A stretch of DNA of 64,000 nucleotides, taken from Phycisphaerae bacterium. GTDB taxonomy: Bacteria > Planctomycetota > Phycisphaerae > Sedimentisphaerales > Anaerobacaceae. Position 1 is the first letter of the stretch. Each line of letters starts with the position of its first letter. The stretch lies in contig JAGOLX010000004.1 of the NCBI GenBank assembly GCA_017993835.1, forward strand, positions 62,001 to 126,000, in the 5' to 3' direction. Both the position numbers and the translations under genes were made by a program. The notes under the pieces are model-generated. The model did not search any database. It had not been told where the DNA came from and saw only the letters and a list, made by a program, of their open reading frames with translations. Shown one piece after another: positions 1 to 64,000 of this stretch.

Positions 1-166
1 CAGAGGAAAAAAGGCACGTCCACCCCGCCGATCAATGCCTGCAAGACCCCATTTTGCGGACATCCGGCCTCCCGTACGAGGGTCGAATCGTCGTGCGCCG
101 GACACGATTCGAATCCCGAAAGCCCGATTTGTCCCGAATTTCGGCTGTCCGACTGAATAGGACCCG

Positions 167-172
167 TATAAT
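167..172 (+). promoter_or_regulatory. Candidate -10 box for the universal stress gene
   Basis: TATAAT lies 65 bases before the start codon. No good -35 hexamer is visible (144-149 reads GCTGTC), so this may be an activator-dependent promoter or chance. Confidence 0.35.
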
Positions 173-237
173 AGGGCGCAATTGGCGGTTCGTGACCGAC
201 GCGGTGGTGGATGACTCTTGGGAGGTTCCGGAAACGT

Positions 238-729
238 ATGGATACGATCGATCTGGCAAAGACGCACTTCCGGCGGATTCTATTTTGCACGGACTTCTCC
301 GAGAATGCGGATTTCGCATTCTCGTTCGCGGTGGACGCCGCGGGCCGCCGGCCCGGCTGCGAACTCTACCTCCTGCACGTCATCCCGGAATCAGACGCCC
401 AGTTCTGGAAGACCTACATCTACGAGGTTGACGGCGTGGATAACAAAGCCAAACAGGACATCGACGAGCGGATCGACCGAACCTACCGGTCCCGCCTGCC
501 CCAGGGCATGGAACTCCGCGTCGAGATCCGTGTGGGCAAGGACCACCAGCAGATCCTCGAATTTGCCCGCGAGCAGCGAATCGACCTGATCGTCCTGGGT
601 CGCCACGGGCACAAGGCCCTGGAGAAGGCCCTCTTCGGGGCCGTCACGGAGAAGGTCGCCTCTCGCGCCGAGTGCGCGGTCCTCGTCGTGCCCCTGACCT
701 ACCGGAAACGACTGCAAGAGGAATCGTGA
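238..729 (+). CDS. Universal stress protein, UspA family
   Basis: A 163-residue cytoplasmic protein covering one complete Usp domain. The C-terminal half carries the ATP-binding signature of ATP-type Usp proteins: VLGRHGHKALEKALFGAV fits G-x2-G-x9-G, although the last position is Gly-Ala rather than the usual Gly-Ser/Thr. The start at 238 is chosen over an upstream in-frame GTG because GGAGGT (221-226) sits 11 bases before this ATG. It stands alone and converges on the DUF1080 gene 7 bases downstream, so no partner can be inferred. Usp proteins bind nucleotides and help cells survive starvation or respiratory stress; the exact role here is unknown. Confidence 0.88.
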   Translation: MDTIDLAKTHFRRILFCTDFSENADFAFSFAVDAAGRRPGCELYLLHVIPESDAQFWKTYIYEVDGVDNKAKQDIDERIDRTYRSRLPQGMELRVEIRVGKDHQQILEFAREQRIDLIVLGRHGHKALEKALFGAVTEKVASRAECAVLVVPLTYRKRLQEES

Positions 730-736
730 TCCCCCG

Positions 737-1561
737 CTACTCTTCCAGGGGCAACAGTTCCAGCTTGCGGAACTGCGTGGGGGCGCTCTCAGCCTGGATC
801 GCAATGTAGCCTTCGCCGAGCGTGAGCCCAGCGCCGGCCTGGAGGCGTTTCTGCGCGTCGGCGTCACGCTCGTCGAGTTGCGGCTCGGTGTATTCGAGCA
901 CGGCTTCGCCGTTGATGATGTGGCGGATCAGCCGATTGCCATGAACCTCCACCTCGGCCGTCACCCACTGGTCGCCGTGACAGGTCTTGGACGACGAGTT
1001 GGTGCAGTGCTGGGTAACGAGCTGGCCGTTCATGACGACGTTTGTGCCGGGCGTACACAGATTGCCGGTGGAGCGCTCGTTCGTCCCGTCGCCCCCGAGC
1101 AACTGGACCTCGATGCTGACGGGAAAGTCCTGGTCCTTGGCCATCGTCGCCGGCGGCTGGCAGTGGAGCATCAAGCCGTTGTTGCGGAAGGCCCAGCCGG
1201 GCCCGCCGGGAACCTGCTCGCCGACAAACCGGTACTCCGCGCGCAGGCGGTAGTGCGAGAAGGAGTCCTTGTAGAACAGATGCCCGAATTCGCTGTCGAA
1301 CTTCTCGTACTGGTCGTAGGCGACGGTCAGCAGGCCGTCCTGGACGCCAAACGTATCTTTGTAGTTCACGCCCAGCTCGCTACCCGCGAACTTCGGCGTC
1401 CAGCCCGTGAGATCGTTGCCGTTGAACAGATTGATCCACCGGCCCTCAGGCTCGGTCGCCTGCTTCGTCACACAGCCCCCTGTGAAGGCTGCCGCCAGCA
1501 CGCAAACACCGACCAGATTCCAGCCAGATCGCGTGTCACGATAAGAACGTCCTGTCTTCAT
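737..1561 (-). CDS. DUF1080 (3-keto-disaccharide hydrolase-type) lipoprotein
   Basis: A 274-residue exported protein. The N-terminus is a basic stretch, a hydrophobic core and a lipobox-like end (AAAFTGGC) with Cys near residue 30, so it is probably a lipoprotein. The mature part is a single concanavalin-like DUF1080 fold, recognisable from INLFNGNDLTGW near the start and the terminal pattern of a hydrophobic strand plus RKLELLPL. Characterised DUF1080 members act on 3-keto-glycosides or bind sugars; the substrate here cannot be read from sequence. It is the first of four DUF1080 proteins in the window (others at 17329, 56746 and 57636), and they are strongly diverged from one another. Confidence 0.85.
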   Translation of the reverse strand: MKTGRSYRDTRSGWNLVGVCVLAAAFTGGCVTKQATEPEGRWINLFNGNDLTGWTPKFAGSELGVNYKDTFGVQDGLLTVAYDQYEKFDSEFGHLFYKDSFSHYRLRAEYRFVGEQVPGGPGWAFRNNGLMLHCQPPATMAKDQDFPVSIEVQLLGGDGTNERSTGNLCTPGTNVVMNGQLVTQHCTNSSSKTCHGDQWVTAEVEVHGNRLIRHIINGEAVLEYTEPQLDERDADAQKRLQAGAGLTLGEGYIAIQAESAPTQFRKLELLPLEE

Positions 1562-1599
1562 AATTCGTCACTTTCAGAAGCGGAAATCGGAATAGTCCA

Positions 1600-2178
1600 T
1601 CAGCGAGAGGCCTGTCCAACACACTGACATCGAAGTCTGGCCCGGAGCCAATCCCCGGTCTTGAATCCCACTCCAAGACCGACGCCCGTCAAGGCGGAAA
1701 GCCGGGCATAGAATAGCAGAGAGGACGCCGCATCGGAAGGATGAAACAAGCCAATCAGGACGACACCCACTCCCAGCAAGCCGGCGGCAAAGACGACCGA
1801 CCAAACCACATAGGTGCCCACGGCCTGCACCCATCGACGCTGACCAAGGACCCGAACGTTGAGAAAGACCACGCCGACCCACATCGCCATGAGAATACCC
1901 GTGTGGATCAGGATTCGCGGCCCGGATCGCACGGTCGCGACGCTCATGGCGACGGCGATCAGTGTGCCCACTGCAGTGTACCGTCCCGGCGAACATCGCC
2001 GTGCAAGCATCACGAGGACACCGACGATCGCCGCGTTGACGCCCAGTTGAAAGAGACCCGATCGGGGCGTTAACACCTCGACTCCCCACGCAATCAATCC
2101 GATGCCGATGCAACAGAACGTCGGGCACACAACGGTCAGAATCCATTCTATCGCCCGCCCCCGCGACACAGTCTCCAT
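1600..2178 (-). CDS. Hypothetical integral membrane protein
   Basis: A 192-residue protein that I do not recognise. It has about six hydrophobic segments, beginning WILTVVCPTFCCIGIGLIAW and ending around ARLSALTGVGLGVGF, with short polar loops and a basic C-terminus, so it should be an inner-membrane protein with no soluble domain. The ATG at 2178 is preferred over an upstream TTG because TGGAG lies about 9 bases upstream of it. It follows hemB on the same strand with a gap of 39 bases and could be co-transcribed with it. No catalytic motif is visible. Confidence 0.6.
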   Translation of the reverse strand: METVSRGRAIEWILTVVCPTFCCIGIGLIAWGVEVLTPRSGLFQLGVNAAIVGVLVMLARRCSPGRYTAVGTLIAVAMSVATVRSGPRILIHTGILMAMWVGVVFLNVRVLGQRRWVQAVGTYVVWSVVFAAGLLGVGVVLIGLFHPSDAASSLLFYARLSALTGVGLGVGFKTGDWLRARLRCQCVGQASR

Positions 2179-2217
2179 GACATCGCTCCAGGCCAATGTG
2201 GTTCAGAGGCCGCACAG

Positions 2218-3198
2218 TTACACCGGCTTCCCCAGCAGCTTCGCGGCGGACGGGGCGAAATAGGTCAGGATGATGTCGGCGCCGGCCCGCTTGATCGAGG
2301 TCAGGACCTCCATCATCGCGGCTTCGCGGTCGATCAGACCGGCATCGGCAGCCGCGTTGAGCATCATATACTCGCCGCTGACGTTGTAGGCGGCCAGCGG
2401 ACAATCGAACCGCTCGCGGGCCCGACGGATCACGTCCAGATAGCTCAGCGCGGGCTTGACCATAACCATGTCCGCGCCTTCTTCGAGATCCAGTTCGATC
2501 TCGCGGAGCGCCTCGCGGGCGTTGGCCGGGTCCATCTGGTAGGTCTTGCGGTCGCCGAAGGCCGGCGCCGACTCCGCGGCGTCGCGGAAGGGACCGTAGA
2601 ATGCAGAGGCGAACTTGGCCGCATAGGACAGGATCGCGACGTCCTTGAACCCGTTTCGCTCCAGCACGTCGCGGATCGCACGCACGCGACCATCCATCAT
2701 GTCCGAGGGCGCGATGATGTCCGCGCCCGCCTGGGCGTGCGAGAGGGCCATCTTCGCCAGCAGCTCGCACGTGGGATCGTTGTCCACCCTGCGGTCGCAA
2801 ATCACGCCGCAATGGCCCGTGCTGGTGTACTCGCACAGACACACGTCCGTGACAACCAGCAGGTCGGGAGTTCGGTTCTTGATCTCGCGGATCGCCTGCT
2901 GGACGGGACCTGTCTCCGACCAGGCCTCCGAGCCTCGTTCGTCCTTCTTCTCAGGCAAGCCGAACAAGAGCACGGCGGGAATCCCCAACGAAGCGATTTC
3001 GGCCGCTTCTTCCGCAATCAGGTCCGGCGAAATGTGAGAACAACCGGTCATCGACGCAATCGGCTTCTTGATCCCCCGTCCCGCCCGGATGAAGAGCGGG
3101 TAAACCAGATCGTTCACGCTCAGCGACGTCTCACGGACCATTCGCCTCATCGTGGCGCTGCTGCGAAGGCGACGCATTCGGATTTCAGGAAAGCCCAT
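2218..3198 (-). CDS. hemB: Delta-aminolevulinic acid dehydratase (porphobilinogen synthase)
   Basis: A 326-residue cytoplasmic enzyme that condenses two 5-aminolevulinates into porphobilinogen, the second committed step of tetrapyrrole synthesis. Both Schiff-base lysines are present ([16 protein letters not shown] and [12 protein letters not shown]). The metal site is of the zinc type: [14 protein letters not shown] supplies the three cysteines that Mg-dependent versions lack. The ATG at 3198 ([12 protein letters not shown]) has GGAG about 10 bases upstream and matches the usual family start. The next gene upstream on this strand is a sialidase, which separates hemB from ahbC, hemC-cobA-hemD and hemA; this is an odd break in an otherwise heme-dedicated run. 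Confidence 0.97.
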
Positions 3199-3283
3199 GG
3201 TACCTACTCCAGAGAAAACCCACACCGACGAACTTCATATACTCCTCTCACGGGGTGGACGTCAAGACTGGCGGCGCAGCCCG

Positions 3284-5125
3284 TCAACCGCCCTGCGGAC
3301 CCGCCCGGTAGTTCGCGATCGCCTCAGAGGTGCGGAGGTAGCGGCTGTACATTCGCAGGCGGTGAATGGAACCGGTAAGACGCGGAGCAATGAGCAGCAT
3401 GTCGTTGCCGTAGACATCGCGCAGGTTGGGACTGAAACGACCCCATCCGAACTGGCGTGATTCTCCCCCATCGCAGAGCCTGCCGTCCACGACGAACGTG
3501 ATGATCTTCGGACCGCCGTCGACATTGACCACGATGTGATGCAGCCGACCCGTCTGCAACAGGCATCGATCGCAGTCCCAGCGGTTCTCTGTGGAGCCGT
3601 CGTTCATCACGATCTCGACCGTGCCGTGATCAGTCGTTTGCAGGCACAGACCACGGCCGCCCTCGGTGCGACTGTCCAGAAGCACATCACCAGGAGAGAC
3701 TGATTCGAACGTGACCCACAGATCGATGGCAAAGCCGCCGAGTAGGTCCTTCGATCCCTGGTCCGTTCGGTTCGCATCGCGGCCGAGAAATGCTGGAGGT
3801 CGCGGCGCACGAATCTTCGATTGCAGGGGACGCCCTTCATGCGGCAGATCCAGAATCAGGTCTTTCGTCACGACGGATCGGTTCTCGAACTGGGCCCAGA
3901 GTCCTTCGAGCAGGTCCCGCTGCACCGGATGGACGCGGGCGATGTCCTTCTGGGTCTCCGTGAGGAAGAACTCGTTGGCGTCCTCAACCAAGTCGGGATA
4001 GCTCATGCGGATGTACGGGTCGTCGTCATACAGGACGATCTCGGGCTGGGACCACCGGATGATCTTGCCCTCGGGGGAGTCGGCCTCGACGCCACCGCAG
4101 AGCCATGCAGGATTGCGGTCATCGAAAGTCCGACCGCCGTGGTTGTGGAACCAGTAGAGGTACTTGCCGTTGCGACATTTCCAGACAAGGTTGGCCGCCC
4201 GCGGATGCTTGATGGGCCGGCCGTCGGCGTAGCGGGCATACTGCGGCTCACTCCAGGTGTGTCCGCCGTCACGACTGTAGCTGCACGCCGGATGGCCGTC
4301 GGTAGTGCGGTAGACACAGTAGAATGAACCATCGCTGAGCACGGCAAAGCTCTGCTCTTCCGCGATGGGCCCACCCCCGGCTGGCGAACGCAGCCCGATG
4401 TCGCCATCCGGCAGCGTCTCCCACGAGACCTTCTTCGGATCGTCCTCCGTGAGGAGATTCGGGCTCTTGAGCACGACGCCTTCGGACCGACCGATGAACC
4501 CATACCCGAAGCGACCTACCTTGTGCAGAGGGACATAGGCGGAGCCGTCATGTGTAAACGGCTTGCCGACGTTCCAGAAAAAGCGAACCTCCCCACCATA
4601 TGGATTCTCCCGGTCGATCTGGAACGCACGAACGGGGATCGGCTGGCGTTTCTGTGACCACGTTCGGCCGTGATCGTCGCTGTACTTGAAGACGAAATAG
4701 CCCAGCGTGTCCACGCGGGTGCACCGACCGGCCCGGTACGGCGGAAGATCGGCCTTCACCTGCCATAGTCCATCCGTGTTGTGATTGTAGAAGGCATAGA
4801 CGCGCCCGCTCGGAACCTTCAACAGGACGGCATACGACGCTTCGGGACCGTCGGTCGGCTCGATGTCCACGGGCTTCGACCATGTCCTGCCCCCATCCGT
4901 GCTGCGGAGACTAACCACGTGCTGGCCTCGCCCCCCTTCCCGGCCCGGGCCAGTGGTGAGAACGCAGAGCCAGGCCCCATCATCGGTCTTCACCACATAC
5001 GGCTGGTCGGCATACGTCTCGGTCGGGATCTCCCAGCCCGTGCGGATATTGCGAAGATCCTGGGCTGTCAGAGGCGACGAGACGATCACTGCAAACAAGA
5101 CCGCGAAACCAACATGCCTGCGCAT
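3284..5125 (-). CDS. Secreted sialidase-like protein with BNR/Asp-box propeller and C-terminal LamG-like domain
   Basis: A 613-residue exported protein with a Sec signal peptide (residues 1-21, ending SPLTAQ). The N-terminal two thirds form a sialidase-type beta-propeller with at least three Asp boxes: STDGGRTWS (75-83), SDDHGRTWS (149-157) and SRDGGHTWS (284-292). Residues from about 430 to 610 look like a concanavalin/LamG carbohydrate-binding domain (IDLWVTFES, HHIVVNVDGG, FVVDGRLCDGG). Such proteins remove or bind terminal sugars on host or algal glycans, but many Asp-box proteins are not true sialidases and I cannot assign the arginine triad. A purine-rich Shine-Dalgarno stretch precedes the ATG. 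The gene is wedged between ahbC and hemB. Confidence 0.83.
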   Translation of the reverse strand: MRRHVGFAVLFAVIVSSPLTAQDLRNIRTGWEIPTETYADQPYVVKTDDGAWLCVLTTGPGREGGRGQHVVSLRSTDGGRTWSKPVDIEPTDGPEASYAVLLKVPSGRVYAFYNHNTDGLWQVKADLPPYRAGRCTRVDTLGYFVFKYSDDHGRTWSQKRQPIPVRAFQIDRENPYGGEVRFFWNVGKPFTHDGSAYVPLHKVGRFGYGFIGRSEGVVLKSPNLLTEDDPKKVSWETLPDGDIGLRSPAGGGPIAEEQSFAVLSDGSFYCVYRTTDGHPACSYSRDGGHTWSEPQYARYADGRPIKHPRAANLVWKCRNGKYLYWFHNHGGRTFDDRNPAWLCGGVEADSPEGKIIRWSQPEIVLYDDDPYIRMSYPDLVEDANEFFLTETQKDIARVHPVQRDLLEGLWAQFENRSVVTKDLILDLPHEGRPLQSKIRAPRPPAFLGRDANRTDQGSKDLLGGFAIDLWVTFESVSPGDVLLDSRTEGGRGLCLQTTDHGTVEIVMNDGSTENRWDCDRCLLQTGRLHHIVVNVDGGPKIITFVVDGRLCDGGESRQFGWGRFSPNLRDVYGNDMLLIAPRLTGSIHRLRMYSRYLRTSEAIANYRAGPQGG

Positions 5126-5179
5126 GGGTCCTCCCTTCCTTCTTACCGCCGGAACCGCAGTTTCCTCGCCGCTTGGGCG

Positions 5180-6538
5180 TCACCGTGTCATGGGCGCAGA
5201 GTCCGTGTGCAAGACACCAGTCTCCTCGTCCATCAGATAGCAGGCGGGTTCATTTCGCCAGGAGGCGTCCGCCGGGTCGGAATCGAGGAATCGGTAGTTG
5301 CCCTTGCACAGGCGGAACCAGCGGCACTTCAAACATCGCGGGTCCGCGTGCGTGTCCTTGTTTCGGAGCCTCGCCAGCACGGGGTCGGCAGTATTCGACC
5401 AGATCTCGTGGAAAGGCCGCTCTGTCACATCGCCCAGCGGGTAGTTCCGCCAGAACTGGTCGGGGTAGACCGTGCCGTCCCAGGCGACACAGGCAATCTT
5501 GTCGCCGACGCGGTTGCCACCGTTGGCCAGAAGCAGCTCGCGGGCCTGCTCGAAACCTGGATGATTCTCCCGCTGCATTCGCACCAACAAGTACGGCCCA
5601 TCTGCATGGTTGCCTACCGTCAACACCTCATCCACGAGGCCCTGCTCGACAAATTCGCGGGTCCTGTCGAAAATCGTATCGAGCACCGAACGGGTCCCAT
5701 GGCTCGTGACCGGGATTGGAGAAAGGCAGATCGGGCCTACTTGGGGAGGGAAGAATCTCCTGTTCGATTTTTCCCTCCCAGACTCAGGACGCGCGTCGAG
5801 GGATTCGGCCTTTCCATTCTTCAACGAAATCGAACCAAGAGATTTCGTCGAAGAATCTGGGCCCGATCTGCCTTTCTCCAATCCCTCTCGCGATCCGAGC
5901 AACGGTGCCTGGGCGGCCCGCCCCGTGCGGACGAGATGGTAGAAACAGATTCGCCGCACGCCGATGTCCCGGGCAATGTCGAAGACTGCGGGCACCTGGT
6001 CCGCGTTGGCCTGTGTGATCGTGAAGCGAAGACCCGTCCGCAGACCCGCCTTGCGGCAGTGCTCTATGCCGGTCAAGGCTGCACGGAAGCTGCCCTGGAC
6101 CTGGCGGAACTGGTCGTGGAACGGTTCTTGTCCGTCGAGCGAGATTCCCACGTAGCGAAGGCTCGCATCACGGAGCCGGCGGGCTACCTCCGAGTCGATC
6201 TGCGTGCCGTTCGTCGAGATCACCGTCGGCAATCCGATCCGCTTCGCTTCGTCGAGCAAATCGAACAGATCGGGTCGGAGCAAGGGCTCGCCCCCGCTGA
6301 ACAGGCAGACGGGGACCTGAGCATCCTTGAGCTGGCCCAGGAACCGCTTCGCCTGGTCTGTGGTCATCTCGCGCTCGCCGCAGCCGGAATCGGAGGCGCT
6401 GTAGCAGTGCAGACATCGCAGGTTGCAGCGTCGAGTGCAGTTGTAGGCAACGACCGGCCCGACGACGCGATCCCTGCGATATCGCAGGTCGTCCGACTGG
6501 CCGCCCAGGCCACAATACAGTTTGGAGACATTTATCAT
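5180..6538 (-). CDS. ahbC: Radical SAM Fe-coproporphyrin III synthase AhbC, carrying a 58-codon palindromic insertion
   Basis: A 452-residue radical SAM enzyme of the siroheme-dependent heme pathway. AhbC removes the acetate side chains of 12,18-didecarboxysiroheme to give Fe-coproporphyrin III. The [4Fe-4S]-SAM motif is C38NLRC42LHC45, followed by FSGGEP (GGE motif). The C-terminal CLKCRWFRLC region provides auxiliary-cluster cysteines in a SPASM-like tail. Assignment to AhbC rather than another SPASM enzyme rests on FYHLVRTGR, the VLDTIFDRTREF region and the heme neighbours. Codons 218-276 are foreign to the family: a 174-bp inverted-repeat element keeps the frame and separates LLGSRE from VTSHGTRSVLDTIF. 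Without it the protein would be about 394 residues, near the normal length. It starts 67 bases after the hemC-cobA-hemD stop, so it probably belongs to that transcript. Confidence 0.88.
   Translation of the reverse strand: MINVSKLYCGLGGQSDDLRYRRDRVVGPVVAYNCTRRCNLRCLHCYSASDSGCGEREMTTDQAKRFLGQLKDAQVPVCLFSGGEPLLRPDLFDLLDEAKRIGLPTVISTNGTQIDSEVARRLRDASLRYVGISLDGQEPFHDQFRQVQGSFRAALTGIEHCRKAGLRTGLRFTITQANADQVPAVFDIARDIGVRRICFYHLVRTGRAAQAPLLGSREGLEKGRSGPDSSTKSLGSISLKNGKAESLDARPESGREKSNRRFFPPQVGPICLSPIPVTSHGTRSVLDTIFDRTREFVEQGLVDEVLTVGNHADGPYLLVRMQRENHPGFEQARELLLANGGNRVGDKIACVAWDGTVYPDQFWRNYPLGDVTERPFHEIWSNTADPVLARLRNKDTHADPRCLKCRWFRLCKGNYRFLDSDPADASWRNEPACYLMDEETGVLHTDSAPMTR
5712..5885. repeat. 174-bp in-frame palindromic element inside ahbC
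   Basis: The outer arms 5712-5737 and 5860-5885 are a perfect 26-bp inverted repeat. Inside are two more hairpins: 5744-5752 pairs with 5771-5779 (9 bp), and 5817-5831 pairs with 5841-5855 (15 positions, one G-T wobble). The whole can fold as a three-stem junction. Its length is exactly 58 codons, with no stop in the ahbC frame. The flanks CTCGTGACC (5703-5711) and CTCGCGATC (5887-5895) resemble each other and may be a decayed target duplication. I see no second copy in the window. The arrangement resembles Rickettsia palindromic elements, which also sit in frame in genes, but I do not recognise this sequence. Confidence 0.9.
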
Positions 6539-6540
6539 CT

Positions 6541-6570
6541 TTGATTCACGATTTGCGATTTACGATTGTC
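6541..6570. repeat. Degenerate GATTTRCGATT tandem repeat
   Basis: Successive variants of CGATTTGCGATTTACGATT fill the short gap between ahbC and the hemD end of the fusion gene. The same motif occurs at 17217-17246 upstream of another gene, so it is an interspersed low-complexity repeat rather than a gene-specific site. Confidence 0.6.
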
Positions 6571-6605
6571 ATTCGCCGCTCTTGGCTTTTCTTCCGCACG
6601 ACGCA

Positions 6606-9098
6606 TTACATACAACGCTCAACGTTCTCGATCGCGTCGAGCAGGCCGTCGATTGTGTGCTCCGTCGCCTCGGTATCGACCCGCACGCCGAGCCCGGCCA
6701 GCTCCTTCGAGGTCACCGGCCCGACCGAGGCGACCTTCACGCCATGGGAACGTACTGTCTCGGGCGAAATTTGTTCAAAGAACGAACGGACTGCCGACGG
6801 ACTGGCGAACGTCAGCCATTGGATTCGCCCCTGCTGCATCTGGGCAATCAGGGCAACGTCGTCCCCCTTATGCGGCACAGCGGTGTAGACCGCGACATCG
6901 GTCACGGCGGCTCCGCCCGTTTCGAGACCTCGCACCAGTTCGTCGGAAGCGATCTCCGACCGCAGCAGCAGAACTCTCTTGCCCCGCAGGTCGGTGTAGC
7001 CAATCAACTGTCTTGCCAACTCCCGGCCCGTGAAGACCTCGGGCACGAAGTCGGCTCGGATCCCATACTGCTGCAACGTCTCGGCGGTCCTGGGCCCGAT
7101 GGCCGCGATCTTCATCCCGCCGAAGACTCTGGCGTCCTTGCCGAGATCATGGAGGGCATCGAAGAACACCCGCACGCCGTTGGCACTGGTGAAGATCGCC
7201 CAGTCATAGCCGGAAAACTCCGCCAGTGTGCGGACGAACTCGCTGCGGTCCGTCATCGCCTGGATCGCCAGCGTGGGGAATTCAACAGGCCGGCCGCCGC
7301 GAGCGATCACCTTGCGGGCGGAATCCGTATTGCCTGCGGCGTCGCGGGTCAGGACGAGTCCCTTGCCGAACAGAGGCAACCGCATGAACCAGTTGAGGTT
7401 CGGATCGCCCGCCGCCGCGGGACCGACGACGATCAACGCGGGCGGTTCGATCCTCTGCCTGTCGCACTCGCTGGCGATCTGCCCCAGGGGAGCCTGGACG
7501 AGTCGCTGCGTGGGCAACGTCGCATCAGCCACCAGGGCCGCGGGCGTCTGGGCGGACAGGCCGCTGTCGATGAGCTTGCTGGCTATCGAAGCCAGCGCGC
7601 CGATGCCCATATAGAACACAAGCGTGCCGGGAAAGCGGGCCAGGACGTCCCAATCGAGATTCGTCTCCTCTTTGCCTTCCGCCTCTCGACCGGTGATGAA
7701 GGCTGCCTGCGAGCTGTACCGCCGGTCGGTGAGCATGATGCCCGTGTACTCCGCGGCGGCGATGGCGGCGGTGATCCCCGGGACAATCTCGAACGCGACG
7801 CTCGCTTCGTTGAGGAGCTGGATCTCCTCGGCGCAGCGGCCGAAGATGCACGGGTCGCCGCCTTTGAGCCGGACGACGGTCTTGCCTTCGAGGGCCTTGT
7901 CGAGCAGAATCCGATTGACCTGGCCCTGGGTGAACGAGCCGGGCCCAATCCGCTTGGGCACGCGGATGACCTCCGCCTCCTTGCGGACCAGCTCCAACAG
8001 CGACGGATTGGCCAGCTTGTCGATGATGACGCAGTCGGCGATCCTGAGCAGCTCGGCGCCGCGGAGGGTGATGAGGTCCGCCCGCCCGGGTCCAGCCCCC
8101 ACGAGATACACCGTCGGTTTCCGGGATGCGTGGTGGGCGGAGCCCACCCTACCGCTGTCGCCCGTCGCCCGGTCCCTCTCCAAATCGCGAAGGATGTCCC
8201 TGCCGCCGGCGTCGAGCAACTGGCGGGCCACCTGCTCGCCAACCTGGATCGCCTCCGACAGCGGCCCCTTCACCTGCCTCCCGACGAACCGGCGTCCCTC
8301 GGCATCCGCTATGAACGCGAGCACTTCGATCCTGTCGCCCGAGCGTTCCGCGTACGCCCCCACCGGCGCGTGACATCCGCACTGCGTGGTCGTGAGCACC
8401 TGCCGCTCGGCCAAGGCCAGGGCCCTTGACAACTCGTCGTCGATGGATCGGACAATCGCCATCGTTTCCTCGTCGTCGCTTCGCGTCTGCACGGCCAATG
8501 CGCCCTGGGCCGGCGCGGGGATGAACTCCTTCGGGTCAAGCACGATGGAGATCTCGGCACTCAATCCGAGCCGCTCCAGGCCCGCCCTCGCGAGAATGAT
8601 CGCGTCGAGATCCGTTGTCTTGAGCTTGTCGATCCGCGTCTGCACGTTGCCTCGCAGCGGGACCAGTTGCAGGTCCGGTCGGAGGCGGCGCAACTGGGCC
8701 GCTCGCCGCAGGCTGGATGTCCCGACACGAGCCGAAGGCGGCAAATCGTCGAGAGTCCGCACCGGCCGCTTCGCCAGCAGGCAATCCTCGGGCCACTGGC
8801 GGTCGCAGATCGCGGCCACGACCAGGCCCGCCCGCTCACGAGTGGGCAGATCCTTGAAGCTGTGCACCGCCAGGTCCGCCTCGCCAGCCAGCAGGGCCTC
8901 TTCCAGTTGCGAGGTGAAGAACCCGGTGTCCTTCAGGTCCCAGAGGGCGGTCTTGCGGTCGCGGTCGCCGGCACTGACGATCTCCCGGATGTGAATTTCG
9001 ATCCCAGGGCGCCTCGCCTCCAAGGCAGCGATAACGCTCCGCGTCTGCGCCAGGGCCAGTTGTCCCCGGCGTGTGGCAACCGTCAGCGTCCGGCTCAT
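6606..9098 (-). CDS. hemC-cobA-hemD: Triple fusion: hydroxymethylbilane synthase - uroporphyrinogen-III C-methyltransferase - uroporphyrinogen-III synthase
   Basis: One 830-residue polypeptide carries three consecutive tetrapyrrole enzymes. Residues 1 to about 308 are HemC, with catalytic Asp83 (HSFKDLP), arginine-rich GTSSLRRAAQLRRLRPDL and the dipyrromethane cofactor cysteine C242 (CGCHAPVGAYAE). Residues from about 325 to 565 are the SUMT/CobA methyltransferase (VYLVGAGPGRADLITLRG, VRLKGGDPCIFGR, EIVPGITAAIAAAEYTGI). Residues from about 570 to 830 are HemD. The protein could turn porphobilinogen into uroporphyrinogen III and then precorrin-2. The ATG at 9098 overlaps the hemA stop (ATGA), implying translational coupling. 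The HemC-CobA linker contains the small palindrome listed at 8132-8148. CobA-HemD fusions are known; adding HemC is less usual. Confidence 0.95.
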   Translation of the reverse strand: MSRTLTVATRRGQLALAQTRSVIAALEARRPGIEIHIREIVSAGDRDRKTALWDLKDTGFFTSQLEEALLAGEADLAVHSFKDLPTRERAGLVVAAICDRQWPEDCLLAKRPVRTLDDLPPSARVGTSSLRRAAQLRRLRPDLQLVPLRGNVQTRIDKLKTTDLDAIILARAGLERLGLSAEISIVLDPKEFIPAPAQGALAVQTRSDDEETMAIVRSIDDELSRALALAERQVLTTTQCGCHAPVGAYAERSGDRIEVLAFIADAEGRRFVGRQVKGPLSEAIQVGEQVARQLLDAGGRDILRDLERDRATGDSGRVGSAHHASRKPTVYLVGAGPGRADLITLRGAELLRIADCVIIDKLANPSLLELVRKEAEVIRVPKRIGPGSFTQGQVNRILLDKALEGKTVVRLKGGDPCIFGRCAEEIQLLNEASVAFEIVPGITAAIAAAEYTGIMLTDRRYSSQAAFITGREAEGKEETNLDWDVLARFPGTLVFYMGIGALASIASKLIDSGLSAQTPAALVADATLPTQRLVQAPLGQIASECDRQRIEPPALIVVGPAAAGDPNLNWFMRLPLFGKGLVLTRDAAGNTDSARKVIARGGRPVEFPTLAIQAMTDRSEFVRTLAEFSGYDWAIFTSANGVRVFFDALHDLGKDARVFGGMKIAAIGPRTAETLQQYGIRADFVPEVFTGRELARQLIGYTDLRGKRVLLLRSEIASDELVRGLETGGAAVTDVAVYTAVPHKGDDVALIAQMQQGRIQWLTFASPSAVRSFFEQISPETVRSHGVKVASVGPVTSKELAGLGVRVDTEATEHTIDGLLDAIENVERCM
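8132..8148. repeat. Small in-frame palindrome in the HemC-CobA linker
   Basis: A perfect 7-bp inverted repeat with a 3-base loop (GGTGGGC GGA GCCCACC). It encodes the linker residues GRVGSAHHAS. This hairpin resembles a widespread REP-like sequence that turns up in unrelated genomes, and here it lies in the flexible segment between two enzyme domains. Small size limits confidence that it is a mobile remnant. Confidence 0.5.
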
Positions 9099-10366
9099 TC
9101 GTCCCCCTCGCCGCGGGAGAAGAACATCTTGTTGACCAGGTCGATGGCCTGGAGCTGCTCGGCGCTGGGCTCGCCGCCGCCGTCCTTGATGAAGCTGATG
9201 GGCCCGTGCAGGACCTTCCGCACCAGCGACTCCGCAAAGGATTGCAGCTTCTCGCTGCTCGCGTCGCCGAAATCCTTGGCATAGCGTCGGGCCTCGCCAC
9301 GGGCCAGATCCAAACCCATCTGCGTCAGTCGCGAGATGACCGGGACCAGGTCGAGCGACTCGTACCATTGAGAGAACAGCGAGACGAACTCCGCGACAAT
9401 CCCCTGGGCCTTGGGGATCTCGCGGCTTCGTTTCTCACGATTGGCAGTGATCTGCCCGTCGAGGTCGTCGATGTTGTACAGGCGAACGCAATCGAGGCTG
9501 CCGATGGTGGGGTCGATATCCCGCGGCACCGCAATGTCCACGATCAACAGCGGTCGATCCCGCCCGGCCAAGGCCCACTCCACACCCGCCCGCGTTAGGA
9601 CAGGTTCCGGCGACGCCGTGGAGCTGATCAGCACATCGACGTCCACCAGTCGGGCGACGATCTCGGACAGACCGATGGCCTCGGCCCGCTCGAATCGCCT
9701 GGCCATCGCCCGCGCCTTCTCGACATCGCGGTTGGCAATCACGAGCCCGGATACCCCGGCCTTGGACAGGTAGTTCGCGACGAGTTCGGCATGCTCCCCG
9801 GCGCCGAGGATCATCGCCTTGCAGGTCGGCAGATCGGCTTTCTGGCGAGCCAGCTCCACCGCCGCCAGACCGATCGACACCGCGCCACAATTGATCTGGG
9901 TCCGAGTCCGCACCGCCTTGCCCACGCGGAATGCGTGGTGGAAGAGCCGGTGGAAAACCAGCCTGCTCATCCGCGCCTCCAGCGATTCCGTGTACGCGGT
10001 CTTCACCTGGGCGAGAATCTGGTTCTCGCCGACCATCTGCGAATCCAGCCCTGCGGCCACCTCGAACAGGTGCTGGACTGCACCGACTCCCGCCATTTCC
10101 TGACTGTGGGCGGTCCAGGCTTCGACCGCCTCGGTCCCATACATCGACAACACCCGGCCCAGGAACGCCCGACAGTCGAAATCCTTCTTCGCGTAGAGGT
10201 AGAATTCGAGCCGGTTACAGGTCTGGAGGATGACCGCCTCGCCGATCTGGTCCTGACGGTGCATCTGGCGGAGCATCTCACGCCGTTGCTCGGCTGTGAA
10301 GGTGACCTTCTCCCGAACCTCCACCGGGCAATCGTGATACGTCAAATTGTGCAGGACCAACTTCAT
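9095..10366 (-). CDS. hemA: Glutamyl-tRNA reductase
   Basis: A 423-residue NADPH-dependent enzyme that reduces glutamyl-tRNA to glutamate-1-semialdehyde, the entry step of C5-pathway tetrapyrrole synthesis. The catalytic cysteine is C50 in QTCNRLEFYLY. VAAGLDSQMVGENQILAQVK is the conserved substrate-binding helix region, and AMILGAGEHAELVANYL is the NADPH Rossmann motif. Length is normal for the family. It is the first gene of a minus-strand heme operon and its stop overlaps the start of the hemC-cobA-hemD fusion. A sigma70-like promoter (10403-10431) lies just upstream, divergent from resB. HemL, the partner aminotransferase, is not in the window. Confidence 0.97.
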   Translation of the reverse strand: MKLVLHNLTYHDCPVEVREKVTFTAEQRREMLRQMHRQDQIGEAVILQTCNRLEFYLYAKKDFDCRAFLGRVLSMYGTEAVEAWTAHSQEMAGVGAVQHLFEVAAGLDSQMVGENQILAQVKTAYTESLEARMSRLVFHRLFHHAFRVGKAVRTRTQINCGAVSIGLAAVELARQKADLPTCKAMILGAGEHAELVANYLSKAGVSGLVIANRDVEKARAMARRFERAEAIGLSEIVARLVDVDVLISSTASPEPVLTRAGVEWALAGRDRPLLIVDIAVPRDIDPTIGSLDCVRLYNIDDLDGQITANREKRSREIPKAQGIVAEFVSLFSQWYESLDLVPVISRLTQMGLDLARGEARRYAKDFGDASSEKLQSFAESLVRKVLHGPISFIKDGGGEPSAEQLQAIDLVNKMFFSRGEGDE

Positions 10367-10402
10367 GGCTATGGTACATTCCCTACGATGGACAAGCGTT
10401 AC

Positions 10403-10431
10403 AGTTTACGCGAAAGCGAGAAGAACATCAA
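10403..10431 (-). promoter_or_regulatory. Candidate promoter of the hemA operon
   Basis: Reading the minus strand, TTGATG (10431-10426), a 17-base spacer and TAAACT (10408-10403) lie 37 bases before the hemA start. It is divergent from the resB promoter about 45 bases away, so the two operons may share regulatory sites. Confidence 0.45.
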
Positions 10432-10475
10432 GCCGTGATCCGAAGCCTGAAGGTCCCGCCCGCACTCGATTGTGC

Positions 10476-10503
10476 TTGCGAATGGACCGGCGATCCGCAT
10501 AAT
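10476..10503 (+). promoter_or_regulatory. Candidate promoter of resB-ccsA
   Basis: TTGCGA (10476-10481), a 16-base spacer and CATAAT (10498-10503) lie 45 bases before the resB ATG. Confidence 0.5.
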
Positions 10504-10547
10504 AGGGAGGCTCTGTGGATACCCGGTCAACCTGTGAAGGAGAACGA

Positions 10548-11600
10548 ATGAGTCGATTCAGGCGGGCGATGCTCTGGGCAGTCATGGCAGCGATCCTCCT
10601 GCTGGCGGTTCTGTCGATCTGCGGGGCGTTCCTCGGCGCCGACCGGGCTCAGGCGTTCTTCAACTCCCTGCCGCTCGTGGTGTATTGGTTCGCCGCCATC
10701 GCCCTGCTGGCCGCCGGAATCGTGGTATTTCGCCGTCTCCTGCGGGTCCCCTCGCTGCTGGCGATGCATCTGGGGTGCATCCTCGTCCTGCTCGGCGCCA
10801 TGTGGGGCTCGAAACCCGGGCACACCCTCCAGAAGCAGCTCTTCGGCATCGACAAGATCCCCCACGGCGAGCTGGATCTCCTGGGGCAGACCGACGAGAA
10901 TCGCGTCCAGATCTCAGAGGACAAGAGCATCCGCGAACTGCCTTTCCACGTCCGTCTCCGGGATTACCGCGAGGAATACTACGAGCCGGGACAGCTTCTC
11001 ATCTGGAGTCGCGACGGCCGAAGCTGGCGGCTGCCCGCCAAGGCAGGACAGGCCCTGTCCTTGGGCGGGGACCTCGGCGCCGTCACGATCCGACGCGTCT
11101 ACAGGAACTTCCGAATCGACATCGAGAACGGGCAACGCGTCACATACGACGTGCCGGGCGACGACACTCCCGCCCTGGAGGTGGATGTCGAGAAGCCCGG
11201 CACACAGGCGGGCAAACGATACGTCTTCGCATGGCGCCCGGCGCACATGAACCCCGACAGCTCGCTTGCCATGAGCTATCACAAGGCGGTGCGAGACTAC
11301 ATCAGCGAGTTGGAGATCGTCGAAGGGGACCAGGTAGTCGCAGCAAAGGAGATCGAGGTCAACCACCCGCTGCACTACGGCGGCTACCACCTGTACCAGT
11401 ACAAACCCGGCGGCGAAGACGAATACGGCAACAAGTACACCGGCCTGCTAGTGGTCTCAGATTCCGGCCTGAATGCGGTTTACGGTGGCTATGCCTTGCT
11501 GATCGGCGGGGTCTTCTGGCACTTCTGGGGCCGCCGGGCGCTGACCTGGTTCAGGACCCATTACGTAATCGCGGCGCGTGTCCCTGGAGAAGCCCGGTAG
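10548..11600 (+). CDS. resB: ResB-like cytochrome c biogenesis protein
   Basis: A 350-residue membrane protein of System II cytochrome c maturation, in which ResB and CcsA deliver and attach heme to apocytochromes outside the membrane. It has three N-terminal hydrophobic segments (AMLWAVMAAILLLAVLSICGAFL, LPLVVYWFAAIALLAAGIVVF, LAMHLGCILVLLGAMWG), a large extracytoplasmic domain containing EIEVNHPLHYGGYHLYQY, and a final membrane helix (YGGYALLIGGVFWHFWG). The HPL-x-HYGGYHLYQ pattern is typical of ResB. ATG 10548 is chosen because AAGGAG lies just upstream; the GTG at 10515 lacks a good site. ccsA follows 8 bases later. It is shorter than classical ResB, as often seen in this phylum. Confidence 0.88.
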   Translation: MSRFRRAMLWAVMAAILLLAVLSICGAFLGADRAQAFFNSLPLVVYWFAAIALLAAGIVVFRRLLRVPSLLAMHLGCILVLLGAMWGSKPGHTLQKQLFGIDKIPHGELDLLGQTDENRVQISEDKSIRELPFHVRLRDYREEYYEPGQLLIWSRDGRSWRLPAKAGQALSLGGDLGAVTIRRVYRNFRIDIENGQRVTYDVPGDDTPALEVDVEKPGTQAGKRYVFAWRPAHMNPDSSLAMSYHKAVRDYISELEIVEGDQVVAAKEIEVNHPLHYGGYHLYQYKPGGEDEYGNKYTGLLVVSDSGLNAVYGGYALLIGGVFWHFWGRRALTWFRTHYVIAARVPGEAR

Positions 11601-11608
11601 AAGTGCCT

Positions 11609-12403
11609 ATGGAAATCAAGTACACGATCCAGGGTCTGCTCCTCTACACAACGATGGCCGCGTATCTGCTGGCGTTCGTTGCGACGATTGCCCGCCGTGT
11701 GCGAGCAGGTCGGGTGTTATTCGTCGCCGGCTTTGCACTGGCGGCGGTTTCGTTCGTCTACCGCTGGGTCCACGTGCAGCATGTGCCCTTGCAGAATCTG
11801 TTCGAGGTCTTTCTCTTCCTGGGCGTCGCCTGTTATCCCATCTCCTGGTTCTGCCGGCGGGCCCTGCGGATCGGTGGCCAGTGGGCGGACATGCTGATCG
11901 GAGCGATCGTGCTCTTCCCCGCGGGCTTCGTCTTCAACGCGGAGCCGATGCAACTGCCGCCGGCGCTGCAGAGCTGGCTCTTCGCCCCGCACGTGGCGGT
12001 CTACATGCTGTCGTACGTCTTCATGCTCAAGGCCACCTTCCAGGCGGGCGAGCAACTGCTCAACCGAAGGCCGCAAGTCGAAGAGACGCTGATCCCGCCG
12101 GAACAGGCGACCTATGAGCTGATCGCCATCGGCTTTCCCTTGTTGACGTTGGGCCTGGTCCTGGGCAGTTACTGGGGCAAGCTGGCCTGGGGCCGCTATT
12201 GGGGTTGGGACCCGAAGGAACTCTGGTCCCTGGCCTCCTGGCTGGTCTACCTCGGCTACTTCCACTGGCGGTACATGTTCGGTACGAAGCACCCTCGCAT
12301 GAACAGCCTGTGGGCGATAACCGGCATGCTCGCGATCATCATTACGCTGCTGTGGGTAAACCTCGCCAAGATCTTCTCAGGCCTGCACAGCTACGCGACA
12401 TAG
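11609..12403 (+). CDS. ccsA: CcsA/CcmC-type cytochrome c assembly protein
   Basis: A 264-residue polytopic membrane protein with about eight hydrophobic segments. The tryptophan-rich heme-handling WWD motif is intact in GRYWGWDPKELWSLASWLVYL, and conserved histidines flank it (WVHVQHVPLQNLFE, FAPHVAVYMLSY, YFHWRYMFG). It should export or present heme to ResB for covalent attachment to c-type cytochromes. It starts 8 bases after the resB stop, so the two form a pair. An in-frame GTG two codons upstream is an alternative start. The operon is divergent from hemA, linking heme supply and heme use. Confidence 0.93.
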   Translation: MEIKYTIQGLLLYTTMAAYLLAFVATIARRVRAGRVLFVAGFALAAVSFVYRWVHVQHVPLQNLFEVFLFLGVACYPISWFCRRALRIGGQWADMLIGAIVLFPAGFVFNAEPMQLPPALQSWLFAPHVAVYMLSYVFMLKATFQAGEQLLNRRPQVEETLIPPEQATYELIAIGFPLLTLGLVLGSYWGKLAWGRYWGWDPKELWSLASWLVYLGYFHWRYMFGTKHPRMNSLWAITGMLAIIITLLWVNLAKIFSGLHSYAT

Positions 12404-12433
12404 AACCGATTCGAGAATCCCCGGAGAACAACG

Positions 12434-13918
12434 ATGAATCGTCGCGACTTCATCAAGATGGGCGTCGGGGCAGGGGTTGGCAGTTTGGCCTTGACGTCAG
12501 TGCGGGCCGGCGTGGGCCGTGAGACCCGGCGACCCAACATCCTCTGGATCACGATGGACGACGCTCGGGCCGACACGCTGGGCTGTTATGGGCGACCCTG
12601 GGTCCGGACACCGCGCATGGACGCCGTCGCAGCCCGCGGGGTTCGCTTCGAAGCCGCGGTCGTGCAGAATCCCGTGTGCGTTCCCTCCCGTCTGTCCACG
12701 AAATCGGGGCACTATCCCCATACCTTCGGCATCACCGCCATGGGCAAACCAGCCAACGTGACGCCCGAGTACATGAAACGGGCGAGGGAAGTGCCCAATC
12801 TGCTCAATGCCTGGAAAGACATCGGCATGCCCCCCGTCAACATCGGCAAGACGCACGCCCACCAGCGGGACTGGGCATACCAACAGGACGTGCCGGAAGA
12901 CTTCGACGTGCTGGGCCGGCCGCGCGATGAGAAGCTCAGAGCCAGGCTTGAAGAGGCCCGCTGCAAGTACCCGGCGGTCGTGACGAAGACCCACCGCTGG
13001 GCCATCGGAGGCACTGTGCCGCTGGAGCCCCAGGAGACAACCACGTGGAGGATCGGCGACTTGGCGGTCCAGAAGCTCACGGAACTGACCCCCGCGGGCA
13101 GGCCCTTCTTCCTGCGGGTATCGTTCCATGCCCCCCACGTTCCTTGTTGGGTGCCGCCTTCGTACTTCATCGATCCCGGCAAGATCGACCTGCCTTTGCC
13201 GAGCGAGGATGAGCTTGCGAGCAAACCTCGCTTCGAGCGGGAGCAGCTCCACACCTACTCCGGCGGGCTGGACCTTACGGCGGAGCAGATCGGGATCGCC
13301 CGCAGCACCTATTACGGCATGGTCTCACTCGTCGATGAGCAGGTCGGCCGGCTGGTGGATTGTCTCAGGAAGGCGGGAGTTCTCGACAATACGATCATCG
13401 CGATCAATTCCGACCAGGGCTGGCAACTGGGCGAGCATGGGCTTTGGAAGAAGCGAGTCCTGTACGACGACAACGTCAAAGCGCCGCTGGTGCTGAGCTG
13501 TCCTTCCCTGCTGCCGGACGGAAAAGTGATCGCTGAGCCGGTGGAGATGATCGACTTCATCCCGACGCTGATGGACCTGTCCGGCCTGGACGTGCCAGGC
13601 TCGATCCGAGGCCGGAGCCTGATGCCCCTGATCCGCGGCCATGTCACGCGATGGCGGGAGGCCTGTTTCTGCGAGATCGACCACAGCATGTCCATGTATG
13701 ACGAGCTGCGCGAGCACAGCGGCCGGCGGGTCATGGTCCGCACCAAGGAATGGAAACTGATCTGGTTCATGGATGAACGGGTGGCGGACAAGGACAGCGC
13801 CCTGTACAATCTCAGGGAAGATCCAGGCGAAACAGTGAATCTGTACGGCCGACCCGACCACGCGGACGTGGTCGAGCACCTCGAACGGCTCTGCCGGGAG
13901 TGGGATCGGGCAACATAG
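12434..13918 (+). CDS. Sulfatase, TAT-exported, formylglycine type
   Basis: A 494-residue sulfate ester hydrolase. The N-terminus MNRRDFIKMGVGAGVGSLAL is a TAT signal. Metal ligands are visible in NILWITMDDARADTLGCYG, and C82VPSRLSTKSG is the CxPSR motif whose cysteine is oxidised to formylglycine by a maturase not found in this window. AINSDQGWQLGEHGLWKK supplies the second metal-binding Asp region (D-Q instead of the usual D-H/N-G). Family resemblance is closest to iduronate-2-sulfatase-like planctomycete enzymes. It probably removes sulfate from algal or host polysaccharides, working with the following DUF4838 protein 33 bases downstream. Confidence 0.93.
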   Translation: MNRRDFIKMGVGAGVGSLALTSVRAGVGRETRRPNILWITMDDARADTLGCYGRPWVRTPRMDAVAARGVRFEAAVVQNPVCVPSRLSTKSGHYPHTFGITAMGKPANVTPEYMKRAREVPNLLNAWKDIGMPPVNIGKTHAHQRDWAYQQDVPEDFDVLGRPRDEKLRARLEEARCKYPAVVTKTHRWAIGGTVPLEPQETTTWRIGDLAVQKLTELTPAGRPFFLRVSFHAPHVPCWVPPSYFIDPGKIDLPLPSEDELASKPRFEREQLHTYSGGLDLTAEQIGIARSTYYGMVSLVDEQVGRLVDCLRKAGVLDNTIIAINSDQGWQLGEHGLWKKRVLYDDNVKAPLVLSCPSLLPDGKVIAEPVEMIDFIPTLMDLSGLDVPGSIRGRSLMPLIRGHVTRWREACFCEIDHSMSMYDELREHSGRRVMVRTKEWKLIWFMDERVADKDSALYNLREDPGETVNLYGRPDHADVVEHLERLCREWDRAT

Positions 13919-13951
13919 CCATAGTGACGATGCGATGGAGGTGACAAAACC

Positions 13952-15739
13952 ATGGTGACGGTGAGACGAGTCCTGTTTGTGTCTGCGATTCTGACCCTGT
14001 GTACCTCGCCGAGCCTTTCGGCGATGACGATTTCAAAAGACGGGCGGGCACGTGCCATCATCGTGGTTCGCGCGGACGCACCCGAGCCGGAACGGTACGC
14101 AGCCCAGGAACTGGCCAACTTCCTGGAGCAGGTCACAGGCGCCGAATTCATGGCGGTGACCGAGGTAGTCAGGCCGGGCCCGTGCATCTTCGTCGGGCCG
14201 GACGCCGCCAAGCAGGCCGATCCGCAGTTCTCCGCAGACGGTCTGGGAGCCGAGGGCATCGTCATCAAGACGGTCGGCGACAACCTGATCCTGGCGGGCG
14301 GCCGGCCACGCGGGACCCTGTACGCGGTCTACACCTTCCTGGAAGACCAGTTGGGCTGCCGATGGTGGTCCTCGACGGAGTGCACGATCCCGAAGAAGCC
14401 GACGGTCGCTGTGGACAAGCTCGATATCCGCTATACTCCGCCGCTGGAGTACCGGTCCCCCTTCTGGACCGATGCCTTCGAAGGGAACTGGTCGGCCCGG
14501 AACAAGGCCAACGGCCAGTCGCATAACGTGGACGCCCGCCACGGCGGCAAGCACATCTACGAAGGCTTCGTACACACCTTCTTCCCGCTGATCCCGCCGG
14601 AGAAGTACTTCGCTGAGCATCCAGAGTGGTTCAGCAAGATCGACGGCAAACGCAAGCACGAGCATGCCCAGCTCTGTCTGACCAACGAAGAGATGCGGCA
14701 GGAACTGGTCAAGAACCTCAAACGGAACCTCCGCAACAATCCACAGGCGACCATTGCATCGGTATCGCAGAACGACTGGCATGGAAACTGCCAATGCACC
14801 AAGTGCGCTGCAATCGAGCAGGAGGAAGGCAGTCCGGCAGGCCTGATGCTCCGCTTCGTCAATGCGGTCGCGGCGGACATCGAGCAGGAGTTCCCGAACG
14901 TCGCCCTGAGCACGCTAGCCTACCAGTACACGCGGAAACCACCCAAGATCACCAAGCCGCGACCGAACGTGATCGTCCAGTTGTGCAGTATCGAGTGCTC
15001 GTTCTGCAAGCCGCTGGCGGACGAGCGGAACAAGGCATTCCGCGACGACATCGTCGGCTGGTCCAAGATCAGCAATCGGCTCTACATCTGGGACTACACG
15101 ACGAACTTCCGCCACTACATCCTGCCGCACCCGAACCTGCGAGTCCTCGGACCCAACGTGAAGTTCTTCGCGGACCACAACGTCACGGGCATCTTCGAGC
15201 AGGGCGCCTATACGAGCTACGGCGCGGAGATGGCCGAGCTGCGAGCCTGGGTCCTCGCCAAGCTGCTGTGGGACCCGACCCGCGACGGCGACGCCCTGGT
15301 CAACGAGTTTGTCGAGGGCTACTATGGTCCGGCGGCGCCCTCCATCAAAGCTTACCTGAAGACCATGCACGACGCGGTCGAAGCCAGCGGCGACTGGCTC
15401 GGCTGCTTCGAGCAACACACCGCCAAGTTCCTGTCCTTCGAGAACCTCGCTCGCGGCTGGCAGCATCTCAAGGCCGCGGAGAAGGCGGTCGCAGACGATC
15501 CCGACCTGCGATTCCGCGTGCAGGTGGCTGAGCTACCCGTCATGTACACGTTCATCATGCGATGGAAACAGATGCGCGAGGACGCCAAAGCCGCCAACGC
15601 CGAGTGGCCCATGCCCGAGACGATCAAGGAGACCTACGACCAGTTCATGGCCATCGCGAAGAAGAAAAACGTCACCCGGCTCAACGAGTGGCAGGACGGC
15701 TTCGTCGCCTTGGACACAGCCCTCGCCCAGAACCCATGA
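13952..15739 (+). CDS. Secreted DUF4838-domain protein
   Basis: A 595-residue exported protein with a Sec signal peptide (ending near SPSLSAMT). After an N-terminal GH67-like alpha/beta region (RYAAQELANFLEQVTGAEF, ILAGGRPRGTLYAVYTFLED), the central part matches DUF4838: LEYRSPFWTD, SQNDWHGNCQCTKCAAIEQEEGSPAGLMLRFVN and CSIECSFCKPLADERNK. GGAGGTG precedes the ATG. DUF4838 proteins are common in polysaccharide utilisation loci and are presumed glycosidases, but their reaction is unproven. The stop overlaps the start of the ABC ATPase gene (ATGA), so an extracellular enzyme is translationally coupled to a transporter. Confidence 0.85.
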   Translation: MVTVRRVLFVSAILTLCTSPSLSAMTISKDGRARAIIVVRADAPEPERYAAQELANFLEQVTGAEFMAVTEVVRPGPCIFVGPDAAKQADPQFSADGLGAEGIVIKTVGDNLILAGGRPRGTLYAVYTFLEDQLGCRWWSSTECTIPKKPTVAVDKLDIRYTPPLEYRSPFWTDAFEGNWSARNKANGQSHNVDARHGGKHIYEGFVHTFFPLIPPEKYFAEHPEWFSKIDGKRKHEHAQLCLTNEEMRQELVKNLKRNLRNNPQATIASVSQNDWHGNCQCTKCAAIEQEEGSPAGLMLRFVNAVAADIEQEFPNVALSTLAYQYTRKPPKITKPRPNVIVQLCSIECSFCKPLADERNKAFRDDIVGWSKISNRLYIWDYTTNFRHYILPHPNLRVLGPNVKFFADHNVTGIFEQGAYTSYGAEMAELRAWVLAKLLWDPTRDGDALVNEFVEGYYGPAAPSIKAYLKTMHDAVEASGDWLGCFEQHTAKFLSFENLARGWQHLKAAEKAVADDPDLRFRVQVAELPVMYTFIMRWKQMREDAKAANAEWPMPETIKETYDQFMAIAKKKNVTRLNEWQDGFVALDTALAQNP

Positions 15740-16389
15740 TCAACGCGCTGGAAGCCAGAGAGATCAAAGTCCGCTTCGGAGAGCAGGCGGTCCTGCGAGG
15801 TTTCTCTCTCTCGTTGGGATGCGGTGAGAAGGCACTCCTCACCGGCCCCTCCGGCTGCGGGAAGTCCACCGTGCTCCGCTGCTTCCTCGGCTTCGTCGTT
15901 CCCGAGACGGGCTCGGTACACATCGAGGGCAAGGAACTGACGCCAGCCAGCGTCTGGTCCCTCCGCCGGCAGGTCGCCTACGTCGCCCAGGAGCCTGATC
16001 TCGGGACAGGCACGGCACAGGAGGCCGTCGAACGTCCGTTTCACTTCCGAGCAAACGCGGGCCTGCGGCGCAACCTGGATCGTATCCCGGAGCTGTTCGC
16101 GCGATTCCGTCTCGACCGTGGCCTGCTGTACAAGGACGTGGGCGACCTCTCCGGCGGGGAGAAGCAGCGAATCGCGCTGATCTCGGCCATCCTGCTGGAT
16201 CGCCCGGTCTTCTTGCTGGACGAAATCATGTCCGCGTTGGACAAGGCGAGCAAGCAGGCGGTCAGCGACTACTTCCGCAGCCGGGAGGATGCCACGATGC
16301 TGGCGGTCGCCCACGATCCCGAGGCGTTCTCCTTCGTGCCGCGAGTCATCGAACTGGCCGGCAATTCGAACGTGACAGGTGCTGCATGA
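15736..16389 (+). CDS. fetA: ABC transporter ATP-binding protein, FetA/YbbL type
   Basis: A 217-residue ATPase with Walker A GPSGCGKST, Q-loop VAYVAQEPD, signature LSGGEKQRIAL and Walker B PVFLLDEIMSALD. The short length and the partner identity point to the FetAB (YbbL/YbbM) group, which exports iron and relieves oxidative stress in E. coli. Both ends overlap their neighbours by 4 bases (ATGA), so DUF4838, fetA and fetB form one coupled unit. The iron-export assignment is by family; nothing here fixes the substrate. Confidence 0.85.
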   Translation: MINALEAREIKVRFGEQAVLRGFSLSLGCGEKALLTGPSGCGKSTVLRCFLGFVVPETGSVHIEGKELTPASVWSLRRQVAYVAQEPDLGTGTAQEAVERPFHFRANAGLRRNLDRIPELFARFRLDRGLLYKDVGDLSGGEKQRIALISAILLDRPVFLLDEIMSALDKASKQAVSDYFRSREDATMLAVAHDPEAFSFVPRVIELAGNSNVTGAA

Positions 16390-17189
16390 ACGGGATCGTG
16401 GATATCGGAACCTGGCAGCTTGCCGCGGCGTACCTGCTGCTGGCGTTTCCCTTCGCTTTCATGCTGTGGTATCGAATCCCGATGATCGGCGAGACCGCGG
16501 CGTCCCTGCTTCGGATGACCGTCCAACTCATCCTCGTCGGCCTCTACCTCGAGTTGATCTTCCGCCTGAACATCCTGTGGCTCAACGCCTTGTGGCTGGT
16601 GGTCATGGTGGCGGTGGCGGACGTCTCGATCGTTCGGTCGTGCAATCTGCGATTGGGGCGGATCGCCCTGCCCCTGTCGGTCGCCCTGGCGGCTGGCACT
16701 GCGGTCCCGCTGCTGTTGTTCACCGGCCTGATCCTGCGCCGTCCCAACCTCCTGGACGCCCAATACGCGATCCCCATCGGCGGCATGATCCTCGGCAATT
16801 GCATGCGGGCCGACATCGTGGGCATCCGAACCTTCTACGAGTCCATCCGCTCGACGGAGAAGGCCTTTCTCCAGAGCCTGGCCCAGGGCGCATCCCTGCA
16901 CGAGGCGATTCGTCCCTACGTGCGGAAGGCGGCCCAGGCGGCTCTGGCCCCCACGGTCGCGACGATGGCGACCATCGGCATCGTCGCCCTGCCCGGCATG
17001 ATGACAGGGACCATCCTCGGCGGCGCCGGTCCCGTCACCGCCATCAAGTACCAGATCGCCATCATGATCTCGATCTTCTCGGGCACCGCCATCACCGTCG
17101 CGCTGGGGATCCGCCTGACCACGAGGAACAGCTTCACCGCCTACGGGCTGCTCGACGACGCCATCTTCCGAGGCCATCCGAAGAAGTGA
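16386..17189 (+). CDS. fetB: ABC transporter permease, FetB/YbbM type
   Basis: A 267-residue membrane protein with about seven hydrophobic segments. Characteristic family pieces are RMTVQLILVGLYL, DVSIVRSCN, IPIGGMILGNCM, ALAPTVATMATIGIVALPGMMTGTILGG and KYQIAIMISIFSGTAITVAL. It pairs with the preceding ATPase (4-base overlap) to form a FetAB-like exporter, probably for iron or another metal. In a window rich in Fe-S, heme and ferritin functions, an iron exporter is plausible. UPF0014 is the alternative family name. Confidence 0.9.
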   Translation: MNGIVDIGTWQLAAAYLLLAFPFAFMLWYRIPMIGETAASLLRMTVQLILVGLYLELIFRLNILWLNALWLVVMVAVADVSIVRSCNLRLGRIALPLSVALAAGTAVPLLLFTGLILRRPNLLDAQYAIPIGGMILGNCMRADIVGIRTFYESIRSTEKAFLQSLAQGASLHEAIRPYVRKAAQAALAPTVATMATIGIVALPGMMTGTILGGAGPVTAIKYQIAIMISIFSGTAITVALGIRLTTRNSFTAYGLLDDAIFRGHPKK

Positions 17190-17216
17190 CCTGCTGACCT
17201 GTGACCTGCGCCATTT

Positions 17217-17246
17217 GCGATTTGCTATTTACGATTCGCGATTTGC
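17217..17246. repeat. Degenerate GATTTGC/TATTTAC tandem repeat
   Basis: Variants of GCGATTTGCTATTTACGATT fill the gap between fetB and the DUF1080 gene; same family as 6541-6570. Confidence 0.6.
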
Positions 17247-17328
17247 CACGTACCATTGGCGGCTTGGTGTATGGCTATGCACGTGGCAGATAGTCAATCG
17301 GAAACAATGGATTGAGAAAGGAGTGACC

Positions 17329-18180
17329 ATGAGAAAGATGTTCTTTGCGGCCGTCGCAATCGCCTTGCTGGGAATCGTCGCCGGCTGCGCCACGAAGGAA
17401 GCAGCGAAACCGGAACCGGCCAAGGTCGAGGCGCCTCCGGCCGAGCCCAAACCGCTCACCCAGTATGTGGATACCCCGACCGGCCGCTGGATGGTCCACG
17501 ATGAGACCCGCCCTGCCCCCGCGATCATCACGCCGGGAGCTGAATGCGGGAGTTCCCCGTCGGACGCGGTCGTGCTCTTCGACGGGAACCCGCAGTCCCT
17601 GGCGAACTGGACCGACACGAAGGGCAACCCCTCCAAGTGGGTCGTCGCGGACGGGTACATGGAGTCCGTCAAGGGCGCCGGCTATATCCAGACCAAGGCG
17701 CAGTTCGGCTCCTGCCAGCTCCACGTCGAGTTCGCCACGCCGGCCAATGTGAAGGAATCCGATCGGGGCCAGGGCCGAGGCAACAGCGGCGTCTTCCTCC
17801 ATGGGCAGTACGAGATCCAGGTCCTGGATTCCTTTGAGAACAAGACCTATCCCGACGGCCAGTGCGGCGCGCTCTATGGCCGCGCGGTCCCGCTGGTCAA
17901 CGTCTGCCGCAAGCCCGGCGAGTGGCAGAGCTACGACATCATCTACCACCGGCCGACTTTCGACAAAGACGGCAAGGTGGTCCGCAAGGCAACGTTCACC
18001 GTGTTCCACAACGGCGCCTTGATCCACGACCACGTCGCCCTCGAAGGCGGCACCAACTGGATCAACCCCCACGCCGTCACGGACTACAAGGCCCACGGCG
18101 ACGCGGGTCCCATCCAGCTCCAGGACCACGGCAACCCGGTTCGTTACCGCAACATCTGGGTCCGCGAACTGAAGGACTGA
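17329..18180 (+). CDS. DUF1080 (3-keto-disaccharide hydrolase-type) lipoprotein
   Basis: A 283-residue lipoprotein. The signal ends in the lipobox LGIVAGC, followed by a Pro/Glu/Ala-rich spacer (EAAKPEPAKVEAPPAEPKP) that should hold the domain off the membrane. The domain shows the family landmarks VVLFDGN-LANW, GRGNSGVFLHGQYEIQVLDSF, a C-terminal strand with GPIQLQDHGNPVRYRNIWVREL, and an insertion around the GQCGALYGRAVPLVN loop. AAAGGAG (17317-17323) fixes the ATG at 17329. A strong intrinsic terminator follows, so it ends its transcript. Confidence 0.88.
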   Translation: MRKMFFAAVAIALLGIVAGCATKEAAKPEPAKVEAPPAEPKPLTQYVDTPTGRWMVHDETRPAPAIITPGAECGSSPSDAVVLFDGNPQSLANWTDTKGNPSKWVVADGYMESVKGAGYIQTKAQFGSCQLHVEFATPANVKESDRGQGRGNSGVFLHGQYEIQVLDSFENKTYPDGQCGALYGRAVPLVNVCRKPGEWQSYDIIYHRPTFDKDGKVVRKATFTVFHNGALIHDHVALEGGTNWINPHAVTDYKAHGDAGPIQLQDHGNPVRYRNIWVRELKD

Positions 18181-18206
18181 TAGAAGTCCTGATCCGTCAA
18201 CAAGCT

Positions 18207-18241
18207 ACGGGGCGGTTCCAGAGAGCCGCCCCGTTTTCTTT
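18207..18241 (+). terminator. Intrinsic terminator after the DUF1080 gene
   Basis: CGGGGCGG and CCGCCCCG pair across a short loop (18208-18233), followed by TTTTCTTTG. It lies 27 bases after the stop of the DUF1080 gene, just before the convergent ahbA-ahbB gene. Confidence 0.9.
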
Positions 18242-18255
18242 GTCTGAATCCGCGA

Positions 18256-19233
18256 TCAGAGGAGCTTGTGCCGGACGGGCTGCTTCTTCAACTCCGCAGT
18301 TGTGGGCAGCAGGCAGTAGGAAGGGACGTCGGTCGTCGCGGCAAACTCGTGGATCGTCCGCTCGATTCCCGCCTCGGAGCGGGCGTGCAGCATCGCAAAG
18401 AGGTTGTACGGCCAGTCTCCGAAGGTCCGGCGGGCGTAGCAGTGACTGACCGCGCGGAACTTCGCGAGACGTTGCCCCGCTTCGACGATGGACTCGGCCG
18501 GCGTCTCGACCGCGAGCAGGACGTTGGTCGTGTAGCCCAGTTGGCGGTAGTTCAGGACCGCCGCGATCCGGCGGAGCACGCCCAATTCCTTCAACTCGGC
18601 CAGAATCCGCAAAACGGTTTCGGGCGGCACATCTCCAGGCAGCAGAGCGTCGAACGGACGAGAGATCACCTCGATGCCTCCCTGCAATGCGTCGAGCACC
18701 TGCCTGTGCTCGGGTCGCAGCGGCACCGGTTCCGTGCCGGGGACATCGTAGACCTCGTGCGTCAGGACATCATCGTCCTCCAGATCGAAGCGGACATCGA
18801 GCTTGAACACCTGCGTGACCGGAAGACTATGAAACTCGATGCCAAGCTCTCGCCCAAGATCCGCGAGAATCTCCTCGATCCCGCTGGACGACGGAGCCTG
18901 GAGCGTGAACCACAGATTGTAGTGGTGCTCGCGGAGGTAGTTGTGCGACACGCCCGCCAGTGCGTTCACAGCGGCGCCGACCCTGTCGATTCGATCCGTC
19001 GGAACATGGGCCGTCACAAGCGTGCTGGCCATGCCCAGCGCCCGATGGTTGAGGAACGCGGAGAGCCGACGGATGACGCCGGACTCCCTCAGTTCACGGG
19101 TATGTCGCAAGACATCCGCCTCGGTGCTGTCGAGCATCCTCGCGATCTCGGCAAAGGGCTCGGCACACAGGGGCAACCCTTCTTGCAGGCGATTGCACAA
19201 CCGCTTCTGGAAATCGGTCAATGCGGCGCTCAC
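18256..19233 (-). CDS. ahbAB: Siroheme decarboxylase, AhbA-AhbB fusion
   Basis: A 325-residue protein made of two consecutive AsnC/Lrp-like halves (about 1-150 and 165-325), each a winged helix followed by a RAM-like domain. In known bacteria AhbA and AhbB are separate subunits that together decarboxylate siroheme to 12,18-didecarboxysiroheme; here they are one chain. The diagnostic motifs are VSHNYLREHHYNLWFTLQ in the first half and VSHCYARRTFGDWPYNLFAMLH in the second. These distinguish the enzyme from true Lrp regulators. The start is a GTG at 19233 overlapping the ahbD stop (GTGA), indicating coupling. Which half is A and which is B needs alignment. Confidence 0.88.
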   Translation of the reverse strand: MSAALTDFQKRLCNRLQEGLPLCAEPFAEIARMLDSTEADVLRHTRELRESGVIRRLSAFLNHRALGMASTLVTAHVPTDRIDRVGAAVNALAGVSHNYLREHHYNLWFTLQAPSSSGIEEILADLGRELGIEFHSLPVTQVFKLDVRFDLEDDDVLTHEVYDVPGTEPVPLRPEHRQVLDALQGGIEVISRPFDALLPGDVPPETVLRILAELKELGVLRRIAAVLNYRQLGYTTNVLLAVETPAESIVEAGQRLAKFRAVSHCYARRTFGDWPYNLFAMLHARSEAGIERTIHEFAATTDVPSYCLLPTTAELKKQPVRHKLL

Positions 19234-20306
19234 GGCGTGGTCCTCGGCTCGAACCAGCAGATCGGATCGCCGGCCCGGTAGTCGCCCGTCACGGCGTACG
19301 CGCGAGCACGGCAGCCTCCGCAGACCTTCAGATAGGCGCACCGTCCGCAGTTGTCCTTGTACGAGGGCAGGTCGCGGATCTCACTGAGGAACTTCGACTC
19401 ATCCCAGACCTTGGCGAAGTCGTATCCGTTGTCCATGAGATTGCCTGCGGAGATGTCGAGGAAGCCGCAGGTCTGGACATCGCCTCGATAGCTGATGAAG
19501 CCGAATCCCCGGCCGCCCATGCAGCCGGTCGGCCGCATCGCGTGCGGACTCTCGCGCCTCGCATCCTGCGCGGCGCACGACGCGCGACGGGCCTCGTCCT
19601 CGCGGAAGAGCCTCGCGTATTGCGGCCCGCACGTCACGCGCAGCTCGATCGGCAGTTGCGACCTGATCGTCAGCAGATCGGCGAGCAGCTTCGCGTATTG
19701 CTGCGGTTCGAGGATCTCGTCGGCAATCTCCTCGCCCCGTCCGGTCGGCACGAGGATGAACGGGTTCCAGCAGTATGCCCCCAGCCGGCGGGCAAGTTCC
19801 GCAATCGCAGGGACCTCCGTCAGATTACTGCAGGTGATCGTCGTGTTGATCTGGAATCGCATGTCCGCCCGACGGGCGGAGTCAGCGGCTCGCACCACGG
19901 TGTCGAACGCCCCCGGCGTCCGTCGGAAGGCGTCGTGTGTCTCGGGTGTCGCGCCATCGAGCGAGAAGGATAGGGCCATCACGCCCGCATCGCGCAGGAG
20001 CGAGAGCGATTTGTCGTCGATGGCGTAGCCGCAGGTAGCCATCACCATCCGCAGGCCCAAACCCCGCCCATGGCGGATCAGGTCGTAGATGTCCGCACGC
20101 TCCATGGGCTCGCCGCCGGTGAGGATGATGACGCATTTCTCATAGGCGCCGATGGAATCGAGGATTCTCGTCCATTGCTCGGTGTTCAGCTCGTCCGCGC
20201 GGGCCGAGCGGTCGGCGTCCGCACGACAGTGCCGGCAATTGAATCGGCACCTGCGGGTCACCTCCAGCGCCAGCAGGCGGGGCCTTCTGTCTTGTTCGAG
20301 TGCCAT
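19230..20306 (-). CDS. ahbD: Radical SAM heme synthase AhbD (Fe-coproporphyrin III oxidative decarboxylase)
   Basis: A 358-residue radical SAM/SPASM enzyme that converts the two propionates of Fe-coproporphyrin III to vinyl groups, giving heme b. The SAM-cluster motif is CRFNCRHC, followed by LTGGEPM. The C-terminus holds an auxiliary cluster set (CGFLD, CGRCAYLKVCGGCRARA, DPIC). Support for AhbD over AhbC comes from EVTRRCRFNCRHCRADA, PFILVPTGRG and coupling to ahbA-ahbB. Together with ahbC, 13 kb away, it completes the late pathway. ATG 20306 begins 20 bases after the GH172 stop; a GGAG motif lies rather far upstream (about 20 bases). Confidence 0.87.
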   Translation of the reverse strand: MALEQDRRPRLLALEVTRRCRFNCRHCRADADRSARADELNTEQWTRILDSIGAYEKCVIILTGGEPMERADIYDLIRHGRGLGLRMVMATCGYAIDDKSLSLLRDAGVMALSFSLDGATPETHDAFRRTPGAFDTVVRAADSARRADMRFQINTTITCSNLTEVPAIAELARRLGAYCWNPFILVPTGRGEEIADEILEPQQYAKLLADLLTIRSQLPIELRVTCGPQYARLFREDEARRASCAAQDARRESPHAMRPTGCMGGRGFGFISYRGDVQTCGFLDISAGNLMDNGYDFAKVWDESKFLSEIRDLPSYKDNCGRCAYLKVCGGCRARAYAVTGDYRAGDPICWFEPRTTP

Positions 20307-20326
20307 AGTCGCGGCGACTGGGTCTC

Positions 20327-22441
20327 CTACCTCTGCTGGACCCAAATGAAGTCGATGCCGATCTCCGGATGAGCGACCCCCTTAGGGGCGTCCACGAATT
20401 CGGTAGTCAAGGTATGGTCGCCCGCGGTCAGTTCCGCCGGCATGAGGTCCATGCTGCGAAGCAGAGTCCTGTGCAGACAGTGCAGATCCAGGACCTCGGC
20501 CTTGTCCGCCAGCAGCAGCGGCTGGTCGTCCAGGCGGAATCTCACCCGCCCGGCCCGTGCGGTCATGGCAAACACCACATGGATCTGTTTCTTGCCCGCG
20601 GCGCGGACGGGAATCTTGAAGCTCTTGCGATCCCCCTGCTTGGTCGGGGTCCAGACCAGGAGTTTGCCGCCGGCCCAGATGGGGGCGCTATCAGACCGGG
20701 TGGCCGCGGCATCGATCACCACGTCCTCAGCCGCGAAGAACTCGGAGTTCGCCGCTCCTCTCCGTGCGGCGGGTTGCCACTCGGGCAGGGCCGGGAGTTG
20801 AAGGTCGTCGGATATGATGATCTGATGATCGTCGGTGACGCCGGGACGGGCGTAATGGTATCCGATGCGGGCATAAGACAAGCCCGGCGTTCGCTCGTGG
20901 CTGTACAGTTCCATGTAGAAGCCGATGCCCTCCTGGAACGGGATCGCATCGAGCACGTGCCAGCGGTAGTTCGTGACGAAACCCCGATTGCCCGGCCCGT
21001 CGTTGCGAGGCTGGCCGCAGTAGGGATAGGCGAAGATGTCCGGCGAAGACCACGAGTAGTTGAAGTAGTCCTCGGACCCCGTCCCAAATGTCGAGGGCGT
21101 CGTCTCTCGATCCACAAACACCTTCTCGTCGCCCTCGCCCCACCAGTTCCCATTGGGCGTGGGCACCGGACAGGGGTTCATCAGATACACGCCGGTGCCG
21201 ACGTAGACTCCCCGGCCGCGAGCCAACAGAAACGGCAGGTCCTGCACCCCTCGGTTCGATGCGATCAACTTGTGATCCGCCCGCCATCGGGCGCGGAAGT
21301 GCATGGCCCGGTCGTCCCAGGCGAACGGGATCGGCTGTACCGAGCCCTTCGCGCTGACCTGCTGATCGCTGAAATTGTACAACTCGATCTTGCAGGACTT
21401 CTCGAAGGGCATCACGAATCGGCAGATCATCGTGCCGTCCGGCTGCACCGTGAAGGGCAGCGACTGGTAGGGATTGACGCCAGGGGCGGCCCCGAAGAAG
21501 TCCCCGACGGGCGACTGCACCTGTCCCCATGGATAGTCCTCGCACGTGATAATCAGCAGCGTCTGTCGGAGGGCCTTGTCCATGTCGGCCGCGGTCAATT
21601 GCAGGCGCAATTGCCCGACGGCCGCCGGACCGGTCAACTGAGCCAGAACGCCGCCGCCCGACGCTGCGAGATTCAAATCGAAGGACTTTGCAGGCTGCTG
21701 CGAGGGCAGCGGAGAGTTCTTGTCCGGATCGGAGAGGATCAGGCTCACCTTGTCGATCGTCTGGCGGTAGTCGTGAATGTCCTCGGGCCGGAAGGTAACG
21801 ACGGACGCCTTCTTGTCATACAGGCGGACCTGGAGATGGTAGAAGTGAATCTCCTGGGTGTTGCCGATCCACACGACGCGGAGGTGTTTGGCGAAGGGGA
21901 TCGGAGCATACGAGGCGTCCCGCTGGTAAACCGTCCGATGGAACCGGTCCTTGTCGATTTCGCCGATCTGGGCGAAGCGGTCGTAGGGCCGGCGGAAGAA
22001 GTCGTCCGCACTGCCCTCGTAGATCGGGGTTTCGGAGCCGTCGAGGTACATGCGGACGCTGCCGGAGATGGCGGCGGTCCACAGACGAACGATGGCCCCC
22101 GGCCCGTCGACATCCGCAACGAGGTACTCGCCGACGCCGTCGGCATCCGGGGCCTTGAGCACCTTCTCGAAGTTCGGGATGGGTTCGCCGCCGAACCCGT
22201 CGGCATTGGCGAACCAGTCCGGCCCGCCCGGCAGCTTGCTCCGATGGTCGTATGAGGAGAACTGGACCGTCCGAAACGCGGGTTCAGGGAACCTCGCCAG
22301 ACCGGCCATATCCACCATGTCCTCAAAGAGCGAACCGGTTGTGATCGTCGCCTTGCCCGCCTGAGAGCCGCCCAGGACCACGGACGACCCGATGAATGGA
22401 ACCAGACACATCAACCCAACTCGTTGCACGGTGCGACACAT
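20327..22441 (-). CDS. Secreted DUF2961 / GH172-family protein
   Basis: A 704-residue exported protein with a weak signal sequence (VGLMCLVPFIGSSVVLGG). The N-terminal half is DUF2961, now glycoside hydrolase family 172: YDHRSKLPGGPDWFANADGFG, YLVADVDGPGAIVRLW, MYLDGSETPIYEG, and later NWWGEGDEKVFVD followed by STFGTGSEDYFNYSWS. Characterised GH172 enzymes act on alpha-fructofuranosides or alpha-arabinofuranosides. The C-terminus (about 600-704) is a jelly-roll-like extension (QIHVVFAMTARAGRVRFRLDDQPL). GGGAGATCCT directly precedes the ATG. It is the gene upstream of ahbD and may share its transcript, but the functional link is unclear. Confidence 0.87.
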   Translation of the reverse strand: MCRTVQRVGLMCLVPFIGSSVVLGGSQAGKATITTGSLFEDMVDMAGLARFPEPAFRTVQFSSYDHRSKLPGGPDWFANADGFGGEPIPNFEKVLKAPDADGVGEYLVADVDGPGAIVRLWTAAISGSVRMYLDGSETPIYEGSADDFFRRPYDRFAQIGEIDKDRFHRTVYQRDASYAPIPFAKHLRVVWIGNTQEIHFYHLQVRLYDKKASVVTFRPEDIHDYRQTIDKVSLILSDPDKNSPLPSQQPAKSFDLNLAASGGGVLAQLTGPAAVGQLRLQLTAADMDKALRQTLLIITCEDYPWGQVQSPVGDFFGAAPGVNPYQSLPFTVQPDGTMICRFVMPFEKSCKIELYNFSDQQVSAKGSVQPIPFAWDDRAMHFRARWRADHKLIASNRGVQDLPFLLARGRGVYVGTGVYLMNPCPVPTPNGNWWGEGDEKVFVDRETTPSTFGTGSEDYFNYSWSSPDIFAYPYCGQPRNDGPGNRGFVTNYRWHVLDAIPFQEGIGFYMELYSHERTPGLSYARIGYHYARPGVTDDHQIIISDDLQLPALPEWQPAARRGAANSEFFAAEDVVIDAAATRSDSAPIWAGGKLLVWTPTKQGDRKSFKIPVRAAGKKQIHVVFAMTARAGRVRFRLDDQPLLLADKAEVLDLHCLHRTLLRSMDLMPAELTAGDHTLTTEFVDAPKGVAHPEIGIDFIWVQQR

Positions 22442-22598
22442 AGGATCTCCCTTATACTTATTCGTATGCACATACCATCGTTCTTCGCGTCAGAGGATAC
22501 CCCAAAACGGTCGTCGTTCCCACATTTTCTTGAACATCGTGAGAAAAGCGGCATCCTACTTGATGGATGGCAAGTTTCGTCGATGTCGAGGGTACAGG

Positions 22599-23138
22599 AT
22601 GAGTCCCGAGGACCAGTTGGCCAGATCAGTCCGGCGCTGCCAGAGCGGGGAACAGGCAGCCTTCGAGGAGGTGTTCCGGCAGTTCCAGCCGCGGCTTCGC
22701 TACTACCTGCGGCGTCTGGACTGCAACGGCGACCACATCGACGACACGCTCCAGGACGTGTGGGTCAAGGTCGTGCGTGGAATCCGCTCGCTGCGAGACC
22801 CCCAGGCATTCGTCGCCTGGCTGTACCGCATCGCCCGCAATGAGGTCTATGGTCACGGCCGGGCCCGTGACCCGTTCGTTGGGCTTGGAGAGGAGCATTT
22901 GGAACTGCCCGCGGATGACGCGGAACCGACATTCTGCGATGAGGACATCGGCGAACTGCACCGAGGGCTGGGCCGGCTCAAACCCGACCATCGCGAAGTC
23001 CTGACCCTGTGTTTCCTGGAAGGGCTGCCCCAGGTGCAGATCGCCGACATCCTGGGCATCCACGCCAACACAGTCAGAACCCGCATCTACTACGCCAAAC
23101 AGGCTCTGCGAAGACAGATGGAGAAGAGCCATGAATGA
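22599..23138 (+). CDS. ECF-type RNA polymerase sigma factor
   Basis: A 179-residue sigma70-family factor. Region 2 is visible in EEVFRQFQPRLRYYLRRL, DDTLQDVWVKVVRGI and PQAFVAWLYRIARNEV. Region 4 follows in GLGRLKPDHREVLTLCFLEGLPQVQIADILGIHANTVRTRIYYAKQALR. The ATG at 22599 has GAGGG about 9 bases upstream; an ATG at 22563 would add 12 residues. It overlaps the following large membrane protein by 8 bases, so that protein is likely its regulator. The regulon cannot be read from the window. Confidence 0.92.
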   Translation: MSPEDQLARSVRRCQSGEQAAFEEVFRQFQPRLRYYLRRLDCNGDHIDDTLQDVWVKVVRGIRSLRDPQAFVAWLYRIARNEVYGHGRARDPFVGLGEEHLELPADDAEPTFCDEDIGELHRGLGRLKPDHREVLTLCFLEGLPQVQIADILGIHANTVRTRIYYAKQALRRQMEKSHE

Positions 23139-25644
23139 CCTCAGAGACAGACTGCTGCTGGAAGACGGGATCAATCCGAACGATGTCCCCGAACAGGAAC
23201 TGGCCCGGTTCCGGACGTTGTTGGCCGAGGAGCAGAAGCGAGCCCACCGACTGAGCTGGATGGTCCAGGTCCCCCTGTGGGGGGGGAGCCTGCTCCTGCT
23301 ATGTGTGTGCATCGGCGAGGACCTTTGGGACCGCCTAGGCATACCGTTCCTGGCCGCGAGTAGCCTGGCGGTGGTCGCAATGTGGCTGGCCTTCCTTGGG
23401 CCCACAAGGAGACTTATTCGCCGACTGGAGCAAAGCCGATCTCGAATCCGTTGGCTTAAGGGTCGTCTTCCCGAGCACGCCAACACCGGACCGAGCGGCA
23501 TCCCCCTCGTCGCAAGGCAGGGACAAAGACGACTGGTATTCTGGCCGGGCGTGCTGTTGGTCGTAGTCATCGCAGCTCTGATCGCGGTTGTTGGGGCGAA
23601 CGCGATCTGGCTTCTGCTCACCGGGAGGTTCTCGGGATTCGCCACGGCCTGGCAGATCGTGTTGGGGGTCTTTTTCGTCGCCGCAATGGTCCGCCGGGGG
23701 CTGGCGGGGCCGCTCCGCGATCTCAGGGAGTTGGGGCATCCCAATCGCCTGCTCTGGATCGCGGTTCCGGAGGTCCTCACTTTCAGAGTCCCCCGCAGAG
23801 TCCAGATTGCGTCCGTAACGTGTCTGCTGACCTTGCTGCCCATCGCGGCAATCCTCTCATTCTTCCAGGGCGGGACAGTCTACGCCCGCGCGTTCGATAG
23901 TCTCCGACAGGCAAGGAGCATTCATGCCGTCGGATATGGGTTTCAGGATGGCCACCCCATCAAGCAATCGGAGATCTGGCACGTGCGCGGCGTCGGCACG
24001 CGGATCCAGCGGCAGCACAACGAGCAGACCATCGACATGTACGATGATGGGAAGGATCGATATGAATATGTCGAAGGCAACGATTACGCCGTGAAGAGGC
24101 CCGGCCGGGGAGAATTGCTGCCTCGTGAACTCGTCGAACCTCTGCGATACCTCCAGGATGCCCGCCGCGATGAATCGCAGGACAGGACGATCAACGGGAC
24201 CCTGTGCCTGTGCTATGCGAGAGGGGACTCCAACCATCAATCGCTCATCTGGATCGACGAGGCCATGCGGTTCAGGCGATATGAGGAGTATCGGCAGGCC
24301 GAAGGCCAGAGACAACAGGTAGAACTGATCGAGATCGGCTACGATGAGTCATTCGAGTTCGAGACGCCAGCCCGGACGTTCGAACGACGCGGCATCCGGA
24401 TCGTCGAGCCCGCACAGATCCTGGATACCCGCTATGGCCTGGAGAACGCCATCGCGAGCACAGAAGTCCTGGGCTTGACGTTTGCCATTCACGAATTGCA
24501 TAAGTGCGGCGACTACCTGTTCATCGCCTGCTCGGTGCGACCGACGGCCCAATCGCTTGAAGACCTCCGGAAGGCAGGTCACGATGGCACTCCGCTGGAC
24601 CACATCGGCCTTGGAGGTCTCGACCTGTCCAGTTGGTGGCAGCGGAAGGCAGACGGCTCCCTCGAAGAGCACTCGTACGCCATCACTGGCCTCGGGCACC
24701 TCAGCCACAAAGGGGTGGACTTCCGCTGGTACGCGATGCTCGCTCGGGGCCGGTGGCCCGGACAGGACGAGCGGCTGGAGGTCTGCGCCCACGTCCGCAC
24801 GGACGGTCGGCTTGAAGAGTTGCGCCGACATAACGGTTTGGACTGGCACGGGCAGTTCAGACCGCTGGTGACTGTGAACATCCCCCCGGCACAGTCTGAC
24901 CTTGTGTACCTCGCCAGGGACCTCTGCGAACTCGGGCACATGGTAACCGCCGTGAGTCGGTCGGCCCAAGACCTGTTCGTGTCCGAGGCCTCGGGAGTCA
25001 CCGCAGAGCAGTTCCAGCAACGGCTGGAGAAGCTCCTGGCCGGACTTCGACCGATGGGAGAACTCTGGGACAGGGTGGGATCGAACCTTGAGTTGCGGCT
25101 GGTGGACGAGCAAGGGGCCCCTGTCGCCGGCGCGCGAATCGAATCGCGCGTGGATCGTGCCCTGCCGGTCTCGGATGATCGCGGGCAGCTTTCCATTCCA
25201 GGCGAGCAACTCTTCCGTCGAGATGCATCCCAGGATTCGCGTCAGGTCGTATATGCCATCCATCGCGACAGACAACTCGTCGCGTGGCGCGCCGTCGGCG
25301 GCGACGACTTCAGTTCTCCCCTGCAGATCGTCATGGTGCCTGCGTGCCGCGTTCATGCGGCCTTGGGGTGGCCCGAGGAGAAGAAGGCTGAGAACATGAC
25401 CGTTCAGGCCAACGTCAGCACCACCATCCGTCGGGCCGATTCGCCCAATGGCATCATCGTCGATGTGCTTCGTTGGACCCTGCAGGACCCGTCCATCGAG
25501 ATCTGGCTTTCGCCGGGTGAGTACGAACTGCACTGCTACACCACGCATGAGGGCGCAAATCTGAGCAGCAACCTGCGCTTTGCCGTGCGTGCGAATACCC
25601 GGACGGTGAACCTCGGGACGGTGGAGTTGCGTGCGGATCGCTGA
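23131..25644 (+). CDS. Large membrane protein paired with the ECF sigma factor; putative anti-sigma/sensor
   Basis: An 837-residue protein of unknown function. The N-terminal 40 residues are soluble (NDLRDRLLLEDGINPNDVPEQELARFRTLLAEE), and five hydrophobic segments follow (about 44-62, 68-88, 135-160, 172-190, 230-250). The rest is predicted outside the membrane. The part from about 255 to 420 resembles a lipoprotein-sorting-protein-like beta structure, with GTRIQRQHNEQTIDMYDDGKDRYEY; from about 665 there is a carboxypeptidase-regulatory-like beta-sandwich (LELRLVDEQGAPVAGARIESRV, DDRGQLSI). The N-terminal cytoplasmic segment would be the natural sigma-binding part. No zinc-binding HxxxCxxC anti-sigma motif is visible. 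Function is inferred only from its 8-base overlap with the sigma gene. Confidence 0.7.
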   Translation: MNDLRDRLLLEDGINPNDVPEQELARFRTLLAEEQKRAHRLSWMVQVPLWGGSLLLLCVCIGEDLWDRLGIPFLAASSLAVVAMWLAFLGPTRRLIRRLEQSRSRIRWLKGRLPEHANTGPSGIPLVARQGQRRLVFWPGVLLVVVIAALIAVVGANAIWLLLTGRFSGFATAWQIVLGVFFVAAMVRRGLAGPLRDLRELGHPNRLLWIAVPEVLTFRVPRRVQIASVTCLLTLLPIAAILSFFQGGTVYARAFDSLRQARSIHAVGYGFQDGHPIKQSEIWHVRGVGTRIQRQHNEQTIDMYDDGKDRYEYVEGNDYAVKRPGRGELLPRELVEPLRYLQDARRDESQDRTINGTLCLCYARGDSNHQSLIWIDEAMRFRRYEEYRQAEGQRQQVELIEIGYDESFEFETPARTFERRGIRIVEPAQILDTRYGLENAIASTEVLGLTFAIHELHKCGDYLFIACSVRPTAQSLEDLRKAGHDGTPLDHIGLGGLDLSSWWQRKADGSLEEHSYAITGLGHLSHKGVDFRWYAMLARGRWPGQDERLEVCAHVRTDGRLEELRRHNGLDWHGQFRPLVTVNIPPAQSDLVYLARDLCELGHMVTAVSRSAQDLFVSEASGVTAEQFQQRLEKLLAGLRPMGELWDRVGSNLELRLVDEQGAPVAGARIESRVDRALPVSDDRGQLSIPGEQLFRRDASQDSRQVVYAIHRDRQLVAWRAVGGDDFSSPLQIVMVPACRVHAALGWPEEKKAENMTVQANVSTTIRRADSPNGIIVDVLRWTLQDPSIEIWLSPGEYELHCYTTHEGANLSSNLRFAVRANTRTVNLGTVELRADR

Positions 25645-25709
25645 CCCCAAGGAAACTGACGAGTCTGCAGAGCCCTGGCTCCAGGACACCCCCTGCACGG
25701 GTGGGTGAC

Positions 25710-25737
25710 GTGCATGACCGCATTTGCCGTCATGCAC
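25710..25737. repeat. Palindrome built from two MITE ends
   Basis: GTGCATGAC and GTCATGCAC form a perfect 9-bp inverted repeat around CGCATTTGCC. The left arm plus loop matches one terminal repeat of the MITE family (compare 58430-58450) and the right arm matches the other terminus, so this looks like an internal-deletion remnant. A simple hairpin terminator for the upstream gene is the alternative. Confidence 0.55.
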
Positions 25738-25765
25738 CCGGGCGGGCGGCACGCCTCATTTCCCC

Positions 25766-25794
25766 TTGTATTGGCGCAAGACCTTCGCTACAAT
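25766..25794 (+). promoter_or_regulatory. Candidate promoter of the aspartokinase gene
   Basis: TTGTAT (25766-25771), a 17-base spacer and TACAAT (25789-25794). The start codon is about 99 bases downstream, leaving an untranslated leader in which I see no recognisable lysine riboswitch. Confidence 0.55.
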
Positions 25795-25892
25795 ACCCTT
25801 TCATGTGGGCGAGATTCGCGCGATGAGGCCATCCGCCGCAAGATGTGAAAAGCGACGGTTCGAAGTTGCAGGGGCATGAACAAGGAGTCAAA

Positions 25893-27263
25893 ATGAAGGT
25901 CGTCAAGTTCGGCGGCACCTCGGTCGCCGACGCCAAGCAGATCCTCAAGATCGTCGGTATCGTCACAGCAGACAGCACTCGACGAATCGTCGTCGTTTCC
26001 GCCCCCGGCAAGCGCCACCCCAAAGATATCAAGGTCACCGACCTGCTGATCGCCCTGGCAGACTCCGTAATCGGGGGGAAATCATTCGAGAGCGACCTGG
26101 CCGCGGTCGTGGAACGATACGCCGAGATCCAGCGGGAATTGAACCTGGATGCGGGCGTCCTGGGCGAGATCGAGAACGATCTGCGTCGGCGGATCCAGAG
26201 CCGCTCCGGCAATGACGCCCAGTTCATGGACACGATGAAGGCTGCCGGCGAGGACAACTGTGCCAAGCTCGTCGCCCAGGTCTTCACTCGCCAGGGCCAT
26301 CCGGCCCGGTACGTGGACCCGAGAGAGGCCGGCATGCTGTTGAGCGAGGACTTCGGCAACGCCCAGGTGCTCCCGGAATCCTACAACCGCCTGGCAACGC
26401 TGAAGGACACCAAGGAGATCGCGGTCTTCCCGGGATTCTTCGGATACACGCTGAAAGGCGACGTAGCGACATTCCCCCGCGGCGGCTCGGACATCACCGG
26501 CTCGATCCTGGCTGCGGCGGTGAAGGCCGCCGTCTATGAGAACTTCACGGATGTCGATTCGGTGTACGCCATCGACCCGCGGATCACCCCGAACACCCCT
26601 GCCATCGCGATCCTGACCTATCGCGAGCTGCGCGAGCTGTCTTACGCGGGATTCGGGGTCTTCCACGATGAGGCCGTCGTACCCGCTGTGCAGGCCAAGG
26701 TCCCCATCTGCATCAAGAACACCAACCGACCGGAGGCACCCGGCACCCTCGTCGTCCCCCAGCGCAAGTACCGCCAGGGCGAGGTCACCGGAATCGCCAG
26801 TTCCGGCGGATTCAGCTCGATCTATCTCAGCAAGTACATGATGAACCGCGAGGTGGGGTTCGGCCGTCACCTGCTCCAGATCCTCGAGGAGGAACACCTC
26901 TCGTTCGAGCACGTCCCCACCGGGATCGACAACATGTCGGTCATCCTTCGCAGCGCCATCCTGACCCCGGAGAAGGAGGGTCAGATCCTCCGTCGCGTCC
27001 GGCACGAGCTTCGGGTCGACGACGTGACCGTCGAGCATGGGCTGGCCCTGATTATGATCGTGGGCGAAGGTATGCGGTACGCGGTCGGCATGGCAGCTAA
27101 GGCCTGCTCCGCCCTGGCCTATGCCGGCATCAACATCGAGATGATGAACCAGGGGTCCTCGGAGATCAGCATCATGTTCGGCGTCAAAGAAGCGGATCGC
27201 AAGGCCGCCGTGGAGGCCCTCGCCGGCGCGCTGCTGACGCACCCGCCCGAACGCACGAGATGA
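25893..27263 (+). CDS. lysC: Aspartate kinase
   Basis: A 456-residue monofunctional aspartokinase that phosphorylates aspartate at the head of the lysine/threonine/methionine pathway. The nucleotide-binding KFGGTSV is at residues 4-10. FPRGGSDITGSILAAAV and NFTDVDSVYAIDPR form the catalytic region. The C-terminal third holds two ACT-type regulatory repeats (SIYLSKYMMNREVGFGRHLLQILEEEHL and ALIMIVGEGMRYAVGMAAKACSALAYAGINIEMMNQGSSEISIMFGV), so allosteric feedback is expected. AAGGAG precedes ATG 25893. It is a single-gene transcript. Confidence 0.96.
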   Translation: MKVVKFGGTSVADAKQILKIVGIVTADSTRRIVVVSAPGKRHPKDIKVTDLLIALADSVIGGKSFESDLAAVVERYAEIQRELNLDAGVLGEIENDLRRRIQSRSGNDAQFMDTMKAAGEDNCAKLVAQVFTRQGHPARYVDPREAGMLLSEDFGNAQVLPESYNRLATLKDTKEIAVFPGFFGYTLKGDVATFPRGGSDITGSILAAAVKAAVYENFTDVDSVYAIDPRITPNTPAIAILTYRELRELSYAGFGVFHDEAVVPAVQAKVPICIKNTNRPEAPGTLVVPQRKYRQGEVTGIASSGGFSSIYLSKYMMNREVGFGRHLLQILEEEHLSFEHVPTGIDNMSVILRSAILTPEKEGQILRRVRHELRVDDVTVEHGLALIMIVGEGMRYAVGMAAKACSALAYAGINIEMMNQGSSEISIMFGVKEADRKAAVEALAGALLTHPPERTR

Positions 27264-27310
27264 GAATCGATCGGCGACGGGCGGCACTGGCCACGTCTCC
27301 CTGCCGTTCG

Positions 27311-28159
27311 TCAGAATCGAACCGACAAGGCAAGTCCTGCCCCTGATTCCGAGGCAAATGCGTCGACATCGACGCGGCCATCTTCCGGAAGGCTCAGGAA
27401 GCCGTCGTGCATGAATGCGGCCACGAAGTGCCCGAGCGCCATGCCCGCCAGCACGTCGGATGGGTGATGCCGACCGGCTTCGACTCGGGCCCAGCCCACA
27501 GACATGACCAGCGCCGCGTTGGCCACTTCCAGCACGGGCCTCGCGCCACCCAGGAAATCGAGGTGATCGAGGTTGCGATTGCCGAGCGTCGCACAGGCGG
27601 CCGACGCGGACGCGTGTGCCGAAGGAAAGCTGTTGTCGCCGCTGCGATCCGGCCGCTGGCGGTCGGTCAAATCCTTGACCAGATCCGTCGCAGTGCAGGT
27701 TGCCGCGACCGCGCCGATCTCGACTGTGCCCCCCTTCAGTTTCGCGGACAGCCATTCGCCTGGCGTATCACCGCTGGGCGTCAAGACCGCCGTGACGACC
27801 GCCTCAGCCAGGAGTGCGTCCTTGAGGCAGTCGCTGGCGTCGCTGGCATCGCCTGTAGACCCGAAGATCGGAGTATGCCTCACCGCCCAGTCAGACGCTC
27901 GATTGTCGAAATCGTCGATGGCGAAAACCGCGGCGCCGGCCAGGGGAGCCAGGGTCGCCGGGTCGAACAGGGCATCCCGCGCCGCCCGCCCGACGCGAGG
28001 AAGATCGATCGGCCAAAGAGCGTCCTCGCCCCAGCCGCGACCCCCATCCAGCGTCCCGCACCCGACGACGAACAGCAGGGCCGATACTGCCGCCAGCAAA
28101 GGAAGCCCTCGGGAGCAGAACCGCTGGATTCTCGATCTGAACTGCACCGGCACAGGCAT
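27311..28159 (-). CDS. PAP2-family phosphatase lipoprotein
   Basis: A 282-residue protein of the type-2 phosphatidic acid phosphatase superfamily. The three phosphatase motifs are present: KDLTDRQRPD (motif 1, K-x6-RP), FPSAHASAS (motif 2, PSGH with Ala for Gly) and ARVEAGRHHPSDVLAG (motif 3 with His and Asp). The N-terminus LAAVSALLFVVGCG is a lipoprotein signal. It has few strong membrane helices, so it is probably a periplasmic lipid-anchored acid phosphatase rather than a lipid-recycling membrane enzyme. A GAGGTGAAG Shine-Dalgarno precedes the ATG. It converges with lysC. Confidence 0.82.
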   Translation of the reverse strand: MPVPVQFRSRIQRFCSRGLPLLAAVSALLFVVGCGTLDGGRGWGEDALWPIDLPRVGRAARDALFDPATLAPLAGAAVFAIDDFDNRASDWAVRHTPIFGSTGDASDASDCLKDALLAEAVVTAVLTPSGDTPGEWLSAKLKGGTVEIGAVAATCTATDLVKDLTDRQRPDRSGDNSFPSAHASASAACATLGNRNLDHLDFLGGARPVLEVANAALVMSVGWARVEAGRHHPSDVLAGMALGHFVAAFMHDGFLSLPEDGRVDVDAFASESGAGLALSVRF

Positions 28160-28307
28160 GGCTTCACCTCATTCGCAGTCCCACACAGGGCAGCCGACGA
28201 TTGCCGACACACGCCGTTTCACCGCCATGGTCCCCCACCTCACTGCCTGCACATCCTACCACGATCAGCGGCACGATCAAGCGGGACTCACGTAAACCGC
28301 GGCACCC

Positions 28308-28498
28308 GGATGCACGACCGTAGCTGCGCACGTGCAATGGAGGTCCAGGGAGACCCCAGATTGTCATTCCCGCAAAAGCGGGAATCCACTCTCTGGGATG
28401 TGCCAGGTTCCACGGTTCCTGGACTCCTGCTTGATGCAGGAATGACAGAGTCCAGGGAGCGACTTGCCACCCGATGGAAGAACGCAGCGTCTATGCCC
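28308..28498. repeat. MITE-like palindromic element, copy 1
   Basis: About 191 bp. The left end GGATGCACGACCGTAGCTGC matches the terminal repeat of the 58430 copy; the right end (GCAGCGTCTATGCCC) is a diverged inverted match. The core carries the two characteristic hairpins, TCATTCCCGCAAAAGCGGGAA and TCCTGCTTGATGCAGGAATGA. No clear target duplication. Its right edge abuts the putative -35 of the next gene. Confidence 0.85.
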
Positions 28499-28526
28499 TG
28501 GACTTTCCGCCGGAGATGGCTATAAT
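28498..28526 (+). promoter_or_regulatory. Candidate promoter of the first Gfo/Idh/MocA gene
   Basis: CTGGAC (28498-28503), a 17-base spacer and TATAAT (28521-28526). The -35 lies at the edge of MITE copy 1. Confidence 0.5.
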
Positions 28527-28573
28527 GCCGCTGACAGTTCTGAGACATGGCATTGTGCGGAAAGGTCCACACT

Positions 28574-29884
28574 ATGATGACAGCCGATCGACGCCAATTC
28601 CTCCGACAGGCCGGTGTCATTCTCGCCGGCAGCACGTTTGCCGCAACCCGATCTCGCGCCGCGGGCGCCAACGAGCGTGTCATCTTCGGGGTGATCGGCC
28701 CCGGGGGACATGGGTCGGGCCTGCTTAAATCCTTTGCCGCACAGAAGGACGTCGAGGTGGCCTACGTGTGCGATGTGGACGCCAATCGGTTGAGCGCCGC
28801 GGCGGAGGCCGTCCAGAAAGCGACCGGTAAGGCGCCGCGCGCCGAGAAGGACATGCGGCGGGTCCTCGACGACCGCGCCGTGGACGCGGTGGTCATCGCC
28901 ACGCCGGACCACTGGCACGCCCCTGCGATGATCCTGGCCTGCGAGGCCGGCAAGCACGTCTACGTCGAGAAACCCTGCGCGCACAACATCCGCGAGGGTC
29001 GCCTGATGGTCGAGGCCGCCAGGCGAAACAATCGCGTGGTCCAGGTGGGCACGCAGACCCGCAGCGTCGAACACGTCCGGCGGGCTGTCGACTTGCTGCA
29101 CGGCGGCGCGATCGGAGATATCCTCGTCGCCAAGGTCTGGAACAGCCAACTGCGAAGGAATATCGGCCACGCGAAGCCTTCCGATCCGCCCGCAAGCCTG
29201 GACTTCGATCTGTGGGTCGGCCCGGCGCCGATCGTCCCCTATCAGTCCAATCTGCTGCCCAGCATCTGGCGATGGTGGTACGCCTTCGGCACGGGCGACA
29301 TCGGCAACGACGGCGTGCATGACCTCGACGTCGGACGATGGGGCTTAGGCGTCCAGACGCACCCCTCGACGGTCGCAGCCCTCGGCGGCAAGTACTTCTT
29401 CGACGACGACCAACAGTTCCCCGATACCCAGACGGTGATCTTCGAATATCCCGGCGAGGGCGCGAGAGGCAAGCGTCAGCTCATCTACGAGCAGCGGATC
29501 TGGGCTCCCTACGTGCAGGAAGGACACGAGAACGGCAACGCCTTCTACGGGACCAAGGGGATGATGCTCCTCGGCAAGCATTCCGGCTGGCAGATCTTCG
29601 GCCCGCGCAACGAGCCTGGGGAGAAGATGGTCGCACAACTCGCCAGCGAGCCGCACCACCGCAACTTCATCGAGTGCATCAAGAGCGGGCAGCGACCCAA
29701 CGCAGACATCGAGATCGGACATTTGTCCGCGACGCTGGCCCACCTCGGCAACATCGCCACGCGAGTGGGTCGCGTCCTGCATTTCGATCCTTCGACCGAA
29801 CAGATCACAGGCGACGAAGAAGCGAACCGCCTGGTCCGCCGGACCTATCGCGAAGGCCACTGGGCTGTCCCCAACGGGGTGTAG
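28574..29884 (+). CDS. Gfo/Idh/MocA family oxidoreductase, TAT-exported
   Basis: A 436-residue NAD(P)-dependent dehydrogenase-like protein. TAT signal: DRRQFLRQAGVILAGSTFA. The Rossmann motif GVIGPGGHGSGLL, the family signature VYVEKPCAHN (catalytic Lys in EKP) and NDGVHDLDVGRWGLG are present. Planctomycete proteins of this group are periplasmic and thought to oxidise sugars or 3-keto sugar intermediates, which would match the DUF1080 hydrolases. Start ATG 28574, with an AAAGG 9 bases upstream; ATG 28577 is the alternative. It is a single gene between MITE copy 1 and guaA. Confidence 0.9.
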   Translation: MMTADRRQFLRQAGVILAGSTFAATRSRAAGANERVIFGVIGPGGHGSGLLKSFAAQKDVEVAYVCDVDANRLSAAAEAVQKATGKAPRAEKDMRRVLDDRAVDAVVIATPDHWHAPAMILACEAGKHVYVEKPCAHNIREGRLMVEAARRNNRVVQVGTQTRSVEHVRRAVDLLHGGAIGDILVAKVWNSQLRRNIGHAKPSDPPASLDFDLWVGPAPIVPYQSNLLPSIWRWWYAFGTGDIGNDGVHDLDVGRWGLGVQTHPSTVAALGGKYFFDDDQQFPDTQTVIFEYPGEGARGKRQLIYEQRIWAPYVQEGHENGNAFYGTKGMMLLGKHSGWQIFGPRNEPGEKMVAQLASEPHHRNFIECIKSGQRPNADIEIGHLSATLAHLGNIATRVGRVLHFDPSTEQITGDEEANRLVRRTYREGHWAVPNGV

Positions 29885-30050
29885 ATACTGACGGCGTGCA
29901 TCGCTCGGTCCCAGATGCCCTGTGCTCGCAGACAATCGACCTGTAATGGGCTTGTCATCGCTTGACAGTCGCTGGCCTGCCTCATACACTGGCTCGCTTC
30001 TGAGCGGGCACCGCTCGGACGGCATGCACTCGGTTGAGAAGGGACACAGG

Positions 30051-30986
30051 ATGGACTGCAAGGCATTCGTCGAAGAACAGATCTCTCAGATTCGAAAGAC
30101 CGTCGGCAAGGCCACCGCCATCAACGCCCTCAGCGGCGGCGTCGACAGTTCCCTCGTGACCGTCCTCGGGCATCGAGCCCTGGGCGACCGGCTCAAGACC
30201 GTCTTCATCGACAACGACCTCATGCGCGAGGGCGAGCCCAAGCGAGTCGTCGCCATGTTCGCCCAGATGGGAATCCCCGTCGAGCTGGTGAACGCGAAGA
30301 AGGAGTTCCTCGGCGCCCTGGCGGGCCTGACCGATCCCGAACAGAAACGTCAGGCGATCACCGACACGTTCTACTCGAGGGTCTTCGGCAGGATCGTGAA
30401 GGACTCCGGCGCCAAGTTCCTGATGCACGGGACCATCCTGACCGACATCGAGGAAACCGTCGCGGGCATCAAGCGACAGCACAACATCCTCTCGCAGCTC
30501 GGCATCGACACGAAAGAGGCCTACGGCTATGCGGTCGTCGAGCCGCTCAAGACGCTCCGCAAGGACGACGTCCGCGCGGTGTGCAAGTTCCTCGAACTTC
30601 CCGCCCAGGTCACGAATCGCATCCCCTTCCCCGGTCCGGCCCTCGCGACCCGCATCGTCGGCGAAGTCACGCCTGAGCGGCTCGCCACCGTTCGCAAGGC
30701 AACCGCCATCGTCGAGGAAGAACTGGGCGACACAGGGGCCTTCCAGTACCTGGCCGTCCTGCTGAACGACCGGGCCACCGGCATCCGCAACAACAAACGC
30801 GAGTTCGGGCAGATCATCGTCGTCCGCTGCATCGAGAGCATCGACGCCCGCCAGGCAACGGCCACCGAGTTGCCCTGGAGCAAACTCAACCGGCTCTGCC
30901 AGCGGATCACGACGGAGGTTCCGGACGTCAGTCGATGTCTGTACGACCTGACGCCCAAGCCCCCTGCCACGGTCGAGTACATCTGA
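30051..30986 (+). CDS. guaAB-type guaA: GMP synthase ATP-pyrophosphatase subunit (stand-alone, no amidotransferase domain)
   Basis: A 311-residue protein equal to the C-terminal two domains of GuaA. The PP-loop is SGGVDSS (28-34). HGTILTDIEETVAGIKRQHN corresponds to the xanthylate region, and NRIPFPGPALATRIVGEVTPERL, ending in TPKPPATVEYI, is the dimerisation domain. It adenylates XMP and accepts ammonia to make GMP. The glutamine amidotransferase half is missing, and the ATG at 30051 with GAGAAGGG nearby shows a genuine start, not a truncation. A separate amidotransferase, as in archaea, must be encoded elsewhere or free ammonia used. A NAD/tRNA-modifying PP-loop paralogue is the less likely alternative. 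Confidence 0.87.
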   Translation: MDCKAFVEEQISQIRKTVGKATAINALSGGVDSSLVTVLGHRALGDRLKTVFIDNDLMREGEPKRVVAMFAQMGIPVELVNAKKEFLGALAGLTDPEQKRQAITDTFYSRVFGRIVKDSGAKFLMHGTILTDIEETVAGIKRQHNILSQLGIDTKEAYGYAVVEPLKTLRKDDVRAVCKFLELPAQVTNRIPFPGPALATRIVGEVTPERLATVRKATAIVEEELGDTGAFQYLAVLLNDRATGIRNNKREFGQIIVVRCIESIDARQATATELPWSKLNRLCQRITTEVPDVSRCLYDLTPKPPATVEYI

Positions 30987-31047
30987 CGCCAGACGAGGCT
31001 CAGCCAGACCACATCCAGGGCGGTTGCCCGCGGGCGGGACCAGGCAG

Positions 31048-31118
31048 TTTGTAGTGTGCCCGTAAGGGCATATCTTCGAGGGGGAGGCACAGATAACGCC
31101 TCACGGCGTCACTACGAA
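31048..31118. repeat. REP-like palindromic element, copy 1
   Basis: About 70 bp bounded by GTAGTG and CACTAC, with two internal hairpins, TGCCCGTAAGGGCA and ACGCCTCACGGCGT. A second copy lies at 34796-34867. It fills the gap between the guaA stop and a convergent gene. Confidence 0.88.
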
Positions 31119-31123
31119 CCGGT

Positions 31124-31711
31124 TCACGGCATCCAGGTGATGATCCCCTCCTCGGGGTGCAGTTTCTCCCACTCGACGAATTGCTCATAGTCCCTCACGC
31201 CGTCTCGGATCACCGCCATGTAGATCTTCACCCCCATGACCTTCCGGTCCTCGGGGATCGCGTATTTGATCGAGAGGATGGCGTCTCGCTGCCCCTCGTC
31301 GATCACGGCGTTGATTCGGTCGGCCACCTGCTCGAAGTAGCCCGCGTAGCGAGACGCCTGGGCGATGTGGATCATGTCGATCTGCCAGGTGTCCCCCTGC
31401 GGGTCCTCGTACCACGCGTGCCACTCCAGGCACATATCCTCGGCATCGAGCAGGTTGGAGTACGCGACCCGTCGGACCCTGGGATTCCGAGCCAAAGCCG
31501 CGACCGCCTGAAAGCTGATTGCGGGATCGACCGGGTCGAGGTAGATGTGGAAATCGATGTCGAGGTGGCGAATGAGCAGGCCGGTCCGCAGCGAGCCCAC
31601 CAGGTTGATTTGCGCTCCCGTGGATTGCCAGGCTTCCATGACGCGGGCCTCCCGGATCACTTCCCAGGCTCTGGCCTGCTGCTCCTGGGCGATTCTGCGT
31701 ACGTCCTTCAT
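31124..31711 (-). CDS. Predicted nucleotidyltransferase-fold protein
   Basis: A 195-residue cytoplasmic protein, not assigned to a named family. GSLRTGLLIRHLDIDFHIYL matches the nucleotidyltransferase pattern GS-x(n)-D-x-D, and WQIDMIHIAQ may supply the third acidic residue. The start at 31711 is chosen because GGAGG lies directly upstream of it. The C-terminal half is helical and ends ITWMP. It could transfer a nucleotide to a small molecule or RNA; no partner gene or toxin-antitoxin arrangement is visible. It converges with guaA across a REP element. Confidence 0.6.
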   Translation of the reverse strand: MKDVRRIAQEQQARAWEVIREARVMEAWQSTGAQINLVGSLRTGLLIRHLDIDFHIYLDPVDPAISFQAVAALARNPRVRRVAYSNLLDAEDMCLEWHAWYEDPQGDTWQIDMIHIAQASRYAGYFEQVADRINAVIDEGQRDAILSIKYAIPEDRKVMGVKIYMAVIRDGVRDYEQFVEWEKLHPEEGIITWMP

Positions 31712-31923
31712 CCGACCTCCAAACTGACGAGATACGTGCGGTTTCAGCGGGGCGTCATCATACCCGCCCGATCCCGCTCCTTCCAGTCGCCGCCAACCGA
31801 TTCGCGTCATCCGGGTTCCGCTTGCTTTGTGGAAACGTCACCGCGATAATGAAGACATTCGAAGCACGGCCTCGAGCCAGCAATGCGGCGACGAAACCAT
31901 GGTGACAACGAAAGGGGTGCCGG

Positions 31924-33273
31924 ATGAATCTGCGAAACAGCAATCGAAAGCGTTCCACTTCCCGTCGGGAGTTCCTGCAACAATCGTCCGGCGTCCTGGC
32001 CGGGGCGGCCCTGGCGAGCGCCATCAACGCACGTGCCTACGCAAGCGAGGACAACACCATCAAGGTCGCGCTCGTCGGCTGCGGCGGGCGCGGGACCGGC
32101 GCCGCGGTCAACGCCCTCTCGACCCAGGGGCCGACGAAGCTGGTCGCGACCGCCGACGTGTTCAATGACCGGATGCAGGCAAGTCTCGGGAGTCTCCAAA
32201 CGCAGTTCCCCGACAAGGTGGACGTGCCCAAGGACCGCCAGTTCCTCGGGATGGACGCCTATAAGAAAGCCATCGACTGCATCGGAGCCGGCAGCGTGGT
32301 GCTGCTGACGACGCCACCGGCGTTCCGGCCGATGCACGTCGAGTACGCGGTCGCCAAGGGCTGCAACATCTTCATGGAGAAGGCGTTCGCGGTGGACGCG
32401 CCGGGCATTCATCGCGTGCTCAAGGCGGGCAAGGAGGCCGAGAGGAAGAACCTCAAGATCGCAGGCGGCCTGATGAGCCGGCACTCCAAGCCGCTCGAAG
32501 AGGCCATCGAACAGCTCCACAAGGGCCTGATCGGCAACCTGATCACCTGCTGGGCCTACCGCGAGCATGGCATCGTGCCCTTCTCCAACAAGCGTCCCGG
32601 CGAGAGCGAGCTGGCCCACCAGATCCGAAACTACCATTGCTTCACCTGGGCCAACGGCAGCTTCATCCTCGACTGGCTGATCCACAACCTCGACGTCTGC
32701 TGCTGGTGCAAGGACGCCTGGCCGGTCTCCGCGCAAGGCCAGGGTGGCCGGCAGACCCGCACGAACCCCGACCAGCTCTTCGACCACTACGCGGTGGAGT
32801 ACCACTTCCCCGACGGCACGCGTCTGTTCGCCCAAGGCCGGCACATCGAGAACTGCTGGGGCTTCTTCGGCGACATCATCCACGGCGCCAGAGGCTCCGC
32901 CGTCCTCGGAGAAGGCCAGCCCAATCCTCGCATTTACAAGGGCTACAACCAGACGCCGGAGAACATGATCTGGCAGTACAAGGGCCAGCCGTGCAATCAG
33001 TACCAGGTCGAGCACGACCTGCTCTTCGACGCGATCCGCAAGAACAAGCCCTACAACGAGACCGAGCGATCCTGCTACGGCGCGATGGTGGGCATCCTGG
33101 GCCGGATGGCCGCCGAGTCGGGACAGCTAATCACCTGGGACGAAGCGATGGCCTCCGAGCTCGTCCTGACGCCGGGCATGGAAACCTGGACCCTCGACTC
33201 CCCCGCCCCGGTCATGCCCGACGAGAAAGGCAACTACCCCGTCGCCATGCCGGGAACATCGAAGGTGCTGTAG
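31924..33273 (+). CDS. Gfo/Idh/MocA family oxidoreductase, TAT-exported
   Basis: A 449-residue protein with the TAT signal SRREFLQQSSGVLAGAALA. It has the Rossmann motif ALVGCGGRGTGAAVN and NIFMEKAFAVD, in which the usual EKP is EKA. The EKP lysine is retained but the proline is replaced. WLIHNLDVCCWCKDAWPVS is the typical planctomycete variant of the family's H-x-x-D region. AAGGGG precedes the ATG. It is a paralogue of the gene at 28574 and was probably acquired for periplasmic sugar oxidation. The next gene follows after 28 bases. Confidence 0.9.
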   Translation: MNLRNSNRKRSTSRREFLQQSSGVLAGAALASAINARAYASEDNTIKVALVGCGGRGTGAAVNALSTQGPTKLVATADVFNDRMQASLGSLQTQFPDKVDVPKDRQFLGMDAYKKAIDCIGAGSVVLLTTPPAFRPMHVEYAVAKGCNIFMEKAFAVDAPGIHRVLKAGKEAERKNLKIAGGLMSRHSKPLEEAIEQLHKGLIGNLITCWAYREHGIVPFSNKRPGESELAHQIRNYHCFTWANGSFILDWLIHNLDVCCWCKDAWPVSAQGQGGRQTRTNPDQLFDHYAVEYHFPDGTRLFAQGRHIENCWGFFGDIIHGARGSAVLGEGQPNPRIYKGYNQTPENMIWQYKGQPCNQYQVEHDLLFDAIRKNKPYNETERSCYGAMVGILGRMAAESGQLITWDEAMASELVLTPGMETWTLDSPAPVMPDEKGNYPVAMPGTSKVL

Positions 33274-33301
33274 AGAGCCTTGCAGTCGGAGAGAATCGCT
33301 G

Positions 33302-33715
33302 ATGAGCAGGAAGATTGCATCGAGGAACAAGAGTCCGACCGGATGGTGGGTCGCGACGATCATCGAACGTTTCGAGTTTGAGGATGAGGACACCTCCAAC
33401 CTCCGGCGAAGATGCCAGGCATGGTCAAATGTCGTTGTCCTGAAGGCGAGAGATAGAAATCAAGCCTACAGCAAGGCAGTACGCTATGGGAAACTCGCCA
33501 AGAGCGATGAAAACGACTGGAGTGACATCGACACCGGACGGAGAGGAAGGTGGATCTTTGAGGGGTTGGCCAGTCTTCTGCCCGTCTTCGACTCGTTCGA
33601 CGAAGATGGGGCCGAAATCCTCTTCGATGACTATGAGAACGTCTCTGTCGGACGTGTCAAGCGATGGATCAAACAGAAGAAGGATCTCGAAGTCTTCAAC
33701 GATTCGGACCCGTAG
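33302..33715 (+). CDS. Small hypothetical protein resembling DUF4288
   Basis: A 137-residue soluble protein with no signal or membrane segment. GWWVATIIERFEFEDED at the start, WSNVVVLKARDRNQAYSKAVRYGKLA in the middle and a repeat of acidic residues at the end recall DUF4288, a small family of unknown role. That resemblance is by eye and not certain. GGAGAG precedes the ATG. Confidence 0.6.
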   Translation: MSRKIASRNKSPTGWWVATIIERFEFEDEDTSNLRRRCQAWSNVVVLKARDRNQAYSKAVRYGKLAKSDENDWSDIDTGRRGRWIFEGLASLLPVFDSFDEDGAEILFDDYENVSVGRVKRWIKQKKDLEVFNDSDP

Positions 33716-33769
33716 CGGGTATGGAGTGCACAGCACACCCTACAAGACGTGGAACCCAGGAGGACAATC

Positions 33770-34762
33770 ATGAGACGGGAACTTGTCGCGGCATTGGCAT
33801 TGGGCGCGATCGTGATGGGAGAATCGGCCATGGGACAGCGGTTCCCGGCGGTTTCGGAGAGCCAGCGGATCGAGATGCTCAAGCCCCCTGCCAAACGACC
33901 GCTGCGGATGGTGCTCGATACCGACACCTATAACGAGATCGACGATCAGTTCGCAGTCGTCTATGCGTTGGTCTCGCCGGAGCTGGATGTGCAGGCAATC
34001 TATGCAGCGCCGTTTCATAACAACCGGTCGAGCGGTCCCGGCGATGGGATGGAGAAGAGCTACGAGGAGATCCTGCGAGTCCTCGACAAGCTCGGCAAGT
34101 CGCCCGAGGGGTTCGCCTTCAAGGGCAGCACGAATTACATCGCTGACCTCCAGAAACCCGAGCGGAGTCCCGCCGCGCTCGACCTGATCGAACGGGCGAA
34201 GAAGAGCAGTCCCGACGATCCGCTCTACGTCGCGGCGGTCGGCGCGATCACCAACGTCGCCAGCGCGATCCTCATTGAGCCCTCGATCATCCAGAACATC
34301 GTCGTGGTCTGGCTGGGCGGCAACGGGCACGCCTGGGCTCACCAGCGAGAGTTCAACTTCATGCAGGACCTCAAGGCCTCCCGCGTCGTCTTCGACTGCG
34401 GCGTGCCCCTCGTGCAACTGCCCTGCACGCCTGTCGTGACGCACTTCACGACGACCGTGCCCGAGATGGAGCGATACGTCGGCGGCCGAGGTCCGATCGG
34501 CGACTACCTGCTGACCATCTTCAAAGACTACCACAAGGACCATTTCGCCTGGTCGAAGGTCCTCTGGGACATGACCGCAGTCGCGTGGCTGGTTAATCAA
34601 CGGTGGTTGCCCTCCAACCTCGTGCACAGCCCGATCGTAACGGACAATTGCACGTTCAGCTTCGACCAGTCCAGGCACATGATCCGCGTGGTGAACTTCG
34701 TCCATCGAGACCCCCTCTTCCGGGACTTCTTCACCAAGCTGGACAAGCAGGCGAAGAAATAG
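33770..34762 (+). CDS. Secreted inosine-uridine preferring nucleoside hydrolase family protein
   Basis: A 330-residue exported protein with a signal peptide (MRRELVAALALGAIVMGESAMG). The family's calcium/ribose motif is present as LDTDTYNEIDDQFAVVYAL, and VAAVGAITNVASAI is the second conserved block. LWDMTAVAWLVN gives the C-terminal D-x-x-A motif. The canonical DTDPGxDD is here DTDTYNEIDDQ, as in many planctomycete members. It should cleave the N-glycosidic bond of nucleosides or a ribosyl-like sugar outside the cytoplasm. AGGAGG precedes ATG 33770. Confidence 0.88.
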   Translation: MRRELVAALALGAIVMGESAMGQRFPAVSESQRIEMLKPPAKRPLRMVLDTDTYNEIDDQFAVVYALVSPELDVQAIYAAPFHNNRSSGPGDGMEKSYEEILRVLDKLGKSPEGFAFKGSTNYIADLQKPERSPAALDLIERAKKSSPDDPLYVAAVGAITNVASAILIEPSIIQNIVVVWLGGNGHAWAHQREFNFMQDLKASRVVFDCGVPLVQLPCTPVVTHFTTTVPEMERYVGGRGPIGDYLLTIFKDYHKDHFAWSKVLWDMTAVAWLVNQRWLPSNLVHSPIVTDNCTFSFDQSRHMIRVVNFVHRDPLFRDFFTKLDKQAKK

Positions 34763-34795
34763 CAGCCCCGGCGCATCAGAGACAAGCGAAGCCTG

Positions 34796-34867
34796 TTCGT
34801 AGTGTGCTCGTAAGAGCATATCTTCTCTCGGGCGGAGAAGAGAACGCCTCACGGCGTCACTACAAAC
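34796..34867. repeat. REP-like palindromic element, copy 2
   Basis: Second copy of the element at 31048-31118: GTAGTG/CACTAC ends, TGCTCGTAAGAGCA and ACGCCTCACGGCGT hairpins. In the first hairpin both stem strands changed together (CCC/GGG to CTC/GAG), so base-pairing is conserved. Confidence 0.88.
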
Positions 34868-34890
34868 GACGGACGCCATGGAGTAAGAGA

Positions 34891-35763
34891 ATGGACTTGA
34901 GTCCGGAGATACGGCAGAGACTGCTGGCCTTCCAGCGAGTCGAGATCACCGAGAACCACATCTACAGCCGACTGGCGGGCACGGTCAAGTCCGCGGAGAA
35001 TCGGCGGGTCCTGGAGAGGATCGCTGCCGACGAGATGCGGCACTACGAGCAGTGGCGGGCCTATACGCAGGAGAACGTGGCTCCGGATCACTGGGCGATC
35101 TCGAAGTACTTCTGGATCAGCCGGATCCTGGGCTTCACCTTCGGCGTCAAGCTCATGGAAAACGCCGAGGAGAAGGCCCAGGGCGGCTATGAGCAACTGC
35201 TGGCCGTGATCCCAGAGGCCGAGGCGATCATGAAGGACGAGCAGGAGCACGAGACCGCCCTGCTCGGTATGCTCGACGAGGAGCGGCTCCGCTACACCGG
35301 CTCGATGGTCCTCGGACTCAACGACGCGCTGGTCGAACTCACCGGCGCGCTGGCGGGCCTGACGCTGGCCCTGCGGGATGCCAAGCTGATCGCGCTGACC
35401 GGCTCCGTCACCGGGATCGCGGCGGCTCTGTCCATGGCAGCATCGTCGTACCTCTCGACAAAATCCGAAGAGACGACGAAGAACCCGCTCAAGGCCTCCG
35501 TCTATACGGGCGTCGCGTACATCTTGACGGTCCTGGTCCTGATCTTCCCCTACCTGATCCTGTCGAACTACTTCGTCAGTCTCGCCTGCACGCTGGTCGC
35601 AGCGATCGGGATCATCGCGGGGTTCAACTACTATATTTCAGTCGCGCGAAGCGAGCCGTTCAAGAGCCGCTTCCTGGAGATGGCGGGTCTGAGCCTGAGC
35701 GTCGCGGCGTTCAGCTTTCTCGTCGGTTTTGTCCTGCGGACCGTCTTCGGCGTCGACGCGTGA
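34891..35763 (+). CDS. Ferritin-like/VIT1 fusion membrane protein
   Basis: A 290-residue protein with two parts. Residues 1 to about 135 are a rubrerythrin-like ferritin domain, with iron-binding glutamates in VEITENHIYSRL, ADEMRHYEQW, MENAEEKAQGGY and KDEQEHETALL. The rest is a VIT1/CCC1-type membrane domain (GLNDALVELTGALAGLTLAL, SMAASSYLSTKSEE, followed by three hydrophobic helices). Proteins of this layout (MbfA group) oxidise and export iron or manganese and protect from peroxide. The ATG at 34891 follows the overlap of a short ATG-TAA at 34878. REP copy 2 lies just upstream. Confidence 0.9.
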   Translation: MDLSPEIRQRLLAFQRVEITENHIYSRLAGTVKSAENRRVLERIAADEMRHYEQWRAYTQENVAPDHWAISKYFWISRILGFTFGVKLMENAEEKAQGGYEQLLAVIPEAEAIMKDEQEHETALLGMLDEERLRYTGSMVLGLNDALVELTGALAGLTLALRDAKLIALTGSVTGIAAALSMAASSYLSTKSEETTKNPLKASVYTGVAYILTVLVLIFPYLILSNYFVSLACTLVAAIGIIAGFNYYISVARSEPFKSRFLEMAGLSLSVAAFSFLVGFVLRTVFGVDA

Positions 35764-35921
35764 CTCTCGCGGGACATTCGTCGACGACTCTGTCATTCCT
35801 GCGAACGCAGGAATCCAGAAACCTCGGGACCGGCCGTGACCCAAGGGGGTGGATTCCCGCTTGCGCGGGAATGACATGCCGAGGAGCAGGAGTCGGCAAC
35901 TCCGGGTAGATGCTCGCATCC
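35764..35921. repeat. MITE-like palindromic element, decayed copy 2
   Basis: Inverse orientation to copies 1, 3 and 4. Both core hairpins are present, TCATTCCTGCGAACGCAGGAA and TTCCCGCTTGCGCGGGAATGA. The right side (GATGCTCGCATCCAT) resembles the terminal repeat; the left terminus is not recognisable. It fills the gap between two convergent genes. Confidence 0.75.
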
Positions 35922-35922
35922 A

Positions 35923-38394
35923 TCAGCCGATGAACAGGTTCACGTTCGCGGAGCCGGCGCGGTCGAGATACATCGCGACGCCGCCTTCCTCGACGCCTTC
36001 GATGAGTTCCTCGCGTTTGATGCCCATGAGGTCCATGGTCATCGTGCAGGCGACCAGTCGCACGCCGCTCTTCTGTGCGGCCGCGATCAGCTCGGGCAGG
36101 GACAGGACGTTCTTCTTTCGCATAATGTCCTTGATCATGGCGGTGCCCAGGCCGGCCATGTTCATCTTCGACAGGGTCGTCCTGCCCGCGCCGCGAGGCA
36201 TCATCCAGCCGAACATCCGCTCGACAGGGGTCTTCTGCACGACGACCGGCTGCGACCGGCGCAGCAGGTTCAGAGCCCAGAATGTGAAGAACATCGTCAC
36301 GCTGCTGCCCATCGCGGCGGCGCCATTGGCGATGATGAATGCGGCCATCGCCTTGTCGAAGGCGTCGCTGAAGACCACGAGGGTCTTGTGGTTGGAGGTC
36401 ACGGTCTGCGTCGGCGTCTGCGAGGGTTGGCCTTTCTCCACGACCGCGACAAGCACTCCCCTGGCGAGCTTCTTGTCCCTCAGTCGATTCCCTGTGGTGT
36501 GGCACCAGCCGTCCAGATCCGCGGCGAAGGCGGGATCGGAGACGGAGATCCGCACGGCCTGGCCGGGCTGGACCTGATCCACCGCCTGTTTGAGCTGCAT
36601 GATCGGGCCGGGGCACTGCAGGCCGCAGGCGTCGATTTCCTTGACGATCCGCACCGGCTCCTCAGAGACAGGCGGCGGGTTCTGGCCACCCTGTCCGGCG
36701 TCCTCTTTCACCTCCCGCTTGGCGGCGGGCTTGTCGGACATTCGGCCCACAACGTGACAGTAGGTCTTGTATCCGCCCGATAGATTCCGGCAGGCAATGC
36801 CGTTCTGAGAAAGGATGCGGCAGGCCAGGTAGCCTCGCAGGCCGACCTGGCAGAAGGCCAGGATCTCTTTGTCCCGAGGCAGCTCGCCCAGCCGATTGCG
36901 GAGGTCGTCGAGCGGAATGTTGATCGAGCCCGGAATAGTCCCCTGCTGCACTTCCGACGCGGTCCGCACATCCAGGAGCAACTGCTTAGGACCGGGGTTG
37001 GCGACCTCGGCCGCATGGCAGATCTGCGCCTCTTTTCGCAGTACGTTCGCGGCGGCAAAGCCCGCGTAGTTCACCGGGTCTTTGGCGGAGCCAAAAGGCG
37101 GCGCGTAGGCCAGTTCGAGCTTCTCCAGGTCATAGACGGTCATGCCCGCTCGGATGGCGACCGCCAGGACGTCGATCCGCTTGTCCACGCCGTCGGCTCC
37201 GACGCATTGGGCGCCGAGGATCTTCCCGGTCAGGGGGTCGAAGAGCAGCTTCAGACTCATCTGCATCGCGCCCGGATAGTACCCTGCGTGGCTGGCGGGA
37301 TGCACGTAGATCTTCTCGTAGGTCCGTGCTGCCCGTTTGAGGGCCTTCTCGCTGAGACCGGTCATGCCCACGGCCAGATCGAAGACCTTGCAGATCGCGG
37401 TGCCCTGAGTCCGGTCGTAGGCGGCGTCTCCGCCCAGAGCATTGACCGCCGCGATTCGACCCTGCCGATTCGCCGGACCGGCCAGCGGAATCACCGCCGC
37501 GAATCCGCCGACGAAATCCTGAACCTCGACCGCGTCACCGACCGCATAGATGTCCGGGTCCGAGGTCCGCATGTGATCGTCCACGACGATGCCCCTGCGA
37601 TGGCCGATGGTCAGTCCCGCTTCGGCAGCCAGCTTCACCTCGGGACGAACCCCGATCGCCAGGATGACCAGGCCGCACGGAACGGCCCGTCCCGAGCTGA
37701 GTCGGGCCTCGATCTGCCCATCCCGCTCTTCGATCGCGGTGATGCTGCTGCCGAGACACAGGTCCACTCCTTTGAAACGGAGGTGCTCATGCAGCGGCGT
37801 CGCCATCTCGGGGTCGATCGGGCCCATCACCTGGGACTCCAGTTCCACCAGCGACACAGCCAGCCCGCGATGCGTCAGGACCTCCGCCATCTCCAGGCCG
37901 ATGTATCCGCCTCCGACGACAACGGCGGATTGGATGGAGGCGGTGTCCACGACCGCCTTGATCGCGTCCATATCGGTGAGATTGCGCAGCGCGAACACCT
38001 TCTTGTGATCGGCGCCAGGGATCGGCGGCCGGACGGGCTCGGCGCCGGGACTGAGGATCAACACGTCGTAGGGTTGCTCATATTGTCTGTCCTGGGCCTT
38101 GTCGTGGACTACAACGACCTTCTTGCCGCGGTCGATGCGGATCACCTCGGTCTGCACGCGGACATCGACCGCGAAGCGTCGGCGCATCGCCTCGGGACTC
38201 TGGACCAGGAGCCTCGCGCGGTCCTGGATAATCCCGCCCACATGGTAGGGTAAGCCGCAATTGGCAAAGGAGATATCGCTACCGCGCTCGAACAGAACAA
38301 TCTCGGCGTCTTCACTGACGCGCCTGGCCTTGGCGGCTGCGGACGCTCCGCCCGCCACCCCGCCCACAATCACGATGCGTTTGCCTTGCCCCAT
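35923..38394 (-). CDS. CoA-disulfide reductase - rhodanese - TusA - DsrE fusion
   Basis: An 823-residue four-domain sulfur-handling protein. Residues 1 to about 445 are a pyridine-nucleotide-disulfide oxidoreductase of the CoADR/NADH oxidase type, with FAD motif IVIVGGVAGGASAAAKAR, redox cysteine C46 in FANCGLPYHVGG, and NAD motif VVVGGGYIGLEMAE. About 455-550 is a rhodanese with active cysteine in LAFCQVGLRGYLA. About 585-660 is a TusA/SirA domain with CGLQCPGPIMQLKQ. About 680-823 is a DsrE/DsrF-like domain (VVFSDAFDKAMAAFIIANGAAAMGSSVTMFFTFWALNLL). The chain could pass persulfide sulfur between sites. It sits directly downstream of nifS. Confidence 0.93.
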   Translation of the reverse strand: MGQGKRIVIVGGVAGGASAAAKARRVSEDAEIVLFERGSDISFANCGLPYHVGGIIQDRARLLVQSPEAMRRRFAVDVRVQTEVIRIDRGKKVVVVHDKAQDRQYEQPYDVLILSPGAEPVRPPIPGADHKKVFALRNLTDMDAIKAVVDTASIQSAVVVGGGYIGLEMAEVLTHRGLAVSLVELESQVMGPIDPEMATPLHEHLRFKGVDLCLGSSITAIEERDGQIEARLSSGRAVPCGLVILAIGVRPEVKLAAEAGLTIGHRRGIVVDDHMRTSDPDIYAVGDAVEVQDFVGGFAAVIPLAGPANRQGRIAAVNALGGDAAYDRTQGTAICKVFDLAVGMTGLSEKALKRAARTYEKIYVHPASHAGYYPGAMQMSLKLLFDPLTGKILGAQCVGADGVDKRIDVLAVAIRAGMTVYDLEKLELAYAPPFGSAKDPVNYAGFAAANVLRKEAQICHAAEVANPGPKQLLLDVRTASEVQQGTIPGSINIPLDDLRNRLGELPRDKEILAFCQVGLRGYLACRILSQNGIACRNLSGGYKTYCHVVGRMSDKPAAKREVKEDAGQGGQNPPPVSEEPVRIVKEIDACGLQCPGPIMQLKQAVDQVQPGQAVRISVSDPAFAADLDGWCHTTGNRLRDKKLARGVLVAVVEKGQPSQTPTQTVTSNHKTLVVFSDAFDKAMAAFIIANGAAAMGSSVTMFFTFWALNLLRRSQPVVVQKTPVERMFGWMMPRGAGRTTLSKMNMAGLGTAMIKDIMRKKNVLSLPELIAAAQKSGVRLVACTMTMDLMGIKREELIEGVEEGGVAMYLDRAGSANVNLFIG

Positions 38395-38583
38395 ACTGGT
38401 ACCTCATTCATATCCGTTTTGCGAAATCCCTTTGAAACCCCACGGCATGGGGGTCCAACATCCGCAGCGAGATATACACCGGATGTCCGAGGTAAGTTCA
38501 TTGAAGGCGGACTGGAAGTATAGCGCACAGGAGAAGACCCGCGAGACACATCGTCGCTGCCCTACTCACGGGATCATGACAGG

Positions 38584-39756
38584 TCAGCGACTCAGGACGC
38601 TGTTTTGGACGAAAGGCGACAACTCACGAAGCCGGGTGATGATCTGGGGCATCTTCTGGATGGTGAAATCGACCTCGTCCTCGGTGTTGTACCGGCTCAG
38701 ACTGAAGCGGATCGACCCGTGTGCCGCGGTGAACGGCACGCCCATCGCGCGGAGCACGTGGGAGGGCTCCAGCGAGCCGGAGGTGCAGGCCGAACCGCTG
38801 CTGGCGCAGATGCCGAAGCGGTCGAGCAGCAGGAGAATTGCCTCGCCCTCGATGTACTCAAAGCTAATGTTGGTCGTGTTGGGCAGGCGGGCCTGCGTGT
38901 CGCCATTGACGCGACTGTCCGTACAGGACGCCAGGATCTCGCGTTCCAGCTTGTCCCGCAGGGCCTTCACGCGGGTATTCTCCTCCTCCATGTGTCGGTC
39001 GGCCAGTTCGCAGGCCTTGCCCAGGCCGACGATGCCGGGGACATTTTCCGTCCCGGCCCGTCGGCCGCCCTCCTGGTGGCCGCCCAGCATCCAGGGGGCG
39101 ATTCGCGTGCCCTTCTTGACGTACAGGACGCCGACCCCCTTGGGGGCGTGCAGCTTGTGGCCCGACAGGCTCAACAGGTTGATCCGGCTCTTCGAGAGGT
39201 TCAGCGGGATCTTGCCGACGACCTGGACCGCGTCCGTGTGGAAAACGATGCCCCGGCTGGTGACCATCTCCGCGATCTGCTCGATGGGGAAGATCACGCC
39301 GGTCTCGTTGTTGGCGTACATGATCGAGACCAGGGCGGTGTCGTTGTCGAGGTGTCGCTCCAAGTCGTGCAAGTCCAGACGGCCCAGCTTGTCGACGCCC
39401 AGCTCGATCACTGTGTAGCCGCGGTTCTCCAACTCGCGGCAGACAGCCAGAACCGCCGGATGCTCCACGCGGGTCGTAATGACCTTTCGCCTGTGCGGCG
39501 ACGCGGCCAGCGTCCCGTGAATGGCGGCGCTGTCGCTCTCCGTGCCGCAACTGGTGAAGATGATCTCGCTCGGATCGCAGCCGAGCAGATGGGCGACCCG
39601 CTCGCGGGCCTCGCGGACCTGGATACCGACCTGGCCGCCGAACGTGTGCATGCTCGACGGGTTGCCGTACAAGCTGCAGAAGTACGGCCTCATCGCCTCG
39701 TAGACCTCGTCGTCCACCCGCGTCGTCGCGTTGTTATCGAAGTAGATGGTTTTCAC
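38584..39756 (-). CDS. nifS: Cysteine desulfurase, NifS/IscS type
   Basis: A 390-residue PLP enzyme that takes sulfur from cysteine to build Fe-S clusters and other thiocofactors. The PLP lysine is K201 (SLSGHK-LHAPKG) and the persulfide cysteine is C324 (ASSGSACTSGSLEPSHVL). NNATTRVDDEVYEAM and HTDAVQ are typical. The lack of a long C-terminal tail fits NifS rather than E. coli IscS. It lies downstream of nifU, separated by a repeat element, and the CoADR fusion follows, so released sulfur may feed both the NifU scaffold and the TusA/DsrE domains. Confidence 0.95.
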   Translation of the reverse strand: MKTIYFDNNATTRVDDEVYEAMRPYFCSLYGNPSSMHTFGGQVGIQVREARERVAHLLGCDPSEIIFTSCGTESDSAAIHGTLAASPHRRKVITTRVEHPAVLAVCRELENRGYTVIELGVDKLGRLDLHDLERHLDNDTALVSIMYANNETGVIFPIEQIAEMVTSRGIVFHTDAVQVVGKIPLNLSKSRINLLSLSGHKLHAPKGVGVLYVKKGTRIAPWMLGGHQEGGRRAGTENVPGIVGLGKACELADRHMEEENTRVKALRDKLEREILASCTDSRVNGDTQARLPNTTNISFEYIEGEAILLLLDRFGICASSGSACTSGSLEPSHVLRAMGVPFTAAHGSIRFSLSRYNTEDEVDFTIQKMPQIITRLRELSPFVQNSVLSR

Positions 39757-39778
39757 TACCAGTCCCCTGAGTCAGACT

Positions 39779-39967
39779 CTGAAAGAGTCAAAATCCGAAA
39801 TCCGAATATCGCCCCCGCCGAGGCGGGAACGTAAATCCGAAACAAGCACGAATGACAGAAACCCGAATGCTCCAAACGGACTTTCCGGCGGGCGTCAGCA
39901 TTTCTGTCATTCGAATTTGGGTCCTTTGGATTTGTCTCGGATTTCGAGTTTCGAGCTTCGTGCTTGC
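39779..39967. repeat. Palindromic interspersed element between nifU and nifS
   Basis: CGAATGACAGAAA (39849-39861) and TTTCTGTCATTCG (39901-39913) are a perfect 13-bp inverted repeat; CAAGCACGAA (39843-39852) pairs with TTCGTGCTTG (39957-39966). Short AATCCGAAATCCGAA direct repeats lie at the left edge, with a TCCCGCCTCGGCGGG hairpin (minus strand) at about 39810. It has no coding content and separates two genes that otherwise look co-transcribed. Confidence 0.75.
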
Positions 39968-39972
39968 CCCTG

Positions 39973-40860
39973 TTATCCTTTGTGCTCGTGCCCCGTCTCC
40001 AGCGAATCCTTGTCCTCCTCGACGCACAGGTCTTCGGAGACGAACTCGCGGAGCTTGGCTTCGACCACATCTCTCATCGTGAACTCGCTGACCTTGCACT
40101 GGGCGCACATGCCGCGAAAGGCGATGATAACCTTGTCGCCCTCGACGTCGATCAGCTCGATATTGCCGCCGTGCGCGCGTAGAGCCGGCCGGACCTGTTC
40201 GTTGATCGTCTGTTGGATGAGCTGGATCTTCTGGATGGTGGTCAGTTTCTTCCCTTTGGCGGGCGTCGGCACGCTCTGTTCCTTGACCTTCTGCCCCTGG
40301 ACCGCCTGGATGATCTTCTCGATCTCTCCCCGACAGCCCCCGCAACCGCCGCCGGCCTTGCAGTAGTTCGTCACCTGCTCGACCGTCGTCAGATCGTTGT
40401 CGCGGATCACCCGCTCGATTTCCTTGTCGGTGACGCCGAAGCAGGTGCAGACGACGCGGGCGCCGTGCTCATGGTCGTGCGGGGCAACGGCATGGCCGCG
40501 ATAGTTCGCGATGGCCGCCTCTAGGGCCTCCTGACCCATCACGGAACAGTGCATCTTCTGCTCGGGCAGGCCGCCCAGGTAGTCCGCAATGTCGCGGTTT
40601 GTCACCTTCATCGCCTCTTCGAGCGTCTTACCCTTGATCAATTCCGTGAGGACGGAGGAGCTGGCGATGGCACTGGCGCAGCCGAACGTCTTGAACTTGA
40701 CGTCTGTGATCCGCCCTTTCTTGTCGAGCTTGAACGTCAGCTTCAAGGCATCGCCGCAGGCGAGCGAGCCGACTTCGCCCACGCCGTCGGGGTTATCTAC
40801 CTCGCCCACGTTCCGCGGGTTGAGGAAGTGATCCATGACTTTGTCGGTGTATTCCCACAT
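39973..40860 (-). CDS. nifU: Three-domain NifU Fe-S cluster scaffold
   Basis: A 295-residue scaffold that assembles Fe-S clusters from NifS-derived sulfur. Residues 1 to about 130 are the IscU-type domain with C35, C61 and C105 (SLACGDA, FGCASAIASSS, MHCSVMGQEA). The middle is a BFD-like [2Fe-2S] domain (VCTCFGVTDKEIERVI, YCKAGGGCGGC). The C-terminal Nfu domain carries CAQC (RGMCAQCKVSEFT). Full-length NifU is common in diazotrophs but also serves as a general scaffold in planctomycetes and epsilon-proteobacteria; no nitrogenase gene is in the window. The likely clients here include AhbC and AhbD. Confidence 0.96.
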   Translation of the reverse strand: MWEYTDKVMDHFLNPRNVGEVDNPDGVGEVGSLACGDALKLTFKLDKKGRITDVKFKTFGCASAIASSSVLTELIKGKTLEEAMKVTNRDIADYLGGLPEQKMHCSVMGQEALEAAIANYRGHAVAPHDHEHGARVVCTCFGVTDKEIERVIRDNDLTTVEQVTNYCKAGGGCGGCRGEIEKIIQAVQGQKVKEQSVPTPAKGKKLTTIQKIQLIQQTINEQVRPALRAHGGNIELIDVEGDKVIIAFRGMCAQCKVSEFTMRDVVEAKLREFVSEDLCVEEDKDSLETGHEHKG

Positions 40861-40908
40861 GGCAGTTCTTTGTCCTTGATGATTCTGTTACTATCTGAGG
40901 AATAGGAC

Positions 40909-40934
40909 CCATAGGACCGATGGGACGTATGGGG
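40909..40934. repeat. Degenerate CCATAGGACC tandem repeat
   Basis: Variants of CCCATAGGACC and GATGGGACGTATGGGG repeat head to tail between nadA and nifU. A related stretch (CATGAGACTTATGGGACCTA) is at 52159-52178, so this is another interspersed low-complexity family. Confidence 0.55.
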
Positions 40935-41054
40935 CCTGTTCCGGCACCTCACGCACTCGCCCTCAATGCCTGTTCGAAATCGGTGATGGTGTCGTCGTTC
41001 CTGCGTCACAAGTCCCCCGTGTTCCCTCATACTCCCGGTGCTTTGCGGCAAGGG

Positions 41055-41987
41055 TCAGTTCCCCGGCTGGATCTGCACCATTCGTTCGAGGGCCTTGGCC
41101 GCCCGGAGCCGGACCTCGTCGTGGACTTCCATCGGGAATTGCAGATTCGTGAGCGAAGCCAGGACATTCTCCAGCGAGATCTTCTTCATGTTCGGACAGA
41201 CGCCTCGCCTGCTGGCCGGGATGAACTCCGCATCCGGACGGGCCTTCTTCAACGGGTGGATCATGCCGATCTCGGTCGCCACAAGGAACCGCTTGGCCGG
41301 GCTGTTCTGGACGAACTTGAGCATCTGGCCCGTGCTCAGCAGCGCATCGGCCAGATCCTTCACCGGTTCCGAGCACTCGGGATGAGCCATCACAACGGCA
41401 TCCGGATACAGGCGTTTGGCCTGGGCGATGTCGTCATCCGAGATCGACACGTGAGTCGGACAGTACCCGGGCCACAGGATCATCCGCCGGCCCGTCTGCT
41501 GCTCGACGAATCGACCCAGGTGCTGGTCGGGCACGAAGACGATCTCCCGATCCTTCGGCAGCGACTGCACGACCGCGACGGCGTTGGAGCTGGTGCAACA
41601 GTAGTCGCTCTCGGCTTTGACGAGGGCGGTGCTGTTGACATAGCAGACCACCAGCGCATCCGGATGCTGCTGCTTGAGGGCCCGCAACTGGTTCGCCGTA
41701 ATCATGTCCGCCATCGGGCAGCCCGCCCGCCGATCCGGAAGCAAAACGGTCTTGCCGGGGGACAGGATCTTGGCCGTCTCGGCCATGAAGCGTACGCCGC
41801 AGAAAACGATCACCTCCGCATCCGTCTTCGACGCCTGGACGCTCAACCCGAGCGAATCCCCGCAGAAATCCGCCACGTCCTGGACTTCCGCCGGCTGGTA
41901 GTTGTGCGCCAGAATGACGGCATGGCGTTTGTCCCTCCACTCCCGAATCTCATCGAACAGCTTCTGATCCAACTCATTCTCCAGCAT
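41055..41987 (-). CDS. nadA: Quinolinate synthase
   Basis: A 310-residue [4Fe-4S] enzyme that condenses iminoaspartate with dihydroxyacetone phosphate to quinolinate in NAD synthesis. The three cluster cysteines are C90 (LPDRRAGCPMADM), C176 (WPGYCPTHV) and a C-terminal one near 262 (PASRRGVCPNMKKIS). HPECSEPV and HNYQPAEVQDVADF are substrate-binding motifs. ATG 41987 gives the expected family length; upstream extensions lie in the cysE 3' end. As a cysteine- and Fe-S-dependent enzyme, its place between cysE and nifU makes sense. Its partner L-aspartate oxidase is not in the window. Confidence 0.96.
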   Translation of the reverse strand: MLENELDQKLFDEIREWRDKRHAVILAHNYQPAEVQDVADFCGDSLGLSVQASKTDAEVIVFCGVRFMAETAKILSPGKTVLLPDRRAGCPMADMITANQLRALKQQHPDALVVCYVNSTALVKAESDYCCTSSNAVAVVQSLPKDREIVFVPDQHLGRFVEQQTGRRMILWPGYCPTHVSISDDDIAQAKRLYPDAVVMAHPECSEPVKDLADALLSTGQMLKFVQNSPAKRFLVATEIGMIHPLKKARPDAEFIPASRRGVCPNMKKISLENVLASLTNLQFPMEVHDEVRLRAAKALERMVQIQPGN

Positions 41988-42016
41988 GCAATCGCCGCGT
42001 CTTGCCCATGCGGCGA

Positions 42017-42952
42017 TCAGGTGTTCTTCTTCCCTGCGGCCTTCTGCTTGCGATACACCAGGTCCGCGCCGGGACTCGACACGGTCATTCCCGGCGGCAC
42101 GGACTCCTTGACCCATGTGTTGCCGCCGATGACGGCGCCTTTGCCGATGGTGACGTCGCCGAGGATGGTGGCTTCCGCATAGATCGTCACATCGTCCTCG
42201 ATGGTCGGGTGGCGTTTGCCGCCCTTGATGATGCGACCGCGTTCATCCCGGCGGAAGCTCAGCGCCCCGAGCGTCGTGCCCTGGTAGATCTTCACGTTGT
42301 TGCCGATCACGGAGGTCTCGCCGATAACGACGCCGGTGCCATGATCGATGAAGAACCCGCGGCCAATCGTGGCACCCGGGTGGATGTCGATGCCGGTCTT
42401 CATGTGGGCGCACTCGGACATGATTCGCGGAATCAACGGGACTTGGCGGACGTGAAGCTCATGCGCGACCCGATACGTGGCAATCGCGATGATGCACGGA
42501 TAGCTCATCACGATCTCCTCGTAGGACTTGGCCGCAGGATCGCCTTCGTAGGCCGCTCGCACGTCGGTCTTGAGAACCCCGCGAATTCGCGGCACCTCGC
42601 CCAGCAGTCCACTCGTCACCTTGCGGGCCATCGTCCCGCAGTCGCAGTGCGTGCAGTTGTTTATACGACACTGATATTGGTACGCCCGCTCGACCTGCTC
42701 GGCAAGTTCCGTGTACACCTGACTGAGCAGATCGCCCACGATGTATCGGACGTTCGATCGGGTGATCGCCTTGTTGCCCGTGTGCCCCGGGAAGAGCAGT
42801 TCGATCAGCAGGTCGAGCACTTCGATGATCTTGCCCCGCACAGGCAGATTGGAGGCATCGATGAAGTTGATGCCGACATCACCGTCGTAGGTCTCCGTGA
42901 TCTCGTCCACCAGTCTGTCGAGCGTCTTGTTTGTCAGTCTGTCTTTCGCCAT
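42017..42952 (-). CDS. cysE: Serine O-acetyltransferase
   Basis: A 311-residue acetyltransferase that makes O-acetylserine, the substrate of CysK. The C-terminal half is a left-handed beta-helix of hexapeptide repeats: GIDIHPGATIGRGFFIDHGTGVVIGETSVIGNNVKIYQGTTLGAL, then HPTIEDDVTIYAEATILGDVTIGKGAVIGGNTWV. The catalytic DH pair is in IDHGTG. The N-terminus is longer than in E. coli CysE and holds a cysteine patch, CRINNCTHCDCG, that could bind metal or Fe-S; its role is unknown. It lies 21 bases after cysK. Confidence 0.94.
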   Translation of the reverse strand: MAKDRLTNKTLDRLVDEITETYDGDVGINFIDASNLPVRGKIIEVLDLLIELLFPGHTGNKAITRSNVRYIVGDLLSQVYTELAEQVERAYQYQCRINNCTHCDCGTMARKVTSGLLGEVPRIRGVLKTDVRAAYEGDPAAKSYEEIVMSYPCIIAIATYRVAHELHVRQVPLIPRIMSECAHMKTGIDIHPGATIGRGFFIDHGTGVVIGETSVIGNNVKIYQGTTLGALSFRRDERGRIIKGGKRHPTIEDDVTIYAEATILGDVTIGKGAVIGGNTWVKESVPPGMTVSSPGADLVYRKQKAAGKKNT

Positions 42953-42973
42953 TCAAGAAGCCTCTGCTCCCAT

Positions 42974-43918
42974 TCATGCCTTCTCCGGTTCGGGAAGGTT
43001 CTCGAACAACTCCGTGGAAACATAGCGTTCCCCGGTGTCGCAGATGAAGGTGACGATCGTCTTGCCTTCGTTCTCCGGGCGGTGCGACAACTGGACGGCC
43101 GCCCAGATGTTCGCGCCCCCGCTGATGCCGGAGAGAATCCCCTCTTCCGCAGCCAGCCGGCGGGCCGTCTGCAGGGCGTCCTCGTTCGAGACCTGAAGGA
43201 TCTCGTCGATCAGGCCGGTCTGGAGAACCTCGGGGACGAAGCCCGCCCCGATCCCCTGGATCTTGTGGCGTCCCGGCTTGCCCCCCGAAAGGACCGGCGA
43301 GTCCTTCGGCTCGACCGCGACAATCTTCAGGTCGGCATTCTTGGCCTTGAGCGCCTCGCCGCAGCCGGTCAACGTACCGCCGGTCCCTACGGCCGACACC
43401 AGTATATCAACCTTCCCGTCCGTATCGATCCAAATCTCCTTGGCCGTGGTCTCACGATGCGCCCGAGGATTAGCGGGGTTCTTGAACTGCTGGAGCATGT
43501 AAGCTTTGGGATTGGCCGCCACGAGCTGCTCGGCCTTCTCGACGGCCCCTCGGATACCGCGGTCGGCGGGCGTCAGTATGATCCGGGCGCCGAACATCAG
43601 CAGGAGCTTCCGCCGCTCGATGCTCATCGACTCCGGCATGGTCAGAATCAGCGGAATGCCTTTGGCGGCACAGATGAACGCCAGGCCAATGCCAGTATTG
43701 CCGCTGGTGGGCTCCACAAGCACGGTCTCGGGCCCGATGAGCCCGGCCTCCTGGGCCGCTTCGACCATGTACTTGGCGATCCGGTCTTTGATGCTGCCGC
43801 AGGGGTTCTTCGATTCCAGCTTGCCCAGGATTTCGGCCTTGCCTGAACCAAGCTTGTTGATCCGCACCAAGGGCGTATACCCCACCGCGGCTGCGATATC
43901 CTCGAATACAGCGCTCAT
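42974..43918 (-). CDS. cysK: Cysteine synthase A (O-acetylserine sulfhydrylase)
   Basis: A 314-residue PLP enzyme that makes cysteine from O-acetylserine and sulfide. The PLP lysine is in NPCGSIKDRIAKYMV; EPTSGNTGIGLAF is the substrate loop and GTGGTLTGCG binds the cofactor phosphate. GGGAG precedes the ATG at 43918. It is the second gene of an operon led by the Rrf2 regulator (19-base gap), followed by cysE, so both steps of cysteine synthesis are together with Fe-S assembly. Confidence 0.97.
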   Translation of the reverse strand: MSAVFEDIAAAVGYTPLVRINKLGSGKAEILGKLESKNPCGSIKDRIAKYMVEAAQEAGLIGPETVLVEPTSGNTGIGLAFICAAKGIPLILTMPESMSIERRKLLLMFGARIILTPADRGIRGAVEKAEQLVAANPKAYMLQQFKNPANPRAHRETTAKEIWIDTDGKVDILVSAVGTGGTLTGCGEALKAKNADLKIVAVEPKDSPVLSGGKPGRHKIQGIGAGFVPEVLQTGLIDEILQVSNEDALQTARRLAAEEGILSGISGGANIWAAVQLSHRPENEGKTIVTFICDTGERYVSTELFENLPEPEKA

Positions 43919-43937
43919 GCACCTGTGCTCCCAGCCT

Positions 43938-44369
43938 CTAAATCTGATATTCCGCCCTGCCGTTCTTCGACTTGCGGACCAGGTCGGACAGCCGAATGGA
44001 CCCCAGGACGTCCTGGATGGCCTTCTCGACCCGTACCCAGACGTCGCGGGCGGCACAATCCGCCGACCTCGAACAGTAGGATTCTTCATCGACGCACTCC
44101 GCGGTCGTCACCGCACCCTCCAAACATCGGAAGATCTCACTGAGCGTGATCTGGTCCGCCGGCCGACCCAGCGTGTACCCCCCCTTGGAGCCTCTGACGC
44201 TCCGCACGAATCCCGCCGACCGAAGCATACTCATGAGCTGTTCGAGATACTTGACCGAGATGTCCTGCCGTTCGGCGATCGTCTTCAACTGAAGGGGACG
44301 CTTGTCCTCGTGCTGGGCCAGCTCAATGATCGCTCGCATCCCATAACGAGTACGTGTCGAGAGTTTCAT
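43938..44369 (-). CDS. Rrf2-family transcription regulator (IscR/CymR type)
   Basis: A 143-residue winged-helix regulator. The Rrf2 N-terminus is intact (MKLSTRTRYGMRAIIELAQH, IAERQDISVKYLEQLMSMLRSAGFVRSVRGSKGGYTLGRP). C92, C99 and C105 (AECVDEESYCSRSADC) match the IscR cluster cysteines, spaced one residue wider between the first two, so it probably binds a [2Fe-2S] cluster. CymR-like control through CysK is the alternative, given that cysK follows immediately. The promoter upstream contains a GTGTA-N-TACAC palindrome in its spacer, suggesting that it represses its own operon. Confidence 0.92.
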   Translation of the reverse strand: MKLSTRTRYGMRAIIELAQHEDKRPLQLKTIAERQDISVKYLEQLMSMLRSAGFVRSVRGSKGGYTLGRPADQITLSEIFRCLEGAVTTAECVDEESYCSRSADCAARDVWVRVEKAIQDVLGSIRLSDLVRKSKNGRAEYQI

Positions 44370-44396
44370 TTCTTCTAATCTCCTACTATCTCTATT

Positions 44397-44426
44397 ATAT
44401 TAGTGTACTACACACTCCCCGGTCAA
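44397..44426 (-). promoter_or_regulatory. Promoter and candidate operator of the Rrf2-cysK-cysE-nadA operon
   Basis: Minus strand: TTGACC (44426-44421), an 18-base spacer and TAATAT (44402-44397); TATAAT overlaps the -10. The spacer contains GTGTAGTACAC (44413-44403), a palindrome with 5-bp arms about one central base. A bound Rrf2 dimer there would block polymerase. The start codon is about 28 bases downstream. Confidence 0.65.
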
Positions 44427-44719
44427 GACTTCTGTTCGCGAGAAATACACATCACTCGTGCGGCCACCCCCTGCATCGCGCTGGGACCCACGGCCTCCAG
44501 GGCGGCACGTGCCATTGGCGATTACAGATCCCGAGGCCCATGGGTTCATTATTCCCCCTAAATTCCCTACTACTAACTATGCATGCCATCAGGAGCCGGT
44601 TGTCATTGTCGGCCCCGGCGGGTACCATCGGTGGAGTGCCAACCCCGGTCCGAAAACTCGCAGGGGTCTGACAACTTGTTGGTACAAATAGACTTACGGA
44701 CTTCACGGAGTGGAATCTG

Positions 44720-45487
44720 ATGAGAATCGCCAGCTTCAATGTCAACTCGATCCGTGTCCGACTGCCGATCATCCTCTCGTGGCTCCAGAAGAACCGACCC
44801 GACGTCCTGGCCGTGCAGGAAACCAAGGTCCAGGACGCCGATTTTCCCCGGCAGGCGTTTCGCGAAATCGGCTACGCATGCGCCTTCCGCGGCCAGAAAA
44901 CCTACAACGGCGTTGCCATCCTCTCCCCGCACGAAATCGAACGAGTCGAATTCGGGCTTCTGGACGAGCCGAAGGACGAGCCGCGGATCGTGACGGCGGT
45001 CATCCAGGGCATCACGCTCGTGAACACCTACGTCCCGCAGGGTTACCTCGCGGCGTCAGAACGCTTCCAGTACAAGCTCGATTGGTTCAAACGCCTCCTC
45101 GCCTACTTTCGTGAGAGGTTCAGACCGAATGAACCGGTGCTCTGGGTGGGAGACCTCAACATCGCGCCGCTGCCCATCGACGTGTACGATCCCGTCGCGT
45201 TGGAGGGCCATGTATGCTATCACCCCGCGGTCCGCAGGGCACTGGCGGAGGTGATGGACTGGGGTTTCACCGATCTGTTCCGCAAGCACTGCTCTGAGCC
45301 GGGCCAATACACATTCTGGGATTACAGAATCGGGAACTTCTTCCAGAAGAACCGCGGATGGCGGATCGATCACATCCTGGGCACCGCCCCCCTGGCGGAC
45401 CGATGCACCGCCTGTACCATCGATAAGGAACCCCGCGCCGCGGAGCGTCCCAGCGACCACACGCCGATCGTCGTGGAGATTGCGTGA
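44720..45487 (+). CDS. xthA: Exodeoxyribonuclease III
   Basis: A 255-residue AP endonuclease/3'-exonuclease of the EEP superfamily used in base-excision repair. MRIASFNVNSIRVRL, VLAVQETKVQD (metal Glu), PVLWVGDLNIAPLPIDVYDP (catalytic Asp/Asn) and ERPSDHTPIVVEIA (terminal Asp-His) are all present. Length is normal. GGAG lies 10 bases before the ATG. It is divergent from the Rrf2 regulator, with about 290 bases between them that hold no other recognisable gene. Confidence 0.97.
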   Translation: MRIASFNVNSIRVRLPIILSWLQKNRPDVLAVQETKVQDADFPRQAFREIGYACAFRGQKTYNGVAILSPHEIERVEFGLLDEPKDEPRIVTAVIQGITLVNTYVPQGYLAASERFQYKLDWFKRLLAYFRERFRPNEPVLWVGDLNIAPLPIDVYDPVALEGHVCYHPAVRRALAEVMDWGFTDLFRKHCSEPGQYTFWDYRIGNFFQKNRGWRIDHILGTAPLADRCTACTIDKEPRAAERPSDHTPIVVEIA

Positions 45488-45505
45488 AGACGCCGCCTGC
45501 CCGCA

Positions 45506-46495
45506 TCACTGCGGCTTGCCAGGATTCAGGGGACCGATGTACTCGCGGGCGACAACAATGTCGTCGAACCAGACCTTGCTCACGTGACCCGCGGGCGCCT
45601 TCGTGATGTACAGCAGCAGCCAGAAGAAATTCAGATTCAGATCATCCGTGCTCCGCCAGCGGAATCCCTCGAAGGGCTCGCCGTTCGCATCGGGCAGAAA
45701 ACTGTCCCAGACCCACTTGCCGCGAGGAAAACCCAGACCCAGATGGCTGAGAGTCTGCCCGTCCTTGGTCCAGGGCCGGCCGTCGATCCACATCGCCTGC
45801 TCGCCGTTGCTGTCGGCCGCGGGGTCGTTCATCTTCATCATCAGTTCGACGCAGATCCACCGACCTCGCTCGACCGCGAGCTTCGGATCGTTCACGAAGT
45901 CGTGCCCCCACGACTTGCCATCGGGCGAGGACCGCATCCCCATCCAGTAGGAGTAGAAATCCCACCGCCATTCGTCGCCGTAGGGCTCGACGCCCGTGGT
46001 GAACCGCTCGTCGCCCTTGGGCCGGGTGCCTGCTCCCCCCTGCGGCCATCTTGTCGGCGGATTGTACCCTCCGAGGTGGACGAAGTGATGGATCGGGTAG
46101 CAGCCGGGATCGAACTTCACGTAGAACCGCACATACAGCTTCTCATAGCCGGGAAGCAGTCGCCGATACAGGTGGCCGCCCGTGCCCTGGCCGCCGATAT
46201 GGGTCATCAGGAGCGAGCGTTTGCCACCGCTTGGCGAGGGCACGTCCTGCGAAAGCGACATGATCTCCTTGCCCTCAGCATTCTCCCAACGGGACCACAC
46301 AGCCTCCAAATCGCCCTCCTCGAAATCCTCGGCAAAGACGACCGCCGGATCTCTTTGTATCCCGTCGTCTCCCACGTACTTGGAGGCCACCCCCGGCGTC
46401 GCTTGGCGCAACGGCTGCGAACCTTCGGAGCCCATTAACAGACCCGCGGAGACGAGCGACACGAGAAGAGAACCGCAGTAGATGAGTTGTACCAT
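45506..46495 (-). CDS. Secreted protein, possibly polysaccharide lyase-like jelly-roll
   Basis: A 329-residue exported protein with a signal sequence (VQLIYCGSLLVSLVSAGLLMGSEG). VVFAEDFEEGDLEAVWSRWENAEG begins a concanavalin-like beta-sandwich. LYVRFYVKFDPGCYPIHHFVHLGGYNP, the mid region YGDEWRWDFYSYWMGM and the late VWFDDIVVAREYIGPL are typical of alginate- and polysaccharide-lyase-like planctomycete proteins. I cannot assign a family or catalytic residues. GGAG precedes ATG 46495. It converges with xthA (gap 18 bases). Confidence 0.72.
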   Translation of the reverse strand: MVQLIYCGSLLVSLVSAGLLMGSEGSQPLRQATPGVASKYVGDDGIQRDPAVVFAEDFEEGDLEAVWSRWENAEGKEIMSLSQDVPSPSGGKRSLLMTHIGGQGTGGHLYRRLLPGYEKLYVRFYVKFDPGCYPIHHFVHLGGYNPPTRWPQGGAGTRPKGDERFTTGVEPYGDEWRWDFYSYWMGMRSSPDGKSWGHDFVNDPKLAVERGRWICVELMMKMNDPAADSNGEQAMWIDGRPWTKDGQTLSHLGLGFPRGKWVWDSFLPDANGEPFEGFRWRSTDDLNLNFFWLLLYITKAPAGHVSKVWFDDIVVAREYIGPLNPGKPQ

Positions 46496-46913
46496 GGCAC
46501 ATCTCCTGTATGGACCCTGTTGGATACGGAGTCGCGGACTCGCTCGTAAACGTCGATATGCACCCTGCACATGACAGCAAGCCTTCCGCAGTGACACATC
46601 AGGTCGCCCACGATTCTACGGATTCCCCACGCGAACAGTCACGCAGAATCTCCCCAATCCTGGAAGATCGCGTAAGAGACCTTTCGACACCGAGCCGCAC
46701 GATGCCGTGGCCGACCCGGCTCCGCCTGACAGAAGGCAAGCTTGCCCAGGTGAAGAACGAGCTGCGGTGCGACCCACACAATGAGAGTCTCCGGGCGGAA
46801 TGCGAGAAGCTGGAGAAGATGTACGCTGGTGTTCACCGTTTCTCGGCACCGTTTCTCAGCCGGAGCCTTCGGCAGTGGCTTGTAACCTATTTTCTCGCAA
46901 GGGTTTAGGAGAA
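46496..46913. other. Intergenic region without a recognisable gene
   Basis: About 420 bases between the secreted protein gene and the tRNA. A plus-strand reading frame of 132 codons runs through it (46510-46908), and its second half (TEGKLAQVKNELRCDPHNESLRAECEKLEKMY) looks like helical coding sequence. It has no Shine-Dalgarno and no homologue that I recognise, so I leave it unassigned. Confidence 0.4.
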
Positions 46914-46984
46914 CTGGGGAATAAGGATTCGAACCTTAACTAAATGATCCAGAGTCATTTGTGCTACCATTACACTATTCCCCA
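46914..46984 (-). tRNA. tRNA-Gln (anticodon CUG)
   Basis: A complete 71-base cloverleaf on the minus strand. Acceptor TGGGGAA pairs with TTCCCCA; the D stem is GTGT/GCAC; anticodon stem AATGA/TCATT encloses loop CTCTGGA, so the anticodon is CTG reading CAG; the T arm is TAAGG TTCGAAT CCTTA. The discriminator is G and CCA is not encoded. The short D arm is normal for Gln. Confidence 0.95.
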
Positions 46985-47014
46985 AAGAGCCCGTTCAGGC
47001 GAACGAGAGTCACT

Positions 47015-47686
47015 TTAGCATATGTCCGAGGGATTATCAACCCGAAAATGCCGCACCAATTTCCAGCCGGAAGGCAGCAGGACCGTCGCCAGGACAATCT
47101 TCAGGGCGTCGCCCACCAGGAACGGGTACAGGCCAACCGCGAGAACGCTGCCGCCCAGGGGCTTGCCCAGAAGGTTGTCCAGGCAGAACAACCACGTCAG
47201 GGCACAGGCGTACATCCCGGCGCTGCCGAGGACCATCGCCAGCGAGGTCGTAGCTGGCCGGCGGTCCCAACCCCGCTCCGCCAGCACGCCCACGATGTAC
47301 GCGGCGGGCACGAAACCCACGAGATAGCCGGCGGTGGGCCCGAAGAACATGGCCAGCCCGGCTCGGCCGTGCGAGAAGACGGGCAGGCCCATCATGCCTT
47401 CCGCGAGGTAGGCGAGAACGCACAGGACGCCCCGCTTGGAACCCAACAAGGCGCCCGCCAGCAGCACGCCGAAGGTTTGGCCCGTGATCGGAACGGGGTA
47501 ACCCACCGCGATCTGGGCCAGCACCGCGATGAGGATCGATCCACCCACAACCAGCGCCACGTCGTACAGGCGGGCAAGCCTCTGCTCGGCGGGTCGCGCC
47601 AAATCAGCAATCGTAAGTCCGGCAATCATAATCCCATCGCACAACAACGAAGACACCCGTGTTCTGAGTCCATCGAGATCTCGCAT
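47015..47686 (-). CDS. bioY: Biotin transporter BioY
   Basis: A 223-residue membrane S-component of an ECF-type biotin importer. Six hydrophobic segments are visible. Family landmarks are VPVPITGQTFGVLLAGALLGSKRG, AGLAMFFGPTAGYLVGFVPAAYIVG and VGLYPFLVGDALKIVLA. ATG 47686 is preferred over GTG 47692 because GGGGAG lies 5 bases upstream. No EcfA/EcfT genes are nearby; BioY can work alone or with a shared energising module. The start is about 30 residues longer than typical BioY. Confidence 0.95.
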   Translation of the reverse strand: MRDLDGLRTRVSSLLCDGIMIAGLTIADLARPAEQRLARLYDVALVVGGSILIAVLAQIAVGYPVPITGQTFGVLLAGALLGSKRGVLCVLAYLAEGMMGLPVFSHGRAGLAMFFGPTAGYLVGFVPAAYIVGVLAERGWDRRPATTSLAMVLGSAGMYACALTWLFCLDNLLGKPLGGSVLAVGLYPFLVGDALKIVLATVLLPSGWKLVRHFRVDNPSDIC

Positions 47687-47839
47687 CGTCACTCCCCGAG
47701 GGAGCCAATGCCGAGAGCACGAACGAAGCGGCCATTATATCAGCGGGTTGCCACACGTCAAATACACTTCGCAACGTGTCGGAGTCGTTCTTACAGAGAG
47801 GAATCGAGAAACGCGTTTCTCCGGAAATCTCGCAGACGC

Positions 47840-47869
47840 TGGCACGACTGTAGTACCGATGGGTACAAT
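47840..47869 (+). promoter_or_regulatory. Candidate promoter of the small lipoprotein-DUF4097 pair
   Basis: TGGCAC (47840-47845), an 18-base spacer and TACAAT (47864-47869) lie 72 bases before the first ATG. Confidence 0.45.
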
Positions 47870-47941
47870 GGTGCGGCGTAGTGAGAAATCTCCGGTCGTC
47901 GCCGGACTATCCAGGCTTCTGCGAAAGGAAGGGGCAGGAAT

Positions 47942-48082
47942 ATGGCAAGAGAATCATCCGCGAGAGCCGCACTGTCGGGCGCACTGGCTCTGACGCTCTT
48001 TTGCTGCACGTCGTGCGTCTGCGTCCATGTCGGTGACTCGACGACCCGATGCGCTGAACCACGAATCAAGGAGACAACATGA
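47942..48082 (+). CDS. Small lipoprotein-like peptide, 46 residues
   Basis: MARESSARAALSGALALTLF is followed by CCTSC, a signal peptide with a lipobox-like cysteine cluster; the mature part (VCVHVGDSTTRCAEPRIKETT) has a further pair of cysteines. The Shine-Dalgarno AAGGAAGG lies 7-14 bases upstream, and the stop TGA overlaps the next start (ATGA), so it is very likely translated and coupled to the DUF4097 protein. No family is recognised. Five of the 46 residues around positions 21-27 are cysteine or next to one, which suggests lipidation or metal/disulfide chemistry. Confidence 0.65.
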   Translation: MARESSARAALSGALALTLFCCTSCVCVHVGDSTTRCAEPRIKETT

Positions 48083-49281
48083 TGAAATCGCGTTCTCTGA
48101 GGCACAGCCTCTCATGCGTCCTGGGCGGCCTGCTGTTCGCCACCGTATCCGGCTGCAACGAAGGACTGACTGTTTGGGGTGGGACAAGCCAGTCGAAATT
48201 CGAGAGGACTGTCACCCGGCAGATCGCTCTGGGCGGGTCCGACACGCTCGACGTGGCCACGCGGTGCGGGTCCGTCACGGTCACCGGGACGGACTCAGCC
48301 GACTGTAGTCTCGAAGCCAGGATCGTCGCCCATGCGCCGACCGAGGAAGAGGCCCAGGCCTTGGCGGAACAAGTGGAGATCACCGACCAGATCAGCGGAT
48401 CGAGAGCGACCATCCGCTCGCGCGAGCCCGACCTGGAGAACAATCGTTCGATCAGCGTCAGCTACACAATCGCGGTCCCTCGGAGGACGAACATTCGGTG
48501 CGACAGCAAGTATGGCAGCCTGGACATATCGAGCGTCGAGGGGCGCGTCGTCGGCACGAGCAACAACGGCTCGATCAAGATCCAGAACATCCAGGGCCAG
48601 ACCGATCTGAGCACGTCTTACGGTTCCATCGAGTGCCGCAATGTGGTCGGCCAGTCGATTCAGCTCCACAGCAACAACGGGTCCATCACCATGGCGCGTC
48701 TCCGAGGTTCGATGACCGCGGGAACACGCTATGGCGCGATCACCTGCGAGGATTTTGCCGACGGCGACCTGAAGATCGAGAGCGGCAACGGGCGCATCGA
48801 GGTCTCCGACGCCAGGTTCGGCGTCTGCGTGGCAAAGTCCTCTTATGGCGCGATCTCCGCCAACCGTCTTGCGGGCGATTCCATTGATTTGCACTCGGGC
48901 AACGGCAGTGTGGAGGTGGACGGCGCCGAGGCGAAGACCCTGAATGCCTCGTCCTCGTATGGCCGGATCGCAGCGACCGGGATCACGACGGCGATCCTCA
49001 AGGCCGAGTCGGGCAACGGGAGCGTCAACGTGTCCTGTGCGCCCGCCGCACCGGCCGATCTCAATGCCCAGCTCAAGAGCTCCTACGGCAGCGTCGAACT
49101 CGCAGCGCCGCAGCAGTTCGCAGGCGAGGTGTATCTGCGCACAAGCTACGGGGCGATTCACACGGATCTGCCGATAACGGCCAGCGGCGAGCTCACCAAG
49201 AAGGAGATCGTCGGCAGGATCGGCGAAGGAGCCGGCAAGATTCACATGGAGAGCGGGAGCGGATCGGTTGAGTTGAAGTGA
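48079..49281 (+). CDS. Exported DUF4097-like beta-repeat protein
   Basis: A 400-residue lipoprotein-like protein (signal ending LLFATVSGC, Cys near residue 26). From about 140 onward it consists of 13 short beta-strand repeats that alternate between a YG form (SKYGSLDI, TSYGSIEC, TRYGAITC, SSYGAISA, SSYGRIAA, SSYGSVEL, TSYGAIHT) and an NG form (SNNGSIKI, SNNGSITM, SGNGRIEV, SGNGSVEV, SGNGSVNV, SGSGSVEL). Spacing is about 18-24 residues, so it should form a beta-solenoid with two distinct faces. DUF4097 proteins are called putative adhesins, with no proven role. Alternative start ATG 48082. Confidence 0.85.
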   Translation: MMKSRSLRHSLSCVLGGLLFATVSGCNEGLTVWGGTSQSKFERTVTRQIALGGSDTLDVATRCGSVTVTGTDSADCSLEARIVAHAPTEEEAQALAEQVEITDQISGSRATIRSREPDLENNRSISVSYTIAVPRRTNIRCDSKYGSLDISSVEGRVVGTSNNGSIKIQNIQGQTDLSTSYGSIECRNVVGQSIQLHSNNGSITMARLRGSMTAGTRYGAITCEDFADGDLKIESGNGRIEVSDARFGVCVAKSSYGAISANRLAGDSIDLHSGNGSVEVDGAEAKTLNASSSYGRIAATGITTAILKAESGNGSVNVSCAPAAPADLNAQLKSSYGSVELAAPQQFAGEVYLRTSYGAIHTDLPITASGELTKKEIVGRIGEGAGKIHMESGSGSVELK

Positions 49282-49393
49282 CGTCGAGCACGCGCATGTC
49301 GAAGGCGCGCACAGGAGTTCAGTCCAGGAGAGCCTGATCCCATTGTTCGGCGTCGGCGTTGTGAGACTCATCCGGGCCAAACCATAGATGGTG

Positions 49394-50224
49394 CTATGGC
49401 GCCTTATCGACACCGGCACTCTTGAACAGATCCAGCCATCGGCTCCAGGCGTCCAGGTACTGGTCGCCTGAAACCAGAAAGCCGTCGTTGTGGCTGCCGG
49501 TAATCTCCACGAACTGCTTGGGTTCATGGGCCGCGTCGAACAGCCTGAGGCCGAAGTCAAACGGCACCAGTTCGTCCTCTTTGCTGTGTATCACCATAAC
49601 GGGGCAGCGGACCTTCCCGATATCGGCCAGCGTGTCATACCGGAACCTCGCGAACAGGCGCACCGGCATGTAGGGGAACATCCGCGCGGCCATGTCCGGG
49701 AATGAGGTGAACGCGCTCTCCACCACCAAGGCCCTCGGCCCGACCTCGGCGGCCAGATGGGCCGCGATGCTTCCGCCAAGGGATCGACCACACACGACGA
49801 TCCTGTTCGCAGGGATCTGTTTGACCTGCGTCAGCCAGTCAAAGGCGGCGCGGGCATCGAGGTAGGTGCCTGCCTCGCTGGGCGATCCTTCACTGTTACC
49901 ATAACCGCGGTAGTCGAAGACCAGGCAGTTCAGACCCAGCTTGTGAAAGAGCTCGGCACTGCCCAGAAGGTGCATGATGTTGCCACCGTTTCCATGGCAG
50001 AACAGGACGGTGAAGTGGGCGTCCGGGCCGGGAATGTACCAGCCGGCGAGTTTGACTCCGTCCCGGCTGCGAAGGACCGCGTCTTCATAGGACAGGCCGC
50101 GATCGGTCGGAGTGAGGGCCACTTCGCGGGCAGGCCGATACAGCAGCTTCGCCTGCAGGAGAAACAGCATGAAACCCCAGAGCACGTAGACCAAGGCCGC
50201 CAAGACAACGACATGTAGAAACAT
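49394..50224 (-). CDS. Membrane-anchored alpha/beta hydrolase
   Basis: A 276-residue protein with an N-terminal membrane anchor (LHVVVLAALVYVLWGFMLFLLQAKLLY). The hydrolase shows FCHGNGGNIMHLL (oxyanion hole), FDYRGYGNSEG, the nucleophile elbow VVCGRSLGGSIAA (GxSxG), the acid in SKEDELVPF and the His in GSHNDGFL. It resembles the YqkD/BEM46 group of serine hydrolases, whose substrates are unknown. ATG 50224 is chosen because the protein then begins with the membrane segment; the ribosome site is weak, and a longer start at 50323 is possible. Divergent from ispG. Confidence 0.85.
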   Translation of the reverse strand: MFLHVVVLAALVYVLWGFMLFLLQAKLLYRPAREVALTPTDRGLSYEDAVLRSRDGVKLAGWYIPGPDAHFTVLFCHGNGGNIMHLLGSAELFHKLGLNCLVFDYRGYGNSEGSPSEAGTYLDARAAFDWLTQVKQIPANRIVVCGRSLGGSIAAHLAAEVGPRALVVESAFTSFPDMAARMFPYMPVRLFARFRYDTLADIGKVRCPVMVIHSKEDELVPFDFGLRLFDAAHEPKQFVEITGSHNDGFLVSGDQYLDAWSRWLDLFKSAGVDKAP

Positions 50225-50329
50225 GGACCGGACTCTCGAAACTGGCCATCGTCTTTTTCTCTTCGCAATCAAACGGTTTCCCTCCAGAAGTCGCCGCGGT
50301 GACCACGCGCAGCAGGCGAGCATTTTAGT

Positions 50330-50358
50330 TTGCCCGGTATGGCAAGACAAGCTACAAT
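50330..50358 (+). promoter_or_regulatory. Promoter of ispG, apparently leaderless
   Basis: TTGCCC (50330-50335), a 17-base spacer and TACAAT (50353-50358). The GTG start at 50365 is 7 bases beyond the -10 box, so transcription should begin at or beside the start codon. No Shine-Dalgarno exists. Confidence 0.6.
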
Positions 50359-50364
50359 CTCCGC

Positions 50365-51423
50365 GTGATTACGCGAAGAACGACGACAACCGTACACGTT
50401 GGCTCCGTGCCGCTTGGTTCCAGTGCCCCCGTGGTGATCCAGTCGATGACGAAGGTTCCCACGACGGACATCGACCGCTGCGTGAGCCAAGTCGAGGAAC
50501 TGGTCCGGGCAGGTTGCGGGCTGGTTCGCATCGCGGTGCCGCGGAAGGCCGACACGGAGGCCTTCCGCCAAATCGTCCAGGCGGTCCGCGTGCCGCTGGT
50601 CGCGGACATCCACTTCAGTCCCGCGCGGGCCATCGAAGCGATCGAAGCCGGCGCCGCCAAGATCCGCCTGAACCCGGGCAACGTCAAGAACCGGGACGAC
50701 ATCCATCGCATCATAGACGCCGCCAAGGCACACAATGTCGCCATCCGCGTCGGCGTCAACGAGGCCAGCATTCGGGACCTGACGCAGGAGCCGATCCCCT
50801 TCTCGGAGCGAGTGGACCTCATGCTTGCGGAGATGACGCAGTACGTGCGACTTTTTGAGGATCGGGGTTTCGACCGGCTGGTGCTCAGCGCCAAGACCAG
50901 CGACACGCTGCGAACCATCGAGGTCAACCGACGGATCGCGACGGCCTTCCGTTATCCCCTGCACCTGGGCCTGACCCACGCCGGCCTGCCCGAGCACGCG
51001 AGAATCCCTTCCGCCATCGCCCTGGGGACTCTGCTGGCCGAGGGGATCGGCGACACGATCCGCGTCAGCGCCGCGGGCGATCCGGTAATCGAGACCGGGA
51101 TGGCCAAGGAGATCCTTGTTTCGCTGGGTCTCCGTGAACGACCAGGGGTTGAGCTGATCGTCTGCCCCACGTGCGGGCGCACGGAAATCGACGTGGTCGG
51201 GCTGGCTCGCAAGGTCGAGCAGGCCATCCGGTCGCTCGACAAGCCGCTTCGCATCGCCGTGATGGGTTGCGTGGTCAACGGGCCGGGCGAGGCCGCAGAT
51301 GCCGACTTCGCCATCTGCGCCGGGAAGGACAAAGCCTATTTCTATCGCAATGGCCAGAAGATCGCGACGGCGTCCGAATCCGAGATCATCCCCAGGCTGC
51401 TGGAGACGCTGGCTGCCCTGTAG
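50365..51423 (+). CDS. ispG: 4-hydroxy-3-methylbut-2-enyl-diphosphate synthase
   Basis: A 352-residue [4Fe-4S] enzyme of the methylerythritol phosphate pathway that converts MEcPP to HMBPP. Fe-S ligands are visible in ELIVCPTCGRTEID and AVMGCVVNGPGEAADAD. The N-terminal TIM-barrel contains VQSMTKVPTTD, DIHFSPARAIEAIEAGAAKIRLNPGN and GVNEASI. It starts with GTG, and a -10 box ends 7 bases earlier, so the transcript is likely leaderless. The next pathway enzyme, ispH, is encoded about 5 kb away at 55752. Confidence 0.96.
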   Translation: MITRRTTTTVHVGSVPLGSSAPVVIQSMTKVPTTDIDRCVSQVEELVRAGCGLVRIAVPRKADTEAFRQIVQAVRVPLVADIHFSPARAIEAIEAGAAKIRLNPGNVKNRDDIHRIIDAAKAHNVAIRVGVNEASIRDLTQEPIPFSERVDLMLAEMTQYVRLFEDRGFDRLVLSAKTSDTLRTIEVNRRIATAFRYPLHLGLTHAGLPEHARIPSAIALGTLLAEGIGDTIRVSAAGDPVIETGMAKEILVSLGLRERPGVELIVCPTCGRTEIDVVGLARKVEQAIRSLDKPLRIAVMGCVVNGPGEAADADFAICAGKDKAYFYRNGQKIATASESEIIPRLLETLAAL

Positions 51424-51452
51424 CGAAACGAACAGAGGGAGGCTCGACCCAC

Positions 51453-52154
51453 GTGACCGCTGAAACCCGAGACATGCTGCGAAGGCTTGGAGTCGCGGTG
51501 GTCTTCGGCATCGCCTTCGCGTACATCGAATCGGCGGTCGTGGTCTATCTGCGCGCGATCTTCCATCCGCGCGGCTTCACGTTCCCGCTGGAAGTGTTCG
51601 GCGTCACGCCCGAAGCGAAGCGGCTCTTCCTGACCGAGGTCGGGCGGGAGGCGGCCACCCTCGTGCTGATTCTGACAGCCGCATGGCTCTTCGGACGTCT
51701 GGCGCAGGAGCGAGCCGCCTGCTTCCTGGTCATCTTCGCCGTGTGGGACGTGTTCTATTACGTCTGGCTCAAGGTCCTGCTGGATTGGCCGGCGTCGATC
51801 ATGGACTGGGACGTGCTGTTCCTGATCCCTGTGGTCTGGGCGTCGGCGGTCCTGTACCCGGTGCTCGTGTCGGCACTGATGTTCGCATTCGGCGTGGCGA
51901 TCCTGTATCGCTGCGCACACGGACAGCCTCTGGCCATCACTCGCTGGGACTGGCTGGGCTGGCTCGCTTCGACATGTATCGTCATCGCGGCGTTCTGCCT
52001 TGGAGGCAGACGAATCACGCAGGCGGACTATGCGGAGTGCTTCCCCCTGTGGCTCTTCGCAGCGGGCTTCACGCTGGGCGTCTGCGTTTGCGCCCGGGCG
52101 ATGAGCAGGCGAAACGGACGTCGGGAGTTGCAGACGGCTGCCGCGACGGCATAG
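51453..52154 (+). CDS. Hypothetical integral membrane protein
   Basis: A 233-residue protein with about six hydrophobic segments (VAVVFGIAFAYIESAVVVYL, ATLVLILTAAWLFG, FLVIFAVWDVFYYVWLKVLLDWP, VLFLIPVVWASAVLYPVLVSALMFAFGVAI, GWLASTCIVIAAFCLG, LFAAGFTLGVCVCARAM). The start is a GTG with GAGGGAGG 10 bases upstream. It follows ispG by 29 bases. YIESAVVVYLR and WDVFYYVWLK are probably conserved in a planctomycete family, but I recognise no function. Confidence 0.65.
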   Translation: MTAETRDMLRRLGVAVVFGIAFAYIESAVVVYLRAIFHPRGFTFPLEVFGVTPEAKRLFLTEVGREAATLVLILTAAWLFGRLAQERAACFLVIFAVWDVFYYVWLKVLLDWPASIMDWDVLFLIPVVWASAVLYPVLVSALMFAFGVAILYRCAHGQPLAITRWDWLGWLASTCIVIAAFCLGGRRITQADYAECFPLWLFAAGFTLGVCVCARAMSRRNGRRELQTAAATA

Positions 52155-52187
52155 GAACCATGAGACTTATGGGACCTATTCGACTTC

Positions 52188-53327
52188 TCAACTGGGCTGC
52201 GTCGTAGACGGGCTCGGGCTGGAGGGCCGACGCCAGCCGGAGCGGCGCCCCCCTTCGGCCTGCGCGTCGGCACTGCCGTCCTGCGAGATGAACGACTCGA
52301 ACCGCCCGAAGATCATCTTGCCCGCCGAGGTTTGCAGGGAACTCGTCACACTCAGAATGATGTCCCTGCCGATCTTGCTCCGCGCCCCCTCGACGACGAT
52401 CATCGTCCCGTCGTCCAGGTAGCCGATGCCCTGATCGGCCTCTTCCCCCGGCTTGACGATCCGGACTCGCATGGTCTCGCCGGGCAGGGCCACGACCTTG
52501 AGCGAGTTCGCCAAGTCGTTGATGTTGACGACATCGACCCCGCGGACCTGGGCGACTTTCGTGAGGTTGTAGTCCGTGGTGACCAGCCGGCCATTGTAGA
52601 TTTTGGCGAAGAGCATCAACTTCTGATCGACTCCCTTGGCCTCCTCGACTTCCGCCGCGGAGGTCTCGTCGATCTCCACGTCGATGGTGGAGCTGGCCTG
52701 CATCTTCTTGAGCACGTCCAGGCCGCGACGCCCGCGGTTGCGCTTGAGCTTGTCCGAGGAATCCGCAATGAGCTGCAGCTCGTTCAGAACGAAGCGAGGC
52801 ACCACAACCGGGGCGTCGAACAGGCGGCTCTCGCACAGGTCCGCGATTCGACCGTCAACGATCGCCGAGGTGTCCAGGACCAGCGGTCTCGACCCCTTCG
52901 TCTGCTTGGCAAACTCGACATACGGGATGACGAAACGGAAATCGTCCTTCGTCCGCATCACGATGCTGATCGTGAAGTAACAGATGCAGATTCCAAACAT
53001 CCATTTGATCGCCAGGCTGGCCCGGGGTACCAGCGGGATCTTGTACGTCTCTCCGATCATATCCACGGCCTGGGCCAGCACGGCGGCAATCAGCATGCCG
53101 ACCAGCAGGCCGAAGAACACGCCCGCGAGGGCGGTGAGCTTGCGCTTGGGCGTCAGGATGTCGAGCAGCAGGAAGAACACGACCAGTCCGAGCCCACTGA
53201 TCACGACCGCCCACCAACTGTTGGAGTTGGCGCCATCGGAGAGAACCGTGGAAGCGGCATTGACCATCAACACCGAGATCACGATGATGATGAAGATACC
53301 CCTGAACAGCCAGAGCAGCATCGCCAT
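52188..53327 (-). CDS. YacL-like PIN-TRAM membrane protein
   Basis: A 379-residue protein. The N-terminus contains four membrane segments (LFRGIFIIIVISVLMV, AVVISGLGLVVFFLLLD, LAGVFFGLLVGMLIAAVLA, MFGICICYFTISIVM). A PIN nuclease domain follows, with acidic active-site residues in PLVLDTSAIVDGRIADL and later LFAKIYNGRLVTTDYNL. A TRAM RNA-binding domain comes next (LPGETMRVRIVKPGEEADQGIGYLDDGTMIVVEGA). This matches Bacillus YacL. The last 30 residues are a basic, Ser/Pro-rich tail not usual in the family. A TTGCGG-17-TATAAT promoter (53372-53400) and AAGGAG site support the start. Confidence 0.92.
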   Translation of the reverse strand: MAMLLWLFRGIFIIIVISVLMVNAASTVLSDGANSNSWWAVVISGLGLVVFFLLLDILTPKRKLTALAGVFFGLLVGMLIAAVLAQAVDMIGETYKIPLVPRASLAIKWMFGICICYFTISIVMRTKDDFRFVIPYVEFAKQTKGSRPLVLDTSAIVDGRIADLCESRLFDAPVVVPRFVLNELQLIADSSDKLKRNRGRRGLDVLKKMQASSTIDVEIDETSAAEVEEAKGVDQKLMLFAKIYNGRLVTTDYNLTKVAQVRGVDVVNINDLANSLKVVALPGETMRVRIVKPGEEADQGIGYLDDGTMIVVEGARSKIGRDIILSVTSSLQTSAGKMIFGRFESFISQDGSADAQAEGGRRSGWRRPSSPSPSTTQPS

Positions 53328-53371
53328 GACTCCTTATGTATGAACCAAAGAAATATGACAGAAGACAACCC

Positions 53372-53400
53372 ATTATAGCGTCCGGCGCTCTCCGCCGCAA
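53372..53400 (-). promoter_or_regulatory. Promoter of the PIN-TRAM gene
   Basis: Minus strand: TTGCGG (53400-53395), a 17-base spacer and TATAAT (53377-53372), 45 bases before the ATG. MITE copy 3 begins 27 bases upstream of the -35. Confidence 0.6.
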
Positions 53401-53426
53401 TGACTACATCCGAGCGACAGCGACGC

Positions 53427-53618
53427 GGGTGCACGTCCGTATCTGCACTGATGCGATGGAGGTCCAGTAGGACCGTGGGTTGTCATTCCCGCGCAAGCGG
53501 GAATCCACTCTCCAGGTCGCGCCCGGTCCCGCGGTCCCTGGATTCCTGCTTGACGCAGGAATGGCAGGGTCGATTCCCAAGGCTCGAAACGACCCACCTA
53601 CAAGCATGAACTGCGCCC
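53427..53618. repeat. MITE-like palindromic element, copy 3
   Basis: About 192 bp starting GGGTGCACGTCCGTATCTGC and ending GAACTGCGCCC. It contains the two core hairpins, TCATTCCCGCGCAAGCGGGAA and TCCTGCTTGACGCAGGAATGG. Seven-base direct repeats GCGACGC flank it (53420-53426 and 53619-53625). It lies between the rpsA end and the promoter of the PIN-TRAM gene. Confidence 0.88.
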
Positions 53619-53697
53619 GCGACGCGCCCGCCCGCCGGCGGGATCTCCGACCTCCGTCGTGAGAGGCGAGCGGAGACGCCCGCCCCAGAAATACGAA

Positions 53698-53727
53698 ACG
53701 GGCCTTCCCTTGATTGGGAAGGCCCGT
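53698..53727 (-). terminator. Intrinsic terminator of rpsA
   Basis: A perfect 12-bp stem (ACGGGCCTTCCC with GGGAAGGCCCGT) around a 6-base loop, followed on the minus strand by TTTCGTATTTC. It lies about 36 bases past the rpsA stop. Confidence 0.85.
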
Positions 53728-53762
53728 ATGGTACTGCCATTCTCATCCTTCGCTCGGTCGGA

Positions 53763-55607
53763 CTACCCCTCCGTCGGAGGCTCGGGACTGGGCTCTTGCG
53801 AGTCGCCGCTGGCAGCTTTGGCCTGGGCTCGTTTCAGGAGCGCGTCCTTGATGCGGAGGGTATCGCCGCCGGCGTCGCCGGTCGCGACAGGCCGGGGGGC
53901 CTGCTTCGACGTTTTCTTCGGCGCGGCTGCCGGCGCGGCGTGATCCTCGGGGGCCGGGGCCGCCGCCCACTGGACTCTTCGCAGGCTCAGGCCGATCTTG
54001 CGGGCTTCGGGATCGACCTTCAGAATCTTCACTTCGACCTCGTCGCCCGGCTTGACCACGTCCTGCGGCTTGTCGATCTTGTGATCGGCCAGCTCGGAGA
54101 TGTGCAGCAGGCCTTCCAGCTCGGATTCCAGCTCGACGAACGCGCCGAAATTGGTCAGCTTGGCGATCTTGCCCTTGATGATCTGGCCCGGGATGTACTT
54201 CTCGGGAATCGCGTGAATCCAGGGATCCTCACTCATCTGCTTCATGCCCAGCGAGATCCGCTGCTTCTCCTCGTTGACCTCGAGGACGACGCACTTGACC
54301 TCCTGGCCCTTCTGCAGGGCCTCGCTCGGATGGCCGTACTTGCGGGTCCAGCTCAGGTCCGAGATATGGATCATGCCGTCGATGCCCGGCTCGATCTCGA
54401 CGAACGCGCCGAAATTGGTCATGCTGCGGACGTTCGCGGTCACGATGGTCCCCGGCGGATACTTGCGGGCCGCCAGTTCCCACGGATTCGGCTCCGTCTG
54501 CTTCATGCCCAGCGAGATCTCCTGCTTCTCCTTGTTCACGTTGAGCACGACCACCTGAATCTCGTCGTCGAGGTTGACCATCTCGCTCGGGTGCGAGAGC
54601 CGACGGGTCCAGCTCATCTCGCTGATGTGGACGAGACCCTCGATCCCATCTTCCAGGCGAACGAACACGCCGTAGTTCATCACGTTGACGACCTTGCCGC
54701 CGACGCGGGAACCGACCGGGTACTTGTTCTCGACGTTCTCCCACGGGCTCGGCTGCTTCTGCTTGAGACCCAGGGAGATCTTCTCGTTCTCCTTGTCCAC
54801 GCCGATGACGACACACTCGATCTCCTGATCGATGTTGACCACTTCGGACGGGTGGGAGATCCGGCCCCAACTGAGGTCGGAGATGTGCAGCAGGCCGTCC
54901 AGGCCGCCGAGATCGACGAACACGCCGAAGTCGGCGATGTTCTTGACGACGCCCTTGCGGAGCTGTCCAACCTCGATCTCGTTGAGGATCTTGTCCTTGC
55001 TGGCCTTGCGCTCTTCCTCGATGAGCTTGCGGCGGGAGACCACGATGTTGCGGTTCTCCACGTCGATCTTGAGGACCTTGCACTCGACTTCTTTGCCGAT
55101 GAACCGGCTGATGTCTCCGGGCTTGCGAATATCCACTTGCGAGGCGGGCAGGAAGACGGGGACGCCGATATCGACGAGCAGGCCGCCCTTGATCCGGCGG
55201 ATGACCCGGCCCTTGACGACGTCGCCCTCCTTCTTCGTGTTGATGATGTACTCCCAGCCTCGGATCATGTCCGCTTTGCGTTTGCTCAGCAGGATCAGTC
55301 CACTTTCGGAGTCGGTGTCCTCCAGGAGGACCTCGATCTCCGTGCCCGGCGCCGCCTCTTCAGGAGTATCGAATTCACCCGCATCGACCACCCCCTCGCT
55401 CTTGAGGCCCACCTCGACGATCACGTCGTTGCCGATCTGCGAAACGATCGTGCCCTTGAGAATGGTGCCCGGCAGACGAGAATCCACTTTCCGCTGGAGC
55501 ACTTGTTCGAGGTATTGGTTCTCCCCGTCCCCGAACATCTCCTGAATCTGCTGTTCCAGCTTCTCGTCGGACAAACCCAGCCTGTTGATTAAATTCCGAT
55601 CTACCAT
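53763..55607 (-). CDS. rpsA: 30S ribosomal protein S1
   Basis: A 614-residue protein with six consecutive S1 RNA-binding domains. The N-terminal pair is diverged (GTILKGTIVSQIGNDVIVEVGLKSEGVVD; KGRVIRRIKGGLLVDIGVPVFLPASQVDIR). The last four are near-identical repeats with DFGVFVDLGGLDGLLHISDLSW, NYGVFVRLEDGIEGLVHISEMSW, NFGAFVEIEPGIDGMIHISDLSW and NFGAFVELESELEGLLHISELAD. An Ala/Pro-rich, Lys-rich tail follows. It binds mRNA at the ribosome and is also used by leaderless transcripts less than by others, which is relevant to the leaderless genes nearby. It ends at a clear terminator. Confidence 0.95.
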   Translation of the reverse strand: MVDRNLINRLGLSDEKLEQQIQEMFGDGENQYLEQVLQRKVDSRLPGTILKGTIVSQIGNDVIVEVGLKSEGVVDAGEFDTPEEAAPGTEIEVLLEDTDSESGLILLSKRKADMIRGWEYIINTKKEGDVVKGRVIRRIKGGLLVDIGVPVFLPASQVDIRKPGDISRFIGKEVECKVLKIDVENRNIVVSRRKLIEEERKASKDKILNEIEVGQLRKGVVKNIADFGVFVDLGGLDGLLHISDLSWGRISHPSEVVNIDQEIECVVIGVDKENEKISLGLKQKQPSPWENVENKYPVGSRVGGKVVNVMNYGVFVRLEDGIEGLVHISEMSWTRRLSHPSEMVNLDDEIQVVVLNVNKEKQEISLGMKQTEPNPWELAARKYPPGTIVTANVRSMTNFGAFVEIEPGIDGMIHISDLSWTRKYGHPSEALQKGQEVKCVVLEVNEEKQRISLGMKQMSEDPWIHAIPEKYIPGQIIKGKIAKLTNFGAFVELESELEGLLHISELADHKIDKPQDVVKPGDEVEVKILKVDPEARKIGLSLRRVQWAAAPAPEDHAAPAAAPKKTSKQAPRPVATGDAGGDTLRIKDALLKRAQAKAASGDSQEPSPEPPTEG

Positions 55608-55751
55608 ACGATGTCATTCCCCTGTGGAGTTCTGGATCTCGCCGGCCGATGCCCCACATACACACCGGCAGGCTCTCACAGCGTGTTGCAGTAACCTAAA
55701 AAGTTAGTCAAACGCTTTCGCGTTCCCGCCTACGCAGCGGAAACGGGTATT

Positions 55752-56603
55752 CTACTGTTCTTCGTCGAAGCTCTCCAGGTGCTTGACAAATTCGTCAATC
55801 ACCCAGTTCGGCGTGGACGCGCCGGCCGTTACCCCGGCCACTTGTCGGCCAAACAGTACACTTTTATCAAGTTCATCCCAATTCTGCAAGTGAAAGGTGG
55901 CGTTATTGTGATTTTTGCACAACTCCGCCAGCCGGCGGGTATTGGCGCTGTGGAGCCCCCCCAACACGAACATGATATCCACCTCCTGGCACAGGGCAAT
56001 CGCGGATTCCTGGCGTTTTACTGCCTCCTTGCACAGGGTGTTGATGACCTTCAGCTCGCGAAAGCTGCCCCGACCGATGGCCCCCAGCATCCGCCCGAAG
56101 TGTTCCGGACTCTGCGTGGTCTGACAGACGATCCCGAGCCGCTTGTCCGAGGGCAATTTGCCCAGGTCCTGCTCGTCCGCAACGACCGCGACGTGCTGGA
56201 CACACCCCATAACCCCCTGGACCTCAGGGTGATTCTCCTCCCCGATGATGACGACCTCGTATCCCTCCTCTTCAAGCTGTTTGGCGATCTCCTGGACGCG
56301 TTTGACCAGAACGCAGGTGGCGTCGACGATCCGCAGACCCTTCTCGCGGAGCCGATCCAGTTCCTGCGGCGCAACCCCGTGGGAACGGATCAGGACCGTC
56401 CCGGAATCGACCCCTTCGGCCGACTGGACCGTCTGCAGGCCGGCGGTGGCCAGACGCTCCACGACGTCTTTGTTATGGATGATCGGCCCGAGACTGTAGA
56501 CCCGCTCCTGCGGACCAGACTCAGCCAGAATCCGCTCGGCCGTGCGGATGGCATTCCGAACCCCGGGACAGAACCCGCATTTCGCTGCGACCCTGACCTT
56601 CAT
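55752..56603 (-). CDS. ispH: 4-hydroxy-3-methylbut-2-enyl diphosphate reductase
   Basis: A 283-residue [4Fe-4S] enzyme for the last MEP pathway step, giving IPP and DMAPP. The three cluster cysteines are in AAKCGFCPGVRNAI (C12), VDATCVLVKRVQ (usual ATCP is ATCV here) and VINTLCKEAVKRQ. GPIIHNKDVVERL, SHGVAPQE and the C-terminal TAGASTPNWVIDEF are conserved. The ATG at 56603 is the family-like start, with only a weak ribosome site (ATGGGGTTTCT). It lies upstream of rpsA on the same strand (144 bases apart), an arrangement that recalls the ispH-rpsA fusions found in other phyla. Confidence 0.95.
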   Translation of the reverse strand: MKVRVAAKCGFCPGVRNAIRTAERILAESGPQERVYSLGPIIHNKDVVERLATAGLQTVQSAEGVDSGTVLIRSHGVAPQELDRLREKGLRIVDATCVLVKRVQEIAKQLEEEGYEVVIIGEENHPEVQGVMGCVQHVAVVADEQDLGKLPSDKRLGIVCQTTQSPEHFGRMLGAIGRGSFRELKVINTLCKEAVKRQESAIALCQEVDIMFVLGGLHSANTRRLAELCKNHNNATFHLQNWDELDKSVLFGRQVAGVTAGASTPNWVIDEFVKHLESFDEEQ

Positions 56604-56745
56604 AGAAACCCCATTACTGACCCGGCACGACCCTTGTTCAGGACTGCGCCGAATGCCGATAGAAAGAACGGGAGCGGATGCAAACCACCCGCTCCCGCAT
56701 TCGTTCACCCTTGCAGGCCGGTTCAGTCCGGCAACCGTGTTCGCA

Positions 56746-57417
56746 CTACTCCAACGGTTCGACCCAGAGATTACGATACTCGATCGGAGCCCCCTCGCTC
56801 TGAAGACAGATCCTGCCGGACTTGTCGGAGCACTTCGTAGCCACGTTCTGCAGGACGCCATTGACCATAACCACGACCCAGTCGTCCTTGCAGACGATAT
56901 CATATTGGTTCCATTCGCCAAGCGGCTTTTCGCTGCTCTCGCGCAGCTTGACAGTCCGACGGCCTTCGACCCGCCTGCCGCCTTTGGCGTGCTCGGCGTG
57001 CTCGACGCCCCCAATGACCCAGAAATCGCCCGCGTTCCCCGAGGCCAACTGGCACTCCAGACTCCGCGGCCAGACCACGTCCTGACCGCTCGCGTGGACC
57101 AGCACGCCGTTGTTGCCCGCCCTGCCCGGCCATCGCCACTCGACGTGCAGATGGTAATCGGCATAGGAGGCCTCGGTGCGCATGTAGCCGACGGGACTGC
57201 CTGTGCACTTCAACACGCCGTCCGCGACGGACCAGGTGTCGTCGACGTTCTTCGACGCGTCCGATAGGAACCGCACCCAGCCCGTGAAATCGACGCCGTT
57301 CCAGAGCGGGGTCTTCTCCTTCGGCACGATCGTCCCGCCGGTCTGCATCGCCAGTACGGGAACGAACAACGATACCGCGATCAGCACCCCCCCGAAAAGA
57401 GCCTTTGTCGCCCGCAT
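56746..57417 (-). CDS. DUF1080 (3-keto-disaccharide hydrolase-type) secreted protein
   Basis: A 223-residue exported protein with a cleaved signal peptide (TKALFGGVLIAVSLFVPVLAMQ). It is a bare DUF1080 domain: PLWNGVDFTGWVRFL, WSVADGVLKCTGSPVGYMRTEASYADYHLHVEWRW, GNNGVLVHASG, RSLECQLASGNAGDFW, GEWNQYDIVCKDDWVVVMVNG and GRICLQSEGAPIEYRNLWVEPL. The GNxG and SLECQL elements are well preserved, so it is probably a functional 3-keto-sugar hydrolase. AAAGGAG precedes the ATG. It is third of the four DUF1080 genes and is followed on the same strand by ispH. Confidence 0.88.
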   Translation of the reverse strand: MRATKALFGGVLIAVSLFVPVLAMQTGGTIVPKEKTPLWNGVDFTGWVRFLSDASKNVDDTWSVADGVLKCTGSPVGYMRTEASYADYHLHVEWRWPGRAGNNGVLVHASGQDVVWPRSLECQLASGNAGDFWVIGGVEHAEHAKGGRRVEGRRTVKLRESSEKPLGEWNQYDIVCKDDWVVVMVNGVLQNVATKCSDKSGRICLQSEGAPIEYRNLWVEPLE

Positions 57418-57597
57418 CCTGCGTTCTCCTTTCGTCGCACGTCACGCTCGCCGCTCGAGCGGGAAGCGGAGGACGCGCCCTGCTGCAATCCACAATCCTC
57501 TATCGTCAATCATCTGACCCCCTACAGAGGCCAGCGTGCTTGCAGCGATCCGTCGGCCCTCATGTTAGTCGCTGATCCCGACGAATCGCCTTTATCT

Positions 57598-57625
57598 GAT
57601 CGGCGTGCTTTCGCACGCACGGATC
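57598..57625. other. GAAA-tetraloop hairpin after the DUF1080 gene
   Basis: On the minus strand GCGTGC-GAAA-GCACGC forms a 6-bp stem with a GNRA loop, about 17 bases past the stop of the 57636 gene. No poly-U run follows, so it is an mRNA 3'-end structure rather than a typical terminator. Confidence 0.5.
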
Positions 57626-57635
57626 ATTCCGACTC

Positions 57636-58304
57636 CTACAGTCCCCGAATCCGCACGTTGCGGAACTCGACCCGGCTGCCGTGACTCTGCAGGCCGATGT
57701 ACCCGCCGTCGCGCATCAGGCCGGGGTGTACATCCGCCTTATAAGGATAGTACGTCACATCCGTGTCAACGATCTTTCTGCCGTTGAGGGCGACTTTGAT
57801 TCGCGTCCCGCGGGCGGTGATGACCATCGTTTGCCATTGCTCGGCCTGTTTCGTCGCCCGCTCCGACGGCGCCTGAACGTCGTAAATGCTCCCGGTGTAC
57901 TGGTGCGGGCTCAGGTCCCGCCATTGCTCGGCGTAGTCGTCCAGGATCTGGATTTCCATGCCTGCGTAAGCGGGATCGCCCTCCAGAGGCGAGCGGATGA
58001 AGACCCCGCTGTTGCCCCCAGGCGAGACGCGGAACTGAAGCGACAGCCGGAAGTCGTCATACTGGCGGAGCGTCGCCAGCCACCCGCCGGCCTGCCCCTC
58101 GGTGGACAGGATGCCATCCCGAAAGCACCACGTCCCCTGCGCCCCGCCGATCTGCTGCCAGCCGATCAGGCCGGTCGAGAGCAGGTCGTCGCCGCCTGCG
58201 AGAGCGAGCGACCAGTCCTCACGCACATGCCAGCGCGAGCAGGAGCCGGCCCCCAAGACCACCGCCAGCAGCAGAACTGCGGAAATCGCTTTCGTCCCAT
58301 TCAT
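57636..58304 (-). CDS. DUF1080 (3-keto-disaccharide hydrolase-type) lipoprotein
   Basis: A 222-residue lipoprotein with signal ISAVLLLAVVLGAGSC (lipobox GAGSC). The domain carries LIGWQQIGGAQGTWCFRDGILSTEGQAGGWLATLRQYDDFRLSLQFRVSPGGNSGVFIRSPLEGDPAYAGMEIQILDDY, a strong match to DUF1080 with GGNSGVFIRSP and EIQILDD, and the end GYIGLQSHGSRVEFRNVRIRGL. GGAGG sits 8-12 bases before ATG 58304. It lies upstream of the DUF1080 gene at 56746 on the same strand, 218 bases apart, so the two may be duplicates that diverged. Confidence 0.88.
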   Translation of the reverse strand: MNGTKAISAVLLLAVVLGAGSCSRWHVREDWSLALAGGDDLLSTGLIGWQQIGGAQGTWCFRDGILSTEGQAGGWLATLRQYDDFRLSLQFRVSPGGNSGVFIRSPLEGDPAYAGMEIQILDDYAEQWRDLSPHQYTGSIYDVQAPSERATKQAEQWQTMVITARGTRIKVALNGRKIVDTDVTYYPYKADVHPGLMRDGGYIGLQSHGSRVEFRNVRIRGL

Positions 58305-58429
58305 GTCATCACTCCTCCGGATCCGATCACGCGTATGAAGATCGTGATTCATTTAACCAGTTTATCTTCTGAACACGGCCTTCGTCAAGACCCAAGGCGA
58401 AGATGGCCCGGCCTCCGGCCCCCGGCCCC

Positions 58430-58625
58430 GGGTGCATGGCCGCATCTGCGCGCGTACAATACGCGTTCATGGAAACCCCGGAATGTCATTCCCGCAGAAG
58501 CGGGAATCCACTCCCTGGGACACGTCGCACGCCACGATTCCTGGATTCCTGCTTGACGCAGGAATGACAGAGTCGCGGCAACGTCTCGTCACTCTGCGGG
58601 AGGTCGCAACTGCGGTCATGCACCC
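58430..58625. repeat. MITE-like palindromic element, copy 4 (reference copy)
   Basis: A complete 196-bp element. The ends GGGTGCATGGCCGCATCTGC and the inverse of GGGTGCATGACCGCAGTTGC are terminal inverted repeats (18 of 21 positions identical). Both core hairpins are present, TCATTCCCGCAGAAGCGGGAA and TCCTGCTTGACGCAGGAATGA. A perfect 9-bp target duplication CCCGGCCCC flanks it at 58421-58429 and 58626-58634. There is no coding capacity, so it must be moved by a transposase elsewhere. It lies 28 bases before the mutS -35. Confidence 0.93.
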
Positions 58626-58653
58626 CCCGGCCCCTCGACCTTGGGCGAGGCGA

Positions 58654-58681
58654 TTGAGAAACCATCCCGGACGGGTATAAT
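58654..58681 (+). promoter_or_regulatory. Promoter of mutS, apparently leaderless
   Basis: TTGAGA (58654-58659), a 16-base spacer and TATAAT (58676-58681). The ATG at 58690 is 8 bases beyond the -10, and no Shine-Dalgarno is present, so the mRNA probably starts at or within two bases of the start codon. Confidence 0.65.
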
Positions 58682-58689
58682 CGGGCCGT

Positions 58690-61320
<2,631 letters not shown>

Positions 61321-61406
61321 TCTCCACAGTAGGCAGACAAGGGACACGTTGGTTTCACAGCACACCAGAACCGCTGTTGTCGGGGTACGTACCCGGGTAC
61401 TGTGTG

Positions 61407-62219
61407 TCAGACAATTCTCACCAGGGCCAAGATCTCTGTTTCGCTCCGGATGAGGGAAACCAGCTTGTCTTCCAGATGCGGTGTCTGTTCATGAATGGCT
61501 CTAAGCAATGTTGTTCTCGCCCTTATCAGTTCCGTTTGCGCATTTGCCAAACAAGTACACGGGGTCGAGTATCGATACTCGAAATGCGTCCAGCGGAGAC
61601 ACTCAATTGTATTCTTTCGAACGAGCTTCTTCAGCTTGCCCCACGCCTCCAATTCCCCCGTCAGGTAGTCAATCCGCTTGAGCATATCAGAGAGATCCGC
61701 AGGTTTGCCCTGTACACGATTCCTCTCCGAAACGGCGGTGTGAGTCGCGAGACAAAGGGGAATGGAGGGCTCCATCATTTGTTCGAATGACACGGAGTCC
61801 GGGTTTAACATGATGATCACAAGATCTTCCGGGGCAAGATGAAATGCACGCGTGATCTTGGAGCGGTTCTCGATCATTTCGACGAGAACAGGTGCAAAGA
61901 TCTCCACGCGAAGAGAGGTCTCTCGCTCTTTGGCGGCAGCCGTGTGCTGCAGACACTGAGGATCACCGCGCACTTTGAAGAATGACCAGTCGTTAAACAC
62001 TTTCAGGTCATTACTGCATGTTGGGCAGCTTGTGTACACTCTCTTCTTGTTGCGCCGCTCCTCCAATAGAGTCTCGTATTCGGCTGGTGTCTTGCAGACA
62101 GCCTTGTCTTCTTCACTCCTCGGCTTGCGCACCCTGAATGGCTCCCACCCATCAACCTTGAAGAGCTTGCTTATAGGCGACTTCCCGACCCCAGCATGTC
62201 CAACTATGCACACTCTCAT
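61407..62219 (-). CDS. Orphan P-loop NTPase-like protein
   Basis: A 270-residue protein that I do not recognise. MRVCIVGHAGVGKSPISKLF begins with a Walker A (G-H-A-G-V-G-K-S), so it should bind nucleotide. CPTC near residue 65 could bind metal. The rest is mainly alpha-helical: LVEMIENRSKITRAFHLAPEDLVIIMLNPDSVSFEQMMEPSIPLCLATHTAVSERNRVQG. The AAAGGAG site sets ATG 62219. Base composition is clearly lower in GC than flanking genes and codon use differs, so it was probably acquired by transfer. It lies beside a broken nucleotidyltransferase. A role in conflict or defence is only a guess. Confidence 0.7.
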   Translation of the reverse strand: MRVCIVGHAGVGKSPISKLFKVDGWEPFRVRKPRSEEDKAVCKTPAEYETLLEERRNKKRVYTSCPTCSNDLKVFNDWSFFKVRGDPQCLQHTAAAKERETSLRVEIFAPVLVEMIENRSKITRAFHLAPEDLVIIMLNPDSVSFEQMMEPSIPLCLATHTAVSERNRVQGKPADLSDMLKRIDYLTGELEAWGKLKKLVRKNTIECLRWTHFEYRYSTPCTCLANAQTELIRARTTLLRAIHEQTPHLEDKLVSLIRSETEILALVRIV

Positions 62220-62311
62220 CTTTGTGTCTCCTTTGCCGTCTGTGCGAAATAACTGGTATTGCCGAAATGGCTCTACGCCCATTGCCACTCATGGGAGACT
62301 TTGCTGACACC

Positions 62312-62654
62312 TCATTCGTCTTGAATCAGATACGATGTCCTCCAACGTAATTCAGATATATACTGCGTCTCTGCCTGGGTCACTACTCTGTCTCGGAAGT
62401 AGCGACTCAGGTCCTGGGGCGTTCGCAGATCCACCTTGCGGTTGTCGAACAGGGTGGACAACTCCTCCTCCATATCGAACAGTCGAAAGAACCCCGGGGA
62501 CATGATCCGGCTCGAAGTCCACGAGGATATCGACATCGCTGTCCGGCCCGAAATCGTCCCGCAGGGCGGAGCCGAAAACCGCCAGCCGGGTGATGTGGCA
62601 CCGCCGACAGAAATCAGCGATCTTGTCTTGGTCTACGGCAAGTTCCCCGTTCAT
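62312..62654 (-). pseudogene. Frameshifted MntA-type minimal nucleotidyltransferase
   Basis: The first frame (62654 downward) reads [54 protein letters not shown], a minimal nucleotidyltransferase with GSALRDDF and [10 protein letters not shown]. The second frame continues [45 protein letters not shown], the normal second half. The join is a single-base shift at the CCCCGGGG run (62492-62499). A sequencing error in that homopolymer cannot be excluded. The usual HEPN toxin partner is not found. Confidence 0.85.
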
Positions 62655-62729
62655 AGACGTACCTCAAAAGGGATCGTACATCCTGAGACGACCGCGGTCA
62701 AGGTTATCCCGTTCGGGTCTCAGGCCGGA

Positions 62730-63082
62730 GGGTACATGACCGTAGTTGCGACCTGCAGCAGCGTGACGAAACGTTGCCCCGACTCTGTCATTCCTGCCAC
62801 ACCTGCCCTCGACCCGATCGGGGGGCAAGCAGGAATCCAGGAACCGTGGCATGCGACATGTCCCAGGAAATGGATTCCCGCCTCCTCTGGAAATAGACGG
62901 ACGGACGATAGAACAAAACGCGCCAAGTCGTGTACTGGACAAGACTTGTGTGCGACGTGGCGAAGCGGCACCATTTCCATCCCCTTCGGGTGGGCCAAAG
63001 GACCATGAACGGCTTCGCGGGAATGACATTCCAGGGTTTCCACAAACCACTATTGCACGCGTGCAACCACGGTCATACGCCT
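62730..63082. repeat. MITE-like palindromic element, copy 5 (expanded)
   Basis: About 353 bp, inverse orientation. Ends GGGTACATGACCGTAGTTGC and inverse of AGGCGTATGACCGTGGTTGC. A 9-bp target duplication with one mismatch flanks it (CAGGCCGGA 62721-62729, CAGGCCAGA 63083-63091). Both core hairpin loops are enlarged: one at 62791-62822, the other by about 135 bases (62881-63015), so a second sequence was inserted into the stem. Ends directly at the cobB stop codon. Confidence 0.85.
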
Positions 63083-63091
63083 CAGGCCAGA

Positions 63092-63820
63092 CTACCCCAA
63101 CAACACCGGGAGCAGCTCTTCCGCCGGACCGAGGTGGATTTCGTCGAAGATGTAGGCCGCCTGTTCGGGCATTTCCAGGTTGACGAGGATTGCCTTCGCT
63201 CCTCGGTCCTTGGCCGTGAAGACGAAGTCACAGGCCGGATGGACCGTGCAGGAGGTCCCCACCGCCAGGAAGAGGTCACACGCATCGACAGCCGCATCGC
63301 AGGCACGGTAGGCATCCCGGGGCAGCATCTCCTCGAAGAGCACAACGTCGGGGCGCAGGACGGCGCCGCACCTCTCACAATGGGGGACTTCCGTCTCGTA
63401 GAGGTCCCAGTCCTCGAAGGGCTTCAGAGTGCATCGCGGATTTGTGCAGCGGGTGTGACTCAATCGGCCGTGCAGTTCGATCACGCCGGGACTTCCCGCC
63501 CTTTGGTGCAGGCCGTCGATGTTCTGAGTCACCAGAGTCAGGGACTGTGCGACGGTCAGCTTGTTTTGGAGATCGGCGATGGTCTGATGGGCCGGATTGG
63601 GCTTGGCGGTCTTCGCGGCTCGTCGCATGAAGCTGATGAGTCGCCAGACGCGCAGGGGGTCGGCATGCAGGGCGGTCGCCGTCGCGCAGGCTTCCGCGTC
63701 GAACTGCTTCCACAGGCCGCCGTGGCCGCGGAACGTGTCGAGCCCAGACGCGGCGGAAACCCCCGCCCCCGTGAGGATTACAATCCGCTTGTATGCAGCA
63801 ACATCGATTTGGCTAGCCAT
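63092..63820 (-). CDS. cobB: NAD-dependent protein deacylase (sirtuin)
   Basis: A 242-residue class sirtuin that removes acyl groups from lysine using NAD. NAD-binding: VILTGAGVSAASGLDTFRG. Catalytic block: TLVTQNIDGLHQRAGSPGVIELHG (catalytic His in ELHG). Zn site: CTNPRC and CERCG. The following motif reads RPDVVLFEEMLP, where most sirtuins have F-G-E; here Gly is Glu. GTSCTVHPACDFV completes the cofactor pocket. ATG 63820 follows a -10 box by 8 bases with no ribosome site (leaderless). Convergent with MITE copy 5 at its 3' end. Confidence 0.95.
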   Translation of the reverse strand: MASQIDVAAYKRIVILTGAGVSAASGLDTFRGHGGLWKQFDAEACATATALHADPLRVWRLISFMRRAAKTAKPNPAHQTIADLQNKLTVAQSLTLVTQNIDGLHQRAGSPGVIELHGRLSHTRCTNPRCTLKPFEDWDLYETEVPHCERCGAVLRPDVVLFEEMLPRDAYRACDAAVDACDLFLAVGTSCTVHPACDFVFTAKDRGAKAILVNLEMPEQAAYIFDEIHLGPAEELLPVLLG

Positions 63821-63828
63821 CAAGGGAG

Positions 63829-63857
63829 ATCGTATGCTCGGCAGCCCGTCGGGTCAA
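63829..63857 (-). promoter_or_regulatory. Promoter of cobB, apparently leaderless
   Basis: Minus strand: TTGACC (63857-63852), a 17-base spacer and TACGAT (63834-63829). The ATG at 63820 is 8 bases beyond the -10 and lacks a Shine-Dalgarno. Confidence 0.6.
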
Positions 63858-64000
63858 TGTGATCCCTGCAAATCGGGAGTCAGACTCCGGAAATACAAGG
63901 ATGATCGGCGGCCCGATACTGAGGGAGGTGAGGCAGGGGTTCGCAGACGGTCTGCGTGAGGGCAAGAAAACCGTTGCATGAAAGCCGCAATGTGGGCTTA

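Follow-up and report, generated by a model that had tools for sequence, protein, structure and literature searches.

The RPEs of Rickettsia (Ogata et al., 2000, 2002), as outlined in PMC10969869, are palindromes of about 150 bp that form several families, lie in frame in unrelated genes and encode a conserved peptide; in the account given by PMC6649704, the identity of their repeats is reportedly lost over time. Other dispersed bacterial palindromes include MITEs, of which the QMITEs of Coxiella burnetii are an example (PMC5896051), and the REPs, which according to the description in PMC3733652 are 20–40 bp long and extragenic. Perfect inverted repeats within functional coding sequence occur in the mitochondrial genes of Nematomorpha, where template switching has been proposed to account for concerted evolution of the arms (PMC6649704), and the same paper cites, as hairpins in coding sequence, the bypass elements of Magnusiomyces mitochondria, which are also palindromic. 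Template switching between arms is treated in PMC8794818 and PMC8604942 as an established process, which homogenises arms and yields double substitutions. Searches of open-licence papers returned no report of such elements in Planctomycetota.

The locus described here lies in a 64,000-nucleotide stretch of a planctomycete genome (the window), where a 174-bp palindromic element interrupts ahbC. The element belongs to a dispersed family of palindromes and is not specific to ahbC. It resembles the RPEs in being a palindromic stem-loop unit, with a core of approximately 162 nt found in about 40 places, and in lying in frame within functionally unrelated ORFs, where it encodes a common peptide; the comparison with Rickettsia made in a sequence-only reading of this DNA was apt. 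Unlike the RPEs, it belongs to Planctomycetota rather than Alphaproteobacteria, its arms stay complementary by concerted change (with double changes in a same-site insertion), its interiors differ under constant arms, and its genic copies are found in both orientations; a search of NCBIfam and Pfam detected no sequence relationship. It shares with MITEs such as the QMITEs (PMC5896051) its small size, non-autonomous character, terminal inverted repeats, dispersal and occasional in-frame fusions, but is often located in the middle of conserved genes and is multi-hairpin over its whole length. The best reading is of a family of coding-compatible mobile palindromes that behave as the RPEs do, for which we claim no kinship to them. 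The features are collected in Table 1.

Table 1. The ahbC element and its host (positions in the window), followed by palindromes elsewhere (locus or contig).
Feature	Position or locus	Strand	Remarks
ahbC, 12,18-didecarboxysiroheme deacetylase, radical SAM; interrupted host	5180..6538	(-)	TIGR04546
Palindromic element, 174 bp	5712..5885	(-)	sense is the ahbC coding strand; encodes 58 residues
5' terminal arm (sense), GGGATTGGAGAAAGGCAGATCGGGCC	5860..5885	(-)	inverted-repeat analysis
3' terminal arm (sense)	5712..5737	(-)	matches the reverse complement of the 5' arm perfectly
Inner hairpin H1, first in sense	5816..5856	(-)	stem 5816-5831/5841-5856, 16 positions
Inner hairpin H2	5744..5779	(-)	stem 5744-5757/5766-5779, 14 positions
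3' arm outer extension	5701..5711	(-)	complementary in part to 5886-5896
5' arm outer extension	5886..5896	(-)	from the 37-nt, 89% arms
GAAGGTGAGAAGGTCGGA-type interior	L211, L214; half in L212		family arms kept
CACCCCCGCCCTCGGGGGTG/CCCCAGCCGGGGGCGGCTGGG-type interior	L128, L138, L136		family arms kept
GTGGCGAGGGC-type interior	L139		family arms kept
CATTCCCGCGAAGGCGGGAAT-type interior	L209		family arms kept
Second palindrome, EKVRRSEGEKVGEM...VRPSDLLNFSPS	G000:C91:52986-53102, C16:12382-12498, C53:68045-68161, C34:148022-148135		dispersed

Repeat analysis confirmed the arms as the perfect 26-bp inverted repeat seen by the sequence-only reading, and identified a longer version of 37 nt at 89%. 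The outer bases of the arms are variable among copies, with complementarity often retained, and the family consensus GGAAAAAGG is replaced by GGAGAAAGG on both arms of the ahbC copy. Two inner hairpins had also been proposed; both are present, although at positions better described by the stems in Table 1, and a 9-bp repeat (5762–5770/5827–5835) that had been taken for a hairpin instead links the loop of one hairpin to the loop of the other. The ahbC copy lacks one base in H2, as a result of which its last 15 or so residues are in a different, also open, frame compared to most copies.

The predicted RNA fold of the element has an energy of −118.8 kcal/mol, with z = −10 relative to dinucleotide shuffles and none of 200 shuffles equal to it; the predicted DNA fold has z = −8.2 on the same type of control. 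The fold is thus far beyond chance. A search of the window for RNA families matched a tRNA only. The 9-nt loops of H1 and H2 are exact reverse complements, for example TCTTGGTTC/GAACCAAGA, in just 3 of 33 copies; a kissing interaction between them was rejected, since the complementarity is not conserved. In those three copies it is perhaps a trace of copying between the hairpins.

The ahbC ORF encodes 452 amino acids and reads through the element without a stop, the 174 bp corresponding, as had been noted, to exactly 58 codons (residues GLEKGRSG...PICLSPIP). The NCBIfam model TIGR04546 matches AhbC with E = 5e-127 in two stretches, the better of which ends at residue 210, where the insert region starts; the insert splits LLGSRE from VTSHGTRSVLD. 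The 58 residues were held to have no counterpart in AhbC, and the orthologues examined indeed have a loop of just 10–15 residues or so at this site. Relative to the orthologue in the congener G004, the net insert is 61 residues and the dN/dS of ahbC is 0.12. AlphaFold gives residues 207–274 a pLDDT below 50, and the adjoining strand and helix values above 90; the insert is predicted to be a disordered loop that leaves the fold undisturbed. We note that ahbC is adjoined by a long ORF at 6606–9368, which reads as fused hemC, cobA and hemD. This hemC/cobA/hemD-like fusion beside ahbC suggests a siroheme-dependent heme cluster.

All copies were located by searches, in the case of the window's own genome (G000, 6.37 Mb) of a draft in 115 contigs. 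DNA searches found approximately 40 distinct places in this genome, at 72–89% identity and including fragments, of which about 30 are near-complete copies. In the core, a pair of terminal arms encloses two hairpins. At up to two mismatches the arm AAAAGGCAGATCGGGCC has 76 occurrences, compared to zero occurrences of the reversed control pattern. Copies are present in at least six of the eight congeners searched: five other genomes of the genus match by DNA, and up to seven by the encoded peptide, some of these matches being weak or fragmentary. Copies are numerous in G000, G001, G004, G005 and G007, and scarce or absent in G003 and G008. Across the order 9 of 161 genomes match, including two from outside the genus in which the matches are weak or decayed, and among 84,980 species genomes there are matches only in a few Phycisphaerae/Planctomycetota assemblies, one of which (UBA2218) is filed under Phycisphaerales. 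The search of planctomycete genomes that had been proposed for the 174 bp yields a dispersed family, nearly restricted to one genus. At one further locus (L207, G000:C64:18550) a single arm lies between the short, mutually complementary outer ends GGCTTGG...CCAAGCC, collapsed as if the palindrome had been mostly deleted.

To assign the coding frame on each side of 30 loci, codon statistics were derived from genes with domain support. Of these 30 copies, 16 are inside genes, and all 16 are in frame and free of stops, 12 in the sense and 4 in the antisense orientation. The 12 sense copies use one common frame, which is in phase with the coding sequence on both sides. Their hosts include ahbC, a pdxB-like dehydrogenase, NAD synthase, purQ, a PfkB/HAD protein, a cytochrome-c/beta-propeller protein, an FeFe-hydrogenase-like protein, an FtsK-like protein and a GH127 enzyme, among others; the antisense hosts are URO-D, RNase R and a beta-helix/PDZ protein, which are domain-supported, and a weaker fourth (L019). 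Domain models back most of the genic hosts. None of the 30 copies is clearly genic and out of frame, and four (L009, L021, L024 and L025) lie near ORF ends and cannot be placed. Copies also occur in intergenic DNA, and both orientations are found. One candidate interrupted gene (L012) was rejected: its thioesterase ORF stops before the element, which is therefore intergenic. In the congener G005 a copy lies in an ORF that is MurC-like by its sequence (L217, G005:C45:617–772); the downstream sequence includes an N and may be frame-shifted in the assembly.

The sense frame of the element is open in all 12 genic sense copies compared to 10 of the 18 others (Fisher p = 0.01). In the family consensus just one sense frame is open, and likewise just one antisense frame, and this accounts for the phase bias: a filter against broken proteins suffices. 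The excess of sense over antisense copies within genes (12 vs. 4, p = 0.08) is only suggestive. The idea that the element adapts itself to be coding is supported only in part, given its single open frame in each direction and the presence of both orientations in genes.

In orthologues from sister species the insert is absent at nearly every site, with net insert lengths of 156, 165, 165, 174, 180, 189 and 192 nt, all of which are multiples of three. The host genes have dN/dS values of 0.12–0.17 and are under purifying selection. There are two cases of insertions at the same codon in two species, G000/G005 in the pdxB-like gene and G000/G004 in the GH127 gene, and in one host gene the family occupies different loops in two species. 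The divergence of the element in the GH127 pair is similar to that of its host. In the pdxB-like pair the element has dS 0.05 compared to a host dS of 0.63; instead of being simply inherited, its copies may have been inserted in parallel or homogenised with each other. A single genus presents empty sites, filled sites and same-site insertions together, which makes both the spread of a palindrome within genes and the complementarity of its arms testable. In contrast to the Nematomorpha palindromes, the present sequence family is bacterial and dispersed, and has empty sites among sister species.

We propose, with considerable confidence, that the element is a genus-restricted, non-autonomous and coding-compatible mobile palindrome, whose arms are matched mainly by copying at the DNA level, and that AhbC is functional with its loop. 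The element would have spread through the genome and been retained in genes only where its length is a multiple of three and its frame has no stop. The ahbC copy is most likely transcribed and translated, as a disordered loop of about 61 residues that links a beta strand to a helix, and AhbC would remain functional with it. This is close to the sequence-only suggestion of a mobile insert accommodated by a surface loop, which is well supported by the dispersed copies, the empty sites in sister species, the in-frame presence in about 16 genes and the predicted disorder. It would mean that proteins can gain loops of around 60 residues in a single step.

We infer that the element is moved by a transposition machinery. 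PF01797 was the sole transposase family searched, and neither a transposase nor an autonomous relative was found; nor was a parent insertion sequence, of the kind expected for MITEs, found within that scope. No transposase-sized element was recognised between arms among the 76 arm occurrences. Like the REP elements moved by RAYT transposases, the family consists of dispersed hairpins in a bacterial chromosome; however, when up to 4 of 20 mismatches are allowed, the nearest 1.5 kb around each of the six PF01797 genes still contains no arm, and a RAYT/REP origin was rejected because none of the six has clear flanking arms. Comparison by eye of filled and empty sites in nine hosts showed no consistent target-site duplication, unlike MITEs, in which its length is fixed.

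The pairing of the arms was analysed over 33 copies. Double changes are found at 31 of 53 paired positions, and there are 117 double-change cells, compared to 29.8 in shuffles and 7–28 in slid controls. The core stems comprise 1524 Watson–Crick cells, 22 G-U and 26 A-C. In the GH127 pair, six paired positions of the predicted fold have changed on both sides with pairing retained, including one near the element's middle, which is poorly structured, and no pair of the core stems is broken. The arms of this shared insertion have changed in concert, so that perfect arms alone do not prove a recent insertion, one of the two readings that had been suggested for them. Selection on RNA is expected to prefer G-U over A-C. 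Since A-C is as common as G-U here, the pairing is not kept by selection on RNA and is probably kept at the DNA level; the count also implies that covariation in elements of this kind is no proof of a functional RNA. Homogenisation of the arms by template switching fits the arm data better than RNA selection does: one arm would be copied from the other at the DNA level, probably by replication template switching on the hairpin, for which the RNA fold is not needed.

The strongest alternative retains the mobile element but attributes the pairing to selection that acts, while source copies are active, on their DNA hairpin, for recognition by a transposase, rather than to template switching in place. 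Such selection could be the source of arm coevolution across copies: subfamilies show their differences on the two arms at once (as L030 does relative to the consensus), and the equal rarity of A-C and G-U is also compatible with it. The GH127 copies in G000 and G004 are harder to reconcile with it, because their stem pairs have become new Watson–Crick pairs on both sides with no break in the core stems, and a fixed genic copy has no transposition to select for; this argument fails if the two copies are independent insertions. We consider selection on source copies rather unlikely, though the most serious competitor to DNA-level copying in place.

It is improbable that the hairpin acts as RNA to regulate ahbC or slow its translation, as the sequence-only reading had also considered. 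The predicted fold is very stable, but the same element occurs in either orientation, both within genes that are unrelated and in intergenic DNA, A-C mispairs equal G-U pairs in frequency, and AhbC orthologues lack the element. Slightly less probable still is removal of the element from the mRNA or its bypass by the ribosome, for which the Magnusiomyces hairpins in coding sequence, as cited in PMC6649704, offer a precedent: the genic copies here, unlike translational bypass elements, are all in phase and stop-free (16 of 16) with lengths that are multiples of three, a constraint that would then be needless. An assembly artefact or a decaying pseudogene is barely credible; the genome is a draft, but separate congener assemblies also hold copies, some at the same sites, the hosts have the low dN/dS values given above, and the only AhbC match in the genome at E ≤ 1e-40 carries the insert. 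Nor is there much to recommend a true RPE family member acquired by horizontal transfer, which would share this architecture and behaviour, as neither NCBIfam nor Pfam yields a match to the peptide at a threshold as loose as E = 10, and both DNA and peptide are nearly confined to one planctomycete genus. Frequent in-frame palindromes in conserved genes, described as a peculiarity of Rickettsia, are found here in a distant phylum, where they apparently arose independently.

Several types of element have the family arms around other internal palindromes, as listed in Table 1. At one site in a gene for an MTHFR fusion, G006 and G008 lack any palindrome, G005 carries the arms with H1 and H2, G004 carries the same arms around GACCTCATTGACCGGGTTGAC..., and a third palindrome, TTCACCACAGAGGCACGGAGG..., occupies the site in the window's genome. 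We tentatively suggest a modular coding palindrome, in which template switching keeps the constant arms matched in place and these serve genes as a tolerated in-frame docking site, within which other palindromes are swapped or nested, although we consider this somewhat less likely to be right than wrong. Nested inserts would be expected because a loop that tolerates one insert tolerates further in-frame inserts. If this is true, one protein loop has been repeatedly rewritten between species.

The MTHFR/pterin-binding fusion (L128, G000:C110:1700–6100; L144, L142), an ORF of 1069 amino acids in the window's genome, contains several different in-frame palindromes, at both shared and differing sites. 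A second coding palindrome (EKVRRSEGEKVGEMVARD..SVRPSDLLNFSPS) is found in about 10 places, mostly within long open frames, which include NAD synthase and the MTHFR fusion; it sometimes shares host genes with the first family. Finally, a protein that is P-type-ATPase-like by its sequence (L214, G000:C91:166424–166534) has an in-frame palindrome soon after its TGES motif, with one family arm and a different interior.

Follow-up and report, generated by a model that had tools for sequence, protein, structure and literature searches.

A conserved Rrf2-headed operon joining cysteine synthesis, nadA and Fe-S assembly genes in a Phycisphaerae bacterium, and its putative CysK-coupled regulator

The DNA analysed here, called the window, is a stretch of 64,000 nucleotides from a Phycisphaerae bacterium and carries on its minus strand a run of genes headed by a regulator of the Rrf2 superfamily. 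The first gene, rrf2 (43938-44369), encodes a CymR/IscR-like protein of 143 amino acids with three clustered cysteines, C92, C99 and C105, and with the C-terminus EYQI, the YQI codons lying at 43941-43949. It is followed by cysK (42974-43918), encoding cysteine synthase A (TIGR01139, 437.6 bits against a cut-off of 350.95), cysE (42017-42952), encoding a serine acetyltransferase whose C-terminus, GKKNT, is without Ile (NF041874, 170.8 bits against 150), nadA (41055-41987), encoding quinolinate synthase (NF006878, 431.8 bits against 294), nifU (39973-40860), encoding a three-domain scaffold (TIGR02000, 367.6 bits against 273.3), and nifS (38584-39756), encoding a cysteine desulfurase (TIGR03402, 626.2 bits against 530.75). 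The initial annotation had read this same order on one strand from the letters, and the family models confirm it. A possible last gene (35923-38394, minus strand) begins 189 nt past nifS; according to Pfam, its product of 823 amino acids carries rhodanese, TusA and DsrE2 domains fused to a flavoprotein that resembles CoA-disulfide reductase. The protein may be an enzyme that handles persulfides, and its gene adjoins nifS; the same fusion gene also stands after nifS in L040, L045 and L127.

Within the run, nadA and nifU are separated by 194 nt, where most relatives have metY, and nifU and nifS by 216 nt (39757-39972). The interspersed repeat in the latter gap is some 130 bp long, has inverted arms (CGAATGACAGAAA) and is matched at 47 places in the genome, a count from 40 scored of 108 candidates that includes the repeat itself and some short or inverted hits. 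In a sequence scan the operon showed no minus-strand terminator-like site and one weak promoter-like site, inside the gene run at 40151-40124 (minus strand). An RNA leader was also considered and rejected, since 38000-45500 is without an Rfam match.

The operon was compared in 61 genomes, that is, the own genome (6,369,074 bases) and 60 relatives, the near relatives being metagenome genomes of Phycisphaerae or Sedimentisphaerales, and Rrf2 matches were found in all 61. The best ortholog and its surroundings were taken from 45 of the 60 relatives (L037-L081), 12 of these loci being cut by a contig end, by the limit of the fetched stretch or by Ns. The order rrf2-cysK-cysE-nadA-metY-nifU-nifS occurs in 24 of the 45 loci and the six-gene order of the window, without metY, in five; the extra seventh gene was called metY from reading its sequence, and the MetY-type gene of the window genome sits elsewhere, on contig C38 (TIGR01326 above cut-off). 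cysK is absent downstream of rrf2 in three loci (L040, L044 and L060), and L057 shows no nifU-nifS. Furthermore, the gene run is present in G029 (L083) with rrf2 cut, and this locus, its start being cut off, was excluded from the gene-order count and from the cysteine alignment described below. In family f5 (G040, G045, G049, G053, G057 and G060) none of the best matches is of the operon type. A search of 199 genomes of the phylum at 1e-25 matched Rrf2 in 14 of them, and the matches of at least 51% identity are the window and three genomes of the same order; cysK-cysE-nadA was found in none of 14 other places in the phylum (L280-L293, 1.5-kb flanks), and within these flanks cysK adjoins rrf2 in L289 and nifS and nadA come after rrf2 in L292. 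Outside the phylum, where the loci are the best 80 of at least 593 pattern matches, Rrf2 genes with cysK occur in Syntrophaceae, Chloroflexi and Clostridia, nifS-rrf2-nifU occurs in several loci named as Deltaproteobacteria or Desulfobacterales, and cysK, rrf2, nifU, nifS and nadA come together in a single deltaproteobacterial locus (L156). As judged from these sequences, the operon is real and conserved.

The SufBD core gave no match in the own genome, which is rated 99% complete, and matched in 14 of 14 control genomes. The only NifU_N match of the genome is the nifU of the operon, and the NadB gene lies on another contig. Quinolinate synthase is an Fe-S protein according to the part of the literature available. 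From the functions of the genes and the single NifU, therefore, the run joins the makers of cysteine with its desulfurase, with one client and with the sole scaffold found.

Upstream of rrf2, a consensus scan gave a promoter-like, sigma-70-like sequence, TTGACC-N18-TAATAT (44397-44426, minus strand); four promoter-like sites came up in 37000-46500, where shuffles have 1.7 (sd 1.3). Its spacer contains an exact palindrome, GTGTA-N-TACAC (GTGTACTACAC, 44403-44413), which the initial annotation took for the control site, suggesting that it be searched for elsewhere. The palindrome is indeed within the promoter spacer, and its only exact match in the 6,369,074 bases of the genome is this one, but it is absent from the operon promoters of all 45 relatives and was rejected as the operator because of this absence. 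In addition, the 150 nt upstream of rrf2 have three perfect inverted repeats (arms of 5, loops up to 6) against a shuffle mean of 0.69, a number which 32 of 500 shuffles reach, so a role of the palindrome as operator is regarded as very improbable.

Another site in the same region is conserved. When 46 upstream stretches, one from the window and 45 from relatives, were searched for a motif, TAtaCTACTAAtatagTAGGAATA emerged, in most cases 34-45 nt before the start codon. When the matrix was retrained on 37 loci outside the genus, with the eight genus mates and the window deliberately left out, the conserved site was CTACTAAtacagTAGGAATA, which overlaps the -10 about 35 nt before rrf2. The best match of the held-out window, at -37, has 9.0 bits, and 1 of 300 shuffles is as good; the proposed operator is thus a diverged copy at 44385-44406 (minus strand), likewise overlapping the -10. 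In five of the eight genus mates the score lies between 13.8 and 19.4 bits (0 of 300 shuffles each), and L038, L039 and L040 are without a clear site (90, 20 and 258 of 300 shuffles). At least 10 bits are reached in 37 of the 45 operon loci, most of which are the 37 training loci, and a -10-like hexamer, from a loose list of hexamers, stands just before the site or overlaps it in 34 of the 45. A site over the -10 is the layout of a repressor site, and repression would be expected from it.

The version of the site in the window (21 bases, up to three mismatches) has two matches in the genome, the operon and C38:29680-29700, at a chance expectation of 0.007 (independent bases, composition of the window), and the same 21 bases taken backwards have none. 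A second Rrf2 gene, which encodes 149 amino acids ending in Tyr-Ser-Ile, follows the C38 site at a distance of 189 nt, and in the divergent direction the site precedes a broken cysK2 remnant, metY and mnmA; this second copy of the site therefore supports the site and also a two-locus regulon or crosstalk. As a separate observation, this place in the own genome (L094, 1447-4336), with a second tail-bearing Rrf2 gene opposite the cysK2 remnant, metY and mnmA, has counterparts with a longer cysK2 match in the genus mates L209, L213 and L220. A similar inverted repeat is kept there in L209 and L220, where the surrounding stretch is poorly aligned, and it is weaker in L213 and missing in L211. A regulon search of the 61 genomes with the family consensus at up to two mismatches gave 127 matches against 365 for the backwards control, which is equal or higher in 57 of the 61, so the two-mismatch matches are uninformative. 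All eight exact matches precede operon-type rrf2 genes (coordinates compared by eye), and the 16 one-mismatch matches comprise seven at operon-type rrf2 genes, one of which has a broken or cut start (L117), four near Rrf2 paralogs and five unexplained ones at other places. In the own genome a genus-style pattern had no match; it was too strict to cover even the site of the window.

The regulator belongs to the Rrf2 superfamily with 146.8 bits for PF02082 against a cut-off of 30, and it falls below the cut-offs of the NCBIfam equivalogs for both IscR (129.1 against 207.55) and CymR (138 against 195). Its cysteine triad is arranged as C-X6-C-X5-C-X2-R, while the pattern of IscR, in the part of the literature available, is Cys-X5-Cys-X5-Cys-X2-His, so that the first spacing differs and Arg stands in place of His. 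In an alignment of 46 operon-type rows (window included) and 10 others, C92 and C105 are found in 56 of 56 rows and C99 in 53. A cluster on this triad with a different fourth ligand would be possible. The IscR-like cysteines of the initial annotation thus hold good as three clustered, conserved cysteines, but not in spacing, His or NCBIfam score, and a plain IscR label for the regulator is not supported by its sequence. At residue 8, where NsrR has the Asp described, in the portion of the source available, as a cluster ligand, the regulator has an Arg that does not vary across an alignment of 29 rows. CymR, in the accounts available in part, binds no cluster, and the triad of the regulator departs from this. 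Among solved structures, phmmer placed the IscR of T. potens first (112.4 bits) and CymR next (103), and Foldseek, used with an AlphaFold2 model (mean pLDDT 89.0), placed three CymR chains on top and the IscR of T. potens after them.

The initial annotation missed the C-terminus of the regulator, Tyr-Gln-Ile, which is an Ile motif of the CymR type. In two reports, as far as their available text goes, the C-terminal Ile of CysE gives most of the binding energy for CysK, CdiA uses the same CysK pocket as the CysE tail, and a C-terminal Ile motif is reported for CymR (PMC12895370, PMC4961446). The CysK of the window has T71, S72 and T75 in TSGNTG and QQ at 143-144, which by motif correspond to the residues named in the literature, as far as its available text goes. 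Of 45 orthologs, 42 end in Ile and 43 have Tyr or Phe at the third-last position, behind a variable linker; residues 141-143 of the model, its flexible end, are below pLDDT 50. The tail is missing in L050, L078 and L079, the first of which has a stop codon ahead of an in-frame LDYQI, and it is kept in L040, L044 and L060 though cysK is not downstream. By analogy, the tail points to CysK as a partner of the regulator.

The tail was also found in 17 of 62 Rrf2 frames sampled outside the Planctomycetota among the best 80 of at least 593 pattern matches, frames without a stop being excluded from the counts of tail and cysK. In this sample, with kinship ignored, cysK lies within 1.5 kb of 9 of the 17 tail-bearing frames against 5 of the 45 tail-less ones (p 0.0011) and within 4 kb of 12 of 17 against 8 of 45 (p 0.00016). 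Among the 63 paralog frames of the order in the matches listed, kinship again ignored, cysK is within 1.5 kb of 3 of 22 tail-bearing frames against 1 of 41 others (p 0.12), and the p value at 4 kb is 0.046. On a tree built without the last eight residues the tail needs 14 changes, and the firm branches give six independent pairs (median p 1), too few for a test, with on average 1.9 in the same direction and 0.5 in the opposite one; eight loci (L127-L131, L133, L135 and L137), most of them taken as second copies of genomes already in the set, were excluded from this tree. Moreover, 16 of the 22 tail-bearing paralogs among the matches listed are without the triad. CysH-type (APS/PAPS-reductase) genes are near five of the tail-bearing paralog loci inspected (L214, L221, L222, L227 and L267), two of which have CysD as well. 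The conserved site is present at 13 bits or more beside 7 of the 22 tail-bearing paralogs against 1 of the 41 others among the matches listed (p 0.0019, kinship ignored), the backwards matrix giving 0 of 22 and 1 of 41. Tail and site are thus common to a Cys-less branch and to the triad branch.

We consider it moderately probable, from sequence and by analogy, that this Rrf2 protein acts as a CymR-like autorepressor on the operon which it leads, coupled to CysK and possibly carrying a cluster as well. It is fairly likely that an Rrf2 dimer would bind 44385-44406 over the -10 and block transcription, that when cysteine is high and O-acetylserine low the tail would dock in the active site of CysK, the docked CysK steadying the repressor on the DNA on the model of B. 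subtilis CymR, and that accumulating O-acetylserine would displace the tail, so that cysK, cysE, nadA, nifU and nifS are made. A CysK partner and O-acetylserine are reported, in the source available in part, for the control of cysteine genes by CymR. That the three cysteines may hold a cluster as a second input is plausible, and less likely than the foregoing steps. Cysteine synthesis and the consumption of cysteine by NifS would then be set together with the sole NifU found and with one Fe-S client.

The operon order, the site and its second copy in the genome, the conservation of the tail, its association with cysK outside the phylum (kinship ignored), the CysE proteins ending in YEI, the Ile tails reported to bind CysK, the site shared by tail-bearing paralogs and the nearest fold, CymR, argue for this autorepressor. 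Against it stand the mere six independent pairs for tail and cysK on the tree, the higher sequence score of the T. potens IscR, the three tail-less orthologs among 45, the tail kept in L040, L044 and L060 with no cysK downstream, the tail-less Rrf2 genes before cysK-cysE-nadA in genomes G044 and G048 (loci L088 and L092), the five of 45 tail-less frames by cysK outside the phylum (best 80 of at least 593), the 9.0 bits of the window site and the three of eight genus mates without a clear one. The self-regulation proposed by the initial annotation is likely because gene order and promoter site are conserved in relatives, but it would act through a site other than the palindrome; similarly, its one sensor over cysteine supply, an Fe-S enzyme and the cluster machinery is retained as a conserved Rrf2-led run, without the IscR label. 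It is a tentative possibility that the regulator has two inputs, CysK docked on the tail reading cysteine and its own cluster reading the Fe-S state, and if true, a single switch would govern NadA, the synthesis of cysteine and the sole NifU that the genome showed.

Sensors with a single input are unlikely on either side. An IscR-like sensor whose cluster on C92/C99/C105 reports the Fe-S supply while the tail is idle agrees with the near-invariant cysteines, with nifU and nifS in the operon and with the T. potens IscR as top solved sequence match, but the spacing of the triad, the missing His and the score under the NCBIfam cut-off do not suit it, and it leaves the conserved last three residues behind a variable linker unexplained. 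A CymR-like sensor whose input is CysK with O-acetylserine, the cysteines being structural or a thiol switch, would account for the tail beside the neighbouring cysK and for the tail-bearing paralogs without the triad, some of them by cysH and cysD (among the matches listed), and the nearest fold is that of a protein said, in the accounts available, to bind no cluster; however, the operon branch keeps the triad almost without exception, and a triad is present in 16 of the 17 frames that bear the tail outside the phylum (best 80 of at least 593), a sample seeded with triad-bearing proteins. It is rather unlikely that in this species nifU and nifS have been uncoupled from the promoter of the regulator and are transcribed on their own: the gaps of 194 and 216 nt, the repeat between the two genes and the weak promoter-like site would fit such a break, but the absence of minus-strand terminator-like sites in the scan of the operon, the absence of Rfam elements in 38000-45500 and the conserved gene order speak against it.

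The preferred autorepressor can be compared with known systems. CymR of Bacillus subtilis and Staphylococcus aureus has the Rrf2 fold in common with it and is nearest by Foldseek, and in the sources available in part CymR has the C-terminal Ile motif, a CysK partner and cysteine genes as targets, as the window regulator has the motif and heads cysteine genes; unlike CymR, which is described there as binding no cluster, the latter has the triad, leads its own operon including nadA, nifU and nifS, and scores below the CymR cut-off. With IscR it shares the fold, three clustered cysteines and Fe-S assembly genes downstream, but the triad and the score differ as given above and cysteine-synthesis genes stand between rrf2 and nifU-nifS. 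In Clostridium perfringens, as far as the available text goes, Rrf2-iscS-iscU-trmU (cpe1786-1783) places Fe-S assembly genes by an Rrf2 gene and answers cysteine limitation, and in C. acetobutylicum CAC2236-cysK an Rrf2 gene adjoins cysK, as in the window; each of these loci holds one half, whereas the window has both halves and nadA under one Rrf2, which suggests a variant of the known Rrf2-cysK and Rrf2-iscSU pairings. No earlier account of this operon was found in the literature searched, a scope outside which most subscription journals lie. CymR, for cysteine, and IscR, for Fe-S clusters, are treated as separate regulators, and the window protein bears marks of both, so an operon with both gene sets offers an uncomplicated setting for asking how a cell coordinates cluster building with the supply of cysteine. 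In addition, tail and triad together are found in 16 of the 62 frames outside the phylum (best 80 of at least 593), including Clostridia, Chloroflexota and Syntrophaceae, and could therefore mark a widespread class between CymR and IscR; the tail itself lets regulators that may be coupled to CysK be picked out cheaply from sequence in phyla that are little studied.

In the complexes of CysE and CdiA-CT with CysK, as far as the cited text is available, the active site of CysK takes up a C-terminal Ile peptide (PMC12895370, PMC4961446). The tail here is, unlike in these cases, on a DNA-binding protein, and the CysE of the window is without it. Some CysE proteins of the window's order do end in YEI, namely in five loci (L046, L048, L053, L136 and L142), those of L133 and L135 looking like second copies, and Ile-ending CysE occurs in 10 of 66 rows. 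Furthermore, the CysH-type reductase adjoining a tail-bearing Rrf2 gene in L267 (1822-2535) itself ends in DYQI, and therefore the tail may occur on enzymes too.
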